Source of the DNA: Actinopolymorpha singaporensis
GTDB taxonomy: Bacteria; Actinomycetota; Actinomycetes; Propionibacteriales; Actinopolymorphaceae
Direction of reading: 5' to 3'
DNA: 64,000 nt
Assembly: GCF_900104745.1 (NCBI RefSeq)
Contig: NZ_LT629732.1
Span: forward strand, 744,001 to 808,000
Part shown: piece by piece, positions 1 through 64,000 of the stretch
Numbering within the stretch: position 1 is the stretch's first letter
How the letters are laid out: every line of letters begins with the position of its first letter
Translations under genes and position numbers: made by a program
Notes under the pieces: model-generated
Told to the model about the DNA's origin: nothing
What the model saw: only the letters and a program-made list of their open reading frames with translations
Database searches by the model: none

Positions 1-348
1 TCGGTCGCGCTCCCGGCCACCGCTCTGGTCATGGCCCTGGCCGCGCTCCCGGGAGCCCAGCCGATCCCACAGCAGCAACGTGAGCGTCATGAGGCTGAAG
101 CCGAACGCGAAGTCCTCCACCGGGATGTCCCACGGCATCCGAATGCCGCTGGCGTGGCTCTCGGCGTACAACACGATCGGTGCGCTGAGCTTGGTGAGCC
201 AGCCGTCCACCGGGATCTGGAAGCCGAACACGATCACGGCGGTGATCCAGTACGCCGGACGGCGGAACATCCCGGTGCGCAGCCAGGCCAGCTCCAACGC
301 CACGACGAGGCCCACCGACACCACCGCGGCCAGGGTGTACTCAGGCAT
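1..348 (-). CDS. crtYd: Lycopene cyclase subunit CrtYd (3' end beyond window)
   Basis: Second half of a heterodimeric lycopene beta-cyclase, which closes the ends of lycopene into beta-rings in the membrane. The 116 visible codons have no stop, so the C-terminus lies beyond the left edge. The protein is hydrophobic with about three membrane segments and carries the family motif PVEDFAFG near residue 80, the counterpart of PVEEFAFF in the partner. Its ATG lies inside the last codons of crtYc (8-nt overlap), so the two are translationally coupled, as expected for subunits made in equal amounts. crtE, crtB and crtI are not in the window and would be expected further left. Confidence 0.88.
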   Translation of the reverse strand, partial: MPEYTLAAVVSVGLVVALELAWLRTGMFRRPAYWITAVIVFGFQIPVDGWLTKLSAPIVLYAESHASGIRMPWDIPVEDFAFGFSLMTLTLLLWDRLGSRERGQGHDQSGGRERDR

Positions 349-748
349 GCTCGGCTCCCTGCGGCTCGCCGGACCGCGGGTCGCGCCGCACGCGGCGGCG
401 GTCGGCGAGGTAGCCGAGCATGGTGCTCACCGACTCGTACGTCAGCAGTGCACAGATCGGGATCGCCAGGAAGAACGCGAACTCCTCCACCGGGATGTTC
501 AGCGGAAGCAGCCATCCAGTGGTGTAGCGGTCGCTGAAGTGCCAGTGGCCGCGAGCGACCGCCACCGCGTCCCAGGCGAGGAACACCACCAGCACCGGGA
601 CGAGCGTGCGCACCAGCCGGCTCGGGCGACGGTAGACCCGGGCACGGAACACGAACTCCAACGGCAGGGTCAACACCAGGCACGCCGCCATCAGCAGGAG
701 GTACTGGAACCTGTCGATCTGCGGACTCCTCAGCACTCGGCGCGACAC
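341..748 (-). CDS. crtYc: Lycopene cyclase subunit CrtYc
   Basis: First subunit of the heterodimeric actinobacterial-type lycopene cyclase; 135 residues, a normal length for the family. Three hydrophobic segments are visible (about residues 14-32, 47-63 and 80-105) with the motif NIPVEEFAFF before the last. I chose the GTG at 748 because GAGGGG lies 7-8 nt upstream; an in-frame GTG at 736 is the alternative. The same frame stays open far upstream through litR and the photolyase gene, but that part is antisense shadow. The gene diverges from litR, so the 65-bp gap should hold a divergent light-controlled promoter. Confidence 0.88.
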   Translation of the reverse strand: MSRRVLRSPQIDRFQYLLLMAACLVLTLPLEFVFRARVYRRPSRLVRTLVPVLVVFLAWDAVAVARGHWHFSDRYTTGWLLPLNIPVEEFAFFLAIPICALLTYESVSTMLGYLADRRRVRRDPRSGEPQGAEHA

Positions 749-813
749 GGGAACGCCCCTCGGGTCCGGCCGGGCGTACGCGCGGACAGACCACCTGCGA
801 GGGTAGTAACGAG

Positions 814-1713
814 ATGAACGGCACCCAGGGTTCCGGGGGCCGCGACCGCGAAGACGATCCCGCCGACCCGGCGGAATCGGTGCGTTCGGGACACCCTCTC
901 GACCTCGCCGAGGTGGCTCGGCGGCTGGGCGTGCACTACATGACGGCCTACCGCTACGTCCGCCTCGGCCGGCTGCCCGCTGCCCACCGCGGCGGCCGCT
1001 GGTGGGTTGATCCGGCCGATGTGGACAGGTTCGTCGCGCAGCGTACTGCCGCACCGCCCGCCCGGCGCGGCGACTGGCGGCCGGAGGCCTACCGCACCCG
1101 GCTCGGCGAACGCATGCTCGAGGGCGACGAGGCGGGTGCCTGGTCGGTGGTGGAGTCCGCACTGGTGTCCGGCGTCGCGCCGAAGGAAGTGATCCTCGGT
1201 GTGCTCGCCCCGGCGATGCGGGCCCTCGGCGACGGCTGGGAGGAGGGCCGGCACACGGTGGCCGAGGAACACAGAGCCAGTACCGTCGCCCTGCGCCTGG
1301 TCGGGCGGCTCGGCCCGCTCTTCGCCCGCCGGGGACGCCCCCGCGGCACCGTCGTACTCGCCGCGGTCGCCGGCGACCCGCACAGCCTCCCCACCGCGAT
1401 GGTCGCCGACGTGCTGCGAGGGGAGGGGTACGCGCTGGTCGACCTCGGCGCCGACACGCCTGTCCGGTCGGTGGTCGAGGCGGTCGGCAGGACACCGCGG
1501 CCGCTCGCGCTCGGGCTGAGCGCCGGCGCCGACCAGCACCTGGCCGCCGTACGCCGAACCGTCGGTGCCGTCCGCGCGGAGCGGCCCGACCTGCCGATCT
1601 ACGTCGGCGGCCCGGCGGTGGTCTCCGCCGACCAGGCGTCCGACCTCGGCGCGGACGGCTGGGCCGCCGACGCGGGCGGGTTCGCCGACCTGCTGGAAGG
1701 ACTGACTCCTTGA
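814..1713 (+). CDS. litR: LitR-type MerR-like light-responsive regulator with cobalamin-binding domain
   Basis: Predicted transcriptional regulator that senses light through adenosylcobalamin and controls carotenoid and photolyase genes. An N-terminal helix-turn-helix (residues about 28-75; LDLAEVARRLGVHYMTAYRYV) is followed by a helical B12-capping domain (about 90-170) with the Wx9EH signature (W142, E152-H153) typical of LitR/CarH photoreceptors, then a B12-binding Rossmann domain (about 178-298). The lower-ligand region reads DPHSLP with H190, not the commoner HxxG. The stop overlaps the TTG start of the photolyase gene (TTGA), and divergent crtYc and downstream crtTU fit the family's known regulon. 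Whether it represses or activates cannot be read from sequence. Confidence 0.85.
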   Translation: MNGTQGSGGRDREDDPADPAESVRSGHPLDLAEVARRLGVHYMTAYRYVRLGRLPAAHRGGRWWVDPADVDRFVAQRTAAPPARRGDWRPEAYRTRLGERMLEGDEAGAWSVVESALVSGVAPKEVILGVLAPAMRALGDGWEEGRHTVAEEHRASTVALRLVGRLGPLFARRGRPRGTVVLAAVAGDPHSLPTAMVADVLRGEGYALVDLGADTPVRSVVEAVGRTPRPLALGLSAGADQHLAAVRRTVGAVRAERPDLPIYVGGPAVVSADQASDLGADGWAADAGGFADLLEGLTP

Positions 1714-3122
1714 GCAACGCCGAGGTCCCCGCCACGGGAGCCCCCGGCACCCCCGCCACGGGGACCGCCGGGGACCACACCACGGTGGTGCTGTTCACCC
1801 GTGACCTGCGGGTCCGCGACCACCCGGCGCTGGCCGCGGCGTGCCGGGGGTCGGCGCGGGTGGTGCCGCTGTTCGTCGTGGACGACCGGATCGTGCGGGG
1901 CCGGTACGCCTCGCCCAACCGGGGCGCGTTCCTGGGCGAGGCGCTGGCCGACCTGCGGGACAGCCTGCGCCAACGCGGCGGTGACCTGGTGGTCCGGTCC
2001 GGCGACCCGGTGACGGAGACGCTGCGGGTGGCGAAGCAGGCCGGCGCGGACCGGGTGGCCGTGAGCGCCGACGTCACCGCGTACGCCCAGGCCAGACAGG
2101 ACCGGCTGGCCCGGGAGTGCGGGCGCGCGGGCGTGGACCTGCGGTTGTTCCCGGGCGTCACCGTGGTCCCGCCGGGTGAGCTCCGGCCTGCGTCGGGTGC
2201 GTCGTACCAGGTCTTCACGCCGTACTGGCGGGCCTGGGACTCGGCCACCTGGCGTACCCCCGACCGCGCGCCCGTCAGGGTGGAGCTTCCGGACGGGATC
2301 GCACCCGGCGACCTGCCCGTCCGTTCCGACCTGGTGTTCGGCGAGACGTCACCGCGGCTGCCGAAGGGTGGTGAGAGCGCCGGCCGGGCGGTGCTGGACG
2401 CGTACCTGCGCAGGCTGCCCGGTGACGGCGGCGAACTCGACCGGGACGACCTGGCCGGCGACCAGACCACCCGGCTCAGCCCGTACTTCCACTTCGGTTG
2501 CCTGTCGCCGCTCGGGGTGGCCAACCGGCTGCGCGGCAGGGCCGACGACGTCGTACGGCAGCTGTGCTGGCGGGACTTCTACCACCAGGTGGCCGCGGCG
2601 TTCCCGCGCATCTCCACCGACGACCTGCACAATCGGGGCCGGGAGTGGGCCGCCGACACCGAGGACGCGGTGGAGGCGTGGCGCACCGGGCACACCGGCG
2701 TACCGCTCGTGGACGCCGGCATGCGGCAGCTGCTGGCCGAGGGCTGGATGCACAACCGCGCCCGGATGCTGGTGGCGTCGTTCCTGACCAAGCAACTCGG
2801 GGTCGACTGGCGGGTGGGTGCCGCGCACTTCATGCACTGGCTGGTCGACGGCGACGTCGCCAACAACTTCGGCAACTGGCAGTGGGTCGCCGGCACCGGC
2901 AACGACACCAGGCCCAACCGGGTGCTCAGCCCGCTCCGCCAGGCCGAGCGCTTCGACACCGACGGGGAGTACGTCCGCCGGCACGTCCCCGAGCTGGCCT
3001 CGATCGAGGGCGGCGCGGTTCACCAACCGTGGCGGCTGCCCGGCGACGTACGCCGTAGCCTGGACTACCCGCCACCGTTGATCGACCCCGTGCCCCGGCG
3101 CGGACGGAAGGGACCCACGTGA
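1710..3122 (+). CDS. phr: Deoxyribodipyrimidine photo-lyase (class I)
   Basis: Light-driven flavoenzyme that splits UV-induced cyclobutane pyrimidine dimers. The 470-residue protein has the N-terminal alpha/beta antenna-binding domain (VVLFTRDLRVRDHPAL near residue 20) and the C-terminal FAD-binding helical domain with WMHNRARM, the NNFGNWQWVAGTGND stretch and the tail motif RPNRVLSPLRQAERFD. The inferred start is TTG overlapping the litR stop, which implies coupled translation. Its own stop overlaps the GTG of the next gene. Co-transcription with a B12 light sensor and carotenoid genes is the known actinobacterial arrangement for joint photoprotection and photorepair. The N-terminal 20 residues are low-complexity, so a slightly later start is possible. 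Confidence 0.93.
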   Translation: MSNAEVPATGAPGTPATGTAGDHTTVVLFTRDLRVRDHPALAAACRGSARVVPLFVVDDRIVRGRYASPNRGAFLGEALADLRDSLRQRGGDLVVRSGDPVTETLRVAKQAGADRVAVSADVTAYAQARQDRLARECGRAGVDLRLFPGVTVVPPGELRPASGASYQVFTPYWRAWDSATWRTPDRAPVRVELPDGIAPGDLPVRSDLVFGETSPRLPKGGESAGRAVLDAYLRRLPGDGGELDRDDLAGDQTTRLSPYFHFGCLSPLGVANRLRGRADDVVRQLCWRDFYHQVAAAFPRISTDDLHNRGREWAADTEDAVEAWRTGHTGVPLVDAGMRQLLAEGWMHNRARMLVASFLTKQLGVDWRVGAAHFMHWLVDGDVANNFGNWQWVAGTGNDTRPNRVLSPLRQAERFDTDGEYVRRHVPELASIEGGAVHQPWRLPGDVRRSLDYPPPLIDPVPRRGRKGPT

Positions 3123-5491
3123 CCGACCGGCTGCTGCGCCCGTCGCAGGTGGTGGAGGGCTTCGACGAAGCCGCCGACACCTACGATCTCCTGGTCGGAT
3201 CCAACCCCGGCTACCACGCGCACCTGCGCAGGTCGGCGCGCCGGCTGGTGCCGCCCTCCGGCGACGGGTCGGGGCTAGGGCTGCTCGACCTCGGGTGCGG
3301 CACCGGTGCGTCCACCGCCGCGCTGCTGCGGGTCGCACCGCGCGCTCGGGTCGTCGCCGTCGACGGGTCGGCCGGGATGCTGGCACAGGCGCGCCGCAAG
3401 CCCTGGCCGGCCGGGGTGACGTTCGTGCACGCGGACGCGTCGGACCTCACGGCCGGGCTGGCCGCGGCCGGTGAGAACGGCCCGTTCGACGGGGTGCTGG
3501 CCGCCTATCTCGTGCGTAATCTCGACGATCCCGACACCCTGCTGCGCGAGGTGCTCGGCCTGCTGCGCCCGGGCGGCACGCTCGCCGTGCACGAGTACTC
3601 CGTCGCCGGCTCCGCGCTCAGCCGCGCCGTCTGGCGGGCGGTGTGCGCGTCGATCATCGTGCCGATGGGGCGGGCGGTGTCCGGTCACCCCGCGTTGTAC
3701 GAACACCTGCGGCACAGCGTGCTGCACTTCGACAGTGTCGAGCAGCTGTCCGCGCGGCTGCGGGCGGCGGGGTTCACCCGGGTGCGGGTGGCCCCGATGA
3801 CGGGCTGGCAGCGCGGGATCGTGCACACGTTCCTGGCCAGCCGGCCCGCCACCGGCGCGGTCGCCGAGCGTGCCGGCGAGGAGGACGGCGAGCACGTCGG
3901 CGAACTGGTGAACGTGAGCGACGACGGAGCGGGGCCGCCGCGACCGCCGGGACGGGACCGCCGGGTGACACTGCTCCCCGTCCCCACGGTGCACCTGGTG
4001 CCGCGACCGCCGGACAGTCCGCGGGTCGCCGTCGTCGGCGGCGGCATCGCCGGGGTGAGCGCCGCGGTCGCGCTGGCCGAACGCGGCGTCCGGGTCGTCC
4101 TGTTCGAACGCGAGCCACAGCTCGGCGGGCGGTTGGCCGGCTGGCCCACCCGGCTGAACGACGGCAGCGAGGTCACCATGACCCGCGGCTTCCACGCCTT
4201 CTTCCGGCAGTACTACAACCTGCGCGCCCTGATCGAGCGGGTCGACCCCGGACTCGGCTCACTCGTCCCGCTGCGCGACTATCCCCTGCTGCACGCAGAC
4301 GGTGTACGGGACACGTTCACCCGGGTGCCGAGGACGCCCCCGCTGAATGCCGCCGTCTTCGCCGCGACCAGCCCGACGTTCGCCGCCCGCGACTTCCTCC
4401 GGCTGAAGCCGCGGGCCGCGCTGCCGATGGTTGACGTGTCGGTGCCCGACGTCTACCACCGGCTGGACGACGTGGACGCGCTCACCTTCCTGAACCGCAT
4501 CGGATTCCCGGCGGCGGCGCGCGACCTGGCCTTCTCGGTGTTCTCCCGGAGCTTCTTCGCCGACCCGCGCGACCTGTCCGCGGCCGAGCTGGTGACGATG
4601 TTCCACCTGTACTTCCTCGGCTCCAGCGAGGGGCTGCTGTTCGACGTGCCGTCGGCGCCGTTCCCGCGGGCGTTGTGGAACCCGCTCGCGGCGTACCTCT
4701 ACGACCGCCGTGCGCAAGTGGAACTTGACACCCCGGTGCGATCGGTCGAGCCGAGTGCTGCCGGCGGGGGTGGCCGTACGCACCTCGTGCACACCGACTC
4801 GGCGCTCTACGACGTGGACGGCGTGGTGCTTGCCGCCGACGTGCCCGGTCTGCGGTCCCTGGTCACCGGGTCCTCGGCGCTCGGCACTCCCGAGTGGCGG
4901 GACCAGCTCGCCGGACTGCCGAGCGCGCCGGCGTTCCTCGTCTCCCGGTTGTGGCTGTCGGAGCCGGTGCGAGCCGACCGGCCGGCGTTCGCCGGTACGG
5001 CGGGATACGGTCCGCTGGACAACGTGAGCGTGCTGGACAGGTACGAGGACGAGGCCCGGGACTGGGCGGGGCGCACCGGCGGCTCGGTGGTCGAGCTGCA
5101 CGCTTACGCCGTGCCCGAGGGCACCGACCCGGACAAGCTGCGCCACGAACTGCTCGGCCAGCTGCACCGGGTGTTCCCGGAGACCGCCGACGCGACCGTG
5201 GTGGACGAACGTCACGAGTTCCGTGCGGACTGCCCGCTCTTCCCGCCCGGCGGGTTCGACCGGCGGCCCACGGTCACCACTCCGGACCCGGCCGTCGTGG
5301 TCGCCGGCGACCTGGTGCGGGTGGACGCCCCGGTGGCGTTGATGGAACGCGCAGCCACCAGCGGCCTGCTCGCGGCCAACCACCTGCTCGCCCGATGGGG
5401 CCGCCCGACGCATCCGGTGTGGAGTGTCCCGAACGCCGGCCGGTGGCGGGCGCTGCGGGCGCTGTCCCGCCGGTACGCCCGGACGTCCTAG
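3119..5491 (+). CDS. Fused carotenoid methyltransferase (CrtT-like) and isorenieratene synthase (CrtU-like)
   Basis: A 790-residue two-domain protein. Residues 1-242 form a class I SAM methyltransferase of the UbiE/CrtT type (LLDLGCGTG at 55-63). A Pro/Asp-rich linker covers about 243-300. Residues 301-790 form an FAD amine-oxidoreductase-like domain with the dinucleotide motif VVGGGIAG (307-312) and the CrtU hallmark TRGFHAFFRQYYNLR. CrtU desaturates and methyl-shifts beta-rings of beta-carotene to aromatic rings (isorenieratene). CrtT and CrtU are usually separate neighbouring genes in actinobacterial clusters; here one reading frame covers both with no internal stop. The GTG start overlaps the photolyase stop (GTGA). 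Substrate and product are inferred from the family. Confidence 0.87.
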   Translation: MTDRLLRPSQVVEGFDEAADTYDLLVGSNPGYHAHLRRSARRLVPPSGDGSGLGLLDLGCGTGASTAALLRVAPRARVVAVDGSAGMLAQARRKPWPAGVTFVHADASDLTAGLAAAGENGPFDGVLAAYLVRNLDDPDTLLREVLGLLRPGGTLAVHEYSVAGSALSRAVWRAVCASIIVPMGRAVSGHPALYEHLRHSVLHFDSVEQLSARLRAAGFTRVRVAPMTGWQRGIVHTFLASRPATGAVAERAGEEDGEHVGELVNVSDDGAGPPRPPGRDRRVTLLPVPTVHLVPRPPDSPRVAVVGGGIAGVSAAVALAERGVRVVLFEREPQLGGRLAGWPTRLNDGSEVTMTRGFHAFFRQYYNLRALIERVDPGLGSLVPLRDYPLLHADGVRDTFTRVPRTPPLNAAVFAATSPTFAARDFLRLKPRAALPMVDVSVPDVYHRLDDVDALTFLNRIGFPAAARDLAFSVFSRSFFADPRDLSAAELVTMFHLYFLGSSEGLLFDVPSAPFPRALWNPLAAYLYDRRAQVELDTPVRSVEPSAAGGGGRTHLVHTDSALYDVDGVVLAADVPGLRSLVTGSSALGTPEWRDQLAGLPSAPAFLVSRLWLSEPVRADRPAFAGTAGYGPLDNVSVLDRYEDEARDWAGRTGGSVVELHAYAVPEGTDPDKLRHELLGQLHRVFPETADATVVDERHEFRADCPLFPPGGFDRRPTVTTPDPAVVVAGDLVRVDAPVALMERAATSGLLAANHLLARWGRPTHPVWSVPNAGRWRALRALSRRYARTS

Positions 5492-5664
5492 GGTCTGGCG
5501 TCAGGCGAGAGGCTGAGCCGGACGAAGGCCGGCGTGCACAAGGGTCACGAGCGCGCCGTCGGGACCGAGCGCGACGTCGACGTGCCAGCATGCTCTCATG
5601 GCTGAGCAGCGGCCCGAGGGCGGCTTCTCGCGCCAGCGCCGGACCATGGCTCGAACGGCGGCCC

Positions 5665-6678
5665 TCAGCCGGGGAATCGGCCTGTGCTGCGCAGCTCGTA
5701 CCGGCGTTCGGCGTAGGCCAGGTCGTCCTTCCACAGCCGGCGCGCGGCGACCCGCATGAGCGGTCGCACCGCCGGTGCGACCCGCCTGGCCAGGGCGAAG
5801 CCGGGCCGCCCCGAGTAGGCGATCGTCGCCTCGATCACCGCGGTCAGCGGCCGGCCCTGTTCGTCGGGTCCGAGCGGGGTGGCGTGGGTCTCCACGGCGC
5901 TGGTCGCGCCCTCGCCGTCGAGGATGTGCATGACGACGGTGCGCGGCTCGGGACAGCTGAACGCCACCCGCACCGGCACGCCGACCCGGCCGGCGACCCG
6001 GAAGGTCACCTCCACCACGAGGTTGTCGTCCTCGGGCGCGGGATCACGCGGGGCGTCCAGCACCTTCAGATGTGCGAAGGAGTACGGGTGGAACCACGCG
6101 CCGTGCCACGGGTCGAGCCGGTTGGCCACGACGTCGGCGGGTTCACACCGGCCGACCATGGTGGTCACCGCGTCGATGCTCACCGGGACGTCCGGCCGCG
6201 CGGGCAGCACCGGCGCGGGCAGTGGCTCCTCCCCGCCCGGGCCGTCCAACCGGACCCAGCACAGCACGCCGTCGTCGTGAACGGGGTAGGGATCCCAGCC
6301 GGGAAAACCCTGCGCGCCGAGACCGAGTCCGTGCCAGCGACAGATCAGCTTGCCTGCGTCAACAGCGGCTTGACACAGCGGCGCGCCGAGGTGCGGGCAG
6401 GCGCCTGGGCCTGCGTGCGGCGCACCGTCCGGAGTACGCCAGGCAACCAGCTCGACCCCTGCGACCGTGCGCCCGAACGGTTTGTCGGCACGGACCTCCG
6501 CACTGCTCGCGAGGACGAACCAGTTGCCGGACGGCCGTGCCTCAGCGCGCTTGAGGGCAGCCTCGATCAGTCCGGGGCGGGCGCCCTCCCAGGTCGGCGT
6601 CTGCTCCGCCCACCTGGTCGCCGCCATCCGCCGCAACGGGATCTTGCCCGCGACCCGTTCGCTCAACCGCCCGGCCAT
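5665..6678 (-). CDS. Rieske [2Fe-2S] protein of carotenoid clusters (DUF5914-like)
   Basis: A 337-residue Rieske-type iron-sulfur protein. The cluster ligands are visible as CPHLGAPL (C94, H96) and CRWHG (C113, H116), followed by a helix-grip-like C-terminal domain (about 170-320) of the type found in Rieske oxygenases. Such proteins are regular members of actinobacterial aromatic-carotenoid loci, where an electron-transfer or oxygenase role is assumed, but I know of no proven reaction. A GAGGTGG ribosome site lies just before the ATG. It converges on crtTU with a 173-bp gap in which I see no strong hairpin. The substrate remains open. Confidence 0.75.
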   Translation of the reverse strand: MAGRLSERVAGKIPLRRMAATRWAEQTPTWEGARPGLIEAALKRAEARPSGNWFVLASSAEVRADKPFGRTVAGVELVAWRTPDGAPHAGPGACPHLGAPLCQAAVDAGKLICRWHGLGLGAQGFPGWDPYPVHDDGVLCWVRLDGPGGEEPLPAPVLPARPDVPVSIDAVTTMVGRCEPADVVANRLDPWHGAWFHPYSFAHLKVLDAPRDPAPEDDNLVVEVTFRVAGRVGVPVRVAFSCPEPRTVVMHILDGEGATSAVETHATPLGPDEQGRPLTAVIEATIAYSGRPGFALARRVAPAVRPLMRVAARRLWKDDLAYAERRYELRSTGRFPG

Positions 6679-6775
6679 CTGCCCACCTCGCCCGCGTCGC
6701 GCGTGTTACCGCCTCCACGCTAGCTGCTCGCGGGCCCCGGGGCCGGCCGGCCTGCCCTGCTTCGCGCCGAGTTCC

Positions 6776-7804
6776 CTACTTCGCACCGAGATCGCTCAGG
6801 GCCTTGTCCGCGCCGGAGTTCAGTGGGATCGGGTCGGTCCTGCGGGCGGTGTCCAGCGAGATGTCGTTCGCGGCCGGGTTGACCTTCGCCAACTCCGCCT
6901 TGCGGTCGAACACCAGCTTGACCAGCTTGCCCGCGAGGTCGGGGTCGAAGCCCTTCTTCACCACCAGCACGTTGGGTACGACGATGGTGGACACGTCCAC
7001 GGCCTGGTCGTACGTCGCCTTCGGCAGCGTCCCGGCCTCGTAGATCTTGCCGTACTCCTGCTGCAGCTTCGGCAACTCCGCGGACAGGTCGAGGAACTTC
7101 ACCTTGCCCCGCATCGAGGTGGTGAGGTCGGTGATGCCGCCGGTGGGCAGTCCACCGGACCAGAACATCCCGTCCACCGTGCCGTCCTTCATGCCGTCCT
7201 GGGTCTCCGGCAGGCCGAGCCGCTGCGCCTTCACGTCCTTGGCGGGGTCGAGTCCGGTGGCCTCGAGCAGGCGCTGCGCGATCACCTCGGTGCCGGAGTT
7301 CGGTGAACCGGTGGAGATGCGCTTGCCCTTCATGTCCGCGATCGAGTCGATCCCCGAGTCCGCGCGTACCAGAACGTGGGTGTAGTTGGGGTAGAGCCGG
7401 GTCAGCGCCTCGATCGGCTGCTTGCTCTCGAAGGCCCCCTTGCCCTCCACCGCGTCGTCGGCGGTGTCGGCGAGGGAGAACGCGACGTCGTAGGTGCCGG
7501 CCACGATGCCCTGGATGTTCTGCACCGACGCGCCGGTCTCGCTGGCGGTGGCGCGGTAGCCGTCGATGTCGCGGCCGATCAGCCGGGCCAGGCCGCCGCC
7601 GAGCTGGTAGTAGACGCCGGTGGTGTTGCCGGTGGCGATGGTGAGGCGGCCGCCGGAGCTCTTGCCGCCGCTCCCGCTGCCGGCGTCGTCGCTGCCGGCG
7701 TCGTTGCGCTTGCCGCCGCAGCCGGCCAACGCGAGCACGCCCGCGAGCAACGCCACCGCGATCCGGACGGGCAGATGTGTGGACCAGCGGGTGGACCCGG
7801 TCAT
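6776..7804 (-). CDS. TAXI-family TRAP transporter solute-binding lipoprotein
   Basis: Extracytoplasmic solute receptor of a TRAP transporter. A signal peptide ending in the lipobox LALAGC (C29) anchors it outside the membrane; a Gly/Ser/Asp-rich linker follows, then the TAXI domain (about residues 50-335) with GVYYQLGGGLA and the GSPNSGTE stretch typical of the family. Its ATG overlaps the permease stop (ATGA), so receptor and permease are co-translated. TAXI ligands are generally organic acids or amino acids; nothing nearby fixes the substrate. Confidence 0.9.
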   Translation of the reverse strand: MTGSTRWSTHLPVRIAVALLAGVLALAGCGGKRNDAGSDDAGSGSGGKSSGGRLTIATGNTTGVYYQLGGGLARLIGRDIDGYRATASETGASVQNIQGIVAGTYDVAFSLADTADDAVEGKGAFESKQPIEALTRLYPNYTHVLVRADSGIDSIADMKGKRISTGSPNSGTEVIAQRLLEATGLDPAKDVKAQRLGLPETQDGMKDGTVDGMFWSGGLPTGGITDLTTSMRGKVKFLDLSAELPKLQQEYGKIYEAGTLPKATYDQAVDVSTIVVPNVLVVKKGFDPDLAGKLVKLVFDRKAELAKVNPAANDISLDTARRTDPIPLNSGADKALSDLGAK

Positions 7805-9897
7805 GTGGTGCTCCCTTGCGTGTCCGGCACCGGCGCGTCAGGCCTGCCACGCAGGCGGCGCCGGAGCAGATGGAGGACGACGGCGACGCAGATGAGCGCG
7901 CCGCCGATCCCGGCGGTGAGCGGTTCCAGGTAGAGAAGCAGGAGCGCGGCGGCGAAGGCAAGGACCCGTTCCGGCGCGTTGGCCGGTCCGACGATCCAGC
8001 CGCCGGTGGCCGCGGCGAGTGCCGCGACGGCGAGCACCGACACGCCGGTCGCCGCGAGGATGCCGGGCAGAGGTCCCTGTGCCAGCAGGGCCGAGCCGTT
8101 GTCGGTGAGCACGAACGCGAACGGCACGAGGAACGCCGGCAGTGCGTACCGCCAGGTGGCCCACATCGTCCGGATCGGGTTGCCGCCGGTGATCGCGGCG
8201 GCGGCCACGGCGGCCAGTGCCGTCGGCGGGCTGACCTCGGACAGCACGGCGTAGTAGAAGACGAACATGTACGCCTCGGGCCGGCTCACGCCCAGCTCGA
8301 CCAGCGCCGGGGTGATGATGACCGACGCGATGATGAACGACGCGGTGACGGGTACGGCGAGGCCGAGCACCGCCACCGCGACGGCGGCGAACACCGCCGT
8401 CAGCACCAGCACCAGCGTCGGGTGGTCGCCGACGACCTGTGCCGCGTCGATGATGATCCCGGCCAGGTTGAGGCCCAACCCGGTGAGGGTGACGACCGCG
8501 ACGATGATGCCGGCCGCCGTGCACACCGCCGCCACCGCAAGCACGCTGCGGGTTCCGGCGGCCAGCGCCTCCAGCAGCCGCCGCGGGCCCATCCGGTGCG
8601 CGGGGTCGAGGAACGAGAACAGGAACTGCAGGATCGTGGCGTACACCACCGCGCGGAACGGCGGGATGTCGGCCGCCATGAACGCCACGATGAGGAACAG
8701 CGACGCGAAGTGGTAGCCGAACCGCGACAGCAGCTTGCCCGCCGACCCGGCCGGGATGTCGACCGGGCGGGCTCCGTGGCGGCGGGCATCGATCTCGATC
8801 GCCAGGATGATGCCGACGTAGTAGAGCAGCGTGGGGACGATCGCGTACACCAACACGGTGAGATAGCTGGTGCGCAGGAGTTCGGCGATGATGAACGCCG
8901 CGGCGCCGAGCGTCGGCGGGGACAGGATCGCCCCGATGCCGGCCGCCGCCAGCACTCCGCCGCCCTGTTCGCGCCCGTAGCCCGCCCGGCGCAGGATCGG
9001 CCACGACACCGAGCCGAGGCTGACCGCGGTCGCGGTGCCCGAGCCGGACACGGTGCCGAGCAGGAAGCCCGCGAGCGTGACCGTGCGACCCGGTGCGTTC
9101 GGTGACTGCCGTCCCTTCCGGCCCTGGAACGCCGCGAACGACAGGTCGATGAAGAACTTCCCCGCCCCCGACATGTCCAGCACCGCGCCGTAGATGGTGA
9201 ACAGCACGATGTAGGTCGCGGCCACGTTGAGCGGCGTGCCGAAGAAGCCGCTGGTCCCCATGTAGAGCTGCGGCACGATCTCGTCGATGTTGAAGCCCAC
9301 GTGGGCCAGCGACCAGTCGGCGGGGAGGTAGCCGCCGTAGTAGGCGTAGGCGAAGAACGCCAGGCAGATCGCCGGCAGCCACCATCCGGTCGTCCGCCGG
9401 CACGCCTCCAGCACCAGCAGGGTGAGCAGCAGCCCGGCGACCAGGTCGAGGGTGGTGGGCACCTGGCGGCGTTCGAGGAAGCCGTCGAAGTCCAGCAACG
9501 GGTAGAGCGTGACGGCCAGGGAGAGGACCGCGAGCGCCCAGTCGAGCACTCCGGGGTTGTCCGGCCGGTCGCCGTCCGAGCCGGACGGTGGCTTCGGCCT
9601 CGGGCGGTACGACACGAACGTCAGCGGCAGGATCGCGGCGAGGAAGAGGACGAGGTAGTACTGCGTACCCCGGGCCAGCGGGAAGAACACGACGTACAAC
9701 ACGAACACGCTGACCACCGCGCACACCACGGTGACCACGAGCGCGACGCGGCCGGACAGCCGGCGGGCCGGGCGTTCCTCGTCGTGCTCGGCGATGATGC
9801 GCTCGACGTCGGGCTGCTCCTCCGGGGCCGACGTGGCAACGGCGTCGCCGGACACAGTGTGGGATCTGGTCGACGCCGAGTGATCACCGTCTGCCAT
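7801..9897 (-). CDS. TRAP transporter fused 4TM/12TM permease
   Basis: Integral membrane permease in which the small (DctQ-like) and large (DctM-like) TRAP subunits are fused; 698 residues, a usual length. About 50 cytosolic, acidic N-terminal residues precede roughly 16-18 hydrophobic segments. Conserved stretches include LLGTVSGSGTATAVSLGSVSWP and the Gly-rich GGVLAAAGIGAILSPPTLGAAAF, which belong to the DctM core. It is the first gene of the pair with the TAXI receptor. A GGGGAG ribosome site lies about 9 nt before the ATG. The start codon is only 16 bp from that of the divergent flavoprotein gene, so the promoters must overlap or lie inside the coding starts. Confidence 0.92.
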   Translation of the reverse strand: MADGDHSASTRSHTVSGDAVATSAPEEQPDVERIIAEHDEERPARRLSGRVALVVTVVCAVVSVFVLYVVFFPLARGTQYYLVLFLAAILPLTFVSYRPRPKPPSGSDGDRPDNPGVLDWALAVLSLAVTLYPLLDFDGFLERRQVPTTLDLVAGLLLTLLVLEACRRTTGWWLPAICLAFFAYAYYGGYLPADWSLAHVGFNIDEIVPQLYMGTSGFFGTPLNVAATYIVLFTIYGAVLDMSGAGKFFIDLSFAAFQGRKGRQSPNAPGRTVTLAGFLLGTVSGSGTATAVSLGSVSWPILRRAGYGREQGGGVLAAAGIGAILSPPTLGAAAFIIAELLRTSYLTVLVYAIVPTLLYYVGIILAIEIDARRHGARPVDIPAGSAGKLLSRFGYHFASLFLIVAFMAADIPPFRAVVYATILQFLFSFLDPAHRMGPRRLLEALAAGTRSVLAVAAVCTAAGIIVAVVTLTGLGLNLAGIIIDAAQVVGDHPTLVLVLTAVFAAVAVAVLGLAVPVTASFIIASVIITPALVELGVSRPEAYMFVFYYAVLSEVSPPTALAAVAAAAITGGNPIRTMWATWRYALPAFLVPFAFVLTDNGSALLAQGPLPGILAATGVSVLAVAALAAATGGWIVGPANAPERVLAFAAALLLLYLEPLTAGIGGALICVAVVLHLLRRRLRGRPDAPVPDTQGSTT

Positions 9898-9913
9898 ATG
9901 TCACGCTCTCCCC

Positions 9914-11614
9914 ATGGACGAGCTTGCGCATGCAGGTCTCGGTCCCCGGCCGTTCGCCCGGTGGGCGGACCCCGAGGACACGGCGGTGCCGTCGAGCAAG
10001 GTCCCAGTGTGGCTGGTGCGCCGCCTAGGTGGGTTGACCCCGAGCCCGGCGGTGCCGGTGTCGGACATACAGGTGCCGCCGAGCGCGCTGACCCCGGCCG
10101 CGGCGGACGCGCTGCGGTCCGCCGTCGGCGCGGCGCACGTCGACACGGATGCGCCTGCCCGGCTGGCGCACGCGGGCGGGCAGTCCTACCTCGACCTGGT
10201 ACGCCGACGCACCGGGCACGAGGTCGCCGTACCCGACGCGGTGGTGTCGCCGGGCAGCCACACCGAGGTGGCCGCGGTGCTGTCGGTGGCGGGCGAGCAC
10301 GAGCTCGCGGTCGTGCCGTACGGCGGCGGAACCAGCGTGGTCGGCGGGGTCGAGCCGGTCCGGGGTACCCCGCCGGGCGGGCAGCCGCGGCGCGCGGTGG
10401 TGACGCTGGACCTGTCCCGGATGGACGCGCTGGTCGCCGTCGACGAGGTCTCGCGTACGGCGACCTTCCAGCCGGGCGTCACCGGACCGCGCGCGGAGGC
10501 GCTGCTCGCGCCGTACGGCCTCACCCTCGGCCACGTCCCGCAGAGCTTCGCCCGCGCGACGCTGGGCGGGTACGTCGCGACCCGCTCGGCCGGCCAGGCC
10601 TCCACCGGGTACGGCCGGCTGGACGAACTGGTGGTCACGCTGCGGCTGGCCACTCCGGTCGGTGAGGTGCGGGCGGGCACGGGGACGCCGAACGCCGCGG
10701 GCCCGGACCTGCGGGCGATGTTCGTCGGCTCCGAGGGCGCGTTCGGCGTGGTCACCGAGGTCACCCTGCGGGTGCGGCCGGCGCCGGTCGAGCGCAGGTA
10801 CGAGATGTGGGTGTTCCCGTCGTTCGAACGCGGGCTGGCGGCGGTGCGGGCGTTCGCGCAGGACTGCCCCCGGCCGCCGGACGTCGTACGCCTGTCCGAC
10901 GAGGAGGAGACCCGGACCACGCTCGCCACGCAGGGAGCGGCCGGCCGGGCACTGGCGTTGTTCGTCCGGGCCCGGGCCGGAACCACCCCGGCCATCTGCG
11001 TGCTGGGCTGGGAGGGCGCGGCCGGCACGACCCGCGCCGCGCGGTCGGGCGTACTCCCCGTGCTCCGGGCGCACGGCGCCGTCCGGATCGGCACCCGTGC
11101 CGGGCAGGCGTGGCGGCGGCACCGGTTCGCCGGCCCGCACCAGCGGGACGTCCTCCTGGACGCGGGCGCGCTGGTGGAGACGGTGGAGACCGCGACCGAC
11201 TGGGCGAAGCTGCCCCGGCTGTACGACGCGGTGGGTACGGCGCTCGCCACCAGCCTCGCCGGGCACGGCACCCCACCCGTGGTGTTCACGCACGTGTCGC
11301 ACGTCTACCCCACCGGCGCGTCGCTGTACTTCACCGTCCTCGCCCGCCGGCTGCCCGACCCGGCCGACGCGGTCGTGCAGTGGGCGGCCGCCAAGGCTGC
11401 GGCGAGCGAGGCGATCCAGGCCGCCGGCGGCACGATCACCCACCACCACGCTGTCGGCCGCGCGCACCTGCCCTACCTCGAGGGCGAGATCGGCCCGGTC
11501 GGTGCGCGGGCGCTGGCAGCAGTGAAGGCCGCCCTGGACCCGGCGGGCATCCTCAACCCGGGCGTACTGGTCGAGCCGCCGCGCGGGCCGAGCGACGTAC
11601 GCCCGCAGGAGTAG
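9914..11614 (+). CDS. FAD-binding oxidase, alkyldihydroxyacetonephosphate synthase-like
   Basis: A 566-residue flavoprotein of the vanillyl-alcohol-oxidase/AGPS family. An N-terminal FAD_binding_4 domain (about 85-290) has PYGGGTSVVGGV and the cofactor-contacting STGYGR and GSEGAFGVVTEV stretches. A C-terminal FAD-oxidase domain (about 300-555) has the ITHHHAVG motif with adjacent histidines and ends in KAALDPAGILNPGV. In ether-lipid synthesis AGPS swaps an acyl for an alkyl group; many actinobacterial members are annotated by similarity only, and lactate- or glycolate-type oxidation is an alternative. No Shine-Dalgarno is visible before the ATG, and the divergent TRAP permease starts 16 bp away, so a leaderless or later start is possible. 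Confidence 0.82.
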   Translation: MDELAHAGLGPRPFARWADPEDTAVPSSKVPVWLVRRLGGLTPSPAVPVSDIQVPPSALTPAAADALRSAVGAAHVDTDAPARLAHAGGQSYLDLVRRRTGHEVAVPDAVVSPGSHTEVAAVLSVAGEHELAVVPYGGGTSVVGGVEPVRGTPPGGQPRRAVVTLDLSRMDALVAVDEVSRTATFQPGVTGPRAEALLAPYGLTLGHVPQSFARATLGGYVATRSAGQASTGYGRLDELVVTLRLATPVGEVRAGTGTPNAAGPDLRAMFVGSEGAFGVVTEVTLRVRPAPVERRYEMWVFPSFERGLAAVRAFAQDCPRPPDVVRLSDEEETRTTLATQGAAGRALALFVRARAGTTPAICVLGWEGAAGTTRAARSGVLPVLRAHGAVRIGTRAGQAWRRHRFAGPHQRDVLLDAGALVETVETATDWAKLPRLYDAVGTALATSLAGHGTPPVVFTHVSHVYPTGASLYFTVLARRLPDPADAVVQWAAAKAAASEAIQAAGGTITHHHAVGRAHLPYLEGEIGPVGARALAAVKAALDPAGILNPGVLVEPPRGPSDVRPQE

Positions 11615-11735
11615 ACACACCGCGCGCCCGCACGCCGTCCGCCGTACCCCAACTCACGCCGCCGAGCGGACGCCACGCAGCCGGATCCCGGGCAGGCTGT
11701 GGCACATCCGCCAGCGCCGCAACAGAGGAGTCGTC

Positions 11736-12620
11736 ATGGCCGACCGACCGTTCCGCTTCGGCATCGTCGCCGGGCTCGCCGCCGCCGGCCCCACCTGGGC
11801 CGAGACCGCCCGCCGCGCCGAGAACCTCGGCTACGCCACCCTCCTGGTGCCGGACACGCTGTGGACCCTCTCCCCGTGGGTCGCGCTGGGTGCCGCCGCG
11901 GCCGGCACGTCCACGCTGCGCCTCGGCACGTTCGTCCTCAACGCTCCGCTGCGCACCCCCGCTGCGGTCGCGCACGAAACGATGAGCCTGGACCTGGTGA
12001 GCGGCGGCCGGTTCGAGCTCGGCCTCGGCGCCGGGCGGCACGGAGCCGAGGCCGAGGCCGCCCGGCTGGGTCTGCGGTGGGGGACGCCGGGCGAACGCGT
12101 CGACCAGCTCGCGGAGACGATCCGTACGGTGAAGGAGACGTTGGCCAAGAGCGCCGCCGACGCCGCTGCCGGGCAGGCACGCGGCCCTGTACTGCGGGCG
12201 GTGCAGCAGCCCGGCCCGCCGATCATGGTGGCCGGAGCCGGGCGGCGACTGCTCACGCTCGCCGCCCGCGAGGCCGACATCGTGGCGCTCGGGGTACCGC
12301 CGACCGGCACGGAGTACGACCTCGCCACCAAGGTGGGCGAACTCCGCGACGTCGCCGGTGACCGGTTCGACAGGCTGGAGATCGCCTACAACCTCGCCGC
12401 GGTCGGCGACGAACTGCCCGGGTGGCTGGCCGGCCAGCTCGGCGCGGACCCGGCCGAGCTGGTGCGATCGGGGTCGGCGGCGATCCTGCGCGGCACATCC
12501 ACGGAGGTGGCCGACGCGCTCCGCCGGCGCCGGGACGCCCTCGGCATCTCCTACATCACCGTGAACGGTGCGTTCATGGACCAACTCGCACCGGTCGTCG
12601 AAGCCCTCGCGGGTCGGTGA
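11736..12620 (+). CDS. LLM-class F420-dependent oxidoreductase
   Basis: Luciferase-like TIM-barrel oxidoreductase of 294 residues, probably using reduced coenzyme F420. Family signatures are LGTFVLNAPLRTPAAVAHE and LVSGGRFELGLGAGRHG (about residues 65-110) with an early FGIVAGLAAAG. Ribosome site GAGGAG sits 5 nt before the ATG. The gene stands alone between the AGPS-like flavoprotein (about 120 bp upstream) and pckG (227 bp downstream). The substrate is unknown; families of this shape act on xenobiotic-like or polyketide-type carbonyl compounds, but no neighbour supports a specific one. Confidence 0.85.
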   Translation: MADRPFRFGIVAGLAAAGPTWAETARRAENLGYATLLVPDTLWTLSPWVALGAAAAGTSTLRLGTFVLNAPLRTPAAVAHETMSLDLVSGGRFELGLGAGRHGAEAEAARLGLRWGTPGERVDQLAETIRTVKETLAKSAADAAAGQARGPVLRAVQQPGPPIMVAGAGRRLLTLAAREADIVALGVPPTGTEYDLATKVGELRDVAGDRFDRLEIAYNLAAVGDELPGWLAGQLGADPAELVRSGSAAILRGTSTEVADALRRRRDALGISYITVNGAFMDQLAPVVEALAGR

Positions 12621-12690
12621 GACCCACGTGGTTCTCGTACAACCCTCGTGAACGGCGAAGCTCCGACGTAGGTATGGCCTGGTCCGGACC

Positions 12691-12710
12691 AGCCGCTTCG
12701 ACTTGCGGCT
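12691..12710 (+). terminator. Possible hairpin terminator after the LLM gene
   Basis: AGCCGC and GCGGCT form a 6-bp stem around an 8-nt loop, 70 nt after the stop. It is immediately preceded by the perfect 14-bp palindrome CTGGTCCGGACCAG (12679-12692), which could form a competing structure. No T-run follows. Confidence 0.35.
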
Positions 12711-12835
12711 GATCATGACGGTCCGGGGCGGCCTCCGGCAAGACCTTGCAGTGCCTACGCAAGAACCGGTAGGACAGCCCTTTCCCGTTGTCGCGGGCAC
12801 CTTCCCGATCCCGTCCCCGGCGGCATGCCCGCCCC

Positions 12836-12848
12836 TACCGTGACCGCA
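12836..12848 (+). promoter_or_regulatory. Leaderless-type -10 element of pckG
   Basis: TACCGT (12836-12841) ends exactly 6 nt before the ATG at 12848 and no Shine-Dalgarno is present, the geometry of leaderless transcripts in actinobacteria. No good -35 is visible. The same spacing recurs upstream of three other genes in this window. Confidence 0.5.
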
Positions 12849-14704
12849 TGTCCACCACCACTACGCCTACCGGCAGGGTGTTGCACGCCACCGGAGAAAC
12901 GCCCGCCGGAATCCCCACCAGCCATGCCCGCCTGCGCGCCTGGGTCGAAGACGTCGCCCACCTGTGCGAACCGGACCAGATCTACTGGTGCGACGGTTCG
13001 GACGAGGAGTGGGAGCGCCTCACCGACCAGCTCGTCGAAGCCGGCACGCTGGTCCGCCTGAACCCGGCGAAGAAGCCGAACTCCTTCTGGGCGCGTACCG
13101 ACCCGAGCGACGTCGCCCGGGTGGAGAAACGCACGTTCATCTGCTCCCGGCGCGAGGCCGACGCGGGCCCCACCAACAACTGGATGAACCCGCGGCAGAT
13201 GAAGGACACGATGACCGAGCTGTACCGCGGCAGCATGCACGGCCGGACGATGTACGTCGTGCCGTTCTGCATGGGCCCGCTCGAGGCCGAGAACCCCTTG
13301 TACGGCGTGGAGATCACCGACTCGGCGTACGTCGCGGTGTCGATGCGGATCATGACGCGGATGGGGCAAGCCGTCCTTGACGGTCTCGGGTCCGACGGCG
13401 ACTTCGTGCCCTGCCTGCACTCGGTGGGCGCGCCGCTGGAGCCGGGCGAGCAGGACGTGCCCTGGCCGTGCGACGACACGAAGTACATCTCGCACTTCCC
13501 CGAGACGCGCGAGATCTGGTCGTACGGCTCCGGCTACGGCGGCAACTCCCTGCTGGGCAAGAAGTGTTACTCGCTTCGGATCGCCAGCGCCATCGCCCGC
13601 GACGAGGGCTGGCTGGCCGAGCACATGCTGATCCTCAAGCTAATTTCACCCGAGCAGCACGTCCACTACATCGCGGCGGCGTTCCCGAGCGCGTGCGGGA
13701 AGACCAACCTCGCCATGCTCGAGCCGACCCTGCCGGGCTGGAAGGTGGAGACGCTGGGCGACGACATCGCCTGGATGCGGTTCGGTCCGGACGGCCGGTT
13801 GTACGCGCAGAACCCGGAGTACGGCCTGTTCGGCGTGGCGCCGGGCACCGGCTGGAAGACCAACCCGAACGCCATGCGCACCATCGAGCGCGGCAACTCG
13901 GTGTTCACCAACGTCGCGCTCACCGACGACGGCGACGTGTGGTGGGAGGGCTACAGCGACCAGTCGCCCGCGCATCTCACCGACTGGAAGGGCCGGGACT
14001 GGACGCCGGGCAACGGCGAGCCCGCCGCTCATCCCAACAGCAGGTTCTGCACCCCGCTGCCGCAGTGCCCGATCGTGGCGCCCGAGTTCGACGACCCGCG
14101 CGGCGTACCCGTCTCGGCGTTGTTCTTCGGCGGCCGGCGGGCGACCACCGTGCCGCTGGTCACCCAGGCGCGCGACTGGACGCACGGGGTGTTCCTGGCG
14201 TCCACGCTGTCCTCGGAGCAGACGGCGGCGGCGGAGGGCAAGGTCGGTGTCGTACGCCGGGACCCGATGGCGATGCTGCCGTTCATCGGCTACAACGCCG
14301 GTGACTACTTCGACCACTGGATCAACATCGGCAAGCACCACGACAACGCGAGGCTGCCGCAGATCTTCTACGTCAACTGGTTCCGGCGCGACGAGGACGG
14401 CTCGTTCCTGTGGCCCGGGTTCGGTGAGAACGGCCGCGTCCTGAAGTGGGCGATCGACCGCATCGAGGGCCGCGCGGACGCCCGGGGAACGCCGATCGGG
14501 TACGTGCCCGCACCGGGCTCACTCGACCTGTCCGGCCTCACGATCGACGACGACGCTGTAGAGGAGCTGGTACGGGTCGACGAGGAGGAGTGGCGGGCCG
14601 AGGTGCCCGGCATCGCCGAGTGGTTCGAGACCATCGGCGACACCGTGCCGGCCGCGCTGTGGGGCGAGCTCGACGGCCTCAGGAACCGGCTCGGGCAGCG
14701 GTGA
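12848..14704 (+). CDS. pckG: Phosphoenolpyruvate carboxykinase (GTP)
   Basis: Converts oxaloacetate and GTP to phosphoenolpyruvate and CO2, the entry step of gluconeogenesis (or the anaplerotic reverse). The 618-residue length is normal for the GTP family. The active-site P-loop FPSACGKTN (residues 279-287, with the reactive C283) and the FFGGRR and [11 protein letters not shown] stretches are intact. I chose the ATG at 12848 over an in-frame upstream start because the family begins close to this point and a -10 element lies 6 nt before it. The last 26 bp overlap the convergent acyltransferase gene. A red-type Calvin cassette 35 kb away makes carbon flow at this node of interest, but no link is shown. 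Confidence 0.96.
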
Positions 14705-16487
14705 CACCGCAGGCAGCCGAGGCAGCGGTGACACCTCGCAACGACGACGCCGGCTCGGGGCGGTGCACCCCGCGCGGGCGGTAGCCGAGTGCGCCGCTCT
14801 CGCCGAGGTAGTCCGCGAGCAGCCAGATCACCGCCAGCCACATCTCCGTGCCCTGGAGGCCGGGCGTGCGGTCGCGCTCCGCCCCGCGGCCGTCCTCCAG
14901 GCCGAAGGAGAAGCCGGCACCGTCACGCCAGCGGGTGAGGGCCCGCTCCAGCTGCCGGCGGGCCCACACCTCACCCTCGTTGCGGCGCAGCCGGGTCTGC
15001 TTGCCGATGAGCCACAGCGGGTGGATCACGTCCAGCACGTTGCACGCGTTGCCCAGGTCGTCACCGAAGTACCCCGCGTCCCGGCTGTGGGTGAGCACGG
15101 TGTCCATCGCCTGCTCGGGATAGGGCAGCGGCAGGCCGAACTGCGCGTAGGTGCCGCGGGTGAGCCGGTAGAAGCCGTTCACCGGCTGCAGCCAGCGCCC
15201 GTTCACGTCCGGCCTGCTCCACATCCCGGTGAACGGGTCGGCGTTGGTGAGCAGCCAGCCGAACAGCGTCTCGGCCGGTCCGGTGACGCCGAAGTCGACG
15301 AGGTTGCGGTGCAGGGCGGTGCCCACGCCGTCCACCCAGGAGCCGGCCGACCAGCCGCGGGTGTCCCAGGGCAGCGCCGCCAGCCGGGCGACCAGTTCGT
15401 GCCCGGGCAGGTCGGAGACCGCCCGGACGGGCTCCGGGAAGGACGTTCCCAGCAGTTCCAGCGCGTACCCCACGGAGAGGATGTGATAGTTCGCGCCGTT
15501 GTCAAGGCCGGGTTGCTCCACGGGCTGCAGCCCCGAGAACTGCGCAGGCGTCGCGTACTCCGGAACGAGCCCGGTCGCGGCGTCCTGGCGTCCCCGCAGG
15601 TGCGCGGCGATCTCCTCGCCGGGCACTTGCGGCGGCGTGGTGCCGAGCAGCAGGTCGGCGATCTCGACCGCGTCGCACCAGGCTCGCACGGTGGGTACGG
15701 CACCGGGCCGGTCCAGGAACCGGCCGCCGTGAACGACGCCCTCGCGGGTGTCGTCGCCGGTGTCCGCACTCCCGTCCGGCGCGGACTGCCAGCAACGGGC
15801 CAGCACCGCTTCGGCCTGTTCGCGGGCCCGGTCGGCGAACGCCGTCAGCCGCGCGGCAAGGTCGCCGCCCGCCCGCCCGGTCTGCCGGCGGTCCCGGATC
15901 TGCCGCGCCGGGTTGCCGCCGACGATCGCCCACGCGGGCACGTCCTTGGTCACCACCGCTCCGGCACCGAGCACCGCGTGGTCGCCGACGTGCACGCCGT
16001 CCAGGACGACCACGTGGGAGCCGATCCACACGTCGTTGCCGATGGTGATGCCCCGGGAGGTCGTCGGCTGCTTGCACACCGGACGGTCGGGCGCCATCGA
16101 GTGGTTGAAGCCGAGCAGCGAGGTGTGCGCGCCGATCCGCACCTGGTCGCCCATCCGCACCCGGCCGCGCACCACGGAGTAGGGGTTGAGCGTGCACTCC
16201 GAGCCCATCTCGAGGACGTCGACCTTCACCATGGCGTGCCCGCCGATGTAGGACTTCGCACCCATGCGCAGCCGCTCGGGATAGACATGGGCGCGGTCGG
16301 AGACGAACACGTCGGGGCCGAACTCCACGTCGCCGCGGCCGGCGAGCTCGTTCTGCCACTCCTGTTGGGCCTTGCGGTCGGCCTCGGTCGCGTCGCGGTG
16401 GAACGACCAGGGCGAACCGAAGTCGTAGAACGTCTCCGGGTACGTCTCGCTGTGGGTCTCGGACACCGGCACACCGCCGTCGGTCAT
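14679..16487 (-). CDS. Hexapeptide-repeat acyltransferase fused to an alpha-helical (toroid-like) domain
   Basis: A 602-residue protein with two parts. Residues about 55-195 are a left-handed beta-helix acyltransferase of the maltose/serine acetyltransferase type: isoleucine/valine-rich hexapeptide turns, then [19 protein letters not shown] and [20 protein letters not shown]. Residues about 215-580 are helical and rich in Trp and aromatic residues ([43 protein letters not shown]), resembling an alpha/alpha-toroid glycosidase-like fold that I cannot assign to a family. It may O-acetylate a surface glycan, with the second part recognising or trimming it; that is inference. Ribosome site GAGGGGG precedes the ATG. 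Its 3' end overlaps pckG by 26 bp. Confidence 0.72.
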
Positions 16488-16582
16488 CAGGTCCCCCTCG
16501 GGAAAACGCTCTCCGGTCCACCAGTCTGGAGTACCTGGTCCGTACGGACAACGCGGGCTTCAGGAACCGGACGACCGGGTCC

Positions 16583-16599
16583 GCCCTGCGGATCAGGGC
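16583..16599 (-). terminator. Possible terminator hairpin after the sulfotransferase gene
   Basis: GCCCTG and CAGGGC form a 6-bp perfect stem around a 5-nt loop, about 37 nt beyond the stop of the sulfotransferase gene in its direction of transcription. There is no T-run. Confidence 0.35.
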
Positions 16600-16635
16600 A
16601 GACCCCTGCGCGCCCGGGGCCGTGTGCCGAAGTCC

Positions 16636-17865
16636 TTACCGGTGGAGCAGGCGCCTGCGGGCGCGCCGGGCGAGGATCCTGACCAGTTCGGCGGAGCGAA
16701 CCTTGTGGACCGGCACGCCGGCCTTCTCCGACTTCACCGGCGGTACCGGCGGCACCGGCTTCGGAGCGGGCGCTCCGAAGCCGTTGAGCGTCGGAACGGC
16801 GGCGATCGCGCCGAAGAGCGCCTGCGCCGCGGCTTCGGGGTCCACCATCGCCGCCGACGTCGGCTCCTCCGCGGCCGCGGGCAGCTGTTGGTACAGAAGT
16901 TCCAGATCACCGATGACGCGGACACCCGAGCCGGCCACCCAGTCGGCGATCTCGCGGCCGATCTCGACCGCCTGTTCCTGCGCCCATCGCGGGGTCGTCA
17001 CCCTCGGCTCGTCCGGCCCCGGCTGGCGGGCCTCCTTCAGCCGCTGGATCGCGCCGTACCGCACCAGCCTGGAATAGAAGTTGTCCGGCAGTTCGTCCTG
17101 GCCGCGGAACTCGACGTTGAAGCGCCGAAGCATCTCGATCTCGCCGAGGCTGAGCGACCGGTTCGTCGCCACCGGAACCCCCGGCAGCGTTCCGTCCGGC
17201 AGTCCGAGCAGCGACTCGAACACCCGCAACACCATGTCGCGCTCGGAGTCGTCGACCACGACCACGGTCACCCGGTCCCGCCCGACCACGTCGACCCACC
17301 GCTCGATCAGCCGGTCGTGCCGGTGCCGGCGCCAGAAGCTGGGGTTCGGCTGCTCGTACGGCGGAACCCGCAGCATGTGGTGCAGCCAGTTCTCGTACGT
17401 CGTCCGCTGGCCGTTCTGCACGTACTGCTGCCACTGCGAGGGGAGGATCTTCACCAGCGGCCGAAGCGTGACCACGACGTGCACCCGCTCACCGCCGAGG
17501 TCCTCGACGACGCGGGCGATGACCTCCGGGTCCGCCTCGGAGAAGAACTCGCTGCTGATCACGCCGGTCTGGTCGCCGGCCGCGTCGACCTCCGCGATCA
17601 GCCGATCCCAGTGCCGCTGCTTCGGCGGGTCGTCACCCATCATCGAGTGCCGGCCGGTCACGGCGAGTACGGCGTGCATGGGATGCCGGTCGTAGCTCGG
17701 ATAGTAGATGCCCTGCTCGGCCAGCTGGTCGCGAATCTCGAACAGTGCCGCCTGCACGGCCGTCGTCCCCGTCTTGTGCGGTCCGATGTGCAGCAACCGG
17801 GTGCCGGTCGGCAGTCTCCACTCGTCAGCGGGTGGAGCGGACGTCAAGGCGAGATCGTCGGTCAT
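16636..17865 (-). CDS. Sulfotransferase family protein
   Basis: A 409-residue cytosolic protein with the PAPS 5'-phosphosulfate-binding loop LHIGPHKTGTTAVQAALF near residue 25 and a plausible 3'-phosphate site in VVTLRPLVKILPSQWQQY (about 120-140). It should move sulfate from PAPS to a hydroxyl or amine of a glycan or small molecule; the acceptor is unknown. The C-terminal 90 residues are Pro/Ala-rich and end in a basic RRARRRLLHR tail. I start it at MTDDLALTS because upstream sequence in the same frame shows no protein-like composition. The neighbouring acyltransferase fusion on the same strand could serve the same glycan. Confidence 0.8.
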   Translation of the reverse strand: MTDDLALTSAPPADEWRLPTGTRLLHIGPHKTGTTAVQAALFEIRDQLAEQGIYYPSYDRHPMHAVLAVTGRHSMMGDDPPKQRHWDRLIAEVDAAGDQTGVISSEFFSEADPEVIARVVEDLGGERVHVVVTLRPLVKILPSQWQQYVQNGQRTTYENWLHHMLRVPPYEQPNPSFWRRHRHDRLIERWVDVVGRDRVTVVVVDDSERDMVLRVFESLLGLPDGTLPGVPVATNRSLSLGEIEMLRRFNVEFRGQDELPDNFYSRLVRYGAIQRLKEARQPGPDEPRVTTPRWAQEQAVEIGREIADWVAGSGVRVIGDLELLYQQLPAAAEEPTSAAMVDPEAAAQALFGAIAAVPTLNGFGAPAPKPVPPVPPVKSEKAGVPVHKVRSAELVRILARRARRRLLHR

Positions 17866-17996
17866 GGCAAAGGCACCGTAATGCCATGTACAAGGACGAT
17901 CCACCTGGAGGTATAGACGGCGTCCGGGTCCGGACACGGACAAAACCGCAGGTGACGGGGTAAATGCGGTGGGGAGTGGTAGGCCGGATCGGCTGT

Positions 17997-18032
17997 GCCG
18001 GGCCGCCCCACTCGGTGGGGGTGAGGCCCGGC
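17997..18032 (-). terminator. Strong terminator hairpin downstream of tRNA-Ser
   Basis: Perfect outer stem GCCGGGCC/GGCCCGGC (17997-18004 with 18025-18032) encloses a second perfect stem CCCCAC/GTGGGG with a 3-nt loop. It begins 32 nt past the 3' end of the tRNA. No clear T-run follows, which is common in high-GC actinobacteria. Confidence 0.65.
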
Positions 18033-18063
18033 GCTCGCCGCACGCATTTTGCCGTGGTGAGGG

Positions 18064-18154
18064 CGGAGGCGGCGGGATTTGAACCCGCGAGAGGGGATGA
18101 ACCCTCAACCCGCTTAGCAGGCGGGCGCCATAGACCGGACTAGGCGACGCCTCC
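18064..18154 (-). tRNA. tRNA-Ser (anticodon GCT)
   Basis: Reads serine codons AGC/AGU. On the minus strand the acceptor arms GGAGGCG (18154-18148) and CGCCTCC (18071-18065) pair perfectly. The anticodon stem CCCGC/GCGGG encloses the loop with GCT. A long class II variable arm (TTGAGGG...CCCTCTC) and the T arm GCGGGTTCAAATCCCGC follow. The discriminator base is G, as in bacterial tRNA-Ser, and CCA is not encoded. The 91-nt length fits. Confidence 0.96.
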
Positions 18155-18185
18155 CCTCGTCCTGGCAGAGCCAGGGCGCCGGATC

Positions 18186-18215
18186 AGGGTAGCGGGCCGG
18201 GGCGGAGCCGGGCAA
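18186..18215 (-). promoter_or_regulatory. Probable promoter of tRNA-Ser
   Basis: On the minus strand TTGCCC (18215-18210) and TACCCT (18191-18186) are separated by 18 nt, with the tRNA 5' end about 31 nt further on. This fits a housekeeping-sigma promoter. Confidence 0.5.
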
Positions 18216-18510
18216 AGCGACCTGCCCGAAGCCGCGAACCACGAGGTCAGATAGCCAATCTCAGGGTCGTGGCGTACCGTGCGCTGATCCGGCGCACGTC
18301 GCCTATGGCGGGTAACCGGCCGATTGCGCGGGCGTAATCCGGAGAAAACGTACCGAAAACGGGCATTGACCTGGCACACCCCTGTCCGAACAGGAGCCGC
18401 ACGTGGAGCTCGGCAAACCTCGCGACCAGAGTGCACCGGATATTGCGCCCGCGGGTGCAACTCCGGCACCTGCTCGAACGTCGTGCCAGGGTGAGAGCCA
18501 GCACATCCGC

Positions 18511-18582
18511 TCCCGAGGGCGGTCCTGGACGGGGGCCCGAGTGGGATCCCGAGGGCGGTCCTGGACGGGGGTCCGAGTGGGA
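18511..18582. repeat. 36-bp tandem duplication upstream of the LCP gene
   Basis: Two adjacent 36-bp units (18511-18546 and 18547-18582) differ at a single base (C to T in GGGCCCGAG versus GGTCCGAG). They end 13 bp before the LCP start codon. A small frame starting at GTG 18403, preceded by AGGAG at a good distance and ending 8 nt inside the LCP gene, reads through both units in phase (12 residues each); its codon usage is poor, so I do not call it a gene. The rest of the 18155-18595 gap holds only the tRNA promoter. Confidence 0.85.
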
Positions 18583-18595
18583 TTGAATACGGTCC

Positions 18596-20134
18596 ATGAC
18601 TGAGCTGGTAAGGGACGACCACGGCACGTCGTCGAGGCGGCCGGTGACCGACCGGCGGCGTCGTCGTCGGCCGGCCTCGTTCACCAGCGCTCTCCTGCTC
18701 ACGGTCGTCGGCGCGCTCGTGCCCGGCCTCGGCCTGCTGGCCGCCGGGCGCCGCCGGCTCGGCGCGGCGGTGCTGACCGTCACCGTGGCCCTCCTCGCCG
18801 TCACCGCCTGGATCGGGCTCACCCAGCGGCGATCGGTCCTGCACTGGCTGGTCCAGCCGGACACCCTGCGGCTGATCGGAATCGTGCTGCCGGTGATCGG
18901 CCTGGCCTGGATGGTGGTGATCGTCCTCACCTACCGCTCGCTGCGGCCCTGGAACGTCAGCCCGTTGCAGCGCATCCTCGGTTCGGCTCTCGTCACCCTT
19001 CTGGTGCTGGTCGTGCTCACCCCGCTCGCCGTCGGCGGCCGCTACGCGCAAGTGCAGCGCGGGGTCGTCCAGGACGTCTTCGCCGGTTCGCACAGCCGGA
19101 GCGCCACCCGGCCCAAGAACGTCACCGCGGCCGACCCGTGGGCAGGCCAGGACCGCGTCAACGTACTCCTGCTCGGCGGCGACGGCGGCAAGGACCGCGC
19201 CGGCATCCGGCCGGACAGCATCCAGGTGGCGAGCATCGACACCCACACCGGCAACACCGTGCTGTTCAGCCTGCCGCGCAACCTGGAGAAGGTGCCGTTC
19301 CCGCCCGGCTCGTCGCTTGCCAAGGCGTACAAGGGTGGCGTCTACGCCGGGCCCGGCGACCAGCTGGAGTGGATGATCAACTCCATCTACCGTAACGTCC
19401 CCGCCCAGCACCCGGGCCTGCTCGACAGCGACAACCCCGGCGCCGACGCCACCAAGCTGGCCGTGGGCCAGGCGCTCGGTCTCAAGCTCGACTACTACGT
19501 CCTCATCAACCTGCAGGGCTTCGAGCAACTGGTCAACGCGCTCGGCGGGATCACCGTCAACATCAACGAGCGAGTGGCCATCGGCGGCGCGACCGACGAG
19601 GGGATCAAGCCCTCGGGGTACCTCCACCCGGGCCCCAACCAGCATCTGGACGGCTACCACGCGCTGTGGTTCGCCCGCGGCCGGTACGGCGCCGACGACT
19701 ACCAGCGGATGCTGCGTCAGCGCTGCGCGATGAAGGCGATCATCGACCAGGCCAACCCGGGCACGGTTCTCACGAGGTACGAAGCGATCGCCAAGACGTC
19801 GAAGCACATCGTGCTCACCGACATCCCGAGCTCACTGCTCCCGGCGTTCGTCGACCTGTCGATGCGGGTGAAGGGCGGCGACGTCAAGAGCATCGCCTTC
19901 ACCAACAAGATCATCAAGCCGTGGGACCCCGACTACAAGTTGATCCACAAGCGGGTGAGCACCGCGATCACGGCCAGCGAGAAGGCGCCGCCGACGAAGA
20001 AGCCGGCGATCCCCAAGGACAACCCCAACAAGACGGCGAAGCCCACGCCCACGCCCACCGGCAGCGCCACCCCGGACCCGAACGCACCGGCCGACTCCCT
20101 CGCCGACGCCTGCGCCTACCGCCCGGTCAAGTAG
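18596..20134 (+). CDS. LytR-CpsA-Psr (LCP) family cell-wall glycopolymer ligase
   Basis: Membrane-anchored phosphotransferase that attaches lipid-linked glycopolymers (teichoic-acid-like or arabinogalactan-type) to peptidoglycan. An Arg-rich cytosolic start is followed by about four membrane segments (residues 25-150) and the extracellular LCP domain (about 180-420), with VNVLLLGGDGGKDRAGIRPDS, the SLPRN arginine motif, DYYVLINLQGFEQLVNALGGI and the FARGRYGADDYQRMLRQR core. A Lys/Pro/Thr-rich tail (about 455-495) may span the wall. The extra N-terminal membrane segments are more than the single anchor of classical LCPs. The start follows a 36-bp tandem repeat closely; no clear Shine-Dalgarno is seen. 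Confidence 0.9.
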   Translation: MTELVRDDHGTSSRRPVTDRRRRRRPASFTSALLLTVVGALVPGLGLLAAGRRRLGAAVLTVTVALLAVTAWIGLTQRRSVLHWLVQPDTLRLIGIVLPVIGLAWMVVIVLTYRSLRPWNVSPLQRILGSALVTLLVLVVLTPLAVGGRYAQVQRGVVQDVFAGSHSRSATRPKNVTAADPWAGQDRVNVLLLGGDGGKDRAGIRPDSIQVASIDTHTGNTVLFSLPRNLEKVPFPPGSSLAKAYKGGVYAGPGDQLEWMINSIYRNVPAQHPGLLDSDNPGADATKLAVGQALGLKLDYYVLINLQGFEQLVNALGGITVNINERVAIGGATDEGIKPSGYLHPGPNQHLDGYHALWFARGRYGADDYQRMLRQRCAMKAIIDQANPGTVLTRYEAIAKTSKHIVLTDIPSSLLPAFVDLSMRVKGGDVKSIAFTNKIIKPWDPDYKLIHKRVSTAITASEKAPPTKKPAIPKDNPNKTAKPTPTPTGSATPDPNAPADSLADACAYRPVK

Positions 20135-20139
20135 CCGGC

Positions 20140-20685
20140 TCAGTTGAGCGGGCGGTAGCCGTGTGCGGTGTTCAGCCGGCCCTGCAACTGTTCCTCCAGC
20201 GAACCGACCGGTGTGTCCAGCAGCCGGGTGGCGATCAGGCTGCGCCGGCCGTCGGCCAGCGCGACGACGAACACCGGCCCGGCCGCGCCGTCGGATCGTC
20301 GTACGTCGGCAACCTCCGACCAGCGCGCCGAGCGCACGCTGTCGCGACGCCAGTTGGTCCGGTTGACGAAGCCCTCGTCCGACAGCACCAGGCCCGACCG
20401 CCGGTTGAGCAGTGACCACGCGGCCAGCGCCACGACGATCACGAAGACCACGAAGAAGATCCACTCCAGTGCCACGACGACGGCGCCGTCGATCGCGGGT
20501 ACACCCCGGCGGAGCGCCTCGGCCACCACGACCAGGGCAAGCCACACGCAGGCCATGCCGAGCATGCGGACACCGAGCGCCGGGCGCAGGCGGTAGCTGA
20601 CCGGGGACTTCGAACCGGGCGAGCCGGGCGAGCCGTGTGGGGTCGACGGGGTCTGTGCGGCGGACATGACACCGGAGTCTGTCAC
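20140..20685 (-). CDS. PH-like-domain membrane protein (hypothetical)
   Basis: A 181-residue protein with a Ser/Pro/Gly-rich N-terminus, two adjacent hydrophobic segments (about residues 38-60 and 66-88) and a C-terminal domain (about 95-160) of the small bacterial PH type: LVLSDEGFVNRTNWRRDSVRSARWSEVADV then a FVVALADGR strand. Such proteins have no known reaction. The start is either GTG 20685 or ATG 20667. It converges on the LCP gene with a 5-bp gap. Confidence 0.68.
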   Translation of the reverse strand: MTDSGVMSAAQTPSTPHGSPGSPGSKSPVSYRLRPALGVRMLGMACVWLALVVVAEALRRGVPAIDGAVVVALEWIFFVVFVIVVALAAWSLLNRRSGLVLSDEGFVNRTNWRRDSVRSARWSEVADVRRSDGAAGPVFVVALADGRRSLIATRLLDTPVGSLEEQLQGRLNTAHGYRPLN

Positions 20686-20700
20686 GCCGCCACCGCGCCA

Positions 20701-20720
20701 CCGTCAGGCGTCCGGCTCGG
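20701..20720. repeat. 20-bp direct repeat, left copy (brackets the DUF6081 gene)
   Basis: Identical 20-bp sequence to 21927-21946. The right copy encodes the last codons and stop of the TetR gene on the minus strand (EPDA-stop); the left copy has no gene around it. The homology stops sharply at both ends. Confidence 0.85.
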
Positions 20721-20899
20721 CATTCTGTTCGAGCCGGTCGTCTCCCGGTGGCACGGGACATCACCTCTCGGCTCAGCTATCTTCGACGAAGTTGATCATG
20801 CCAGGTGCGACCTGCGGGTCTGCTGTCATCGAGAGGCCTGCCCTGAGCTTCACGCAACGCGGACTTGCCCGGGCAGTCGAGGGGCGGGAGGCAGAAGAC

Positions 20900-21913
20900 A
20901 TGCGCGATCTCGAGTCCCTTCGCGCGGAAAACGGGACCTACCGGCATCTTTGGGACGATTTCAGGGACGGGTTCAGCGTCGGTTCCCCCACGGCGAAGTG
21001 GTTCTACTTCAGCGCTGGGAGCTTCACAGGTGACGACGGCGTCGTCTCCACCAGCTCCCACGGCCTCACCGTCGTCGCTCGGGGCGAGAATCGAACGACG
21101 GGAGAACCCGCGTTCACGCTCTCAGTCGCGCCGGACAGCCAGAACGGCGGGCTCCCCGGTGGGCTGGACCACGTGAAGTGGCTCGCCTATGCCAACCACA
21201 CCGCCTCCAGCGGCTACCCCGGGTTCGATGCCGTCCCCGGCCGGGTCCTCTCCTTCGAGACCTGGCTCGGAGGACGGACGTACGGTACGCGGCTCCAACC
21301 GTTCGGCGGCGCCGTGGACGACCCGGACGACGACCTGCGGCTCGCCTCGTTCGCGGCCAACCAGATCGACTTCGAGACGTACGTCGTCTTCGACTTCTTC
21401 CTCACGAACAAAACCATCTACGCCTTCTACGAGCGCCTCCCGTTCGGCAGGGGCCCGGAGCTCGGAGACAACTACGCGGCGTTCAGCTTCCAGATCCCCG
21501 TCGCCGCCAACCACCCGCGCGCGATGCACCATCTGAGGATCTCCTACGACCGTGCGGCCGGAGTCGTGCACTGGTACGTGAACGAGGAGGAGGTGTTCAA
21601 GGTCGACCGCATCGGCTGCCTCGTCGACCGCAGGTATCTCACCCTGGACCACGGCGGTGAGGAGATACTCGTGGAGCCGCGGCAACTCGCCTGCGGCATG
21701 GGTATGTTCACGTTGCTGGACGGGTACCGTCCGACGGGCATCGGCCTGGTGAAGCTCGGCGACGGCCCCACCGGCTACTTCGACCCCACCGTCGGCGATC
21801 CCACGCCCGCGCCCTTCGTGGACCCCTCGAGTCTCCCGTCCAACCGGCTGTTCGGCCAGGGGGCGAGGCTCGAGGTTCGTCGCGTGGTGGTCTCGAGCGC
21901 GGTCAGCACCTGA
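20900..21913 (+). CDS. DUF6081 family protein
   Basis: A 337-residue soluble protein of a family I recognise only as a domain of unknown function in actinobacteria. It has a lectin/concanavalin-like feel: long beta-rich stretches such as DHVKWLAYANHTASSGYPGFDAVPG, FETYVVFDFFLTNKTIYAFYERLPFG and YDRAAGVVHWYVNEEEVFKVDRIG. No signal peptide is visible. I start at ATG 20900 because a GGGAGG ribosome site lies 8 nt upstream and the conserved region (WDDFRDGFSVGSPTAKWFYF) begins soon after; an upstream extension in frame is low-complexity. The gene is bracketed by 20-bp direct repeats and its third positions are less G/C-biased than its neighbours. Confidence 0.75.
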   Translation: MRDLESLRAENGTYRHLWDDFRDGFSVGSPTAKWFYFSAGSFTGDDGVVSTSSHGLTVVARGENRTTGEPAFTLSVAPDSQNGGLPGGLDHVKWLAYANHTASSGYPGFDAVPGRVLSFETWLGGRTYGTRLQPFGGAVDDPDDDLRLASFAANQIDFETYVVFDFFLTNKTIYAFYERLPFGRGPELGDNYAAFSFQIPVAANHPRAMHHLRISYDRAAGVVHWYVNEEEVFKVDRIGCLVDRRYLTLDHGGEEILVEPRQLACGMGMFTLLDGYRPTGIGLVKLGDGPTGYFDPTVGDPTPAPFVDPSSLPSNRLFGQGARLEVRRVVVSSAVST

Positions 21914-21926
21914 TCCGGGCCGGTGG

Positions 21927-21946
21927 CCGTCAGGCGTCCGGCTCGG
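21927..21946. repeat. 20-bp direct repeat, right copy
   Basis: Exact copy of 20701-20720, lying at the 3' end of the TetR gene and 14 bp after the DUF6081 stop. Confidence 0.85.
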
Positions 21947-22544
21947 AGGATCCGCGAATCAGCGCCTGGAACGCCGGCCGCAGCAGGTCGGTGATCTGTT
22001 CGGGCGAGGCGTCGCGCAGGTGGTCGAGCTCGAGCAGGTGGCGCCCGGTGGTGACACCGAGCAGGACCGCCACCAGAAGGGCCGACCGCAGTTCCGGGTC
22101 GTCGGCCGGGATCGCCCTGGCGCCCTGAGCGATCTGCGCGGCCAGCGACGCCCGCACCGCCTCGGTCGCCTCCGGATGAGTGAACGCCGACCGCAGCAGG
22201 GGCATGGTGGCCGCCTGCCCGCTCAGCTTGACGCCCAGGATCGACAGCAGCAGCTCGGCGAACTCGGCCGGCTCCGCGGGCAGCTCCTCGCCCGCCGGCA
22301 CGTGCACGGCCTGCCGGAACAGCTGGTCCTTCGAACCGAAGTACTGCATCACCAGCGCCGGGTCGACCCCGGCCGCGCCGGCGACGCCCCGGATGGTGGT
22401 GCGTTCGTAGCCGCGCTCGGCGAACTCCCGGCGAGCCGAGGCCAGGATCCGCTCCTCGGTCTGCCGGCGGCGCTCGGCCCGGCTCGGCCGGGGACGGCCG
22501 GCTTCGCCGGGCGGGCCTGCCTCGGGGTTCCTGGCGGCACTCAT
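21930..22544 (-). CDS. TetR family transcriptional regulator
   Basis: A 204-residue TetR/AcrR repressor. The N-terminal HTH (about residues 28-75) reads ILASARREFAERGYERTTIRGVAGAAGVDPALVMQYFGSKDQLF; the C-terminal ligand/dimer domain belongs to the group with a PADDPELRSALLVAVLLGVTTGRH segment. I chose the ATG at 22544: a TAGAGT element lies 7 nt upstream, consistent with a leaderless transcript. It diverges from the SnoaL-like gene, and an inverted repeat in the shared promoter is a likely operator. The inducer is unknown. Confidence 0.9.
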   Translation of the reverse strand: MSAARNPEAGPPGEAGRPRPSRAERRRQTEERILASARREFAERGYERTTIRGVAGAAGVDPALVMQYFGSKDQLFRQAVHVPAGEELPAEPAEFAELLLSILGVKLSGQAATMPLLRSAFTHPEATEAVRASLAAQIAQGARAIPADDPELRSALLVAVLLGVTTGRHLLELDHLRDASPEQITDLLRPAFQALIRGSSEPDA

Positions 22545-22551
22545 TCCCGTG

Positions 22552-22557
22552 ACTCTA
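22552..22557 (-). promoter_or_regulatory. -10 element of the TetR gene (leaderless type)
   Basis: TAGAGT on the minus strand is separated by 7 nt from the ATG at 22544; no ribosome site is present. Confidence 0.4.
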
Positions 22558-22593
22558 CCGGCGTTGACCAAAGCGGCAACTTCGCTCTACGCT

Positions 22594-22619
22594 CGTTGAG
22601 TTCAACGTTTGTTGAGTGA
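22594..22619. promoter_or_regulatory. Probable TetR operator
   Basis: CGTTGA-GT-TCAACG (22594-22607) is an inverted repeat with 6-bp perfect arms. A further half-site GTTGA (22611-22615) follows in the sequence GTTGAGTGAAC, giving overlapping palindromes in the TetR/SnoaL intergenic gap. It covers the region just upstream of the SnoaL ribosome site, a good position for repression. Confidence 0.6.
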
Positions 22620-22635
22620 ACGGGAGAACACCGTC

Positions 22636-23559
22636 ATGACCGATCTGCCCCGTGAGCTGACCCCTCGACGCGCCTTCGAGCGGTTCCGTCGTTCCGTCCT
22701 GGCCGGCACCACCGACGACGCCGGCGACCAGGCCGAGGACGTCGTGGTCGAGTGGCCTTTCAACCCGCCGGGGCGCCCGCGCCGCCTCCAGGGAAGATCC
22801 GAGCTCGAGGCATTGACGCGCGCCGGGCGGGCCGCACTGCCGATGCGCATCGAGGACGTCCCGGTCGTGGCGATCCACGACAGCCTCGACCCCGAGGTGG
22901 CGATCGTGGAGTACGAGTTGGCCGGGACGCTCAACGCCACGGGCGAGCGCGTGTCCGGCGCGGCGCTGCTGCTGCTCCGCGTCCGCGACGGCCGGGTCGT
23001 GCACGTACGCGAGTACCAGGACGTGGTGGCGATGGCCCAGGCGTTCGGTCAGTACGACGAACTGCTGGCCGCGGTGAAGGCAGCAGCCGGCTCGGCCCCC
23101 GCCGACCCGGCGGATGCCGCCTGCACCGGGGCCGACGACGGGGACCCGCCGGACACCGGGCCTCGGGCCGTCTTCGCCCGCTACCAGCAGGCGGTGCTGG
23201 CGAACTCCGCCGACGCGATGGCCGACCTGTTCGCAGTCGACGGCGTCCAGGACTTCCCGTTCCGGCTGCCGGGCATCCCGGAGCGGCTGGAGGGCCGGGA
23301 GGCGGTGCGTTCCTGGCTCTCGCGGACAGCTGGGCAGTCGATCCGGTTCGAGGCGTACCGCGACGTCACTGTCCACGACACGACCGACCCGGAGGTGATC
23401 GTCGTCGAGCACGCCATCGACTGCACCCACGTCGGAACCGGACGTCCGCTGCGGATGTCGTACGTCTACGTGCTTCGTGCCCGCGACGGACAGATCACCC
23501 TGCTGCGCGACTACGCGAACCTGCTGCCCGCACTCGCCGCCCGCCTGGTCGACGCCTGA
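22636..23559 (+). CDS. Tandem SnoaL/NTF2-like domain protein
   Basis: A 307-residue protein made of two related SnoaL-like cone-shaped (NTF2-fold) domains, residues about 8-145 and 178-305. Both repeat the pattern 'RAxFxRxxxxVLA...', a 'FPFRLPG/WPFNPPG + RLxGR' strand, then 'DPEVxIVEYELxxT' and a final 'LRVRDGRVVHVREYQD'. A disordered Asp/Pro-rich linker joins them. Such folds serve as small hydrolases, isomerases or binding proteins; no catalytic residue can be assigned. Ribosome site GGGAG precedes ATG 22636. The divergent TetR gene and the operator between them suggest it is the regulated target. Confidence 0.78.
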   Translation: MTDLPRELTPRRAFERFRRSVLAGTTDDAGDQAEDVVVEWPFNPPGRPRRLQGRSELEALTRAGRAALPMRIEDVPVVAIHDSLDPEVAIVEYELAGTLNATGERVSGAALLLLRVRDGRVVHVREYQDVVAMAQAFGQYDELLAAVKAAAGSAPADPADAACTGADDGDPPDTGPRAVFARYQQAVLANSADAMADLFAVDGVQDFPFRLPGIPERLEGREAVRSWLSRTAGQSIRFEAYRDVTVHDTTDPEVIVVEHAIDCTHVGTGRPLRMSYVYVLRARDGQITLLRDYANLLPALAARLVDA

Positions 23560-23565
23560 CGCCGG

Positions 23566-24462
23566 TCAGCCCTTGATGCCCGTCTCGGTGACGCCCTGCA
23601 CGAGGTACCGCTGCAGGAACACGAAGATCAGCACCAGTGGGAGGATCGACACCGCAGCAGCCACGAACAGCTCGTGGATGTTGATGGTCTGCGCGGTGAT
23701 GAACGTCGACAGCGCCACCTGCACCGTCCACGACGAGGAGTCCTGCCCGATCACCAGGGGCCACAGGAAGGCGTTCCAGTTGGCGATGAACGTGATGGCG
23801 GCGATCGCGGCGAAGAACGGCAGCGAGTTGGGTACGACGATCAGCCAGAACGTCCGCCAGTAGCCAAGGCCGTCGACCCTGGCCGCCTCCTCCAGCTCCT
23901 TGGGGAAGTTGATGAAGTACTGCCGGAAGAGGAACGCCGCGAACCCGCTGAACAGGCCGGGGATGATCAGGCCGCGCAGCGAGCTCACCCAGCCGAGCGA
24001 GGAGACCAGCACGAAGCTCGGGATGAACGTCACCGCCGCCGGGATCATCAGCGTGGCCACGATCAGGTAGAAGATCTTGTTCGACGCGCGGTGCGGGATC
24101 CGGGCCAGGCCGTAGCCGGCCATCGCCGCCAGCAGCAGCTGCCCGCCGGTGCCGACCACGCCGACGACCGCGGAGTTCCACAGCGCCCGCGCCATCGGAA
24201 CCTCGTTGTCGTTGAACAGCTCGGCGATGTTCTCCCAGTGCAGCGTGGTGGGGAACACCGTCCAGCCGGGCGCGGTGATGTCGGTGTCGCTGGACAGCGC
24301 GTTGCGCACGATGAGGTAGAACGGCACCAGGAACACCACGGTGGTGATCAGCAGCGCCACCCAGCGAGCGATCGTGGCCACCGCGGCCATCGGCCCGCGC
24401 CGGTGCCCGATCGGGACTGGCGTGCCGGTGGTGCGTACGGCGGGTGTGGTCGTGGTCGCCAT
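23566..24462 (-). CDS. Carbohydrate ABC transporter permease (MalG-like)
   Basis: Inner-membrane subunit of a sugar importer; 298 residues, six predicted membrane segments, with the EAA loop that docks the ATPase visible as ELEEAARVDGLGYWRTFWLIVVPNSLP (about 190-217). Its ATG overlaps the stop of the MalF-like gene by one base (TGATG). No ATP-binding subunit is encoded nearby; in actinobacteria such importers commonly share the multitasking MsiK ATPase encoded elsewhere. Confidence 0.93.
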   Translation of the reverse strand: MATTTTPAVRTTGTPVPIGHRRGPMAAVATIARWVALLITTVVFLVPFYLIVRNALSSDTDITAPGWTVFPTTLHWENIAELFNDNEVPMARALWNSAVVGVVGTGGQLLLAAMAGYGLARIPHRASNKIFYLIVATLMIPAAVTFIPSFVLVSSLGWVSSLRGLIIPGLFSGFAAFLFRQYFINFPKELEEAARVDGLGYWRTFWLIVVPNSLPFFAAIAAITFIANWNAFLWPLVIGQDSSSWTVQVALSTFITAQTINIHELFVAAAVSILPLVLIFVFLQRYLVQGVTETGIKG

Positions 24463-25412
24463 CAGTCCGCCTTACCGAATCCGAAGATCCTGCTCTGCAC
24501 CAGCGTGAGCACCATGATGATCGCCGCCAGGATGAGCGCGCCGGCACTGCCCCGGCCGAGATCCTGGATGGAGCTCAGCGAGACGCCGTACAGGTACACC
24601 AGCGGCGGCCGGGCGTAGTTGACGTTGCCGACGAGGTTGTAGAACTCGTCGAAAGCCTGGTAGGCCGCGATGAGGTTCAGCAGCAGCACCGCGATCGAGG
24701 TGGCCCGCAACTGCGGGAACGTGATGTGGCGGAACACCTGCCAGCCCGGCTTGGCGCCGTCGACGTAGGCCGCCTCGTAGAGGTCGGTCGGGATGCGCTG
24801 CAGGCCCGCGATGAACAGGATCATGTAGAAGCCGAGCTGCAGCCACAGCCGCACGGTCACCAGCGGAATCCAGTACCACGGCGGGTCGACGGAGCTCAGC
24901 CAGGCGATGTTGTCGATCCCGAACCAGCTCAGCACGGTGTTGGCCAGGCCGAACCGCACGCCGTTGAAGATGGACAGCTTCCAGATCAGCGAGGCCACGA
25001 CGTACGAACACGCGGTGGGCAGGAAGAACACCGAACGGAAGAACGCCCGTGCCACCCTCACACCGTTGACCAGGAGCGCCAGCCCGAGGGACAACGCGAA
25101 CGTCAGGGGCACGATGAACACCGCGAACACGGTGAACGTGACCAGGCTGGACAGGAAGTTCGGGTCCGTCAGCATGTCGACGTAGTTGCGCAGCCCCACG
25201 AAGTCGGTCGGCGTGACCGTGTTGCGGGCGTCGAAGAAGCTGAGGAACAGGCTCCACACGATCGGCACGTAGCCGAAGACGAGCAGGCCGACGAGGAACG
25301 GGCCGACGAAGAGCCAGTAGGCGAGGGAGGTGCCGCGAATACCGCGGCGCCTCCCCCTGCCTGTGGACTGGGCGGTGCCGCCCGTGGTGGACGGCTCGGT
25401 GACGGCACTCAT
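24462..25412 (-). CDS. Carbohydrate ABC transporter permease (MalF-like)
   Basis: Second membrane subunit of the sugar importer; 316 residues. A basic Thr/Gly/Arg N-terminal tail precedes six membrane segments; the EAA motif is DLYEAAYVDGAKPGWQVFRHITFPQL (about 205-230). The gene begins 6 nt after the substrate-binding protein's stop, so the three form one operon. Confidence 0.93.
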   Translation of the reverse strand: MSAVTEPSTTGGTAQSTGRGRRRGIRGTSLAYWLFVGPFLVGLLVFGYVPIVWSLFLSFFDARNTVTPTDFVGLRNYVDMLTDPNFLSSLVTFTVFAVFIVPLTFALSLGLALLVNGVRVARAFFRSVFFLPTACSYVVASLIWKLSIFNGVRFGLANTVLSWFGIDNIAWLSSVDPPWYWIPLVTVRLWLQLGFYMILFIAGLQRIPTDLYEAAYVDGAKPGWQVFRHITFPQLRATSIAVLLLNLIAAYQAFDEFYNLVGNVNYARPPLVYLYGVSLSSIQDLGRGSAGALILAAIIMVLTLVQSRIFGFGKAD

Positions 25413-25418
25413 CGCCGC

Positions 25419-26708
25419 TCAGCCGAACAGCCGGTCGAGCTCTGCCTGGGTGGTCTTCTCCGCCTTCTTCGCCTCCGCGGCGGGGTCGGCGCCCTTCTTG
25501 ATGATGTTGGTCAGCATGTCGCCGAACGCCGAGCCCATCTTCGGTGTCCAGGCGGGGTTGTCGGTGAAGCCGTTGTCGGCGGCGAGCTTCACCGCCTCCG
25601 CGGCCGGGCCCGTCTGCAGCTTCTTCGCCTTCGCCGCAAGGCTCTTTCGCGGCGGGATGTGGAAGCCGTAGCTCAGGCACCAGTCCTCCTGGAAGTCCGT
25701 CTTGTCGATCCACAGCCAGCGGACGAACTTCTTGGCGGCCTCGACGTTCTTGCTCTTGGCCGAGACGAACTGCGTCCAGCCGCCGGAGTAGACCGCGTCC
25801 TTGCCCTGCGCGTCCAGCTTCGGAAACGCCATCACGCCCACGTCGTCGCCGAACTTCTTCATGATCGCGGGCATCGCCCACAGGCCGATCCACTGCATGG
25901 CCGCGAGCTCGTTGATGAACGCGCCCGGGTCGGTCCACTCGGTGGGCGCGCCGAGCAATGTGGACTTGCTCGCGTACAGCTCGTGCAGTTTGGAGTACGC
26001 CTTGAGGGCACGCTCGCCGGTGAAGTTCGGCTTGTGGTCCTCGGTGAGGTAGCTGCCGCCTGAGGAGTACAACGCGGGGCCGCCCATGGCCAGGCCGCCG
26101 TCGTTTCCGGCGTACAGGCCCTTCATGTTCTTGTTGGTGAGGGCCTTCGCTGCGGTGATGAGCTCGTCGATCGTCGTCGGCGGCTTGAGTCCGGCCTTGT
26201 CCAGCAGGCTCTTGCGGTAGTAGATGAGCTGCGGGTCGTCGATCATCCGGATGCCGTAGAGCTTGCCGTCGACGGTGTTGGTGGTGATGTCGTTGGCGTT
26301 GAAGTCGTCCTTGACGTCGCTGATGATGTCGTCGAGGGGCACGACCTGCTTGCTCTGCACCATGGCGATGTTGAGCTGGCTCTCGAAGACGTCCGGGCCC
26401 TTGTCCGACAGCAGGCCCGAAGCCAGCTTCGACGCATAGTCACCGGGTGTCCACTGCACGTTGACAGCGGCCTTGTCGTACGCCTTGGCGTACTTCAGGG
26501 CGGCTTCCTTCGTGCCGGCCTCGCCGTACTGGTGGTACCACTGTGACAACACGGTGTTGCTCCCACCGCCGCCGCCACCGCCCCCACTCGCCGGGCGCCC
26601 GGTGTTGCCGCCGCAGGCCGCGGCGAACGCGCCGAGGGCTGCCAGCACACCTGTGCGGCGCAGGAAGGTACGTCGGCTCCAAGCGCCGGCCGGCTGTGTC
26701 GGGGTCAT
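25419..26708 (-). CDS. Sugar ABC transporter substrate-binding lipoprotein
   Basis: Extracellular family 1 solute-binding protein of 429 residues. The signal sequence has a twin-arginine pair (SRRTFLRR, R12-R13) and a lipobox ending FAAAC (C32), so export through Tat followed by lipidation is likely. The mature part has the family signature GGAWTQFVSAKSKN-type segment (GGWTQFVSAKSKNVEAAKKF) and KAYSKLHELYASK. I start at ATG 26708, preceded by GGAGGTG, rather than an in-frame codon 30 nt upstream. Head of the importer operon. Ligand unknown; no glycosidase or LacI regulator is adjacent. Confidence 0.93.
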   Translation of the reverse strand: MTPTQPAGAWSRRTFLRRTGVLAALGAFAAACGGNTGRPASGGGGGGGGSNTVLSQWYHQYGEAGTKEAALKYAKAYDKAAVNVQWTPGDYASKLASGLLSDKGPDVFESQLNIAMVQSKQVVPLDDIISDVKDDFNANDITTNTVDGKLYGIRMIDDPQLIYYRKSLLDKAGLKPPTTIDELITAAKALTNKNMKGLYAGNDGGLAMGGPALYSSGGSYLTEDHKPNFTGERALKAYSKLHELYASKSTLLGAPTEWTDPGAFINELAAMQWIGLWAMPAIMKKFGDDVGVMAFPKLDAQGKDAVYSGGWTQFVSAKSKNVEAAKKFVRWLWIDKTDFQEDWCLSYGFHIPPRKSLAAKAKKLQTGPAAEAVKLAADNGFTDNPAWTPKMGSAFGDMLTNIIKKGADPAAEAKKAEKTTQAELDRLFG

Positions 26709-27198
26709 GCGAACACACCTCCGATGAAGAAACGCCAACTGGAGCGGTCACAGTCGACGGCACACGTGCGGACTCCCGGTCACGACGACCGACACGGGGC
26801 GAGGACACCAACGAAGACGACAGGACCGGGCGACATTAGTGATCTCCCACGTTGGAAAACAGTCGCAGTTGGCGGGAATGGCGTCAAGAGTCAAATCGTT
26901 CGCGCACCGTTTCGTTGCCCGCAATGCGGCCGAAACGAGACGAACCCGCGCCGGGACGGCCCAGATCGCGGAGGCGGGCGATCTGGACCCTCCGAGCACG
27001 GGCTCGACGAGGGGGTCGTTCGGTGGTTCGGGTTGCGGCGGTGCGCGGGAACTTCCGGTGGTGCCATGCTGCCGGGTGCTGCGCTGCTGCGAACTACTGC
27101 GAACTGCTGCGAACTTCGTCGTCGGGCGGCTTCGCGGGCGGCGCCCCACGGCGCTCGCCGCGCCTTCGGCGCACCAGCCGATGATCGTATCTGCGTGG
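26709..27198. other. Intergenic region without a recognisable gene
   Basis: No frame here has protein-like composition. The stretch next to the importer gene presumably holds its promoter, but I see no convincing operator. Inside are a threefold 10-bp repeat of CTGCGAACT(A/G/T) (27087-27116) and a short GCGCC-TTC-GGCGC hairpin (27160-27172) that lies 27 nt downstream of the small gene at 27199. Confidence 0.6.
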
Positions 27199-27414
27199 CT
27201 ACGGCTTCACCTCGTCCGGGCCGTACTCCCGCCCGGGCTTGTCCATCCGGTCGTCGAGCCAGTAGGCCCCGCCGAAACCACCGGTCCCACCACTCACGCA
27301 GAAGACCAGCGGATCGCGGACCTGGTCCCGCCCGACGTCCGGGTCCGGCGCGGTGCGCGAGGGCCCGGGAGACCCCTGCGCCGCGGCGAACTCGAACCCG
27401 TGTGGTTCCGGCAT
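27199..27414 (-). CDS. Possible small protein (hypothetical)
   Basis: A 71-residue frame I do not recognise. Support for it being a gene: GGAAGG lies 8 nt before the ATG, most third positions are G or C (unlike the sequence around it), composition is balanced (Asp, Glu, Tyr, Trp, Lys present), and a UUCG-capped hairpin follows the stop. The C-terminal half (LVFCVSGGTGGFGGAYWLDD) is Gly/aromatic-rich; no signal peptide or membrane segment is evident. It lies 128 bp downstream of the CDF gene on the same strand. It may instead be the end of a decayed gene. Confidence 0.42.
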   Translation of the reverse strand: MPEPHGFEFAAAQGSPGPSRTAPDPDVGRDQVRDPLVFCVSGGTGGFGGAYWLDDRMDKPGREYGPDEVKP

Positions 27415-27542
27415 TGGCGCCGCCTTCCGATCTCGTGCTGTACCCCATGGTCACCTGCTCCAATGCCGGTCAGCACGGGTTTCCGCAAATTTGCCACCCA
27501 ACCTGACGAGGGATCCCTCATGAACGAGACGGCATGCGGGCG

Positions 27543-28484
27543 TTAGTCGTGCACCGGGCTCTCGTGCTCGCGGTGGGTGGCCGACTCGATCTGGAACGTC
27601 GAGTGCTCCACGTCGAAGTGCCCGGCCAGGCAGGTGCACAGCTCGTCCAGCACCCGCCCGGTGTGGCCGCCGGCCATCGTCGCCTCGTCCACGACCACGT
27701 GCGCGGACAGGACGGGCAGGCCGGAGGTGATCGTCCAGGCGTGCAGGTCGTGGACGTCGACCACGCCGGGCACGTGCGCGATGTGGTGGCGTACGGCCTC
27801 GATGTCCACACCCTTGGGCACGGCCTCCAGCAGTACCTCGATCGCCTCCCGCAACAGCCCCCACGCGCGGGGCAGGATCATCAGGGCGACCAGCCCGGAC
27901 GCCACCGCGTCCGCGCGCTGCCAGCCGGTGAGCGCGATGACGAGTGCCGCGACCACCACCGCGACCGACCCGAGCAGGTCGCCGAGGACCTCCAGGTAGG
28001 CGCCGCGGAGGTTGAGGGAGTCCGACTGCGCCCGGTGGAGCAGCAGCAGGGACGCGGTGTTGGCGGCCAGGCCGACGAGCGCGACCACCAGCATCAGGCC
28101 CGACCTGACCTCGGGCGGCTCGGACAGGCGATGCACCGCCTCGTACAGGATGTAGAGCGCGAGCCCGAAGAGGATCACCGCGTTGGCCGCGGCGGCCAGA
28201 ATCTCCGCGCGCTGCCAGCCGAACGTACGCCGTCTGGTCGGTGCGCGCTGGGCGAGCGTCACCGCCACCAGGGAGAGGACGATGCCGGCGGAATCGGCCG
28301 CCATGTGGCCGGCGTCGGCGAGCAGCGCCAGCGAGCCGGACGCGATCGCGCCGACGACCTGCACCACCAGTACGGACGCGGTGAACAGGAGGACGAGCAT
28401 CAGCCGGCGCCGGTGCCCGCCCGTTGCGGTTCCCCGCGCCGCCGCGTGACCGTGTCCATGTCCGTGACCGTGTCCGCTGGCCAT
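27543..28484 (-). CDS. Cation diffusion facilitator (CzcD/ZitB-like metal efflux)
   Basis: Proton-driven exporter of Zn(II) or related divalent metals; 313 residues. A His-rich start (alternating Gly-His) is followed by six membrane segments with the transport-site motifs HMAADSAGIVLS (TM2) and YLEVLGDLLGSVAV (TM5), then a cytosolic dimerisation domain with HDLHAWTI. The His plus Asp of TM2 and the Glu/Asp of TM5 that form the metal site are present. The ATG overlaps the stop of the ArsR gene by one base, so exporter and sensor form one autoregulated operon. Upstream sequence in the same frame is shadow of the regulator gene. Confidence 0.93.
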   Translation of the reverse strand: MASGHGHGHGHGHAAARGTATGGHRRRLMLVLLFTASVLVVQVVGAIASGSLALLADAGHMAADSAGIVLSLVAVTLAQRAPTRRRTFGWQRAEILAAAANAVILFGLALYILYEAVHRLSEPPEVRSGLMLVVALVGLAANTASLLLLHRAQSDSLNLRGAYLEVLGDLLGSVAVVVAALVIALTGWQRADAVASGLVALMILPRAWGLLREAIEVLLEAVPKGVDIEAVRHHIAHVPGVVDVHDLHAWTITSGLPVLSAHVVVDEATMAGGHTGRVLDELCTCLAGHFDVEHSTFQIESATHREHESPVHD

Positions 28485-29059
28485 CAGCCGGCTCCCTCCC
28501 CGTGCGGACGCCGGCGGTCCGGGCGAGGCGAGCGAGGTGGGCGGCGGTGCGCCCGAACCGGTCCGGACTCCTGGGTGCGCGGCGGCTCGTGTCCGCTGGC
28601 GGGAAGGCTTTCGTGCGGGCGGGCCGCGCGAGCGAACGCGGGCGCCTGCTCGTCGGCGTGGTCGCGTACGTCGAGGATCTCGCGGACGCCGGACTCGGCG
28701 CAGCCGGCCTGGCCGGCCCCCTCGTTGACGACGGCGAGGAACTCCACCAGGGCGTGCGCGAGGTGCGGACTGGCGAGGTCGTAGCGGACCTGCCGGCCCT
28801 CCGGCGTGGCCGACACCAGGCCGGAGCCGCGCAGGAAGGTCAGGTGGTTGGAGACGTTCGGCCTGGTCAGGTCGAGGGTGTCGGCGAGCTGGGCCGGGTA
28901 GGCGGGTCCGGCGACCATGGCGAGCAGGATCCGGCAGCGGGTGGGATCGGCGATCGCCCGGCCGAGCCGGGACATCGCCTCCACGTCCGCCGGCCCGGCA
29001 GCCGGGCGCGGGGCCTCGGAGGTACCCGGCGGGCGGGACTCGGGTGGCTGGGTGAACAC
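28484..29059 (-). CDS. ArsR/SmtB family metal-responsive repressor (CmtR-like)
   Basis: A 191-residue winged-helix repressor. The core (residues about 25-110) closely matches mycobacterial CmtR: LGRAIADPTRCRILLAMV, LADTLDLTRPNVSNHL and GRQVRYDLASPHLAHAL. In CmtR the Cd/Pb site uses two cysteines in the recognition-helix segment and one in the C-terminal tail. Here that segment reads HLTFLRGSGLV, so both helix cysteines are replaced (Phe and Ser), while a tail Cys in QAGCAES remains along with His/Glu residues. Its metal may therefore differ. A long basic, disordered C-terminus is added. The GTG start sits 6 nt after a -10 element (leaderless); a later Met at residue 29 is the alternative. Confidence 0.85.
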   Translation of the reverse strand: MFTQPPESRPPGTSEAPRPAAGPADVEAMSRLGRAIADPTRCRILLAMVAGPAYPAQLADTLDLTRPNVSNHLTFLRGSGLVSATPEGRQVRYDLASPHLAHALVEFLAVVNEGAGQAGCAESGVREILDVRDHADEQAPAFARAARPHESLPASGHEPPRTQESGPVRAHRRPPRSPRPDRRRPHGEGAG

Positions 29060-29093
29060 GGCCCCACGATACAGCGGACGCTGAATTAAGCAA
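29059..29093 (-). promoter_or_regulatory. Leaderless promoter of the ArsR-CDF operon
   Basis: Minus strand: TTGCTT (29093-29088), 16-nt spacer, TATCGT (29071-29066), then 6 nt to the GTG start at 29059. Confidence 0.6.
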
Positions 29094-29105
29094 GCGCTGT
29101 ATCGT
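29066..29105. promoter_or_regulatory. ArsR-type operator (perfect inverted repeat)
   Basis: ACGATACAGCG (29066-29076) and CGCTGTATCGT (29095-29105) are perfect 11-bp inverted arms separated by 18 nt. One arm contains the -10 hexamer of the operon and the spacer contains the -35, so bound repressor would block RNA polymerase directly. Confidence 0.75.
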
Positions 29106-29161
29106 CGCGTTCGGCCGGTCTCGGCCGGTACGTCCCCGGATCGGCCTCCGACCGGGGCCCG

Positions 29162-29956
29162 TCAGCGAGCGAGCCAGCCGCCGTCCACCGGCACGACCGC
29201 GCCCGACACGTAGTCCGAGGCGGCCGATGCCAGGAAGACGGCCGCACCGGCGAGGTCGTCGGGGCGTCCCCAGCGGCCTGCCGGGATCCGCTCCAGGATG
29301 GCGCGGCTGCGATCCGGGTCGTTGCGCAGCGCCTCGGTGTTGTCGGTGGCGAAGTAGCCGGGCGCGATCGCGTTGACGTTCACGCCGTACGGCGCCCACT
29401 CGTTGGCCAGCGCCCGGGTCAGCCCGGCCAGCCCGCTCTTGGCCGCGGTGTACGCGGCGACGTTGATCCCGCCCTGGAAGCTCAGCACCGAACCGGTGAA
29501 GATCACCTTCCCGGCACGGCGGCGCACCATGGGCCGGCCGAGTTCGCGGGTGAGGGCGAACTGCGCGGTCAGGTCGACCGCGAGCACCTCGTCCCAGTCG
29601 GCGTCGGCGTAGTCGACGGCGGGTGACCGGCGGATCGTTCCGGCGTTGTTGACCAGGATGTCCACCGGGCGTTCCCGTTCGGCGAGGCTCCGCCCGAACT
29701 CCGTGACCGCCGCCCGGTCGGCGAAGTCGACCCGGTGCCCCTCGAAGGAGCGGCCGAGCGAGGTCACCGCCTGCTCGACCTCGCTGCCACTGACCTGGAG
29801 CCGGGAGCTCACCCCGATCACGTCCGCACCGGCGGAGGCCAGCGCCCTGGCCATCGCCAGCCCGAGCCCGCGGTTGGCGCCGGTGACCAGCGCCAGTCGC
29901 CCGGTCAGGTCGAAGATGCCGCCCGCGCCGCCCGTACCGGCGACCGGGGCGGTCAC
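29162..29956 (-). CDS. Short-chain dehydrogenase, KduD-like
   Basis: NAD(P)-dependent oxidoreductase of 264 residues with TGANRGLG cofactor loop, NNAG, catalytic Ser in FTGS and YTAAK. The segment NNAGTIRRSPAVDY and GGINVAAYTAAKSGLAGLTRALANEWA resembles 2-deoxy-D-gluconate 3-dehydrogenase (KduD) of hexuronate catabolism. Its GTG start overlaps the stop of the upstream zinc dehydrogenase (GTGA), so the two should act on one sugar-acid or polyol pathway. The exact substrate is unproven. Confidence 0.87.
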   Translation of the reverse strand: MTAPVAGTGGAGGIFDLTGRLALVTGANRGLGLAMARALASAGADVIGVSSRLQVSGSEVEQAVTSLGRSFEGHRVDFADRAAVTEFGRSLAERERPVDILVNNAGTIRRSPAVDYADADWDEVLAVDLTAQFALTRELGRPMVRRRAGKVIFTGSVLSFQGGINVAAYTAAKSGLAGLTRALANEWAPYGVNVNAIAPGYFATDNTEALRNDPDRSRAILERIPAGRWGRPDDLAGAAVFLASAASDYVSGAVVPVDGGWLAR

Positions 29957-30978
29957 GAGGCGTCCTGGCAGTCGATCAGGACCTTCATCACGCCGCCGCC
30001 GGACTCCAGCGCGTCGAACGCCGCACTCGCGCCGGACAGCGGGACCACCCGCGAGATCAGCTCCTTCGCCGGCACCTGCCGGTCGGCGACCAGCCGTACG
30101 GCGTACTCGAAGTCGTCCCGGGTGTAGACGCGGGTGCCGAGGACGGAAAGCTCCCGCAGGAAGACCTGGTTGAGATCGACCAGGCGCGGCTCGGAGTGGA
30201 TGGCCACGACCACCATCGCGCCGCGTACGCCGAGCACGTCGGTGGCGGTCCGTACGCCGGCCGGCGCTCCGGACACCTCGAACGAGACGGGAACGCCCGC
30301 GCCCGAGGTCCAGTCCGCGACATACGCAGCGACGTCGGTGCGGCTCGGATCGACGACGGTGAGGCCGAGGCCCTCGGCCGTCGCCTGGCGGTGCGGGTCG
30401 AGTTCGAGGAGGACGACCTCGCTCCCCTGCGCCTGCGCCACCCGGGCGATGAGCACCCCGATCGGCCCGCCGCCCACGACGACCGCCTTCTCACCGGCGG
30501 CGAGGCCGGACCGGCGTACGTCGTGCACCGCGACCGCGGTCGGCTCCACCAGGGCGGCCACGTCCAGCGGGAGGTCGGCGGGCAGCCCGACCACGACGTC
30601 CTCCGGGACCGTCCAGCTCCCCTGCATGGCGCCCGGGATGTCGACACCGATGACCTTCAGCGTCTGGCACACGTGGGTGTGGCCGGCCCGGCACGCGGCG
30701 CAGATGCCGCACCAGCGCAGCGGCATCACTGTCACCGGGTCGCCGACCTGGCGGTTCGTGACCCCCTCTCCCACCGAGGCGATCCGGCCGGACGACTCGT
30801 GGCCGAGCACCGCCCTGGCCGGCACCCGGTGGTCCATCGCACCGTGCCGGATGTGCAGGTCGGTGCCGCAGATACCCGCGTACGCCACCTCGATCTCGAC
30901 CTCGCCCGGCCCGGGCGGTACCCGATCGCGGTCCTCGACGATCAGGGTCGGGTCACCGGTGTACACGGCCGCGCGCAT
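29953..30978 (-). CDS. Zinc-dependent medium-chain alcohol/polyol dehydrogenase
   Basis: A 341-residue MDR enzyme resembling threonine, butanediol and sorbitol dehydrogenases. Catalytic zinc ligands are C37 (GICGTDLH) and H60-E61 (GHES); structural zinc is held by C90, C93, C96 and C104. The NAD-binding GGGPIG lies near residue 170. I start at MRAAVYTG because GGAGGA sits 6 nt upstream; the frame is open further up but not coding-like. It is the first gene of the pair with the KduD-like dehydrogenase; together they may interconvert a sugar acid or polyol. It diverges from pirin. Confidence 0.9.
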   Translation of the reverse strand: MRAAVYTGDPTLIVEDRDRVPPGPGEVEIEVAYAGICGTDLHIRHGAMDHRVPARAVLGHESSGRIASVGEGVTNRQVGDPVTVMPLRWCGICAACRAGHTHVCQTLKVIGVDIPGAMQGSWTVPEDVVVGLPADLPLDVAALVEPTAVAVHDVRRSGLAAGEKAVVVGGGPIGVLIARVAQAQGSEVVLLELDPHRQATAEGLGLTVVDPSRTDVAAYVADWTSGAGVPVSFEVSGAPAGVRTATDVLGVRGAMVVVAIHSEPRLVDLNQVFLRELSVLGTRVYTRDDFEYAVRLVADRQVPAKELISRVVPLSGASAAFDALESGGGVMKVLIDCQDAS

Positions 30979-31202
30979 GCGATCTCCTCCGCTGTCTGGC
31001 TGGGTCTCGACACGGGGCTCCACGGGCACCCACGTTCGCGGTTGGAGTGCACCACATGCGCCCATTTCCGGCCAAGCCGGTGTCCGGCGCTGGTACGTCC
31101 GCGGACGGGGCTGGCGGGAATGTTGATGCTTCAACTATCGTTCCGTGTGGCAGGACCGGCCGCCAGCCGGGCGGCAGGCTCCCACCGACCCAAGGAGTGA
31201 CC

Positions 31203-32180
31203 ATGCCCGCGGTCAGCGTCGACAACATCCTCGTGCTGCCTCGCCTGCCCAAGGTCGACCAGGCCACCGCCACCGAACGCAAGGTCTCGTCGGTGACGAC
31301 CGCCCCGAGCGGTTTCGAGGGCGAGGGTTTCCCGGTCCGCCGGGCGTTCGCCGGTGTCGACCTGAGTCAGCTCGACCCGTTCATCCACATGGACCAGATG
31401 GGTGAGGTGGAGTACGCGCCGGGCGAACCCAAGGGAACGCCCTGGCACCCGCACCGCGGTTTCGAGACCGTGACGTACATGATCGACGGCACGCTCCGCC
31501 ACCAGGACTCCAACGGCGGCGGCGGCCTGATCAGCGACGGCGACACCCAGTGGATGACCGCCGGTGGCGGCCTGCTGCACATCGAGGCCCCGCCGGAGGA
31601 GGTCGTGATGAGCGGTGGCCTGTTCCACGGCTTCCAGCTGTGGGTCAACCTGCCGGGGCGGCTGAAGATGACCGCGCCGCGCTACCAGGACATCCACCGC
31701 GGCGACGTGGGCCTGGTCAGCTCCCACGACGGCGGCGCGCTGCTGCGCGTCATCGCCGGCGAGGTGGGCGGCCACAAGGGGCCCGGCATCACCCACACGC
31801 CGATCGCCCTGCTGCACGCGACCGTCTCCCCCGGCGCGCAGGTCCGGCTCCCGTGGCGGGCCGACTTCAACGCGCTGGTGTACGTCCTGAACGGCACCGG
31901 CACCGTCGGCGCCAACCGACGGCCGATCCGCAGCGGCCAGCTCGCGGTGTTCGGTCCCGGCGACGTGGTGACGCTGGACGCCGACCAGCACCAGGAGAGC
32001 CGCAGCCCGGCGCTGGACGTACTCGTCCTCGGCGGGCAGCCGATCCGGGAGCCGGTCGCGGCGTACGGCCCGTTCGTCATGAACACCCGTCAGGAGCTCG
32101 TGCAGGCGTTCGAGGACTTCCAGGCCGGCCGGCTGGGCACCATTCCCGCCCAGCCGCACCCGGGCCACGACGTGCTCTGA
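31203..32180 (+). CDS. Pirin family protein
   Basis: A 325-residue bicupin. The N-terminal cupin has the metal-binding motif HPHRGFETVTYMIDG (residues about 82-96) and a later His/Glu (LLHIEAPPE); the C-terminal cupin (about 180-290) lacks an obvious metal site. Bacterial pirins can show quercetin-dioxygenase-like activity or modulate other enzymes; the role here is unknown. Ribosome site AAGGAG precedes the ATG. It is flanked by the divergent MDR dehydrogenase and the convergent LysR gene. Confidence 0.9.
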   Translation: MPAVSVDNILVLPRLPKVDQATATERKVSSVTTAPSGFEGEGFPVRRAFAGVDLSQLDPFIHMDQMGEVEYAPGEPKGTPWHPHRGFETVTYMIDGTLRHQDSNGGGGLISDGDTQWMTAGGGLLHIEAPPEEVVMSGGLFHGFQLWVNLPGRLKMTAPRYQDIHRGDVGLVSSHDGGALLRVIAGEVGGHKGPGITHTPIALLHATVSPGAQVRLPWRADFNALVYVLNGTGTVGANRRPIRSGQLAVFGPGDVVTLDADQHQESRSPALDVLVLGGQPIREPVAAYGPFVMNTRQELVQAFEDFQAGRLGTIPAQPHPGHDVL

Positions 32181-32214
32181 GCCTGCTCTGAGCCTGCTCC
32201 GAGCCGCCTGTCCG

Positions 32215-33150
32215 TCACGCCCCTCGCCGGGTCGGCGCCCTCCGGGGCCGCCGGCCCGGCGATCTCGTCGCGGTGGCCAGGAGCCGCGCGGCCGGCCCGC
32301 TCGGGTCGCGGCCGGGCAACCACACCGCGCGGAACCGCCGCTCGAACCGCAGGTCGCGTACGGTCACCGCGACCAGGCGTCCGTCCGCGAGTTCCGCCCC
32401 CACAGCGAGCGCGCTGAGCACGCCCGGCCCCTCCCCGGCCATCACCGCCGCCTTGATCGCGGTGGTGGAGCCGAGCTCCAGACCGGCGTGAACGCGGTGC
32501 CCGGCCGCGGCGAGCCGGCGGACGAACACGTCCCGCGTACCCGACCCTTCCTCCCGCAGCACCAGCCGGGCCGCAGCCAGCTCGTCCGGGCGCACCCCGG
32601 CAGCACGCCGGGACCACCGATGACCAGGGGCCACCACGACCAGCAGTTCGTCCGCGCCGACCGTGCGTGACCGCAGGCCGGTCGGCACCGACGTTCCCTC
32701 GACGAACCCGAGGTCGGCGCGCCGGTCGCGAACCATGGCTGCGACCTGCTCGGAGTTGCCGACCCGCAGCGCGACGTCCAGGTCCGGCTCGGCGGCGTGC
32801 AGCCGGGCCAGCCAGCCGGGTACGAGGTACTCCGCGACGGTCATCGACGCGGCCAACCGCAGCTGACCGGCCTGCTCCGCCCGCAGGGCGGCCACACCGA
32901 GAGCGAGTTCGCGGGACGCCTCGAGGACCGGCCGGGCCCAGTCGACGACCGCCGCACCCGCCGGGGTGAGCGTCGAGCCGACCGTGGAGCGCTCCAGCAA
33001 CCGCAGTCCCAGCCGGCGTTCGAGTCCACGCAGACGCTGACTCACCGCGGGCTGGCTGATGCCGTGCAACCCGGCCGCCTGCCGCAGGCTGCCGGTCTCC
33101 GCCACCGTGACCAGCAGGTGCAGCGTCGCGACCTCGGGGAGTTCGAGCAC
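32215..33150 (-). CDS. LysR family transcriptional regulator
   Basis: A 311-residue LysR regulator: N-terminal winged helix (residues 5-63; GSLRQAAGLHGISQPAVSQRLRGLERRLG) and a two-lobed effector-binding domain of the CysB/YeiE type, ending in a basic Arg/Pro tail. GTG start at 33150. It diverges from a YeiH-type transporter gene, an arrangement in which the regulator commonly controls the transporter, and a T-N11-A palindrome lies between them. Confidence 0.9.
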   Translation of the reverse strand: MLELPEVATLHLLVTVAETGSLRQAAGLHGISQPAVSQRLRGLERRLGLRLLERSTVGSTLTPAGAAVVDWARPVLEASRELALGVAALRAEQAGQLRLAASMTVAEYLVPGWLARLHAAEPDLDVALRVGNSEQVAAMVRDRRADLGFVEGTSVPTGLRSRTVGADELLVVVAPGHRWSRRAAGVRPDELAAARLVLREEGSGTRDVFVRRLAAAGHRVHAGLELGSTTAIKAAVMAGEGPGVLSALAVGAELADGRLVAVTVRDLRFERRFRAVWLPGRDPSGPAARLLATATRSPGRRPRRAPTRRGA

Positions 33151-33181
33151 ACCGCGAGCATAGGCGGTCCGCCACCAGGCT

Positions 33182-33196
33182 ATAAGGCGGCCTTAT
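33182..33196. promoter_or_regulatory. LysR-type operator
   Basis: ATAAGGC-G-GCCTTAT is a perfect 7-bp inverted repeat with a 1-nt centre and contains the LysR consensus T-N11-A. It lies 31 bp upstream of the lysR start and 93 bp upstream of the yeiH-like start, so it can serve both autoregulation and activation. Confidence 0.7.
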
Positions 33197-33289
33197 CACC
33201 TGCCCGGCAAACGACGCCTACCGCCGAACGCGGGCAACCCGCATCGTGGATGGTGCGGCAGTACGCCGAAAGACCCCGAAAGGAGCAAG

Positions 33290-34447
33290 GTGGCCACGGA
33301 CGTGCGGAACCCCTCGGCACCGGCGTCCCACGCACCCGCCGGGACGGAGAACTCGCCGGCACCACCGGCGAAGGCACCGAAGGTGCCCGCCGGAAGGTCT
33401 GTGCCGGCGACCCCGACGATCCTGGCCATCCTGGCCATCCTGGCGACGGCTCTTGCGGCCACCGTGCTCGGTGGACACGTCCCGGTGGTCGGCGCGCCGG
33501 TGGTCGCGCTGGCACTCGGCGTACTTCTTGCCGGTACCTGCCCTCCGGTGGCCCGGCTGCGCCCGCGGCTGGCGCTCCCCGGACGGTGGTGTCTGCAGGC
33601 CGCGGTGGTCGTGCTCGGCACGAGCCTGTCCCTGCGGCAGATCGCCGACACCGGCCTGGCATCGCTGCCGGTGCTGGCGGGAACCCTCGGCGTCGCACTC
33701 GTGGCGACCCCCCTGCTTGGTCGGGCCCTCGGTGTCAACGGCGGCTTGCGCACGCTCGTCGGTGCCGGCACCGCGATCTGCGGCGCGTCGGCGATCGCCG
33801 CCACGGCGGGGGTCGTCGCGGTCACCGAGGCCGAGATCGCGTACGCCGTCGCCACGATCTTCGCGTTCAACATCGCCGCGGTGGTGGTCTTCCCCCTCCT
33901 CGGCCATCTGCTCGACCTGTCCCCGGCGGGCTTCGGCCTGTGGGCCGGCAGCGCGGTCAACGACACTTCCTCGGTCGTGGCGGTGGGGTACGCCTTCGGC
34001 GCGGCCGCCGGAACCCACGCCGTCGTGGTGAAACTGACCCGCACGCTCGCGATCGTCCCGCTCACGCTCGGCCTCGCGTTCGCTCAGGCCCGGGCCTCCC
34101 GGGCCGCCCGGTTCGCGGCAGGGGGTTCCCCGTCGGAGGACGGGACGGCCACCCCTCCTGGCCCGCGAGCCGTTCCCCGCCTGCGGAAGGTGGTGCCAGG
34201 CTTCGTCGTGCTGTTCGTCGTCGCCGCCCTGGCGAACAGCCTTGGGCTGGTGCCCGCCGCCGTCCACCGGCCGCTCGGCCAGGTCGCGGCGTTCCTCGTG
34301 ACGGCGGCCCTCGCGGCCGTCGGCCTGAGCACCCGGTTGGGTGAGCTGCGTACGACCGGCCCCCGGCCGCTGCTCCTCGGTGCACTGCTGTGGGTGTGCG
34401 TCGCCGGCACGGGCCTGGTCCTGCAGGCCGCGACCAACCAGTGGTGA
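33290..34447 (+). CDS. YeiH family putative membrane exporter (UPF0324)
   Basis: A 385-residue membrane protein with about ten hydrophobic segments after a Pro/Ala-rich cytosolic start. Conserved stretches are LRTLVGAGTAICGASAIAATAGVV and GLWAGSAVNDTSSVVAVGYAFG. The family is annotated as putative sulfate exporter; experimental evidence is thin. GTG start chosen because AAGGAG lies 4 nt upstream. Divergent from a LysR regulator that probably controls it. Confidence 0.88.
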   Translation: MATDVRNPSAPASHAPAGTENSPAPPAKAPKVPAGRSVPATPTILAILAILATALAATVLGGHVPVVGAPVVALALGVLLAGTCPPVARLRPRLALPGRWCLQAAVVVLGTSLSLRQIADTGLASLPVLAGTLGVALVATPLLGRALGVNGGLRTLVGAGTAICGASAIAATAGVVAVTEAEIAYAVATIFAFNIAAVVVFPLLGHLLDLSPAGFGLWAGSAVNDTSSVVAVGYAFGAAAGTHAVVVKLTRTLAIVPLTLGLAFAQARASRAARFAAGGSPSEDGTATPPGPRAVPRLRKVVPGFVVLFVVAALANSLGLVPAAVHRPLGQVAAFLVTAALAAVGLSTRLGELRTTGPRPLLLGALLWVCVAGTGLVLQAATNQW

Positions 34448-34620
34448 CCGTTCGAACGTGACCGGCCACTCCGTGACCGGCCCGCCGGAAGGCATCGACA
34501 GCGGTGCACCGAGACGATCATGCTGGATGCGCACGGCGGTGCCGTCGTGCTTCGGCGTGGCCGAAAGCCTAGGGTGTCCCCCGCAGGACCCACCCCCCAA
34601 CTCGCGGCCGGGCATGCCCG

Positions 34621-35577
34621 GTGCGCACGAGAGTCGAGTCGCACATGCTGGTGATCGCCAACAAGGAAGCCGGCAGCACCGAGCCCGAGGCGATCGAACG
34701 GGCGCTGGAGGTGCTCCGCGCCGCCGCCCCGGCCGAACTGGTCTACTGCGAGAGCCGCGACCACCTGCAGGATTGTCTCGACGCGCGCGCCGGCCGGCCC
34801 GTCGTCGTCATCGGTGGCGACGGCTCCCTGCACACCACGGTCTCCGCGCTGTACGCCCGGGGTGAGCTCGCCGACTGCCCGGTCGGCCTGATCCCGCTGG
34901 GCACCGGCAACGATCTCGCCCGTGGGCTGGACCTACCGCTCGACCCGGCGGAGGCGGCCGAGATCGTCCGCTCCGGTTCGCTGCGGACGATGGACCTGAT
35001 CGCCGACGACAACGGCGGCGCGGTCGTCAACGCCGTACATGTCGGTGCCGGCGCCGAGGCCGCCCAGGCGGCGACGCCGCTGAAGCCGCGCCTCGGCCCG
35101 TTGGCGTTCCCCCTGGGCGCCGTCCTCGCCGGCCTGCGTACGAAGGGATGGCGGCTCACCGTGGTGGTGGACGGGCGCACGGTCGCCCGGCCCCGGCGGA
35201 AGACTCTCATGGTGGGGTTGGCGAATGCGCCGAGCATCGCCGGCGGCACCGCCCGGCTCTCGCCGGAAGCAGTCCCCCACGACGGACAGATCGACGTCGT
35301 GGTGTCGCACTCGGTGGGCCGGATGGCCCGGCTGGGATACGCGCTGCACCTGACCCGCGGCCGGCACACCGGACGCGACGACGTCGTGTCGCTTCGAGGG
35401 CGTGAGGTCGTGGTGTCCGGCGAGGAGTTCTTCATCAACGCCGACGGTGAGGTGACCGGGCCGCGGCGGCACTGCTCGTGGCGGGTCGTACCCGGCGCCT
35501 GGCGGATGTACCTCCCGAGCGGCCCGCCGGCCGACCCCGGCGCGGCCGCGGCGGCGGGCGACCGACGAGTCGGCTGA
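34621..35577 (+). CDS. Diacylglycerol/lipid kinase family protein
   Basis: A 318-residue soluble lipid kinase of the DagK/YegS type, expected to phosphorylate a lipid alcohol with ATP. The nucleotide loop GGDGSLHTTVSAL (near residue 62), GTGNDLARGL (near 100) and the C-terminal VSGEEFFINADGE strand are present. Start: GTG 34621 or ATG 34645; neither has a clear ribosome site. The last 20 residues are low-complexity. It converges on the DUF1206 gene with a 99-bp gap. Confidence 0.88.
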   Translation: MRTRVESHMLVIANKEAGSTEPEAIERALEVLRAAAPAELVYCESRDHLQDCLDARAGRPVVVIGGDGSLHTTVSALYARGELADCPVGLIPLGTGNDLARGLDLPLDPAEAAEIVRSGSLRTMDLIADDNGGAVVNAVHVGAGAEAAQAATPLKPRLGPLAFPLGAVLAGLRTKGWRLTVVVDGRTVARPRRKTLMVGLANAPSIAGGTARLSPEAVPHDGQIDVVVSHSVGRMARLGYALHLTRGRHTGRDDVVSLRGREVVVSGEEFFINADGEVTGPRRHCSWRVVPGAWRMYLPSGPPADPGAAAAAGDRRVG

Positions 35578-35676
35578 CCACGAAGCGCTCGAGGGCGGAC
35601 ACGTCGACGGGCGGGTCACTCCACCTGGTGTGGACGTGACCCGCCCGTCGGCGGCTGTCGGCTTGCGCGGTGAAGC

Positions 35677-36516
35677 TCAGCCCCTGCGGAAGCGGGCGTC
35701 GAAGAAGCAGTAGATCCCGTAGGACGCGACGCCGAGCGCGATCAGCCCGAGCAGCACCGGGCCGTAGGGCTGCTTCGCCAGCGTCTGCAGCGCGCCGTCG
35801 AGGCCGGCGGACTTCTTCGCGTCGTACGTCACCGCCGCGGCGAGAACCAGCACGCCGACCAGGGCGTACGCGACACCGACGGCGACGAACCCTGCCTGCC
35901 CGAGCCGGATCACAGTCTTGCGGGTGCCCAGGCTCGCCCGCATGAGGTCGAGGTCCTCCAGGAACTTCTTCTTCCAGCCGTGGTAGGCGAGGTAACCCGC
36001 ACCCGCGATGATGCCGAGCCCGACCAGGCCGACCAGGAGCTGCCCGCCGGGGAGTTCGAGGACCTTCGCGGTGAACGTCTTCTGCGTGCCCCCGGAGCCC
36101 GCGCTGCCACCGGCGGCGATCCTGCCCGCACTGAACGCCAGCGCGCCGAACGCGATCGCCTTCCCGGCACTGCCGAGCCGCCGGGCCGTCCGGCGCTTGT
36201 CGGACGTGGTGTATCCGTATCCGACCCCGGCCTCGGCGAGCTGCCACACCGCCAGCGCGACCAGGCCGATGGTGATCACCCACAGCAGGAGGCCACCGCC
36301 CGGTTGACTCGCCAGCGTCTGCAGCGCTCCCTGTTTGCTGGCGTTGCCGCCACCGCCACCGCTGAACGCGACCTTGGCCGCGAGGTAGGCGAACAGGAGA
36401 TTGACGAGTCCGTACGCGGCGAGTCCGACCCGGCCGAGCAACCTGACCGGTTTGCTGTCAGCGGCCTGCTGGGCCTGCCGGCCCGCGTTCTCACCGCTTC
36501 GTACCTGCGCGTTCAT
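35677..36516 (-). CDS. DUF1206 membrane protein
   Basis: A 279-residue protein made of three repeats of a two-helix membrane unit, each with GRVGLAAYGLVNLL / GSAGKAIAFGALAFS / GQAGFVAVGVAYALVG at the start and a Gly/Gln-rich loop (QGALQTLASQPGG, DGALQTLAKQPYG) between. No function is known. ATG 36516 follows GGGAG; a GTG 12 nt upstream is the alternative. Its upstream region carries a fivefold 15-bp repeat. Confidence 0.87.
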   Translation of the reverse strand: MNAQVRSGENAGRQAQQAADSKPVRLLGRVGLAAYGLVNLLFAYLAAKVAFSGGGGGNASKQGALQTLASQPGGGLLLWVITIGLVALAVWQLAEAGVGYGYTTSDKRRTARRLGSAGKAIAFGALAFSAGRIAAGGSAGSGGTQKTFTAKVLELPGGQLLVGLVGLGIIAGAGYLAYHGWKKKFLEDLDLMRASLGTRKTVIRLGQAGFVAVGVAYALVGVLVLAAAVTYDAKKSAGLDGALQTLAKQPYGPVLLGLIALGVASYGIYCFFDARFRRG

Positions 36517-36550
36517 CCGCGCTCCCACCCCTTGTCCTCTTGTCCATGAG

Positions 36551-36625
36551 CATGTCGTCCGGGCTCAGGTCTTCCGGGCACAGGTCTTCCGGGCACAGGT
36601 CTTCCGGGCTCAGGTCTTCCGGGCA
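36551..36625. repeat. 15-bp tandem repeat (five units) upstream of DUF1206
   Basis: Four nearly identical units CAGGTCTTCCGGGC(A/T) at 36566-36625, preceded by a diverged copy at 36551-36565. All units are in phase and adjacent, 35 bp upstream of the DUF1206 start. On the minus strand they would read (C/S)PEDL pentapeptides, but no gene supports that frame. The rest of 36517-36761 shows nothing further. Confidence 0.85.
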
Positions 36626-36761
36626 ACAGGCTGCCAGGGCACCTCCCCTGGGCCGCGGCTGTGCCCGGACAGAAGCGAGTGCCCGGGCAGAGACCTGCCC
36701 GGGCACGGGCTTCCGGGGACGCCGGCCTCCTGGGCCTCGTCCCGAAAGATGAGGCGAGGGG

Positions 36762-36998
36762 TCAGACGGCGGGCGGCCCGTCGTCGTACACCCGGCGCTC
36801 CTCGACCCGAGTGGCCGGAGCCGCGGCACGCCGACGGCGCGGGCCCCAGATCAGCGCGGTCATGATCAGGCCGATCACGCCGACGACCATCAGGATCCAC
36901 CCGATGACGGAGATGTCGAGTCCGGAAATGCTGAAGTTGACCGCGAACGCCAGAATGGCACCCACCGCGATGAGAAGAATGCTCGCACCGATACCCAT
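36762..36998 (-). CDS. DUF6458 small membrane protein
   Basis: A 78-residue protein with two membrane helices (residues 4-22 and 30-50) separated by the short loop FSISGLDIS, and a basic cytosolic tail (RRRRAAAPATRVEERRV). The start MGIGASILLIAVGAIL is typical of the family. Function unknown. GAGGTGG lies 6 nt before the ATG; open sequence further upstream in the frame is not part of the family. Confidence 0.85.
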   Translation of the reverse strand: MGIGASILLIAVGAILAFAVNFSISGLDISVIGWILMVVGVIGLIMTALIWGPRRRRAAAPATRVEERRVYDDGPPAV

Positions 36999-37183
36999 AC
37001 GTACCACCTCGTGGCTGGGAATAACTGGATCTGGTTGTCCCCCCGATTGGAATACCGTCGGCAAACCATAGGCCAATTCAGAAGTCGGCGCGACCGGTCG
37101 CCATCCCGGCGTGGTGAGCGGCCGGCCGAACCGGGAACCGACCGGGATCCCGCCGGGGATTCCCCCGGGCACCCCACATGAGA

Positions 37184-37218
37184 ACGGGTGTCCCACGCCG
37201 ACGGCGCGGGACACCCGT
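37184..37218 (-). terminator. Terminator hairpin after csbD-like gene
   Basis: Perfect 11-bp arms ACGGGTGTCCC (37184-37194) and GGGACACCCGT (37208-37218), with an inner CGCC/GGCG stem, begin 36 nt after the CsbD stop in its direction of transcription. Confidence 0.65.
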
Positions 37219-37253
37219 CAGGTTACGTAGAGACGCGATCCGACTGTGCGGCG

Positions 37254-37466
37254 TCACTTGTCCTTGTCGAACGCCTTCTTCGCGGAGTCCTTCACGTCCT
37301 CCGCGGCGTCACCAACCTTGTCGCCGGCGCGCTTGACGCCCGCCTGCGCCTGGTCGGCGCGGCCCTCGTCACGCAGCTGGTCATCGCCAGTGGCTTCGCC
37401 GGCCTTCACCTTGGCCTTGCCCTTGGCGCCCTCTGCCTTGTGCTTCATCTTGTCGCCTGCAGCCAT
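37254..37466 (-). CDS. CsbD-like general stress protein
   Basis: A 70-residue, Lys/Ala/Asp-rich hydrophilic helical protein of the CsbD family: KMKHKAEGAKGKAKVKAGEATGD followed by the repeat AGVKRAGDKVGDAAEDVKDS. CsbD proteins are induced in stationary phase and stress under alternative sigma factors; their activity is unknown. ATG preceded by GGGAG. A possible sigma-B-type promoter lies about 70 nt upstream and a strong hairpin follows. Confidence 0.88.
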   Translation of the reverse strand: MAAGDKMKHKAEGAKGKAKVKAGEATGDDQLRDEGRADQAQAGVKRAGDKVGDAAEDVKDSAKKAFDKDK

Positions 37467-37534
37467 TACGGAAGTCTCCCTTCCTGTGGCGCGGCCATCG
37501 GATGGTGCCGACCGCGCGGCCTCACTCACAGCAG

Positions 37535-37560
37535 ATACCCAAGATCGCCTCCTTGGCAAC
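37535..37560 (-). promoter_or_regulatory. Possible sigma-B-type promoter of the csbD-like gene
   Basis: On the minus strand GTTG (37560-37557), a 16-nt spacer and GGGTAT (37540-37535) match the loose GNNT-N14-16-GGGTAT/C stress-sigma pattern, about 70 nt before the ATG. Confidence 0.4.
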
Positions 37561-37667
37561 CGGTCACGCCGACTTTGTGAAATTCCGAACAACCCTGGGC
37601 GGCCCGCAACGCGGACTTGACACCTGGACCCGCCTAAGGTGTCGCGAAACCACACTTCGGGGAAACC

Positions 37668-38148
37668 ATGACCGAGCCACGAGCCGCCACCTCGTCCGAG
37701 ACCGGAGCCCCGGCCGCCGGGTTGACCCGAGCGGAGATACGCGGGCGCGCCGTGTGCACCGCCCTGATGGCGTTCTTCGCGCTCGTCTGGACGGCCTGGG
37801 GACTGTCCACCGCCGTACCGCCCGCGATTCAGACCTGCGGGCGCGTCGTCGGTGTCCGCCGTTCTCGGCCGCACCGGCCGTCCCGAGGTCATCGCGCCGG
37901 TGGTCTGCCTCGGTGTCGGCATTCACTTCTTCCCGGTATGCAGGCTGTTCGCCGTACCGCTCTACGACGCCACCGGGCTGGCGTTGTGCGCGATCGCGGT
38001 CGCCACCGCGATCGCGGCACCGTTGTCCGGCAACGCCGCCCTGTGGACGCTGCTCCCCGGCGTGGGTGCTGCGATCACGTTGTACGCCACCGGCGCGCTC
38101 CTGCTACGCCCCTCCTACCTTCGCGGTCCGGCTCGGCCGACCCACTGA
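37668..38148 (+). pseudogene. Broken small membrane protein gene
   Basis: Two frames together resemble one integral membrane protein. The first (from ATG 37668) encodes a cytosolic start and one membrane helix (CTALMAFFALVWTAWGLSTAV) and then turns into non-protein-like Arg-rich sequence near 37835. The second frame (+1) supplies VLGRTGRPEVIAPVVCLGVG and three more hydrophobic segments to the stop at 38148. The break lies between about 37830 and 37852. From memory of similar actinobacterial proteins, a middle loop and helix also seem to be missing, suggesting deletion plus frameshift. A sequencing error could produce the frameshift alone. Confidence 0.55.
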
Positions 38149-38181
38149 CCAGCCTGCGCAGCCCCTGGACGCCCGCCCACG

Positions 38182-40359
38182 TCAGGTGTGCCGGTCGGGG
38201 TTGGTCCAGTGCCACGTCTCCGGGTCGTACACCGCGGGCGTGGGATGGCTCCACGGCCCGGCGAAGCCGTTCAGCGCGAGGTTCTCCCGTCGCGGCACGT
38301 TGCGCAGGTCCTTGTGCGCAAGGATCGGCACCGGGGTGTTGGCCACCGGCCCGATGAAGAACGGGCCGTCGGTCACGTGGATCTTCACCATCTCCCACAC
38401 CAGCCGGTAGCGGCGAAGGGCGTCCGGCTCGACCTTCGCCCGGTCGTGCAGCTCCCACAGCCGCGCGATCGGTCCACCCTTCTCCGGTTCCACGCTCGGC
38501 GGCTTCCGCTCGTACGGGTCGGTGTTCTTCACCTTCGCCGCCTCGGGCGTGTTGCGGATCGCGTGGTAGTTGGCGTGCAGCGGTGCCCACCAGTCCGCGA
38601 AGCCTGCAAGGGGTATGAGCACCTGCGGCTCGACCAGGATCTCGTGGATACCGCCGCCGTTCTCCCAGGCCGTGGTGGTCATCAGTTCACCGGCCTGCCA
38701 CCGGATCGAGAACGCGTCGGGCGCGACGGGGTTCTGCTTCACCGCGATGCCGATCGCGCGCCAGTCTCGTTCCAGCATGGCGTTCTTGTGGATGTGTTCG
38801 GGCGAGGTGCCCGCAGGATAGTCCAGCCGTACGACGAGTTTTCCGCCGTCCGGGAGCTCGCGCAGGCCGTCGCCGTCACGGTCGACGACGCCGAGGTCGT
38901 CCAGGATCGCCTTCGCCTTCTTCGGATCGTGCCGTACGTAGCTGTCCCGCCAGCCGGCGTAGGCCCGCCTGGCCCGCGCGCTGCCCTGCAGGTCGATCGC
39001 CTTGGGGCTGTAGGTGCCGGTGGTGAGCTCGCCGGTGTTGAAGTAGATCGCCTTACGGGCATCGGCCCTGTTGAAGGCGTACGACAGCGCCTGGCGGAAC
39101 TTCGGCTCCCGGATCAGCGGCCGGAGTTTGTCGTCCTTGTAGTCGTAGTTGAAGAAGAAGATCGAGCCCGTGCCCGAACCCCCGTCCCACAACAGCACTT
39201 CCAGGCCGGTGCGGCCCTGCGTCTGCTTCAGCCCGGACACGTCGCCCAGGGTCAGCGACAGGAACGGCCCGTGCGCGTGGTCGAGTTTTCCCTGCTGTAG
39301 TTGGAGTTTGGTGACCTCGACGTCCTGGACCGCGGTGATCGTCACCGTGTCGAGGTACGGCAGCTGGTTGCCGGCGGTGTCGACACACCAGTAGTAGGGG
39401 TTGCGTTCCCACACGGCGCTGCGACCCTCGCGGTAGGAGCGCACCTTCCAGCCGTTCATCGTCGGGCAGTCCGGGTTGGTGCCGTAGTCACGGAGCCGGT
39501 CGAACTTCCCGCCGGCGGCCGCCCAGTCGGCGCCGACCTTCGGGTTGTAGCGCGGGTGGTACTCCGCGAGGTAGTGCTTGGGCGCCATCCAGGCCGGCCC
39601 GACGTTGCCGTTCACCCAGCGGGCGAGGTGGAACGGCGTGAGCGGGGCAGGTGTGGTGAACCGCAGCACCAGCGTGTGCGGGTCGGGCGCGGACATCTTC
39701 ACGAGTTCGCCGTCCGCGCCCTTGGTCTCGTCCGGCGGGGCCTCGGAGTGGTCCTTGTTCAGGACCATGTCCTCCCACCAGAACATGATGTCCGCCGTCG
39801 ACCACGGCTTGCCGTCGGACCAGCGAAGCCCCTTGCGGAAGTGGAAGGTCCACTCCGAGGCGTCGGCGTTGGAGTCCCACTCCTGCACGAGTCCGGGGCC
39901 CACGTCGCGGCCGTCGTTCAGCCAGCGCAGGAGGGAATGGCCGTACATGTACTCCTTGTTGGAGGCCCCGGCCGGGTCGGTGGTCGGCATCCGCAGGTTG
40001 CCGCCGTACTTGCCGGGCGTCACCCACCGGTGGGGTACGACGTACGGCGAGTCGGGCAGCCGCTCGGCGACCGCCGGCAGGCTGCCCGCCTTCACCTGCG
40101 CGGCCAGGTCGGGCGCCTCGGCGAACTTCGCCGGTGGCTTGAGCGGCGTGGTCACCGAACCCTTTCGGCTCACCCGGCCGGACTTCGCGGCGTCCTTCGC
40201 GGCGTTCTTCGTCCCGCCCTTCCCGCCCTCTCTCCCGCCACCTTCGTCGTTCCCGCCGCCGGTGGAGCACGCCGACAGGGTGGCCACGGCAGCCGTCGCG
40301 GACGCCAGCAGGAAAGTACGACGGTCAACACGCTTCAGGGGGTTCGCGTCTGGGTTCAC
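38182..40359 (-). CDS. ABC transporter substrate-binding lipoprotein, family 5 (oligopeptide/nickel type)
   Basis: A 725-residue extracellular solute-binding protein, longer than usual (about 500-600). The signal has a twin-arginine pair (VDRRTFLLAS, R13-R14) and lipobox LSAC (C31), followed by a Gly/Lys-rich linker. The SBP_bac_5 domain includes WTFHFRKGLRWSDGKPWSTADIMFWWEDM and KFRQALSYAFNRADA. No permease or ATPase gene is adjacent, so the rest of the transporter is elsewhere or absent. I chose GTG 40359 because it opens the signal peptide and a TAGCGT element lies 7 nt upstream. Confidence 0.88.
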   Translation of the reverse strand: MNPDANPLKRVDRRTFLLASATAAVATLSACSTGGGNDEGGGREGGKGGTKNAAKDAAKSGRVSRKGSVTTPLKPPAKFAEAPDLAAQVKAGSLPAVAERLPDSPYVVPHRWVTPGKYGGNLRMPTTDPAGASNKEYMYGHSLLRWLNDGRDVGPGLVQEWDSNADASEWTFHFRKGLRWSDGKPWSTADIMFWWEDMVLNKDHSEAPPDETKGADGELVKMSAPDPHTLVLRFTTPAPLTPFHLARWVNGNVGPAWMAPKHYLAEYHPRYNPKVGADWAAAGGKFDRLRDYGTNPDCPTMNGWKVRSYREGRSAVWERNPYYWCVDTAGNQLPYLDTVTITAVQDVEVTKLQLQQGKLDHAHGPFLSLTLGDVSGLKQTQGRTGLEVLLWDGGSGTGSIFFFNYDYKDDKLRPLIREPKFRQALSYAFNRADARKAIYFNTGELTTGTYSPKAIDLQGSARARRAYAGWRDSYVRHDPKKAKAILDDLGVVDRDGDGLRELPDGGKLVVRLDYPAGTSPEHIHKNAMLERDWRAIGIAVKQNPVAPDAFSIRWQAGELMTTTAWENGGGIHEILVEPQVLIPLAGFADWWAPLHANYHAIRNTPEAAKVKNTDPYERKPPSVEPEKGGPIARLWELHDRAKVEPDALRRYRLVWEMVKIHVTDGPFFIGPVANTPVPILAHKDLRNVPRRENLALNGFAGPWSHPTPAVYDPETWHWTNPDRHT

Positions 40360-40366
40360 AGCCCGG

Positions 40367-40372
40367 ACGCTA
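40367..40372 (-). promoter_or_regulatory. -10 element of the orphan solute-binding protein gene
   Basis: TAGCGT on the minus strand ends 7 nt before the GTG at 40359; there is no ribosome site, pointing to a leaderless transcript. Confidence 0.4.
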
Positions 40373-40456
40373 GGCGGTCGGCCCGGGCGCGCGCGTTCGT
40401 GAACGGCGGGTGAAACGTACACGAACACCCGAACGGCCGAGGGTGGTCCGGCGCGC

Positions 40457-41815
40457 CTACCCGGGCAGCCCTGCCGGGTGCAGGATCGCCACGCACTCCA
40501 CGTGGTGGGTCATCGGGAACGCGTCGAAGGCCCGCAGGCCGGTCAGCTCCCAGCCGTGCTCGGCGAAGTAGCCGAGGTCGCGGGCCAGCGTGGCCGGGTC
40601 GCAGGAGACGTAGGCGATCGCCCGGCCGGCGAGCCCCGCCACCTGGCGTACGACATCGGCACCGACCCCGGCGCGCGGCGGGTCGAGCACCACCAGGTCG
40701 GCCTGGTCGAGGCGGCCGAGCACCTCGTCGACGCGGCCCTGCTCGACCAGGGCGTTGGGCAGATCGCGCAGGTTGTGCCGGGCGTCGCGAACCGCGAGCG
40801 CGTTCTCCTCCACACCGACCAGCGCGGCGTACGGTCCGGCCGAGTCGGCGAGCGCGCCGAGGAACAGCCCGACACCGCAGTAGAGATCGAGGACCGACTC
40901 GTCCGTACGTGGTGCCAGGCCCGTGAGCACCGCGTCCGCGAGCGCCTGCGCGGCGCCCGGGTGGACCTGCCAGAATCCCGCGCCGCTGACCTGCCACGTC
41001 CGCCCGGCGGCGACCTCGCGCACGTACGGCAGACCAGGACCCGGCCGGGGATCGCCGTGCAGGACCCGCACGGCGGCGGCCAACCGGGGTACGCGGACCC
41101 GCGTCCTCGCACCGCGCCCGGACACCGCCACCACCCGGTCGCCGGTGGCGGCCGAGGCGATGCCCTCCACCCTCGCGGCACCGGGCCAGCGCCGCCGCTC
41201 GATGCCGAGGCGTTCCACCTCGGGGTGGGCGATCAGGCACTCGTCGACAGGCTCGATGTCGTGCGACCGGTGCCGACGGAACCCGATGGCACCGTCCCGG
41301 CGTACCGCGAACTGCACCCTGGTCCGCCAGCCGAGCCCGTCGTCGGCATCCTCCGCAGGCGTTTCGTCGTGCCCGGCGGGGATCGGCAGCGCCTCCACCT
41401 CGACCGAACGCTCGATCCCGGCGATCCGGCGAAGCTGGTCCTCGACCACCGCGGCCTTCAGCCGGCGCTGGGCGGGCAGAGTCGCGTGCTGCCAGTCGCA
41501 GCCGCCACACCGGCCCGGGCCGGCGAACGGGCACGGCGGCGTCACCCGGTCCGGCGACGCGGCCAGCACCTCGATCGCGTCCGCCCGCAGCAGGCGCGCG
41601 GTCTCCTCCACCACGTGGGCCCGGACACGTTCGCCGGGCAGCGTGTGCCGGACGAACACGACCTTTCCCCCGTGGTGGGCCACACACCAGCCGCCGTGGG
41701 CGACCGGGCCGATCTCGAGTTCGAGGACCGTGCCGACGAGATCATGCACGTCGCCGGCTTCGGCTCGGGCACCGGTGCGGGCTGGGCTGCGGCTGCCCTC
41801 GTCACTGTCGTTCAT
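40457..41815 (-). CDS. 23S rRNA/tRNA uracil-C5 methyltransferase (RumA/TrmA family)
   Basis: SAM-dependent RNA methyltransferase of 452 residues. An N-terminal TRAM beta-barrel (about 27-85) is followed by a [4Fe-4S] cysteine cluster (CPFAGPGRCGGCDWQH), an RNA-binding middle part, and the catalytic domain with LDLYCGVGLFLG, LDPPRAG and the nucleophile/base segment VSCDPATLARDL. The exact uridine modified cannot be told from sequence. It has an acidic disordered start. Confidence 0.92.
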   Translation of the reverse strand: MNDSDEGSRSPARTGARAEAGDVHDLVGTVLELEIGPVAHGGWCVAHHGGKVVFVRHTLPGERVRAHVVEETARLLRADAIEVLAASPDRVTPPCPFAGPGRCGGCDWQHATLPAQRRLKAAVVEDQLRRIAGIERSVEVEALPIPAGHDETPAEDADDGLGWRTRVQFAVRRDGAIGFRRHRSHDIEPVDECLIAHPEVERLGIERRRWPGAARVEGIASAATGDRVVAVSGRGARTRVRVPRLAAAVRVLHGDPRPGPGLPYVREVAAGRTWQVSGAGFWQVHPGAAQALADAVLTGLAPRTDESVLDLYCGVGLFLGALADSAGPYAALVGVEENALAVRDARHNLRDLPNALVEQGRVDEVLGRLDQADLVVLDPPRAGVGADVVRQVAGLAGRAIAYVSCDPATLARDLGYFAEHGWELTGLRAFDAFPMTHHVECVAILHPAGLPG

Positions 41816-41933
41816 ATCGGGTCGAGTCTGTCAGCCTCCCCGCGTGCCGCACCGGCGACCTTCTCCCGGCGGCCCTGAACCGCCGCGCGGACCCCTAGGC
41901 TCGGTGCCGGACGCACCGCCCCGAGGAGGCCCG

Positions 41934-42584
41934 ATGAAGTTCTACGCCGACCTGCCCGGGCGCCGGGCCGCACAGATGCTGGCGGACGTGCTCAGCCTCG
42001 TCTGGATCTATCTGTCCGTACGCGTGATCAGCGCGGGCTACGACCGGATGAGCGGGTACGCCACCCCCGGGCAGCGGCTGGAGACGGCCGGCGCGGACAT
42101 CCAGGACAAGATGACCGCCGCGGGCCAGGAGGTGTCCGGGACCCCGGTCGTGGGGGACGCGCTGCGAACGCCGTTCGAGACGATGGCCGGCACCGGCTCC
42201 TCGATCGCCGACACCGGGCGTACTGTGCAGGACTTCGTGCATCAGCTCGCCGTGGGGACCGCCGTCGTGCTGGGCGTGGTGCTGTTCGGGCTGCTGCTGG
42301 TCCGGCTGGCGTTCCGCGTCCGGTGGATCGTGCGGGCGACCTCGGCCAGCCGGCTGGCCAGTACGCCCGGTGGGGTCTCGGCGCTGGCGTTGCGCGCCCT
42401 CGTCAACCGCCGGTACCGCCCGCTGGTCGCGGCCGCGCCCGCGCTGGGCGACGCCTGGCGGCGCGGCGACCCCGAGTCCCTGCGCCGGCTCGCCTCGCTC
42501 GAACTCCACCGCCTCGGCCTCGAGCTCACCTCCGGGTCCCGATCGGGGACCGGATCAGTGGCCGGAGCGGACCGCGCGCGGTGA
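41934..42584 (+). CDS. Hypothetical membrane protein
   Basis: A 216-residue protein of a type I have seen in actinobacteria without function. It has a membrane segment near residues 15-35 (MLADVLSLVWIYLSVRVI), a soluble Gly/Thr-rich middle (about 40-100) and a second strong segment (about 104-126; AVGTAVVLGVVLFGLLLVRLAF), then a basic cytosolic tail. GAGGAGG lies 5 nt before the ATG. The last 30 bp overlap the convergent AraC gene. Confidence 0.75.
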   Translation: MKFYADLPGRRAAQMLADVLSLVWIYLSVRVISAGYDRMSGYATPGQRLETAGADIQDKMTAAGQEVSGTPVVGDALRTPFETMAGTGSSIADTGRTVQDFVHQLAVGTAVVLGVVLFGLLLVRLAFRVRWIVRATSASRLASTPGGVSALALRALVNRRYRPLVAAAPALGDAWRRGDPESLRRLASLELHRLGLELTSGSRSGTGSVAGADRAR

Positions 42585-43403
42585 GGCGCCCAGCTCCCGG
42601 CGGCAGGCCTTGTTGAACGCCTGCAGGTCGCCGATTCCGACCGAGGCCGCGATGGTCGGGATGGACAGCGTGGACTCCCGCAGCAGGTGGCGGGCGCGTT
42701 CCAGCCGGCGCCTGCGGATGTGCGCGACCACGGTGTCGCCGGTCTCCGCGCGGAACAACCGGGTCAGGTGATTGTGGGAGACGCCGGCCGCCCGGGCGAC
42801 GTCGGGGACGGTGATCGGGCTGGCCAGGTTGGCGGCGATGTAGGCGAGTGCCCGGCCGACCGCGGCGTGCGGCCCGCCGTCGGCCGCGGCACCGAGCTGC
42901 ACCACGTCCCACAGCGCGGCCCATACCTGTGCGGTCGCCCGCGCCGGCGAGTCCGGCCAGGCCGCGACCGCCCGGGAGAGCAGTTCGGTCAGCTGGGGTG
43001 CGTCCGCACCCGCGTCCTGGATCACGGGCACGACCCGCGCCGGACCCGTGGTGGGCAGCCGCAGGTGGGCGTACAGGTGCTCCGAACGCCCGCGGTAGAT
43101 GTACTGCACCTGTACGCCGGGCGGGATCAGGCTCACCCGGCCCGGGCGGATCGGGTACGCCGAGCCGTCCACCACCAGGTCGGCCGCGTAGCGGTAGAGG
43201 TGGAGCTGCCACATGTCCGGCAGCCGGAAGACGTCGCGCCGGCGGACGGTGCCGTGCACGCCGACCCCCATGCTCATCACCAGCGGCGGGTCCTCGATCC
43301 GGACCGCGACCTGTCCCGGCCCGACCTGCCCGGCGACCTGCCCGGGCCCGGCCTGTCCGGCGTCGGCCAGCGCGGACCGGGTTGGGACAGCGTTCTCCGC
43401 CAC
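42555..43403 (-). CDS. AraC family transcriptional regulator
   Basis: A 282-residue regulator: an N-terminal cupin-like ligand-binding domain (about 40-130; YPIRPGRVSLIPPGVQVQYIYRG) and a C-terminal double HTH (about 185-278) with VPDVARAAGVSHNHLTRLFR and IPTIAASVGIGDLQAFNKACRR. The start contains short Gly-Gln-Val/Ala-Gly repeats. GTG start. It diverges from a PhyH-type dioxygenase gene and probably controls it; the ligand is unknown. Confidence 0.9.
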   Translation of the reverse strand: MAENAVPTRSALADAGQAGPGQVAGQVGPGQVAVRIEDPPLVMSMGVGVHGTVRRRDVFRLPDMWQLHLYRYAADLVVDGSAYPIRPGRVSLIPPGVQVQYIYRGRSEHLYAHLRLPTTGPARVVPVIQDAGADAPQLTELLSRAVAAWPDSPARATAQVWAALWDVVQLGAAADGGPHAAVGRALAYIAANLASPITVPDVARAAGVSHNHLTRLFRAETGDTVVAHIRRRRLERARHLLRESTLSIPTIAASVGIGDLQAFNKACRRELGASPRAVRSGH

Positions 43404-43538
43404 GGTGAAAAACTACCAGTAATAGTGATTGGAGCCCACGCATCGGAAGGTGATCGCGGCCTAGCGTGGATGGGTGCCAACCAGCACGTCCGCCGGCGCC
43501 TCACCTGGCCGGCACCCACCCCGGCCCTCGGAGAGGAC

Positions 43539-44375
43539 ATGAACTTCCAACCAGCCCGCGATCACCTGCTCAGCTCCGTGCAGATGGCGCACTTCGTCTC
43601 GCACGGCTCCCTCATCATGGAGGCGGTCGTCCCCGACGAGTTGAACGCCCAGGCGATCGACGTCTTCCGCGCCGGCATCCCGGCGGTCCCGTACGGCACC
43701 TCCATCGAGGACTCCTTCCCCGAGGGATCGTTCGCGCGCCGCCTGGTCGAGGTCCCCGAGATCGCGGGCGCCATCCACAGCCTGGTCGGCCCCGGCCCCA
43801 CCATCGACCACCACGCCGTGCACATCCGCAAGCCGAAGGACGGACAGGCCCAGCCGCTGCACGGTGACGCGATCATCGACGTACGGCTGGACGCGTTCGA
43901 CGTGCAGCTCATGTACTACCCGCAGGACGTCACCCTGGAGATGGGCGGAACGCTCAGCGTCCCGGGCAGCCACCTGCGGCGTACGAACGAGAGCGACACC
44001 GGCCGCTACCAGAACCTCCGCGGCCAGACCCGGCTCACCTGCCCGGCCGGCACGGTGGTCTTCGTCCACCACGGCATCTGGCACGGCGGCCGGCGCAACG
44101 ACAGCGACATCGAGCGCTACATGTTCAAGATCCGGTTCAACCCGACGGTGCGCCAGCTGCGGCTGTGGAACACCGACGACATCGACAAGCCCGAGGTCGG
44201 CGAGAAGCTGCGCACCCGCTTCCCGTGGTACGAGCACGCGACCGGCCGACTGGAGATCTGGAACCGCGTCCAGATGTGGCGGGCGCTCACCGGCGACGAC
44301 ACCTTCGATCTCGACTACTGGGCGACCAGGGTGAGCAACCGCCCGCAGCGCGTCATCGCCACGGCCGGGCGCTGA
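43539..44375 (+). CDS. Phytanoyl-CoA dioxygenase (PhyH) family protein
   Basis: Fe(II)/2-oxoglutarate-dependent oxygenase of 278 residues. The iron ligands are visible as H108-G-D110 (LHGD) and H182 in IWHGGRRN; a 2-oxoglutarate-binding Arg follows in the same motif (R185/R186). The family hydroxylates small molecules such as lipids, amino acids or ectoine; the substrate here is unknown. GGAG lies 5 nt before the ATG. It diverges from AraC and is followed by a small gene that probably belongs to the same transcript. Confidence 0.88.
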   Translation: MNFQPARDHLLSSVQMAHFVSHGSLIMEAVVPDELNAQAIDVFRAGIPAVPYGTSIEDSFPEGSFARRLVEVPEIAGAIHSLVGPGPTIDHHAVHIRKPKDGQAQPLHGDAIIDVRLDAFDVQLMYYPQDVTLEMGGTLSVPGSHLRRTNESDTGRYQNLRGQTRLTCPAGTVVFVHHGIWHGGRRNDSDIERYMFKIRFNPTVRQLRLWNTDDIDKPEVGEKLRTRFPWYEHATGRLEIWNRVQMWRALTGDDTFDLDYWATRVSNRPQRVIATAGR

Positions 44376-44457
44376 CGGCCCTGACGGCACTGACGGCGTT
44401 CGGCGTTCGCACCTCGCGTCCACACAGCGTCCACTCTTCACCCTGGAGTACTGATCC

Positions 44458-44790
44458 ATGAGCACCACGACCGAACAACTCTTCTCCGCCGGACCGGACG
44501 GCGCCGGTGAGCAGGTCCTGCGGCAGCGGGTTCTCGTCCTGTACCTCGCCACGTCCGCGCTGGACAGCAGCGTCGTCGGCTGGGCCAACTACGACGGGAC
44601 CGGCCAGACCTCGCCGACGACCGGCGACGGCGACGAGCCGCCGTACGAGACCGGCGTCGACGCGCTGCGGGACGGCTGGCGGCTGATCCAGGCGTCCCAG
44701 CTCATCCCGCCCTACCCGGGCCACGAGTACGACGTGTCGTTCCTGAAGCACGAGTTCCTGTTCGAGCGGCTGGTGAACGTCGCCGGCTGA
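44458..44790 (+). CDS. Small conserved-type protein linked to PhyH (hypothetical)
   Basis: A 110-residue soluble protein, not assigned to a family. It has a strand-rich start (VLRQRVLVLYLATS), an acidic middle (TGDGDEPPYETGVDALRDGW) and a conserved-looking end (RLIQASQLIPPYPGHEYDVSFLKHEFLFERLV) that suggests a real folded domain. It follows the PhyH gene after 82 bp containing a threefold 9-bp repeat of CTGACGGC(C/A/G), and a strong terminator closes the unit, so the two genes are probably co-transcribed and may act together. Confidence 0.68.
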   Translation: MSTTTEQLFSAGPDGAGEQVLRQRVLVLYLATSALDSSVVGWANYDGTGQTSPTTGDGDEPPYETGVDALRDGWRLIQASQLIPPYPGHEYDVSFLKHEFLFERLVNVAG

Positions 44791-44870
44791 GCTTGCGAGC
44801 TTCACCAGCCGAGCTTCACCGGCCGGTGTTCGTACGCGCGAGTGCTCTTCGACGCACGAACCCACTGTCG

Positions 44871-44913
44871 GCGGTCTCCCGGGCGGTCGCGGCCTGAACG
44901 CCCGGGAGACCGC
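44871..44913 (+). terminator. Strong intrinsic terminator of the PhyH transcript
   Basis: Perfect 15-bp stem GCGGTCTCCCGGGCG / CGCCCGGGAGACCGC with a 13-nt loop, followed by TTTCTG. It lies 80 nt after the 110-residue gene and separates it from the diguanylate cyclase. Confidence 0.85.
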
Positions 44914-44993
44914 TTTCTGCCATCGCGTCCAGCGGTGTTGACATCGACGTATTTCCGCCGTATCTCCGTGTGGCAAAGGACCCAGAGAGATCC

Positions 44994-45006
44994 TACGGTT
45001 ACGCAA
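44994..45006 (+). promoter_or_regulatory. Leaderless-type -10 element of the diguanylate cyclase gene
   Basis: TACGGT (44994-44999) ends 6 nt before the ATG at 45006; no ribosome site is present. Confidence 0.5.
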
Positions 45007-46502
45007 TGGCAGATCGCGCCGCTCATCACGTGCGGAGCTGGGGGCTGTGGGCGCTCCCCGCTCCGGCCATGGTGTTCCTTCTGCTGGTCGACCTCACCGC
45101 GCTGGCCTGTGCCGCCGGTCTGCTGAGTGACCGCACCTCCTTCGGCGGCGCCATGACCGCGGTGATCCTCTGCGCCTGCGGCGTGGTGAGTGTCGAGGGC
45201 GCCCGCCAGGTCGAACGGCGGCGTCGCCGGGGCGGTGCTCTGCACAAGGACCTGCAGCCGGTGTGGATGATCGCCGCCGCGATCGCGCTGCCGCCGGCCA
45301 CCGCGCTCGTCTGTGTCGTCGCGCTGCGACTGTGGTGGCGGGTACGCGCGAGCAGGTGCATCCCGCACCGCTGGGTGTTCTCCACCGCCGTGGTGATGCT
45401 GGCCGCGGCGTTCGCGCACTCGACGTACGTCACCGTCGACAGTGCACTGGCGACCGGTGGCTGGTCACCGCGCCAGGTGCCGATCGTCGCGATGGTCGCG
45501 GCCGCGGTGGTGTTCGTCGCCGTCGACGCCGTTCTGTGCGCGGTTGTCATCCACCTACTCGACCCGTCCAGCACTCCGAGGGAGATGTTCGGCGACCGGG
45601 CCGAACTCACCGTGGACGCGGTGGCGGCCGGGCTGGGATGCCTGGTGGCGGCGGCGTCGATGGTGACGCCGTGGGCCGGCATCCTCGGCGTACCGATCAC
45701 GCTCGCCGGCCAGCGTGCATTGCTGCTCGGCCAACTGGAGTCGGAGGCGTCCACCGACGGCAAGACCGAGTTGACGAACTTTCCTCGCTGGCGGCAGGAG
45801 GTCGAGGAACTCCTCGACCGGGCCCGCCGGCGGGACGGGACGTTCGCGATCCTGCTCGCCGACATCGACCACTTCAAGCTGATCAACGACCGTCACGGCC
45901 ACCTCGCGGGCGACCACGTGCTGCGCGAGGTCGCCGACCGGATCCGTGCCGTGATCCGGTCGGCCGACGTCGCCGGCCGGTTCGGGGGCGAGGAGTTCGT
46001 CATCGGCATGCCCGACGTGGACGTACGCCATGCCGTCGGCGCGGCCCACCGGCTGCGGTCGGCGATCTCCGACGCCCAGCTGCCGGTGCGCGCACGCGGC
46101 AACCTCGCCGACGTCGGTGAACCTGGCGACGCCGGCGACCTCGGCGGCCCTGGCGCCGTGTGGGTCCGGCTCACCGTCTCGGTGGGAGTCGCGGTGTACC
46201 CCGTGGACGGAACGACACTCGACCACCTGCTGGAGTTCGCCGACAGAGGGCTGTACGCGGCCAAGACCGCCGGCCGGGATCGCGTCTCCCGAGGGCTGCC
46301 GCCGGCCGACCCCGTGACCGGCTCGGTTCTGCCGCCGGCCGACTCGGTGGCCGCTTCCGTACTGCCGGGGCAACCCGATTCACGGGCGGACCCGTATCGG
46401 CCTGGGCGGCACCTCCGGCCGGGAAGACATGCGCTGCCGGGGCTGCCCCCCGAGCCCGAGGAACCCGCCGACCCCGGACGCCTGACAGCATCCTCGTCGT
46501 GA
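45006..46502 (+). CDS. Membrane diguanylate cyclase (GGDEF)
   Basis: Makes cyclic di-GMP from two GTP. The 498-residue protein has an N-terminal sensor of about six membrane segments (residues 12-220), then the GGDEF domain (about 250-430): ILLADIDHFKLINDRHGHLAGD supplies metal and substrate contacts, and the signature GGEEF is at 327-331. The product-inhibition I-site RxxD (R318-D321) lies exactly five residues before it, so feedback control should be intact. A Pro/Gly-rich tail of about 65 residues follows. ATG 45006 is preferred to GTG 44970 because of the leaderless -10 geometry. No EAL or PilZ gene is nearby. Confidence 0.9.
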   Translation: MADRAAHHVRSWGLWALPAPAMVFLLLVDLTALACAAGLLSDRTSFGGAMTAVILCACGVVSVEGARQVERRRRRGGALHKDLQPVWMIAAAIALPPATALVCVVALRLWWRVRASRCIPHRWVFSTAVVMLAAAFAHSTYVTVDSALATGGWSPRQVPIVAMVAAAVVFVAVDAVLCAVVIHLLDPSSTPREMFGDRAELTVDAVAAGLGCLVAAASMVTPWAGILGVPITLAGQRALLLGQLESEASTDGKTELTNFPRWRQEVEELLDRARRRDGTFAILLADIDHFKLINDRHGHLAGDHVLREVADRIRAVIRSADVAGRFGGEEFVIGMPDVDVRHAVGAAHRLRSAISDAQLPVRARGNLADVGEPGDAGDLGGPGAVWVRLTVSVGVAVYPVDGTTLDHLLEFADRGLYAAKTAGRDRVSRGLPPADPVTGSVLPPADSVAASVLPGQPDSRADPYRPGRHLRPGRHALPGLPPEPEEPADPGRLTASSS

Positions 46503-46618
46503 CCGACTGCGTGTTCTGCGAGATCCTCACCACCCGCCGACCTTCACGCGACGATCGCGCTCGTCCAGCGGGTCGGGCGGGCGACGGAGAGGGCGCTGCC
46601 CAGTCCGAGAGCCTGTAG
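46499..46618 (+). pseudogene. Remnant of a HIT-family (histidine triad) gene
   Basis: GTG at 46499 overlaps the diguanylate cyclase stop (GTGA) and begins VTDCVFCEIL, the standard opening of actinobacterial HIT hydrolases with its zinc-binding CxxC. The frame then turns non-homologous. In the +1 frame 46548-46598 encode TIALVQRVGRATERAL, which resembles the helix before the HIT catalytic region. The body between and the HxHxH motif are absent, so this looks like a gene shortened by deletions and frameshift. Short fragment lengths limit certainty. Confidence 0.5.
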
Positions 46619-46631
46619 CCACGCAGCCGAA

Positions 46632-46672
46632 AGCGCCCGGGACAGGTCGGCCAGGTGACCGTCCCGGGCGCT
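46632..46672. terminator. Bidirectional terminator hairpin
   Basis: Perfect 12-bp arms AGCGCCCGGGAC (46632-46643) and GTCCCGGGCGCT (46661-46672), with an inner GGTC/GACC pairing, between the HIT remnant and the convergent subtilase gene. Confidence 0.75.
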
Positions 46673-46719
46673 CCCGTAACCCCGTTCCCCTGCGCGGTTT
46701 CGGGGCCCTCGGGCCCGTC

Positions 46720-47961
46720 CTAGAAGCGGGTGTAGAGCAGGAGGTTCGGCGAACCGGTACGCGCGTTTCCGACCACGCCCTGGGTCGCCGCACCGACCAG
46801 TGCGTTGCGCACCGTCGCCGGCGAGGCACCCGGGTGGCCCTGCAGATACAGCGCTGCTGCCCCGGTCACGTGCGGCGTGGCCATCGACGTACCGCTGATG
46901 GTGTTGGTCGCGGTGTCGCTGGTGTTCCACGTCGAGGTGATCGACGAGCCCGGTGCGAAGAGGTCCAGGCAGGAGCCGTAGTTGGAGTACGACGCCCGTG
47001 CGTCGGTCGAGGTGGTGGCGCCCACGGTGACGGCAGCGGTGACCCTGGCGGGTGAGGTCCTGCAGGCGTTGGCGTTGGAGTTGCCGGCGGCCACGGAGTA
47101 CGTCACGCCGTCGGAGATGGAGTTGGTGACCGCGTTGTCCAGCGAGGTGGAGGCGCCGCCCCCGAGGCTCATGTTGGCCACCGCCGGTGAGCCGGAGGCG
47201 TGGTTGGAGGTGACCCAGTTGATGCCGGCGATCACGCCGGAGGTGGTGCCGCTGCCGTTGCAGTCGAGCACCCGCACGCCGACCAGCCGCACCGCCTTGG
47301 CCACGCCGTACGTCGAACTGCCCACGGTGCCCGACACGTGCGTGCCGTGGCCGTTGCAGTCGTCGGCACTGCCGCCGTCCACCGCGTCGTAGCCGCTCAC
47401 CGCGCGGCCGCCGAACTGCTGGTGGCTGAAGCGGATGCCGGTGTCGATGATGTACGCGGTGACGCCCGAACCGGTCGCGGTGTAGACGTAGCTGTTGTTC
47501 AGCGGCAGGGTGCGCTGGTCGATGCGGTCCAGTCCCCACGTCGCCGGTGACTGGGTGGTGTCGATGCTCACCCGCTGGTCGGCCTCGACGTACTTCACGT
47601 CCGGGTTGGCGCGGACCTTCGCCAGCGCGGACTCGGACAGGGTGGCCGCGAATCCCTTCAGCGCCGTGGCGTAGCTGTGGTGCACCCGGGCGCCGGCCTT
47701 CACTGCCTGACCGCGTACCGAACGCACCTTCGCGGCCGACGCCGAGTCGCTTAGGACCACGATGTAGCTGCCCTTGACGGCGGTCGCCTGCTGCGCCGCC
47801 AGCAACGGTGCCGGACTCGGCCGCGGGCCGGCGGCGTTCGCCACACTCGCGGCGCCGACGGCGCCGGACGTGCCGAGGGTGGCCAGGAGCGCGGCGGCGA
47901 GGACGGCGAGCGGACGGCGCAGGAGCCGTCCCGGGCTCGTCGTCGATGACCTCCACAACAT
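46720..47961 (-). CDS. Secreted S8 serine protease (proteinase K/aqualysin-like)
   Basis: A 413-residue exported subtilase. A signal peptide (residues about 1-44) is followed by an inhibitor I9 propeptide (about 60-133; GSYIVVLSDSASAAKVRS) and a catalytic domain with triad D173 (IIDTG), H205 (NGHGTHVSG) and S359 (GTSMATPH); the oxyanion Asn is in AAGNSNANA. Four or more cysteines may form disulfides. GAGGAGG lies 5 nt before the ATG. It should degrade extracellular protein. It stands alone. Confidence 0.95.
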   Translation of the reverse strand: MLWRSSTTSPGRLLRRPLAVLAAALLATLGTSGAVGAASVANAAGPRPSPAPLLAAQQATAVKGSYIVVLSDSASAAKVRSVRGQAVKAGARVHHSYATALKGFAATLSESALAKVRANPDVKYVEADQRVSIDTTQSPATWGLDRIDQRTLPLNNSYVYTATGSGVTAYIIDTGIRFSHQQFGGRAVSGYDAVDGGSADDCNGHGTHVSGTVGSSTYGVAKAVRLVGVRVLDCNGSGTTSGVIAGINWVTSNHASGSPAVANMSLGGGASTSLDNAVTNSISDGVTYSVAAGNSNANACRTSPARVTAAVTVGATTSTDARASYSNYGSCLDLFAPGSSITSTWNTSDTATNTISGTSMATPHVTGAAALYLQGHPGASPATVRNALVGAATQGVVGNARTGSPNLLLYTRF

Positions 47962-48174
47962 GGAGCCTCCTCATGGGTACGAGCCCGGGAGGCCGGAATG
48001 GCCACCAGTGGACACTCTCCGTCGCCTCCACGCTGCACTGCGTCGGACTGACCGCATGTGTACGGGATCTCGGAGGCTTTGTCCATAGCTGTCCGGGAGA
48101 CCCACGGGAAGTTTGCACGGTCCGGAAGGTGCGGCAACATCCCGTTCACGCGACGGCCGCCGGCCCGGACGCGC

Positions 48175-49140
48175 TCAGCTCGCGCCCCGGCCGAGGAAGC
48201 CGTCGACCGAACGACGCAGGCCCGCCGGGTCGAGTTCGTGCACGACGTCGTGCTCCTCAGGCGTGCCGTACCGGCGGACCTCGGTGCGCCCGACCCCCAG
48301 GGCCAGCGTTCGGTGCGGACGGTCGGCCAGCGCCTCGTCGACGAGCCGCGCCGAGGTGCCCGCGAGGTACGGCTCGACCAGCACGACGTCGGCGGCGTTC
48401 CCGGGAGTGCCGGGACCGGACAGTTCGCGGACCGCGACCAGGTCGAGCGGACGGACCGTGGCGGCGTAGCCGACCGTGACGTCGAGGCCGGCCGTGGCCG
48501 CCAGAACGGAGTCGAGCATCGGGCCGACGGCGAGGACCAGCGCCCCTCCTCCCCGGCGTACGACGTCGATCATCCCTGCCCCGGTGACCGCGGCCGGCCG
48601 GGCGGCGGCGTTGGAGCGGTTGGAGAGCCGGATGTACGCCGACCCGTCGCCGGCGACAGCGCGCCGCAGCAGCGCGGGCACCTCGTCGGGGTGGCCGGGC
48701 ACGTGCACCGCGAAGCCGGGCAGGGTGTCCAGCAGCGCCACGTCGCCGGGCGACTGGTGCGTCCGCCCGCCCTGCGTCCAGTCGTACGACGCGCCGACGC
48801 TCACCAGGACCGCGCGGGCGTCCTGGTGCCCGAGGTCGAGCTTGATCTGTTCGAAGGACCGCTCGACCAGGAACGGCGCGTAGGAGTGTGCGATCGGGCG
48901 CAGGCCGGAGAGCGAGAGGCCGCCGGCGACGCTCACCATCAACGGCTCGCGGATCCCCACGTTGAGGGTGCGGCCGGGATGCCGACGCGCCGCCTCGGTG
49001 AACAGGTCCGCGGAGATGTCGGCCAGGACGACGGCGGTGAGCGGGTCCTCGTCGAGCAGTCGCTCGGCCGTCTGGGCGAACGCGGTCCGCATGTCGGTCG
49101 GCGACACCGCCGGTTCGACGTGCTCCAGGTGCGTGGTCAT
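48175..49140 (-). CDS. Transketolase, C-terminal half
   Basis: The pyrimidine-binding and C-terminal domains of a transketolase encoded as a separate 321-residue protein. AVVLADISADLFTEA, VSVAGGLSLSGLRPIAHSYAPFL and GGRTHQSPGDVALL mark the domain that activates thiamine diphosphate. It begins 10 nt after the N-terminal half, with GAGGAG before the ATG. In the Calvin cycle transketolase (CbbT) regenerates pentose phosphates from triose and hexose phosphates; divergence from rbcL supports that role here. Confidence 0.9.
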   Translation of the reverse strand: MTTHLEHVEPAVSPTDMRTAFAQTAERLLDEDPLTAVVLADISADLFTEAARRHPGRTLNVGIREPLMVSVAGGLSLSGLRPIAHSYAPFLVERSFEQIKLDLGHQDARAVLVSVGASYDWTQGGRTHQSPGDVALLDTLPGFAVHVPGHPDEVPALLRRAVAGDGSAYIRLSNRSNAAARPAAVTGAGMIDVVRRGGGALVLAVGPMLDSVLAATAGLDVTVGYAATVRPLDLVAVRELSGPGTPGNAADVVLVEPYLAGTSARLVDEALADRPHRTLALGVGRTEVRRYGTPEEHDVVHELDPAGLRRSVDGFLGRGAS

Positions 49141-49150
49141 CTTCTTCTCC

Positions 49151-49864
49151 TCACTTCCCGGTCTGCCCGGCGAACTTGGGTGCCACGACGGCGACCACGA
49201 CGTTCGGCTGCCCGGGCGCCCGCTTCGTCAACGCCGCTTCGAGGTCGGCGTGGTCGCGCCCGTCGACGACCTGTGTCAACCATCCGTTGACAGCGAAGCG
49301 CTCGGCTATGCCACCCGGCCAACCGTGCGTCGCCGACTGGTTGTCCACCACGACGACGGTGAGGTTGTCCAGGCCGGTAGCACCGGCGTACGCGATCGCC
49401 TCGTGGTTGGTGCCCTCGTCCAGTTCGGCGTCACCGACGAGCACCACGACCCTCGTGCTCGCACGTTCCTGTGCGCGCAGACCGAGGGCGACGCCGACCC
49501 CGAGAGGCAGGCCGTGCCCGAGAGAGCCGCTGGAGATCTCCACACCCGGCACCAGCACGCGATCCGGATGGTGGCCGAGCGGTGATTCGAACGACGCGAA
49601 GTCCGCCAGCCACTCCACCGGAAAGTAGCCCTTCGCGGCGAGGACGGCGTAGTAGGCCATCGGCCCATGTCCCTTGGACAGTAGGAAGCGGTCCCGCGCG
49701 GGATCGTCCACCGTCGCGGGTGACACGTGGAGCACCCGGTCGTAGAGCACCCACAGGACGTCCAGCGTCGAGTGCGCGCTCAGGCTGTGCTTCTCGTCCC
49801 CGGTCAGCTGGGTCAGCAGCCGGGGCAGGTCGTCGTACCCGAGTGTGCTGAAGGTGGTGTCCAT
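49151..49864 (-). CDS. Transketolase, N-terminal half
   Basis: The thiamine diphosphate-binding domain as a 237-residue protein. The cofactor motif GDAELDEGTNHEAIAYAGA...VVVVDNQ and SKGHGPMAYYAVLAAKGYFP are intact. Start chosen at MDTTFSTLGYDD; a start 36 nt upstream is possible. Split transketolases are known in many bacteria and archaea, but the co-location with RuBisCO is notable. It is the first gene of the tkt pair and diverges from rbcL across about 205 bp. Confidence 0.9.
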   Translation of the reverse strand: MDTTFSTLGYDDLPRLLTQLTGDEKHSLSAHSTLDVLWVLYDRVLHVSPATVDDPARDRFLLSKGHGPMAYYAVLAAKGYFPVEWLADFASFESPLGHHPDRVLVPGVEISSGSLGHGLPLGVGVALGLRAQERASTRVVVLVGDAELDEGTNHEAIAYAGATGLDNLTVVVVDNQSATHGWPGGIAERFAVNGWLTQVVDGRDHADLEAALTKRAPGQPNVVVAVVAPKFAGQTGK

Positions 49865-49928
49865 GCGTACGACACTTCCACCGGCGGCGCCGTTCGCCAT
49901 CGGACGGCTGATCGAACCCCGACTACGA

Positions 49929-51515
<1,587 letters not shown>

Positions 51516-51529
51516 GACGGACGGATCGC

Positions 51530-51982
51530 ATGCGGATCACCCAGGGCACCTTCTCCTATCTCCCGGATCTCACCGACACCGAGATCGAGAAGCAGATCCA
51601 GTACGCCCTCGACCAGGGCTGGTCGCTCGCGGTCGAGTTCACCGACGACCCGCACCCGCGCAACCACTACTGGGACATGTGGGGGCTGCCGATGTTCGAC
51701 CTGCGTGACGCGGGCGGTGTGCTGTACGAGGTGAACGAATGCCGGCGGGCGTACCCCGCGCGCTACATCCGGGTGAACGCCTACGACGCCCGGCACGAAC
51801 GCCAGACCACCGCGTTGTCGTTCATCGTCCACCGGCCGGCCATCGAGCCCGGCTTCCGGGTGGTGCGCGAGGAGGGTCCGGACCGGCGGCTGCGCTACAC
51901 GATCGCGTCGTACGCCACGGACCGGCCGGCCGGCGACCGCTACCCGAACGGCGACCACCCCGACGGCGGCAGCGCCACGTGA
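51530..51982 (+). CDS. rbcS: RuBisCO small subunit (red-type)
   Basis: The 150-residue small subunit that caps the L8S8 enzyme. [27 protein letters not shown] and [19 protein letters not shown] are family signatures. The C-terminal extension ([32 protein letters not shown]) is the beta-hairpin tail typical of red-type small subunits. It starts 14 nt after rbcL with a weak ribosome site, and its stop overlaps the cbbX GTG (GTGA). Confidence 0.95.
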
Positions 51983-52965
51983 GCGGGGCCGACGAGCGTC
52001 GGCGCGGGTTCGGGATGCCGACGCCCGGAGGATCCCGCACCGGTGGCGAGGCTCCCGACGGCCGGCCGGACCAGCCGGCGGACCCGCTGCCCGCGGACGC
52101 CTCGGTCGACCTCGCCGCCGAACGGCGCGCGGCGGGGATCGACACCGTCCTGGACGCCCTGGACGCCGAACTGGTCGGCCTGCGCCAGGTGAAGACCCGC
52201 GTCCGCGAGCTCGCGGCGCTGTTGCTGGTGGACCGGGTACGCCAGCGGTTCGGGCTCACTTCGTCCCGGCCCAGTCTGCACATGTCGTTCACCGGAAGCC
52301 CCGGCACCGGCAAGACGACGGTGGCCCTGCGGATGGCCGAACTCCTGCACCGGCTGGGCTGCATCGACCGCGGCCACCTGGTCGCGGTGACCCGGGACGA
52401 CCTGGTGGGCCAGTACGTCGGGCACACCGCGCCGAAGACCAAGGAGGTGATCAAGCGCGCGATGGGCGGCGTGCTCTTCATCGACGAGGCGTACTACCTC
52501 TACCGGGCCGAGAACGAACGCGACTACGGCCAGGAGGCGATCGAGATCCTCCTGCAGGTGATGGAGAGCCAGCGCGACCGGCTGGTGGTGATTCTCGCCG
52601 GCTACAAGGACCGGATGGACTCGTTCTTCGCCTCCAACCCGGGAATGAGTTCGAGGATCGCCCACCACCTCGACTTCCCCGACTACGACCTGGACGAGCT
52701 GGCGGCGATCGCCCGGCTGATGCTGGCGCAGGAGCGCTACGAGTTCACCCCGGACGCCGAGCAGACGTTTCGCGACTACCTCGAGCGCCGCATGCGGCAG
52801 CCGCGGTTCGCCAACGCACGCAGCGTTCGCAACGCACTCGAACGTGCCCGGCTGCGACAGGCCAACCGGCTGCTCGCCGCCACCGGGCGCACCTGGCACC
52901 GGGAGGACCTGATGCGCTTCGAGCCGGAGGACTTCCTCGCCAGCCGGGTGTTCACCACGCAGTGA
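51979..52965 (+). CDS. cbbX: Red-type RuBisCO activase CbbX (AAA+ ATPase)
   Basis: Hexameric AAA+ remodeller that removes inhibitory sugar phosphates from red-type RuBisCO by pulling on the large-subunit C-terminus. The 328-residue protein has a disordered Gly/Pro-rich start of about 45 residues, Walker [10 protein letters not shown] (106-114), Walker [14 protein letters not shown], the pore-region [12 protein letters not shown] and sensor [13 protein letters not shown]. The GTG start overlaps the rbcS stop. Its stop is 10 bp from that of the convergent prk gene. Confidence 0.94.
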
Positions 52966-52975
52966 CCGGCGTACG

Positions 52976-53947
52976 TCAACCGTCCCTTGCGTCGCGGATC
53001 CCCCGCGCGGCCAGCAGGTGGTAGAGCAACAACAGCTGCGTGATGGCCAGCGGTTCGCTGCGTTCGCCGTTGCCGATGTCGCCAAGGGTCTCCGCCGGGA
53101 AGCCCGCGTCAACCCCGAGTTGCGCCCACAGCACCTTCTCCACGATCCGGCTCTCCTCACGCGGGACGTAGCCGTGAATGTGGAGCACGTCGGCGGGCTG
53201 GCCGTCCTCGTCCCGGCACAGCCGAAGGTGGATCGCCCGCTGGTCGCGCTCGGCCAGCGACCCGCTCAGGTCCGGGTGCCGGATCGTCGGGCGCAACATG
53301 AGCTCGGCCGACAACGGCGTACCCGGCGGGTCGTCCCGCCCGGCGACCGGCGCGAACCGCACCACGACGTCGGCGAACGCGCGCTGTGGGCGGATGTACG
53401 CCGCCGACTCCGGCTCCCGGTCGACGAGTTCGGCCAGCACCTGGTCGGCGTTGTAGCCGCGCCTGCTGGTGTCCCGGCATACCTTCCACTGCCGGCGGAT
53501 CTCCTCGGGCGGGTCGAGGTAGGCGGTGACGTCGAAGCAGGCCCGCATCAGCCGGGTGTGCAACGGCAGCAGGCCCTCCACGATGACGAACTCCTTCGGC
53601 CGCACCAGCACCGGCCGGGTGAGCTCACCGGTGGAGTGGTCGTAGACCGGTTTGAGGATCGGCTGACCGGTGGCCAGCAACTGCAGGTGCTGTTCGATGA
53701 TCTCGACGTGGTTGCAGTCCGGATGCAGCGCGGTGAACGGCTTGGATCGGCGTTCGATCCGGTCGTAACGGTGATAGTCGTCGACGCAGATCGTGGTCAC
53801 CCGGTCCGGGCCGAGCGCCTCGGCGAGTCCCTTGGTGAGCGTGGTCTTCCCGGCCGCGCTGTCACCGGCGATCCCGATCATGATGGGCTGGCGTACCGGC
53901 GCCTGGTCGTCGTGGACGCGGTGCATCCGGATCAGCTTGTGCGGCAT
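52976..53947 (-). CDS. prk: Phosphoribulokinase
   Basis: Phosphorylates ribulose-5-phosphate to make the RuBisCO substrate, the second enzyme unique to the Calvin cycle. The 323-residue protein has the P-loop GIAGDSAAGKTT (25-36), the DDYHRYDR catalytic segment, and VIVEGLLPLHTRLMRACFDVTAYLDP. Length and motifs match the bacterial octameric type. A GGGAGGGAAAGGA purine run precedes the ATG. It converges on cbbX, so it is transcribed separately from the rbc operon. Confidence 0.94.
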   Translation of the reverse strand: MPHKLIRMHRVHDDQAPVRQPIMIGIAGDSAAGKTTLTKGLAEALGPDRVTTICVDDYHRYDRIERRSKPFTALHPDCNHVEIIEQHLQLLATGQPILKPVYDHSTGELTRPVLVRPKEFVIVEGLLPLHTRLMRACFDVTAYLDPPEEIRRQWKVCRDTSRRGYNADQVLAELVDREPESAAYIRPQRAFADVVVRFAPVAGRDDPPGTPLSAELMLRPTIRHPDLSGSLAERDQRAIHLRLCRDEDGQPADVLHIHGYVPREESRIVEKVLWAQLGVDAGFPAETLGDIGNGERSEPLAITQLLLLYHLLAARGIRDARDG

Positions 53948-54232
53948 GTCCTTTCCCTCCCCTCAGGAACGGACGTGTCGCCACCGCCGGGACATGCCGC
54001 CAGCCAGTGCGTTTGACCCGGGGACCCGCACCATGTCCGCAATGCGACACGGGGTCCCCTCGTCCGCCTGCCCCACACCGTAGGCGGGGACGGCCGCGGG
54101 CGGCATCCCCCCGCCGAGGGGCGGCCGGGGTGAGCCGGGCGCCGACGACCGCGGCGTACGAGAAAGGTCCCGGTGCCCGCCGCCAGCGGTCCCGGTGACC
54201 TCGGACCACCGGCCCGGCGGCGGGGTCACACC

Positions 54233-54245
54233 TACCCTCGGTGCA
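54233..54245 (+). promoter_or_regulatory. Leaderless-type -10 element of the response regulator gene
   Basis: TACCCT (54233-54238) ends 6 nt before the ATG at 54245; no ribosome site is seen. Confidence 0.45.
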
Positions 54246-55009
54246 TGGACAGCCGAGCCGGGGGCGGCGGTCGAACCGTACGCGGACGGGCGAACCCGCC
54301 CGGGCGTGCCAAGCAGGCGACCAGGCAGGTATCCCAGGACAAGCAGGCCGCGGGCCGGCCGCTGCGGATCATCCTGGTCGACGACCACGAGATGGTCCTG
54401 GAAGGGCTGAAAGCGCTGCTCGCCCGGTTTCGCGGCCGGGTGCGGATCGTGGCGCAGTCGGTCAGCGCGGACGCCGCCGAGCCGATGGTCGCGGCACTCG
54501 ACCCGGACCTCGTGGTCTCCGACGTCCGCCTGCGCGGGTCGGTGAGCGGGCTGGATCTGTGCCGGCGTCTGGTCGAGACCACGCCCGGTCGCCGGGTGGT
54601 GCTGCTCAGCGCGTACGACGACGAGCAGTACCTCTTCCAGGCTCTTCGTGCCGGCGCGGCCGGGTACCTGCTGAAGTCCATCGACCGGGAGGAACTCGTC
54701 CGGATGCTGGAGCGGGCCGCGCGCGGGGAGACGGTGGTCGACCCGAGCATGGCAGGCCGGGCGGTCGCGTCCGCGGCGCGCCTGCAGGCCGGGGAGTTCT
54801 GGCCGGGCGCGCACCTGGGGCTCAGCCAGCGCGAGAGCGAGGTGCTCGGGTTCCTCGTCGCCGGGCTGTCCAACCGGGCCATCGCCGGCAAGCTCGTCCT
54901 GGGCGAGGAGACGGTGAAGACCCACGTCCGCTCCATCTTCCGCAAGCTGTCGGTGAACGACCGGGCAGGCGCGGTGGCCGTCGCCCTGCGCGAAGGGATC
55001 TTCCGGTGA
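54245..55009 (+). CDS. NarL/LuxR-family response regulator
   Basis: A 254-residue response regulator. After a basic disordered start of about 38 residues comes the receiver domain (about 40-160) with ILVDDHEMVLEG, the phosphoacceptor Asp in VVSDVRL, and the Lys in GYLLKSID; the C-terminal LuxR HTH (about 190-250) reads LSQRESEVLGFLVAGLSNRAIAGKLVLGEETVKTHV. It is translationally coupled to the sensor kinase gene. Proximity to the Calvin genes makes control of CO2 fixation a possibility, unproven. Confidence 0.92.
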   Translation: MDSRAGGGGRTVRGRANPPGRAKQATRQVSQDKQAAGRPLRIILVDDHEMVLEGLKALLARFRGRVRIVAQSVSADAAEPMVAALDPDLVVSDVRLRGSVSGLDLCRRLVETTPGRRVVLLSAYDDEQYLFQALRAGAAGYLLKSIDREELVRMLERAARGETVVDPSMAGRAVASAARLQAGEFWPGAHLGLSQRESEVLGFLVAGLSNRAIAGKLVLGEETVKTHVRSIFRKLSVNDRAGAVAVALREGIFR

Positions 55010-56214
55010 CCGGCCACGCACTAGGCCTGGCCGACGCGGCGTCGGAGAACGCCCTGCTCGTCGGCATTATCGAGGCCATCTCGGCCGGTCCCGAACCCGA
55101 GGTGCTCGCCGCCCGGGTCGCTCCCCTGATCGTCGCCGCGACCGACACCGACGAGTGCTTCGTACACGTCCTCGACGACACCGAACAGTCACTGACGCTC
55201 GCGGGCGCGACCCCGCCGTTCGACCGTGAGGTGGGACGGATCCGGCTGCGGCTCGGGGAGGGCGTCACCGGCTGGGCGGCGAGCCGGCGCGAACCCGTCG
55301 TCATCGTTGAGGGCAAGGCGAACGACCCGCGCTACCGCTACTTCCCGGAGCTGCGCGGCGAGGAGTACACCTCGATGGTCTCGGTGCCGATGGCCAGCTC
55401 GCCCGGCGGGCTGGTCGGCGTACTCAACGTGCACACCCGGCAGAGACGCGAGTTCAGCGAGGCCGACGTACGCCTGCTGACGTCGATCGGCAGCCTCATC
55501 GCCGGCGCGGTGCACCAGGCCCGGCTGCACCGCAGGCTCGCCGCCCGGGAACGCGCGCACGAGCGATTCGCCGAACAGGCCGTCGCCGCCCAGGAGGGGG
55601 AACGCCGCCGGCTGGCCGCCGACATCCACGACGGCATCACCCAGCGGCTGTGCAGCCTGCGGTTCCACCTGGACGCGGCGGCCGAGGCGCTGACAGAGGA
55701 GCCGGCGTTCGCGGCCGAGCAGCTCGTGCTGTCCCGCCGGCTCACCCACCTGGCGATCGACGAGGCCCGGGCGGCCATCAACGGGCTGCGGCCGCCGGTG
55801 CTGGACGACCTCGGCCTGGCCGACAGCCTGGCCAGCCTGGCCCGCGCCGTGTCGGGGGTCGACGTACTCGTCGAGGTGGACCGGTGCGCGTTGCCCGAAC
55901 ACGTCGAGATCGCGTTGTACCGCATCGCCCAGGAGGCGTTCCAGAACGTCGTGAAACACGCCGGGGCGAGCAACGTCCGGCTGAGCCTGCGGCGATCGGC
56001 GGCGGAGGTGTCGCTGGAGGTCAGCGACGACGGCCGGGGCTTCGACCTGCTCGCCGACGGCCCGCCCGCGGCCACGCTGGGACCCGACGGCGGCGGCTAC
56101 GGGCTGGGCAGCATGGCCGAGCGCGCCGAGCTCATCGGGGGACGGCTCGACGTCCGGTCCGCGCCCGGCAGGGGCACCACCGTCCTCGCCCGGGCAGCCG
56201 TCCAGCCACAGTAG
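55006..56214 (+). CDS. GAF-domain sensor histidine kinase (NarL-partner type)
   Basis: A 402-residue soluble kinase: GAF domain (about 35-180; GEGVTGWAASRREPVVI, YTSMVSVPMASSPGGLVGVLNVH), coiled-coil, HisKA_3 phosphoacceptor (ERRRLAADIHDGITQRL) and HATPase (ALYRIAQEAFQNVVKHAGA, VSDDGRGFD, GLGSMAERAELIGG). With no membrane segment it should sense a cytosolic cue; no heme or Fe-S ligands are evident in the GAF. GTG start overlaps the response regulator stop. Confidence 0.92.
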   Translation: MTGHALGLADAASENALLVGIIEAISAGPEPEVLAARVAPLIVAATDTDECFVHVLDDTEQSLTLAGATPPFDREVGRIRLRLGEGVTGWAASRREPVVIVEGKANDPRYRYFPELRGEEYTSMVSVPMASSPGGLVGVLNVHTRQRREFSEADVRLLTSIGSLIAGAVHQARLHRRLAARERAHERFAEQAVAAQEGERRRLAADIHDGITQRLCSLRFHLDAAAEALTEEPAFAAEQLVLSRRLTHLAIDEARAAINGLRPPVLDDLGLADSLASLARAVSGVDVLVEVDRCALPEHVEIALYRIAQEAFQNVVKHAGASNVRLSLRRSAAEVSLEVSDDGRGFDLLADGPPAATLGPDGGGYGLGSMAERAELIGGRLDVRSAPGRGTTVLARAAVQPQ

Positions 56215-56262
56215 GTGCCTCGATCGGCCAGTAGATCCGGAGCGGTCAGTCGGCCGGAGCCG

Positions 56263-56820
56263 TCAGCCGCCGTAAGGTCGTGCGTCGCGCCCGGCCCGAA
56301 GGGTGAACGCCCACCAGGCGAGCTGGTCCAGCAGCACCTTCGCGGCGAGTTCGACCGCGCCGGGTTCGACCGGCTCGCCCTCGCTGTCGAACCTCGTCCG
56401 CGCCTGGTGGAAGCTCACCGTCTCCCGCACGGTCACGGCGTGGAGTTCGGCGAAGACCTGGCGGAGTTGCTCGGCCGCGCGCAGCCCGCCAGAGACACCG
56501 CCGTACGTCACGAAGCCGACCGGCTTGGCCCGCCACTCGACCCGGACGGTGTCGATCGCGGTCTTCAGAGGGCCCGGGTAGCCGTGGTTGTACTCCGGCA
56601 CGATCACGACGTACGCGTCCGCGGCGCCGATCCGCTCGGTGAACCCGCCGCCGTCCCGTGGCATGCCGTGATCGGTGAGGTCGGCGAGGTCGATGACGTC
56701 CACCACGACGTCGCCGCGGCGTTCGACCTGGCCGAGGAACCAGTTCGCGATCACCGGCGCGAACCTGCCCTCCCGTACGCTGCCGACGATCAACGCAAGC
56801 TGGAACTGGCCTTCTGGCAC
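56263..56820 (-). CDS. NADPH-dependent FMN reductase
   Basis: Flavodoxin-fold reductase of 185 residues: LIVGSVREGRFAPVIANWF (phosphate loop), VIVPEYNHGYPGPLKTAID (flavin contact) and YGGVSGGLRAAEQLR. It reduces FMN or quinones with NADPH. The promoter in front of it has the 19-bp spacer and palindrome of a SoxR-activated gene, and soxR diverges from it, so it is the likely SoxR target. GTG start with AAGGGGAAG upstream. Confidence 0.9.
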   Translation of the reverse strand: MPEGQFQLALIVGSVREGRFAPVIANWFLGQVERRGDVVVDVIDLADLTDHGMPRDGGGFTERIGAADAYVVIVPEYNHGYPGPLKTAIDTVRVEWRAKPVGFVTYGGVSGGLRAAEQLRQVFAELHAVTVRETVSFHQARTRFDSEGEPVEPGAVELAAKVLLDQLAWWAFTLRAGRDARPYGG

Positions 56821-56872
56821 AGGGCTTCCCCTTCGGATCGGCTCGGGAGCCCAGGTCCGGTGGGCGCCCGAC

Positions 56873-56906
56873 TACCAACCTAGGACCTGAAGTAATGTTC
56901 AGGTCG
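56873..56906 (-). promoter_or_regulatory. SoxR operator within a 19-bp-spacer promoter
   Basis: GACCTGAA-N6-TTCAGGTC (56884-56905) is a perfect 8-bp inverted repeat. On the minus strand it sits between TCGACC (-35-like) and TAGGTT (-10-like) separated by exactly 19 nt, the stretched spacing that MerR/SoxR regulators activate. It faces the FMN reductase gene, whose start is about 50 nt away. Confidence 0.75.
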
Positions 56907-56935
56907 ACGTCGTGCGGTCCGTGGAGGTGGCCAAC

Positions 56936-57391
56936 TTGGACGGAGTGCCCTGGGACCAGAAGGAACTCTCGGTCGGTCAGCTCGCCGAACGCAGCGGGGT
57001 GGCCGTGTCCGCGCTGCACTTCTACGAACGCCAGCAGCTGATCACCAGCAGGCGCACCAGCGGAAACCAGCGCCGCTACCGCCGTGACACGCTCCGCAGG
57101 ATCGCGTTGATCCGGGTGGCCCAGCGGGTCGGCATCCCGCTCGCCGACATCCGCGCCGCGCTGGCCGAACTACCTGACGGGCGTACGCCGAACCGCGAGG
57201 ACTGGGCACGGCTCGCTGCCCGCTGGCGGGCCGAGCTCGACGAACGCATCCACCGGCTGACGCAGTTGCGGGACGAGTTCACCGACTGCGTGGGCTGCGG
57301 GTGCCTGTCGCTGGACCGGTGCGTCCTGGCCAACCCGTACGACCGGCTGTCCGAGCACGGCCCGGGTCCACGCCGCGTCCTCGAGTCCTGA
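56936..57391 (+). CDS. soxR: Redox-sensing activator SoxR (MerR family)
   Basis: A 151-residue [2Fe-2S] regulator activated by redox-cycling compounds. The MerR HTH (about 10-60; [25 protein letters not shown]) is followed by a dimer helix and the cluster motif C118-x2-C121-x-C123-x5-C129. I favour TTG 56936 as start because GGAGGTGG lies 5 nt upstream; GTG 56912 is in frame but lacks a ribosome site. It diverges from the FMN reductase gene across the SoxR operator. Confidence 0.93.
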
Positions 57392-57442
57392 CCGCGGCCC
57401 GGTCCGGCATGGGGTCCGCGCCGGTTCCCTGAAGAACTGGCG

Positions 57443-57490
57443 AGGTGGGAAGAGTTGGGGGTGCCCGAGGCCCCATGAGTCTTCCCACCT
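57443..57490. terminator. Bidirectional terminator
   Basis: AGGTGGGAAGA (57443-57453) and TCTTCCCACCT (57480-57490) are perfect 11-bp arms with a GC-rich 26-nt loop that can pair further, between convergent soxR and the large secreted protein gene. Confidence 0.65.
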
Positions 57491-57525
57491 TGCCCGCAGG
57501 GACCTGCTCCGCTCGCTCAGAGCGG

Positions 57526-60500
57526 TCAGGGATGGGATCCGGTGACCGACAGGTCGGCGAGGGCCGCCTGACCGCGGTGCCAGTCCCCGACGAGCACCGA
57601 CACGTAGCGGGCGGACGCGGAGAAGGCGAAGGATCTCGCCTGTTGCCCGTCCGAGGCGTCGGCCACCCGCGTCCAGGTGGTCCCGTCGGTGGACACCTCG
57701 ACCGCGTACGACGGCACCGCCGCCGGGGTCCACCGCACCGTCGCGCGCCGCACGTCGGCGTTCACGCCGAGGTTGACGACCAGCCTGCGGTCGCTGCCAC
57801 CAGGCGTCCACGCCGTGCGCGCGTCGGCGTCCACCGCCCGGTCGGGGTCACTCATCCCGGGCGGCAACGGCGACGAGGGGTAGGTGATCCGGTCCCGCGC
57901 GAGGTCGCTCGTGGGCGTACGGACGCCGGACTCGAAGCGCACCTCCCGGGACTGGCCGTGCGGTACGGTCACGGCGGCCTGCTCGCCCGTCGCCACCGAT
58001 GTCAACGTCACCTTGGCAGCGATCTCCGCCGAGTTCGTCAACCGGACAAGGTGCGAGTCGACCACCTCCGCGGCCAGACCGTCAGGTGCCTGCCCACCCG
58101 ACCGAACCGCCGAGAGGCGGAACCGCGGTGCCTGCACGGCTGCCGTACCCGCGGCCAGGCCGACCTGGTACGTCAGACCGGTAGGGGTGGTCGTCTGCCG
58201 GCCGAGGTACAGCGTGCGTTCGTCCCCGCTCTCCGGCACTGTCAAGCCGACCTTGTCAACGGCTGAGGAACCCAGGTTGAACAGGCTCAGGTAGCGGTCG
58301 TTCAACGCCGCCCGCAGCGCGGCGGGGCCACCGGAGGGCTGCGGCGCGGCCGCAAGCCGGGCGGTCTGCGCCGGAGTCTGCGCAGGGAACCCCTGCACCA
58401 CCATGCCCGCGGCGCCGTCTGCCGGACCGTGGGAGAGCGCGACGCCGGTCGGCGCGACCGCGATCGGGTTGGTGCTGCCCCGGACGACGAACCCGGCCCG
58501 GCCGTCGACGTTCAACCACTGCCCGTCGACGTCCTGCCACCTCGGAACGCTGGTCACCGTACGCCAGTTCTGCCCGTCGTCGGAGACCTCGATCCGGTAG
58601 CTGATCGGCCAGGCGTCCTCCTGCCACTGGATGGTCACGCGGGACACCGTTCGCGAGGCGCCCAGGTCGACCGCGAACCAGCCCTTCATCGTCGGGCGCT
58701 CGGCTGCCGAGTTCGCCCACCGGGTGGCCGGGTCGCCGTCCACCGCCTTCGCCGGCACCGACGCCTCGCCGTAACTGGAGGACGCGGTGGCCGGCTGGTT
58801 CAGCGCCAGGTTCGTTTCCGAGGAAGGCCCGCGCACCTCGAACTCGTACATCGAGTAGCCCCACTGTGACGCGGCCTGCACACCCGTCATCCGCACGTAG
58901 CGCGCCTGCGTGGGCGTGAACGCGAGCTGCTCGGTCCCGCCGCCACCGAGTCCGTCCGGCGCGAGCGTCGTACTCCCGCTCGACGCGGTGAACGTCCGGT
59001 CGCCGTCCAGTCCGGGCACTCCGGGCATGTCGAGGTTGCGCAGCCGCAGGGAGCCCTCGTCGTCGCCGGTCCCGGTGGTGGCGTAGACGACCGAGCCGTC
59101 CGGGAGCGTAGTGTAACCCGCGTAGGAGTCACCGCGCCGCACGACCGTCGCGGACGCGTCCACGCCGTCGCGCAGGCGGGTGTACGTACGTGAGTTCCGC
59201 TCGTCCACCGCCGTCACCGACGGCAGGAACGACGGTGCTTTCGCGCTCACGTCGAACAGCCAGTCGTCGTGCTGCGGAAGGTAGGCGAACTTCACGTACC
59301 CCGGCTTGGTCACCGCCGACATCAGCGCCTTCGGCGACTGCTGGTTGACCAGGCCGGGAACGTCGCCGAAGTCGGTGACCTTCGAGGCCCGCGCGAAGTA
59401 CTCCCGTTCGCTCACCGGCGCCACGTCACCGGCCAGGTGGGCCCGCCAGAAGTGCAGGAGGTAGGACATGGCGACCTCGGCCCGCGCCTCCGTCTCATAC
59501 CCCGTACCCCGCCGGAACTTCACCAGCATCCCGGTCGGCGGGTACTCCACGTACGGGCCGAGCCGGTCGGCCAGCATGCGTTCTGCCCGTGCGGCCATCC
59601 GGTCGCCGGTCACCATGGCGCGGTACGTCAACGGGATCAGGCTGCGCCCGTAGAAGTGCACGCGGTCGCCGACCATCAGCTCGGCCGGTACCCCGGCGTC
59701 GGTGCCCAACTGGTCGAGCACGCCCTGGATCTCGTCGTTGTTGGGCAGCGTCAACTGGCTCGCCGGGATCGGCTGGCCGGCGATGAGATACTGCACGACG
59801 TTGCGGCCGGGGTAGGTTGCGGCCGACTGCTGGTACATGCCGTTCCAGCCGCCGTGGTTCTCACTGGTGAACGTGTCGAAGATGTTCTGCGCGCCCGCCC
59901 ACTCCGACACGGGCCGGCCCTCGATCACCGTCGGGTTCACCCGGTCGGCAACCGGGAGACCGTCCATGTTGAGGGTCCAGCGGTTCAGCCACTCCCGCCA
60001 GCGCAGCCGGTCGGTGTTGCCGGGAAGGAATGCGTCGGCGGCGGCCAGCATCATCGTGCGGGCGCCCATCTCCTCCAGCTTGGTGTCGCCGACGTACCCT
60101 CCTCGCAGGCCGTTGGTGGTGCCGCCCTCCCGGCCGGGGTCACCGGGTTCGGCACCGACGTCCACGAGGTAACCCGCCTCCCCGCGCAGGATGGTGTCGA
60201 CACCGGCGCGGGTACGGTCGTCGAGGTCGGCCCACATCAGATGGGCGGCAGCCACGAGGTACGCCTCCATGGTCGCGTCCCAGTAGATCCGCGCGCCCCA
60301 GGTGCCGTGTGCGGGGTCGACGAACCTGTTCGCGGCGATCGCGGCCGCCAGACTGCGGATCGTGTGGTCGCGCAGCACCTCTTGCGAGACCCCGGCCACG
60401 GACGGGTCGTAGCTGCCGAACCGCAGCAGGACGGCGTTGCCGAGAACGCCCACGACGTCCCAGTTCTCGATGCCGTACGTGCCCTGCTCGGCGTTCCAGG

Positions 60501-60747
60501 TGCTCTCCTGGAAGCGGGTGTTGCGCAGCAGCAGTTGGTAGTACGTACGAGCGAGGTCGTCCTCGGACCCGCTCGGCAGTGCCGAGTCGATGGAGCCGGC
60601 GGTGCCGGCCGCAGAGGTGCCGGCCGAAGAGGTGGTGACCGTAGAGGTGGTGGCGCCGGGGGCCGGGCGCACACGTGCGGCGCCGCCGAGAGGCACCACG
60701 AGGGCCAGCGCGACGACGGCGACCACGAGACGGGCGAGACGACTCAT
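57526..60747 (-). CDS. Large secreted discoidin-domain protein, possible polysaccharide lyase (PL8-like)
   Basis: A 1073-residue exported protein. Signal peptide (1-24; VVAVVALALVVPLGGA), Thr/Ser linker, a helical region (about 60-420) reminiscent of the alpha/alpha toroid of hyaluronate/xanthan lyases (NHGGWNGMYQQSAATYPG; VHFYGRSLIPLTYRA), a beta-sandwich region, then an F5/8-type C discoidin domain (about 640-760; NLALNQPATASSSYGEASVP) inserted before further beta-rich sequence and a second discoidin-like domain at the end (about 940-1070). The Asn-His and Tyr residues could be the lyase site, but I cannot confirm the family. AAGGGA lies 6 nt before the ATG. No uronate genes adjoin it. Confidence 0.68.
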   Translation of the reverse strand: MSRLARLVVAVVALALVVPLGGAARVRPAPGATTSTVTTSSAGTSAAGTAGSIDSALPSGSEDDLARTYYQLLLRNTRFQESTWNAEQGTYGIENWDVVGVLGNAVLLRFGSYDPSVAGVSQEVLRDHTIRSLAAAIAANRFVDPAHGTWGARIYWDATMEAYLVAAAHLMWADLDDRTRAGVDTILRGEAGYLVDVGAEPGDPGREGGTTNGLRGGYVGDTKLEEMGARTMMLAAADAFLPGNTDRLRWREWLNRWTLNMDGLPVADRVNPTVIEGRPVSEWAGAQNIFDTFTSENHGGWNGMYQQSAATYPGRNVVQYLIAGQPIPASQLTLPNNDEIQGVLDQLGTDAGVPAELMVGDRVHFYGRSLIPLTYRAMVTGDRMAARAERMLADRLGPYVEYPPTGMLVKFRRGTGYETEARAEVAMSYLLHFWRAHLAGDVAPVSEREYFARASKVTDFGDVPGLVNQQSPKALMSAVTKPGYVKFAYLPQHDDWLFDVSAKAPSFLPSVTAVDERNSRTYTRLRDGVDASATVVRRGDSYAGYTTLPDGSVVYATTGTGDDEGSLRLRNLDMPGVPGLDGDRTFTASSGSTTLAPDGLGGGGTEQLAFTPTQARYVRMTGVQAASQWGYSMYEFEVRGPSSETNLALNQPATASSSYGEASVPAKAVDGDPATRWANSAAERPTMKGWFAVDLGASRTVSRVTIQWQEDAWPISYRIEVSDDGQNWRTVTSVPRWQDVDGQWLNVDGRAGFVVRGSTNPIAVAPTGVALSHGPADGAAGMVVQGFPAQTPAQTARLAAAPQPSGGPAALRAALNDRYLSLFNLGSSAVDKVGLTVPESGDERTLYLGRQTTTPTGLTYQVGLAAGTAAVQAPRFRLSAVRSGGQAPDGLAAEVVDSHLVRLTNSAEIAAKVTLTSVATGEQAAVTVPHGQSREVRFESGVRTPTSDLARDRITYPSSPLPPGMSDPDRAVDADARTAWTPGGSDRRLVVNLGVNADVRRATVRWTPAAVPSYAVEVSTDGTTWTRVADASDGQQARSFAFSASARYVSVLVGDWHRGQAALADLSVTGSHP

Positions 60748-60905
60748 GCGGATCCCTTCCGCCACTCGGGCGCGCCACCAGACGAACGCACCCGGTCGCT
60801 CAGGATTGGGAGAGCGCTTGCCGAGCAGAGGTGATCGTATCCAGGGGATTCCGCGTTAAGTCATACTTGTTGCCCGAATGGGCAAATCTGGCCGCCGGCC
60901 GGGAA

Positions 60906-61805
60906 TCACTCGCCGTTGAAGTCGGCGATCGCCGCCTCCCACTGCTCCAGCGCGCGTTCGACCGTGCTGCGCGAACCTGACGGCAGCCAGTGGTTCGCGC
61001 GCTTCACCCCGGCCTCGTGCATGCGTTCCAGCACCGCCGGGTCGGCCGGGGTGGAGATCATCTGCACCTCGACCGGCCGCTCGGCGCGGTTGCGCAACTC
61101 CGCCACCCGGCCGAAGATCGCGTCGCCGGAGTAGTTGGGGAACCACGCGTCGCCGAAGGTCAGGACCCGGTCCAGCACGGTCGGGCCGTCACCGCCGACG
61201 AGCACCGGTGGGTACGGCCGCTGGGCCGGCTTGGGGTAGGACAAGATGCGGTCGAAGGTCACGAACCTTCCGGCGTACGACGCCTCCTCCTCGGTCCAGA
61301 TCGCCTGCATCGCCTCGACGCGTTCGCGGAGCACCGCCATCCGCTGCTTCGGGTCGGTGCCGTGGTGCCGCATCTCCTCGCGGTTCCAGCCGGCACCCAC
61401 GCCGAACTCGAACCGGCCGCCGGAGAGGTGGTCGATGCTGGCGACCTCCTTGGCCGTCACGATCGGGTCGCGTTCGATGACCAGGCACACCCCACTGCCG
61501 ATGCGCAGGCTCGACGTCGCCTCGGCGGCCGCGGTCAGCGCGACGAACAGGTCGTAGCAGTGCCAGTACTTCGTCGGCAGCGACTCGCCGCCGGGATAGG
61601 GCGACTCGCGGCTGGCCGGGATGTGCGTGTGCTCGGCGAAGTAGACCGCGCTCTGGCCGCGCTCCTCGAGCATCCGGGCCAGGGGGCCGGGTCGCATGCC
61701 GTCATGTGTCGGGAAGTAACCAACTCCGAAGTCCACCAGGTCTCGATACCCCGGCAGGGCCGGTCGCATGTGTGCGGACACGCCGAGGTTCCCGGTCTCG
61801 GCCAC
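60906..61805 (-). CDS. LLM-class F420-dependent oxidoreductase
   Basis: A 299-residue luciferase-like TIM barrel of the F420 group: VDFGVGYFPTHDGMRPG, LRIGSGVCLVIERDPIVTAKE, HLSGGRFEFGVGAGWNREEM and PPVLVGGDGPTVLDRVLTFGD. The substrate is unknown. The start is uncertain: GTG 61805 or the ATG 36 nt further in; neither has a good ribosome site. It is a distinct subfamily from the LLM gene at 11.7 kb. It diverges from the ABC exporter. Confidence 0.85.
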   Translation of the reverse strand: MAETGNLGVSAHMRPALPGYRDLVDFGVGYFPTHDGMRPGPLARMLEERGQSAVYFAEHTHIPASRESPYPGGESLPTKYWHCYDLFVALTAAAEATSSLRIGSGVCLVIERDPIVTAKEVASIDHLSGGRFEFGVGAGWNREEMRHHGTDPKQRMAVLRERVEAMQAIWTEEEASYAGRFVTFDRILSYPKPAQRPYPPVLVGGDGPTVLDRVLTFGDAWFPNYSGDAIFGRVAELRNRAERPVEVQMISTPADPAVLERMHEAGVKRANHWLPSGSRSTVERALEQWEAAIADFNGE

Positions 61806-61936
61806 TCCCGGCCCGGCGCTGTCGGCGGTGTCGGCGGCGGATCGACGCCGGAAACCGGGTGGACACGCCTGCGAAGATCGTCGGGATCCGCTGCGGTCAG
61901 GCGAAATCGGTCGAGACGGTCACAGGAGATCTGGCG

Positions 61937-63676
61937 ATGACCAAGATCGGCGCGTTCCGCGCCGCTGTAGACGCTTCCGTGTACTCGGTGCGACGCGCCT
62001 GGGGATACTCCCCGACCTGGCTGCTGTGGGTGAGCGTCGGCTACCTGGTACTGGCGATCACGCCCGCCGCCCAGGTGCTCGTGGTTTCCTGGCTGGTCGA
62101 AACATCTGGGGGGACGGCACGTGAGTATGTCCCTCCGCTCCTGGTGCTGACCGTCCTGCTCGGTCTGGGGCAGGCGATGACGCAGAACACGAACCTGATC
62201 GGTCAACGGACGGCAAACCGCCTACGTGCTTACTACCAGGACGAGCTCATGCGGGCGGTTGCGGCCCTTCCACCCCAACGGGTTGGCCAGGCGCAGACCA
62301 ACGCGACGATTCAGGGCTGCCGTAGCTCACTGGGCGACCTGGGTAGGTTGGCGAGCTCCGTTGTGGCGTCGGTGGGTGCGCTCGTCACTGCCGCCGCGCT
62401 GTGCGTGTCGGTCTGGAAGATCAGCCCCGTCGCAGGTGTCCTGGTAGTTGCCGCGCTCGTTCCCAACCTGCTCGTGTTCGCCTGGGAAGCCAAGATGCAG
62501 GATGCAGCATTTGTGCCGTACGGGGAATGGGAGAGACGGTCGGAGTACGCCGTCGAGCAACTGGTCGGGCAACGTACGGCAACCGAACTGGCGACCCTCG
62601 GCTCGGGTGCCGTCGTCGCGGAGGTGGCCGACACTCGCCGCAGGACGGCAGATGCGATTCTCGACCGCATCCTCCTTCTGCTCACACGTTCCGGGACCAT
62701 TTCCGGTGGCGGCACAGCGATGCTGCTGGGCGGAGCGCTGGCGGGCGTGGTTGTGGGAGGGTCCAGGGGCGCGGGAATCGCGGCGGGCATCGTGGGTGTC
62801 CTGTCCGGAGTGGCGGCCACCAGGGACGCGGGGTTCTCCTTCGGCGACCTGATCTCGTTCGCCCCGAAGGTCCGTGCCTACCGTCAGTTCGTGGAGTCTG
62901 TTCCGCGATCGGCGGACACCCAGAGCCGAGCTGACGCCCAGAGCGTCGACGTACGTCGTCTGACCGTCACCTATCCGGGCTCCGAAAGGCCGGCAATCAG
63001 GGAACTCTCACTCTCCGCGGAGAAGGGCCAGATCATTGCGCTCGTCGGGGTGAACGGTGCGGGTAAGACGACGGCGATCAACACAATTCTGGGACTCCTC
63101 GAGCCCGATGCCGGAGCGGTCGCCGTCGACGGTGTGGATGCCGCAGCCCTGCCGCTGGCGGCACGTCTCGGCTACTTCGGGCTGCTCACCCAGGAGTTCG
63201 GCCGCTATGAGTTCACTGTTCGGGACAATGTCAGAATCGGCCGTCCGGACGGTAGGGCGACCGACGACGAGATCTGGCAAGCGCTCGACTCCGCCCACGC
63301 CGGAGATTTCGTCCGGAGGTTGAAGGACGGGCTCGACACCCAGCTCGGGTCGCAGTTCGGAGGTGTCGGTCTCTCGGGCGGCCAGTGGCAACGACTCGCT
63401 CTTGCGCGCATCTACTTGCGCGACGCTCCGATCTGGATTCTCGACGAACCCACGTCAGCCATTGATGCCGAGGCAGAGCAGCAGATCTTCGCGGAGCTGC
63501 AGCGGACCAGATCAGACCGGATCACGATCGTGGTGTCACACCGTGCGTGGACCCTCAAAGGCATGGACCACATCTACGTCCTTGACCAGGGCCGGATCGT
63601 CGAGCACGGAACCTACGAGCAGCTGATCACCCAGCAGCGTCGCTTTTCGCAGATCTTCGCCGAGCAGGTCGCGTGA
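61937..63676 (+). CDS. ABC-type exporter half-transporter (permease plus ATPase)
   Basis: A 579-residue fused half-transporter that should act as a dimer. About six membrane segments (residues 25-320) precede the ATPase: Walker A GVNGAGKTT, Q-loop LTQEFG, signature LSGGQWQRLALARIYL, Walker B IWILDEPTSAID and switch His in VVSHR. The permease part is divergent from MsbA-type exporters and resembles those found beside peptide natural-product genes, but no precursor or maturation gene is visible. AGGAG lies 8 nt before the ATG. Third codon positions are less G/C-rich than in neighbouring genes, which may mean recent acquisition. Confidence 0.87.
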   Translation: MTKIGAFRAAVDASVYSVRRAWGYSPTWLLWVSVGYLVLAITPAAQVLVVSWLVETSGGTAREYVPPLLVLTVLLGLGQAMTQNTNLIGQRTANRLRAYYQDELMRAVAALPPQRVGQAQTNATIQGCRSSLGDLGRLASSVVASVGALVTAAALCVSVWKISPVAGVLVVAALVPNLLVFAWEAKMQDAAFVPYGEWERRSEYAVEQLVGQRTATELATLGSGAVVAEVADTRRRTADAILDRILLLLTRSGTISGGGTAMLLGGALAGVVVGGSRGAGIAAGIVGVLSGVAATRDAGFSFGDLISFAPKVRAYRQFVESVPRSADTQSRADAQSVDVRRLTVTYPGSERPAIRELSLSAEKGQIIALVGVNGAGKTTAINTILGLLEPDAGAVAVDGVDAAALPLAARLGYFGLLTQEFGRYEFTVRDNVRIGRPDGRATDDEIWQALDSAHAGDFVRRLKDGLDTQLGSQFGGVGLSGGQWQRLALARIYLRDAPIWILDEPTSAIDAEAEQQIFAELQRTRSDRITIVVSHRAWTLKGMDHIYVLDQGRIVEHGTYEQLITQQRRFSQIFAEQVA

Positions 63677-63698
63677 CGTTCGTGTAGGTCGCCGGCCC

Positions 63699-64000
63699 TC
63701 AGGCGCGACGCAGGCGGACGGCGGTGAGCTTGTACTCCGGGCAGGACGTCACCTCGTCCGCCTCCGCGGAGGTGAGCAGGTTCGCCGGCACTTCCGGAAA
63801 GGCGAACGTGAGGAACACCTCACCCACCGCCACTTCGTCGGTCACCCGGGCCGGAGCGGTCACGGCGCCCCTTCGGCTGGTGACTTCCACCGGGTCGCCC
63901 TCGCCGACGCCGAGCCGCCGCGCGTCGTCGGGGTGGAGGTCGAGGTGTTCGCCGGGCACCAGCGCCAGGTTCGGCGTACGCCGGGTCATCGTCCCGCTGT
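63699..64000 (-). CDS. Formate dehydrogenase alpha subunit (C-terminal end; 5' part beyond window)
   Basis: The C-terminal molybdopterin-dinucleotide-binding domain of a molybdenum/tungsten oxidoreductase. MTRRTPNLALVPGEHLDLHPDDARRLGV, then VEVTSRRGAV and TFAFPEVPANLLTSAEADEVTSCPEYK, match the end of NAD-type formate dehydrogenase alpha chains. The frame is open to the right edge with GT before the MTRR motif, so the visible Met is not the start. Formate oxidation would give reductant and CO2 for the Calvin cassette 10 kb away. Confidence 0.82.
   Translation of the reverse strand, partial: SGTMTRRTPNLALVPGEHLDLHPDDARRLGVGEGDPVEVTSRRGAVTAPARVTDEVAVGEVFLTFAFPEVPANLLTSAEADEVTSCPEYKLTAVRLRRA

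Follow-up and report, generated by a model that had tools for sequence, protein, structure and literature searches.

What does a CmtR-type regulator respond to once the cysteines of its recognition helix have been replaced? The question is raised by a two-gene locus of Actinopolymorpha singaporensis, within a stretch of 64,000 nucleotides that was analysed as a whole (called the window below), in which an ArsR/SmtB regulator with Phe and Ser at two CmtR cysteine positions precedes a CDF cation exporter.

Layout of the regulator and exporter genes

29059-28484, minus strand: ArsR/SmtB regulator, 191 aa, GTG start, HTH_5 46.4 bits
28484-27543, minus strand: CDF cation exporter, 313 aa, ATG start, Cation_efflux 149 bits

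The regulator TGA and the exporter ATG have one base in common (TGATG, position 28484). Both this junction and, upstream of the regulator, the end of the same SDR gene were found in 5/5 full-length Actinopolymorpha copies. The original prediction had placed the exporter under the control of the regulator; homology and shared sites back a coupled pair, and translational coupling from the regulator to the CDF gene is probable. A gene-order search matched 96 of 293 genomes, and sequences were read only for those matches that received loci. A separate pair was seen in an Actinomycetota MAG (L026:2977-4238), where a CmtR-type regulator with the CxxxC motif and without the tail Cys accompanies a CDF that is ~49% identical, with two 12/12 matches to the operator consensus given below lying upstream; CmtR-CDF pairing therefore occurs elsewhere.

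Descent of the regulator from the CmtR lineage

The regulator passed the ArsR/SmtB models PF01022 (46.4 bits, cut-off 22) and NF033788 (70.7 bits, cut-off 55), and scored 132.7 bits with the CmtR equivalog NF047906, under its cut-off of 150. Its best solved relative by sequence was CmtR (2jsc, E 4e-29). CmtR, SmtB, and CzrA were the best Foldseek matches of the regulator model, with 2jsc first by E-value and CzrA chains giving higher TM-scores. Alignment, tree, and structure work used 32 of 41 CmtR-type proteins. In the resulting tree of 32 core domains, which was midpoint rooted, contains no M. tuberculosis CmtR, and has 14 of its 29 inner branches under 80 support, the five full-length genus copies formed one clade (support 100/99) that sits inside a 26-row branch of CmtR-type proteins keeping the cysteines (97/100). 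Because 2jsc leads both by sequence and by Foldseek E-value and the genus clade falls among CmtR-type proteins, the regulator is, on sequence grounds, of the CmtR lineage by descent, yet not CmtR by definition. The CmtR scaffold of the original prediction is upheld by the 2jsc match and the tree placement alike. A further ArsR-type regulator of the same genome (L006:1387-2091) belongs to another lineage and has the His-rich C-terminus HRHSGYRHSG.

Set beside CmtR itself (Rv1994c, the Cd/Pb sensor of Mycobacterium tuberculosis, 2jsc), the regulator has a like recognition helix apart from the cysteines and keeps the Cys24 and Cys102 positions, but Cys57 and Cys61 are replaced by Phe75 and Ser79, and a C-terminal extension of ~70 residues sets it apart. 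The gene neighbours also differ: according to the available part of PMC13043812, the CmtR gene is followed by pacL2-ctpG, whereas a CDF gene follows here.

Stepwise loss of the recognition-helix cysteines in Actinopolymorpha

28934..28936, minus strand: codon of Cys42, CmtR Cys24 position, near the start of helix 2, retained
28835..28837, minus strand: codon TTC of Phe75, CmtR Cys57 position by alignment to 2jsc
28823..28825, minus strand: codon TCC of Ser79, CmtR Cys61 position by alignment to 2jsc
28700..28702, minus strand: codon of Cys120, CmtR Cys102 position, just after helix 5

That the helix cysteines have become Phe and Ser, as had been claimed, was borne out by the 2jsc alignment and the codons; the accompanying statement that only the tail cysteine remains was wrong, as Cys42 persists besides Cys120. 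Two of the three cysteines that we take to be the Cd/Pb ligands of CmtR are missing, and the CmtR metal site can therefore not be intact.

We compared these positions across 40 aligned relatives. Cys stands at the Cys57 position in 36 (Phe in the other 4), at the Cys61 position in 37 (Ser in the other 3), and at the Cys102 position in 38, while at the Cys24 position Cys occurs in 10 and Ser in 26. This census leaves aside the shortened copy L014, L018 (which reads C...C), L019 (protein identical to L010), L028, and the distant ArsR loci L003-L008; L037 and L038 were dropped as identical to L036, and start codons were picked mechanically. Both helix cysteines are retained in the 36 relatives outside the orthologue group. 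Within Actinopolymorpha, four species read F...S (the window, L009, L010, and L011) and one F...C (L012), and the shortened copy L014, outside the 40-relative set, reads Y...C. The four F...S copies use the codons TTC/TCC at these positions, L012 uses TTC/TGC, and L014 uses TAC/TGT, so that each helix substitution is one base away from a Cys codon. Cys42 and Cys120 are both present in 5/5 full-length genus copies. Among the sequences read, loss of the helix cysteines is thus confined to Actinopolymorpha and stepwise, and by parsimony position 57 was probably lost before position 61. A search of 394 class genomes for the F/Y...S/C helix motif, with a pattern that admitted only TTY/TAY and TCY/TGY codons in an exact N-H-L...R-G context, returned the source genome alone, in a sample that does not include the genus sisters. 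For mycobacterial CmtR, six conserved cysteines (4, 24, 35, 57, 61, and 102) are given in the accessible part of PMC7863910.

The shortened copy L014 (L014:1603-1809, Actinopolymorpha genome G001) is a tail-less Y...C regulator frame of 68 residues, truncated at its N-terminus and followed by the same CDF. No 16-mer within L014:1201-1905 matched the operator consensus at more than 8/12, and this regulator may be a remnant.

Two predicted abutting operators over a probable leaderless-type promoter

29066..29105, no strand assigned: 40-bp imperfect palindrome, 80% complementary over 20-nt arms, outer 11-bp arms perfect
29101-29086, minus strand: predicted operator O1, TACAGC-GCTT-GCTTAA, abutting O2
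29085-29070, minus strand: predicted operator O2, TTCAGC-GTCC-GCTGTA, 3' arm running into the -10
29093-29088, minus strand: weak -35 candidate TTGCTT, 16 nt from TATCGT, between the repeat arms
29071-29066, minus strand: -10 candidate TATCGT, 6 nt before the GTG

The region upstream of the regulator contains a perfect 11-bp inverted repeat (29066-29076 and 29095-29105, 18-nt spacer), which had been read as one operator embracing the -35 and -10 of a promoter that starts at the GTG codon. Perfect 11-bp repeats with spacers of 0-30 nt had 31 placements in the window (overlapping placements counted apart) versus 2, 7, 0, 2, and 6 placements when five sequences were simulated with a first-order Markov model; since the window holds so many, the repeat alone is unremarkable, and it becomes notable by its place and its homologues. 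In the three F...S sisters its arms pair at 7, 6, and 6 of 11, so perfection is a property of the window copy.

The homologues point to a different unit. The best match to the consensus TWCAGY-N4-RCTGWA reached at least 10/12 in 40 of 41 CmtR-type upstream regions (the exception being L027), which include several close relatives and are thus not independent, compared with 3% of 4000 random 100-bp stretches from the same loci, a null that includes some true sites. In 37/41 regions a site of at least 9/12 has its 5' end 26-29 nt ahead of the start codon, and 13/41 have a second site 16-19 bp further upstream. O1 matches the consensus at 11/12 in all four F...S species (arms pairing at 4, 5, 4, and 4 of 6), and O2 at 12/12 in the window and its three sisters (arms pairing at 5/6 and 4/6, respectively). 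The F...C species has a single site, GTACAGC-TATG-GCTGTAC, and no tandem. The 11-bp repeat corresponds better to the outer arms of a pair of putative, abutting, imperfect 16-bp operators, because the outermost arms in two neighbouring palindromes will by nature look like an inverted repeat. Against this two-site reading, no more than 4-5/6 positions pair within O1 and within O2, and between-species similarity is about alike in the outer arms (8-9/11) and the inner 18 bases (14-15/18). A single 11-bp operator was not preferred, given the pairing of 6-7/11 in the sisters and the fit of two 16-bp sites to the homologues, which is not proof. CmtR reportedly binds multiple operator sites cooperatively, to go by the title of Chauhan 2009, and the two sites here resemble that arrangement. 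In the recognition helix, R66, S70, and H72 are invariant and N68 and N71 nearly so among the 32 aligned proteins; on the strength of these residues and of the operator class in 40/41 upstream regions, DNA recognition appears to have been kept.

In 40/41 upstream regions, compared with 8/2050 random positions, a TANNNT lies 5-9 nt ahead of the start codon, at a spacing of 6 nt in 22, 7 nt in 17, and 9 nt in 1, the exception being L043; a sigma-70 consensus scan at TTGCTT/TATCGT returned 0 promoters. This pattern supports a leaderless layout, with the operator 3' arm inside the -10, in the genes examined. Such overlap of an operator with the -10 of a leaderless-type promoter appears general among the CmtR-type genes examined and is in that sense ordinary. 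Of the simple-repression design first proposed, an operator over the promoter stands by homology and shared sites, as two 16-bp sites and not as one; the weak -35 candidate does lie between the arms of the repeat, but the -10 candidate TATCGT falls within one arm; and a leaderless start at the GTG is likely from the TANNNT spacing, as a general layout and not one special to this gene.

A search of the genome for a wider regulon with the single-site pattern TWCAGYNNNNGCTGWA gave 2 places (3 strand matches) versus 3 for the backward control, no more than expected by chance; the other of the two places, at 1001901, falls within a 193-aa ORF that is acetyltransferase-like by eye.

A CmtR-type paralogue with the same operator class

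The same genome encodes a CxxxC CmtR-type paralogue (L002:1453-1797), which adjoins a CDF-type protein with a Cys-rich C-terminus, DACGCGPGCDCCG. The two regulators are alike in operator class, tandem layout, CDF-type neighbour, and the recognition-helix core R.N.SNHL. The paralogue differs in having both helix cysteines, extra C-terminal Cys, and no long tail, and in carrying Ser at the Cys24 position where the window regulator has Cys42.

This kinship bears on the idea that the window regulator has become a metal-blind repressor, in which induction would be lost, the paralogue would sense metal, and the two proteins would compete at both promoters. The 7 hits of the tandem pattern, spread over 4 of the 8 family genomes, all stand immediately in front of one or other of these CmtR-type genes (backward control, 0), and the common helix core fits competition; the pattern, however, was written after the sites had been seen, and the paralogue has a CDF-type gene of its own next to it. 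Metal blindness would also leave the invariant Cys120 and the conserved tail unexplained, and we regard it as rather unlikely.

The exporter and its likely substrate

The exporter passed the NCBIfam CDF superfamily model (277 bits, cut-off 82.35), stayed below the cut-off of the ZitB model NF002923 (240.5 bits, cut-off 408), and scored 114.9 bits with the DmeF model. Among solved structures it comes closest to zinc transporters (ZnT8, E 1e-37), and the Ca/Mn transporter SLC30A10 ranks fourth. The N-terminus is His-rich and TM2 carries HxxxD. In the alignment, the TM5 motif is ExxxD where ZnT8 has HxxxD. The genome holds three further Cation_efflux matches besides this exporter. Judged by these relatives, the exporter is probably ZnT/ZitB-like, with zinc as the favoured substrate. 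The original prediction had proposed Zn, Co, or Ni, bound at another site, as the probable metal sensed by the regulator; zinc as the inducer metal would be favoured only through the kind of exporter.

The likeness to ZitB also brings in Zur as the main control of the exporter, with the ArsR protein in a minor role, as S. coelicolor zitB is activated by Zur according to the available part of PMC5472717. No Zur-box-like site was found near the promoter: a scan of the 64-kb window with a pattern that differs from the published box gave two 3-mismatch matches, at 25499 and 36971, which is chance level. Control through Zur is highly improbable here. A functional parallel is KmtR (Rv0827c), an ArsR-family repressor with a putative CDF exporter as its target, which is Ni/Co-responsive (PMC7055735, in the part available) and belongs to another ArsR lineage than the window regulator.

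Selection on the core and the C-terminal tail

28544..28633, minus strand: C-terminal motif, residues 143-172, with His148, His156, and His169; low-confidence in the model, probably disordered

Among the four F...S species, dN/dS, which for each species pair rests on small counts, was 0.03-0.26 in the core (residues 25-112) and 0.04-0.22 in residues 143-172, compared with 0.23-0.69 in the N-terminus (1-24), 0.80-1.60 in the linker (113-142), where Cys120 is nevertheless kept, and 0.42-1.21 in residues 173-191. Between the F...C species and the others the tail aligns loosely, with dN/dS of 0.36-0.49 where computable, and His148 is replaced by Thr. A search for the tail motif in 8 family genomes gave strong matches only to the four F...S orthologues, the next best (E 0.014) being unconvincing.

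The AlphaFold2 model has a winged-helix core of helices 23-37, 39-49, 55-62, and 66-79, two strands, and helix 98-118, with block means of 94-98 for residues 21-110, 72 for 111-120, and 47-67 beyond (51-67 in the 143-172 motif). Helix 5 contains His99 and His102; the rest of the alpha5 Asp/His set that we take to be the ligands of CzrA/SmtB/NmtR-type sensors was not evident by eye, nor were the presumed metal ligands of KmtR recognised. Inspection of sequence and model identified no complete metal site in the regulator.

These patterns speak to a process of erosion, in which the sensor would be slowly declining, with a weak leftover site at Cys120 and mostly constitutive repression. Phe or Tyr stands for Cys57 in 6/6 genus copies and Ser for Cys61 in four, and the G001 copy is shortened, tail-less, and without an operator-like site nearby. 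The four F...S species, on the other hand, have predicted operators and show purifying selection on both core and tail motif, and erosion is an unlikely account of them. Core purifying selection, the invariant Cys120, and the conserved tail motif argue that function has been kept: the pattern of substitution in the regulator gene of the F...S species is not that of simple decay, and some property of Cys120 and the tail appears to be retained.

A proposed mechanism and the nature of the inducer

The reading that we prefer, at just under even odds (about 0.48), takes the regulator for an autorepressor that descends from CmtR, also represses a zinc-type CDF, and has had its inducer site changed. 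Regulator dimers would bind the two abutting 16-bp operators, O2 covering the -10 and so blocking the promoter, and would thereby repress the regulator's own gene together with the translationally coupled exporter. With the recognition-helix cysteines lost in Actinopolymorpha, the inducer would no longer be sensed at the CmtR site, and an excess of Zn(II), or of a similar ion that the CDF exports, would release the repressor through a changed site made of Cys120 and oxygen or nitrogen ligands, possibly in the His-bearing C-terminal tail.

The zinc part is supported by the exporter's nearest solved relatives. It is weakened by the opposite action of Zn2+ on M. bovis CmtR, which, according to the available part of a review, is made to repress its own gene. 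The reading is further weakened by the lack of an evident complete metal site or alpha5 ligand set and the low confidence of the tail model, by Thr at the His148 position of the F...C species, and by the L014 species, which has a shortened regulator only and no operator-like site of at least 9/12 nearby.

The two cysteines left to the regulator suggest another inducer. Cys42 and Cys120 could form a redox or reactive-sulphur switch, oxidation of which would release the regulator and thereby allow zinc liberated from thiols to be exported. Both cysteines persist throughout the full-length genus copies, in the structural elements used by BigR/SqrR, namely helix 2 and at or after helix 5. Relative to what we take to be Cys41 and Cys107 of SqrR, the register in helix 2 is shifted by roughly one turn of the helix, and the shift is larger in helix 5. 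The BigR model gave 34 bits, short of its cut-off of 155, the coupled gene is a metal exporter, and Cys42 is common to other CmtR-type proteins (10/40), so that it was not gained in Actinopolymorpha. BigR/SqrR differ from the regulator in sequence cluster and, in the available part of PMC10509353, in typical gene neighbours as well. The leftover pair may matter all the same, because the two cysteines of ArsR persulphide sensors lie in helix 2 and in helix 5 or its extension (PMC10509353 and PMC8960804, in the parts available) and M. bovis CmtR reportedly requires Cys24 to respond to H2O2 (PMC7863910, likewise in part). A thiol sensor is, on balance, decidedly unlikely. A published network of the ArsR superfamily excluded proteins >150 residues, as far as the available text of PMC10509353 goes, and a regulator of 191 residues would for that reason be missing from it.

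Significance for ArsR-family sensors

The new element at this locus is the loss of cysteines together with a common operator class and a conserved tail; the operator and the leaderless layout are ordinary. Our literature search found nothing on ArsR regulators in Actinopolymorpha, which is weak evidence of absence, as the search did not extend to most subscription papers. A bolder version of the changed-site autorepressor, doubtful as it stands, is that the inducer changed within one genus while the DNA code was kept, with sensing through the Cys42-Cys120 pair, the His-bearing tail, or both, so that two paralogues would share one operator code and answer to two signals.

ArsR-family sensors retain a single fold as their inducer sites change, and recent intermediates help to show how this comes about. 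One genus here holds a series of a CxxxC paralogue, FxxxC, and FxxxS with a common operator class, and the step at which the metal response was lost or changed is therefore testable in few proteins.
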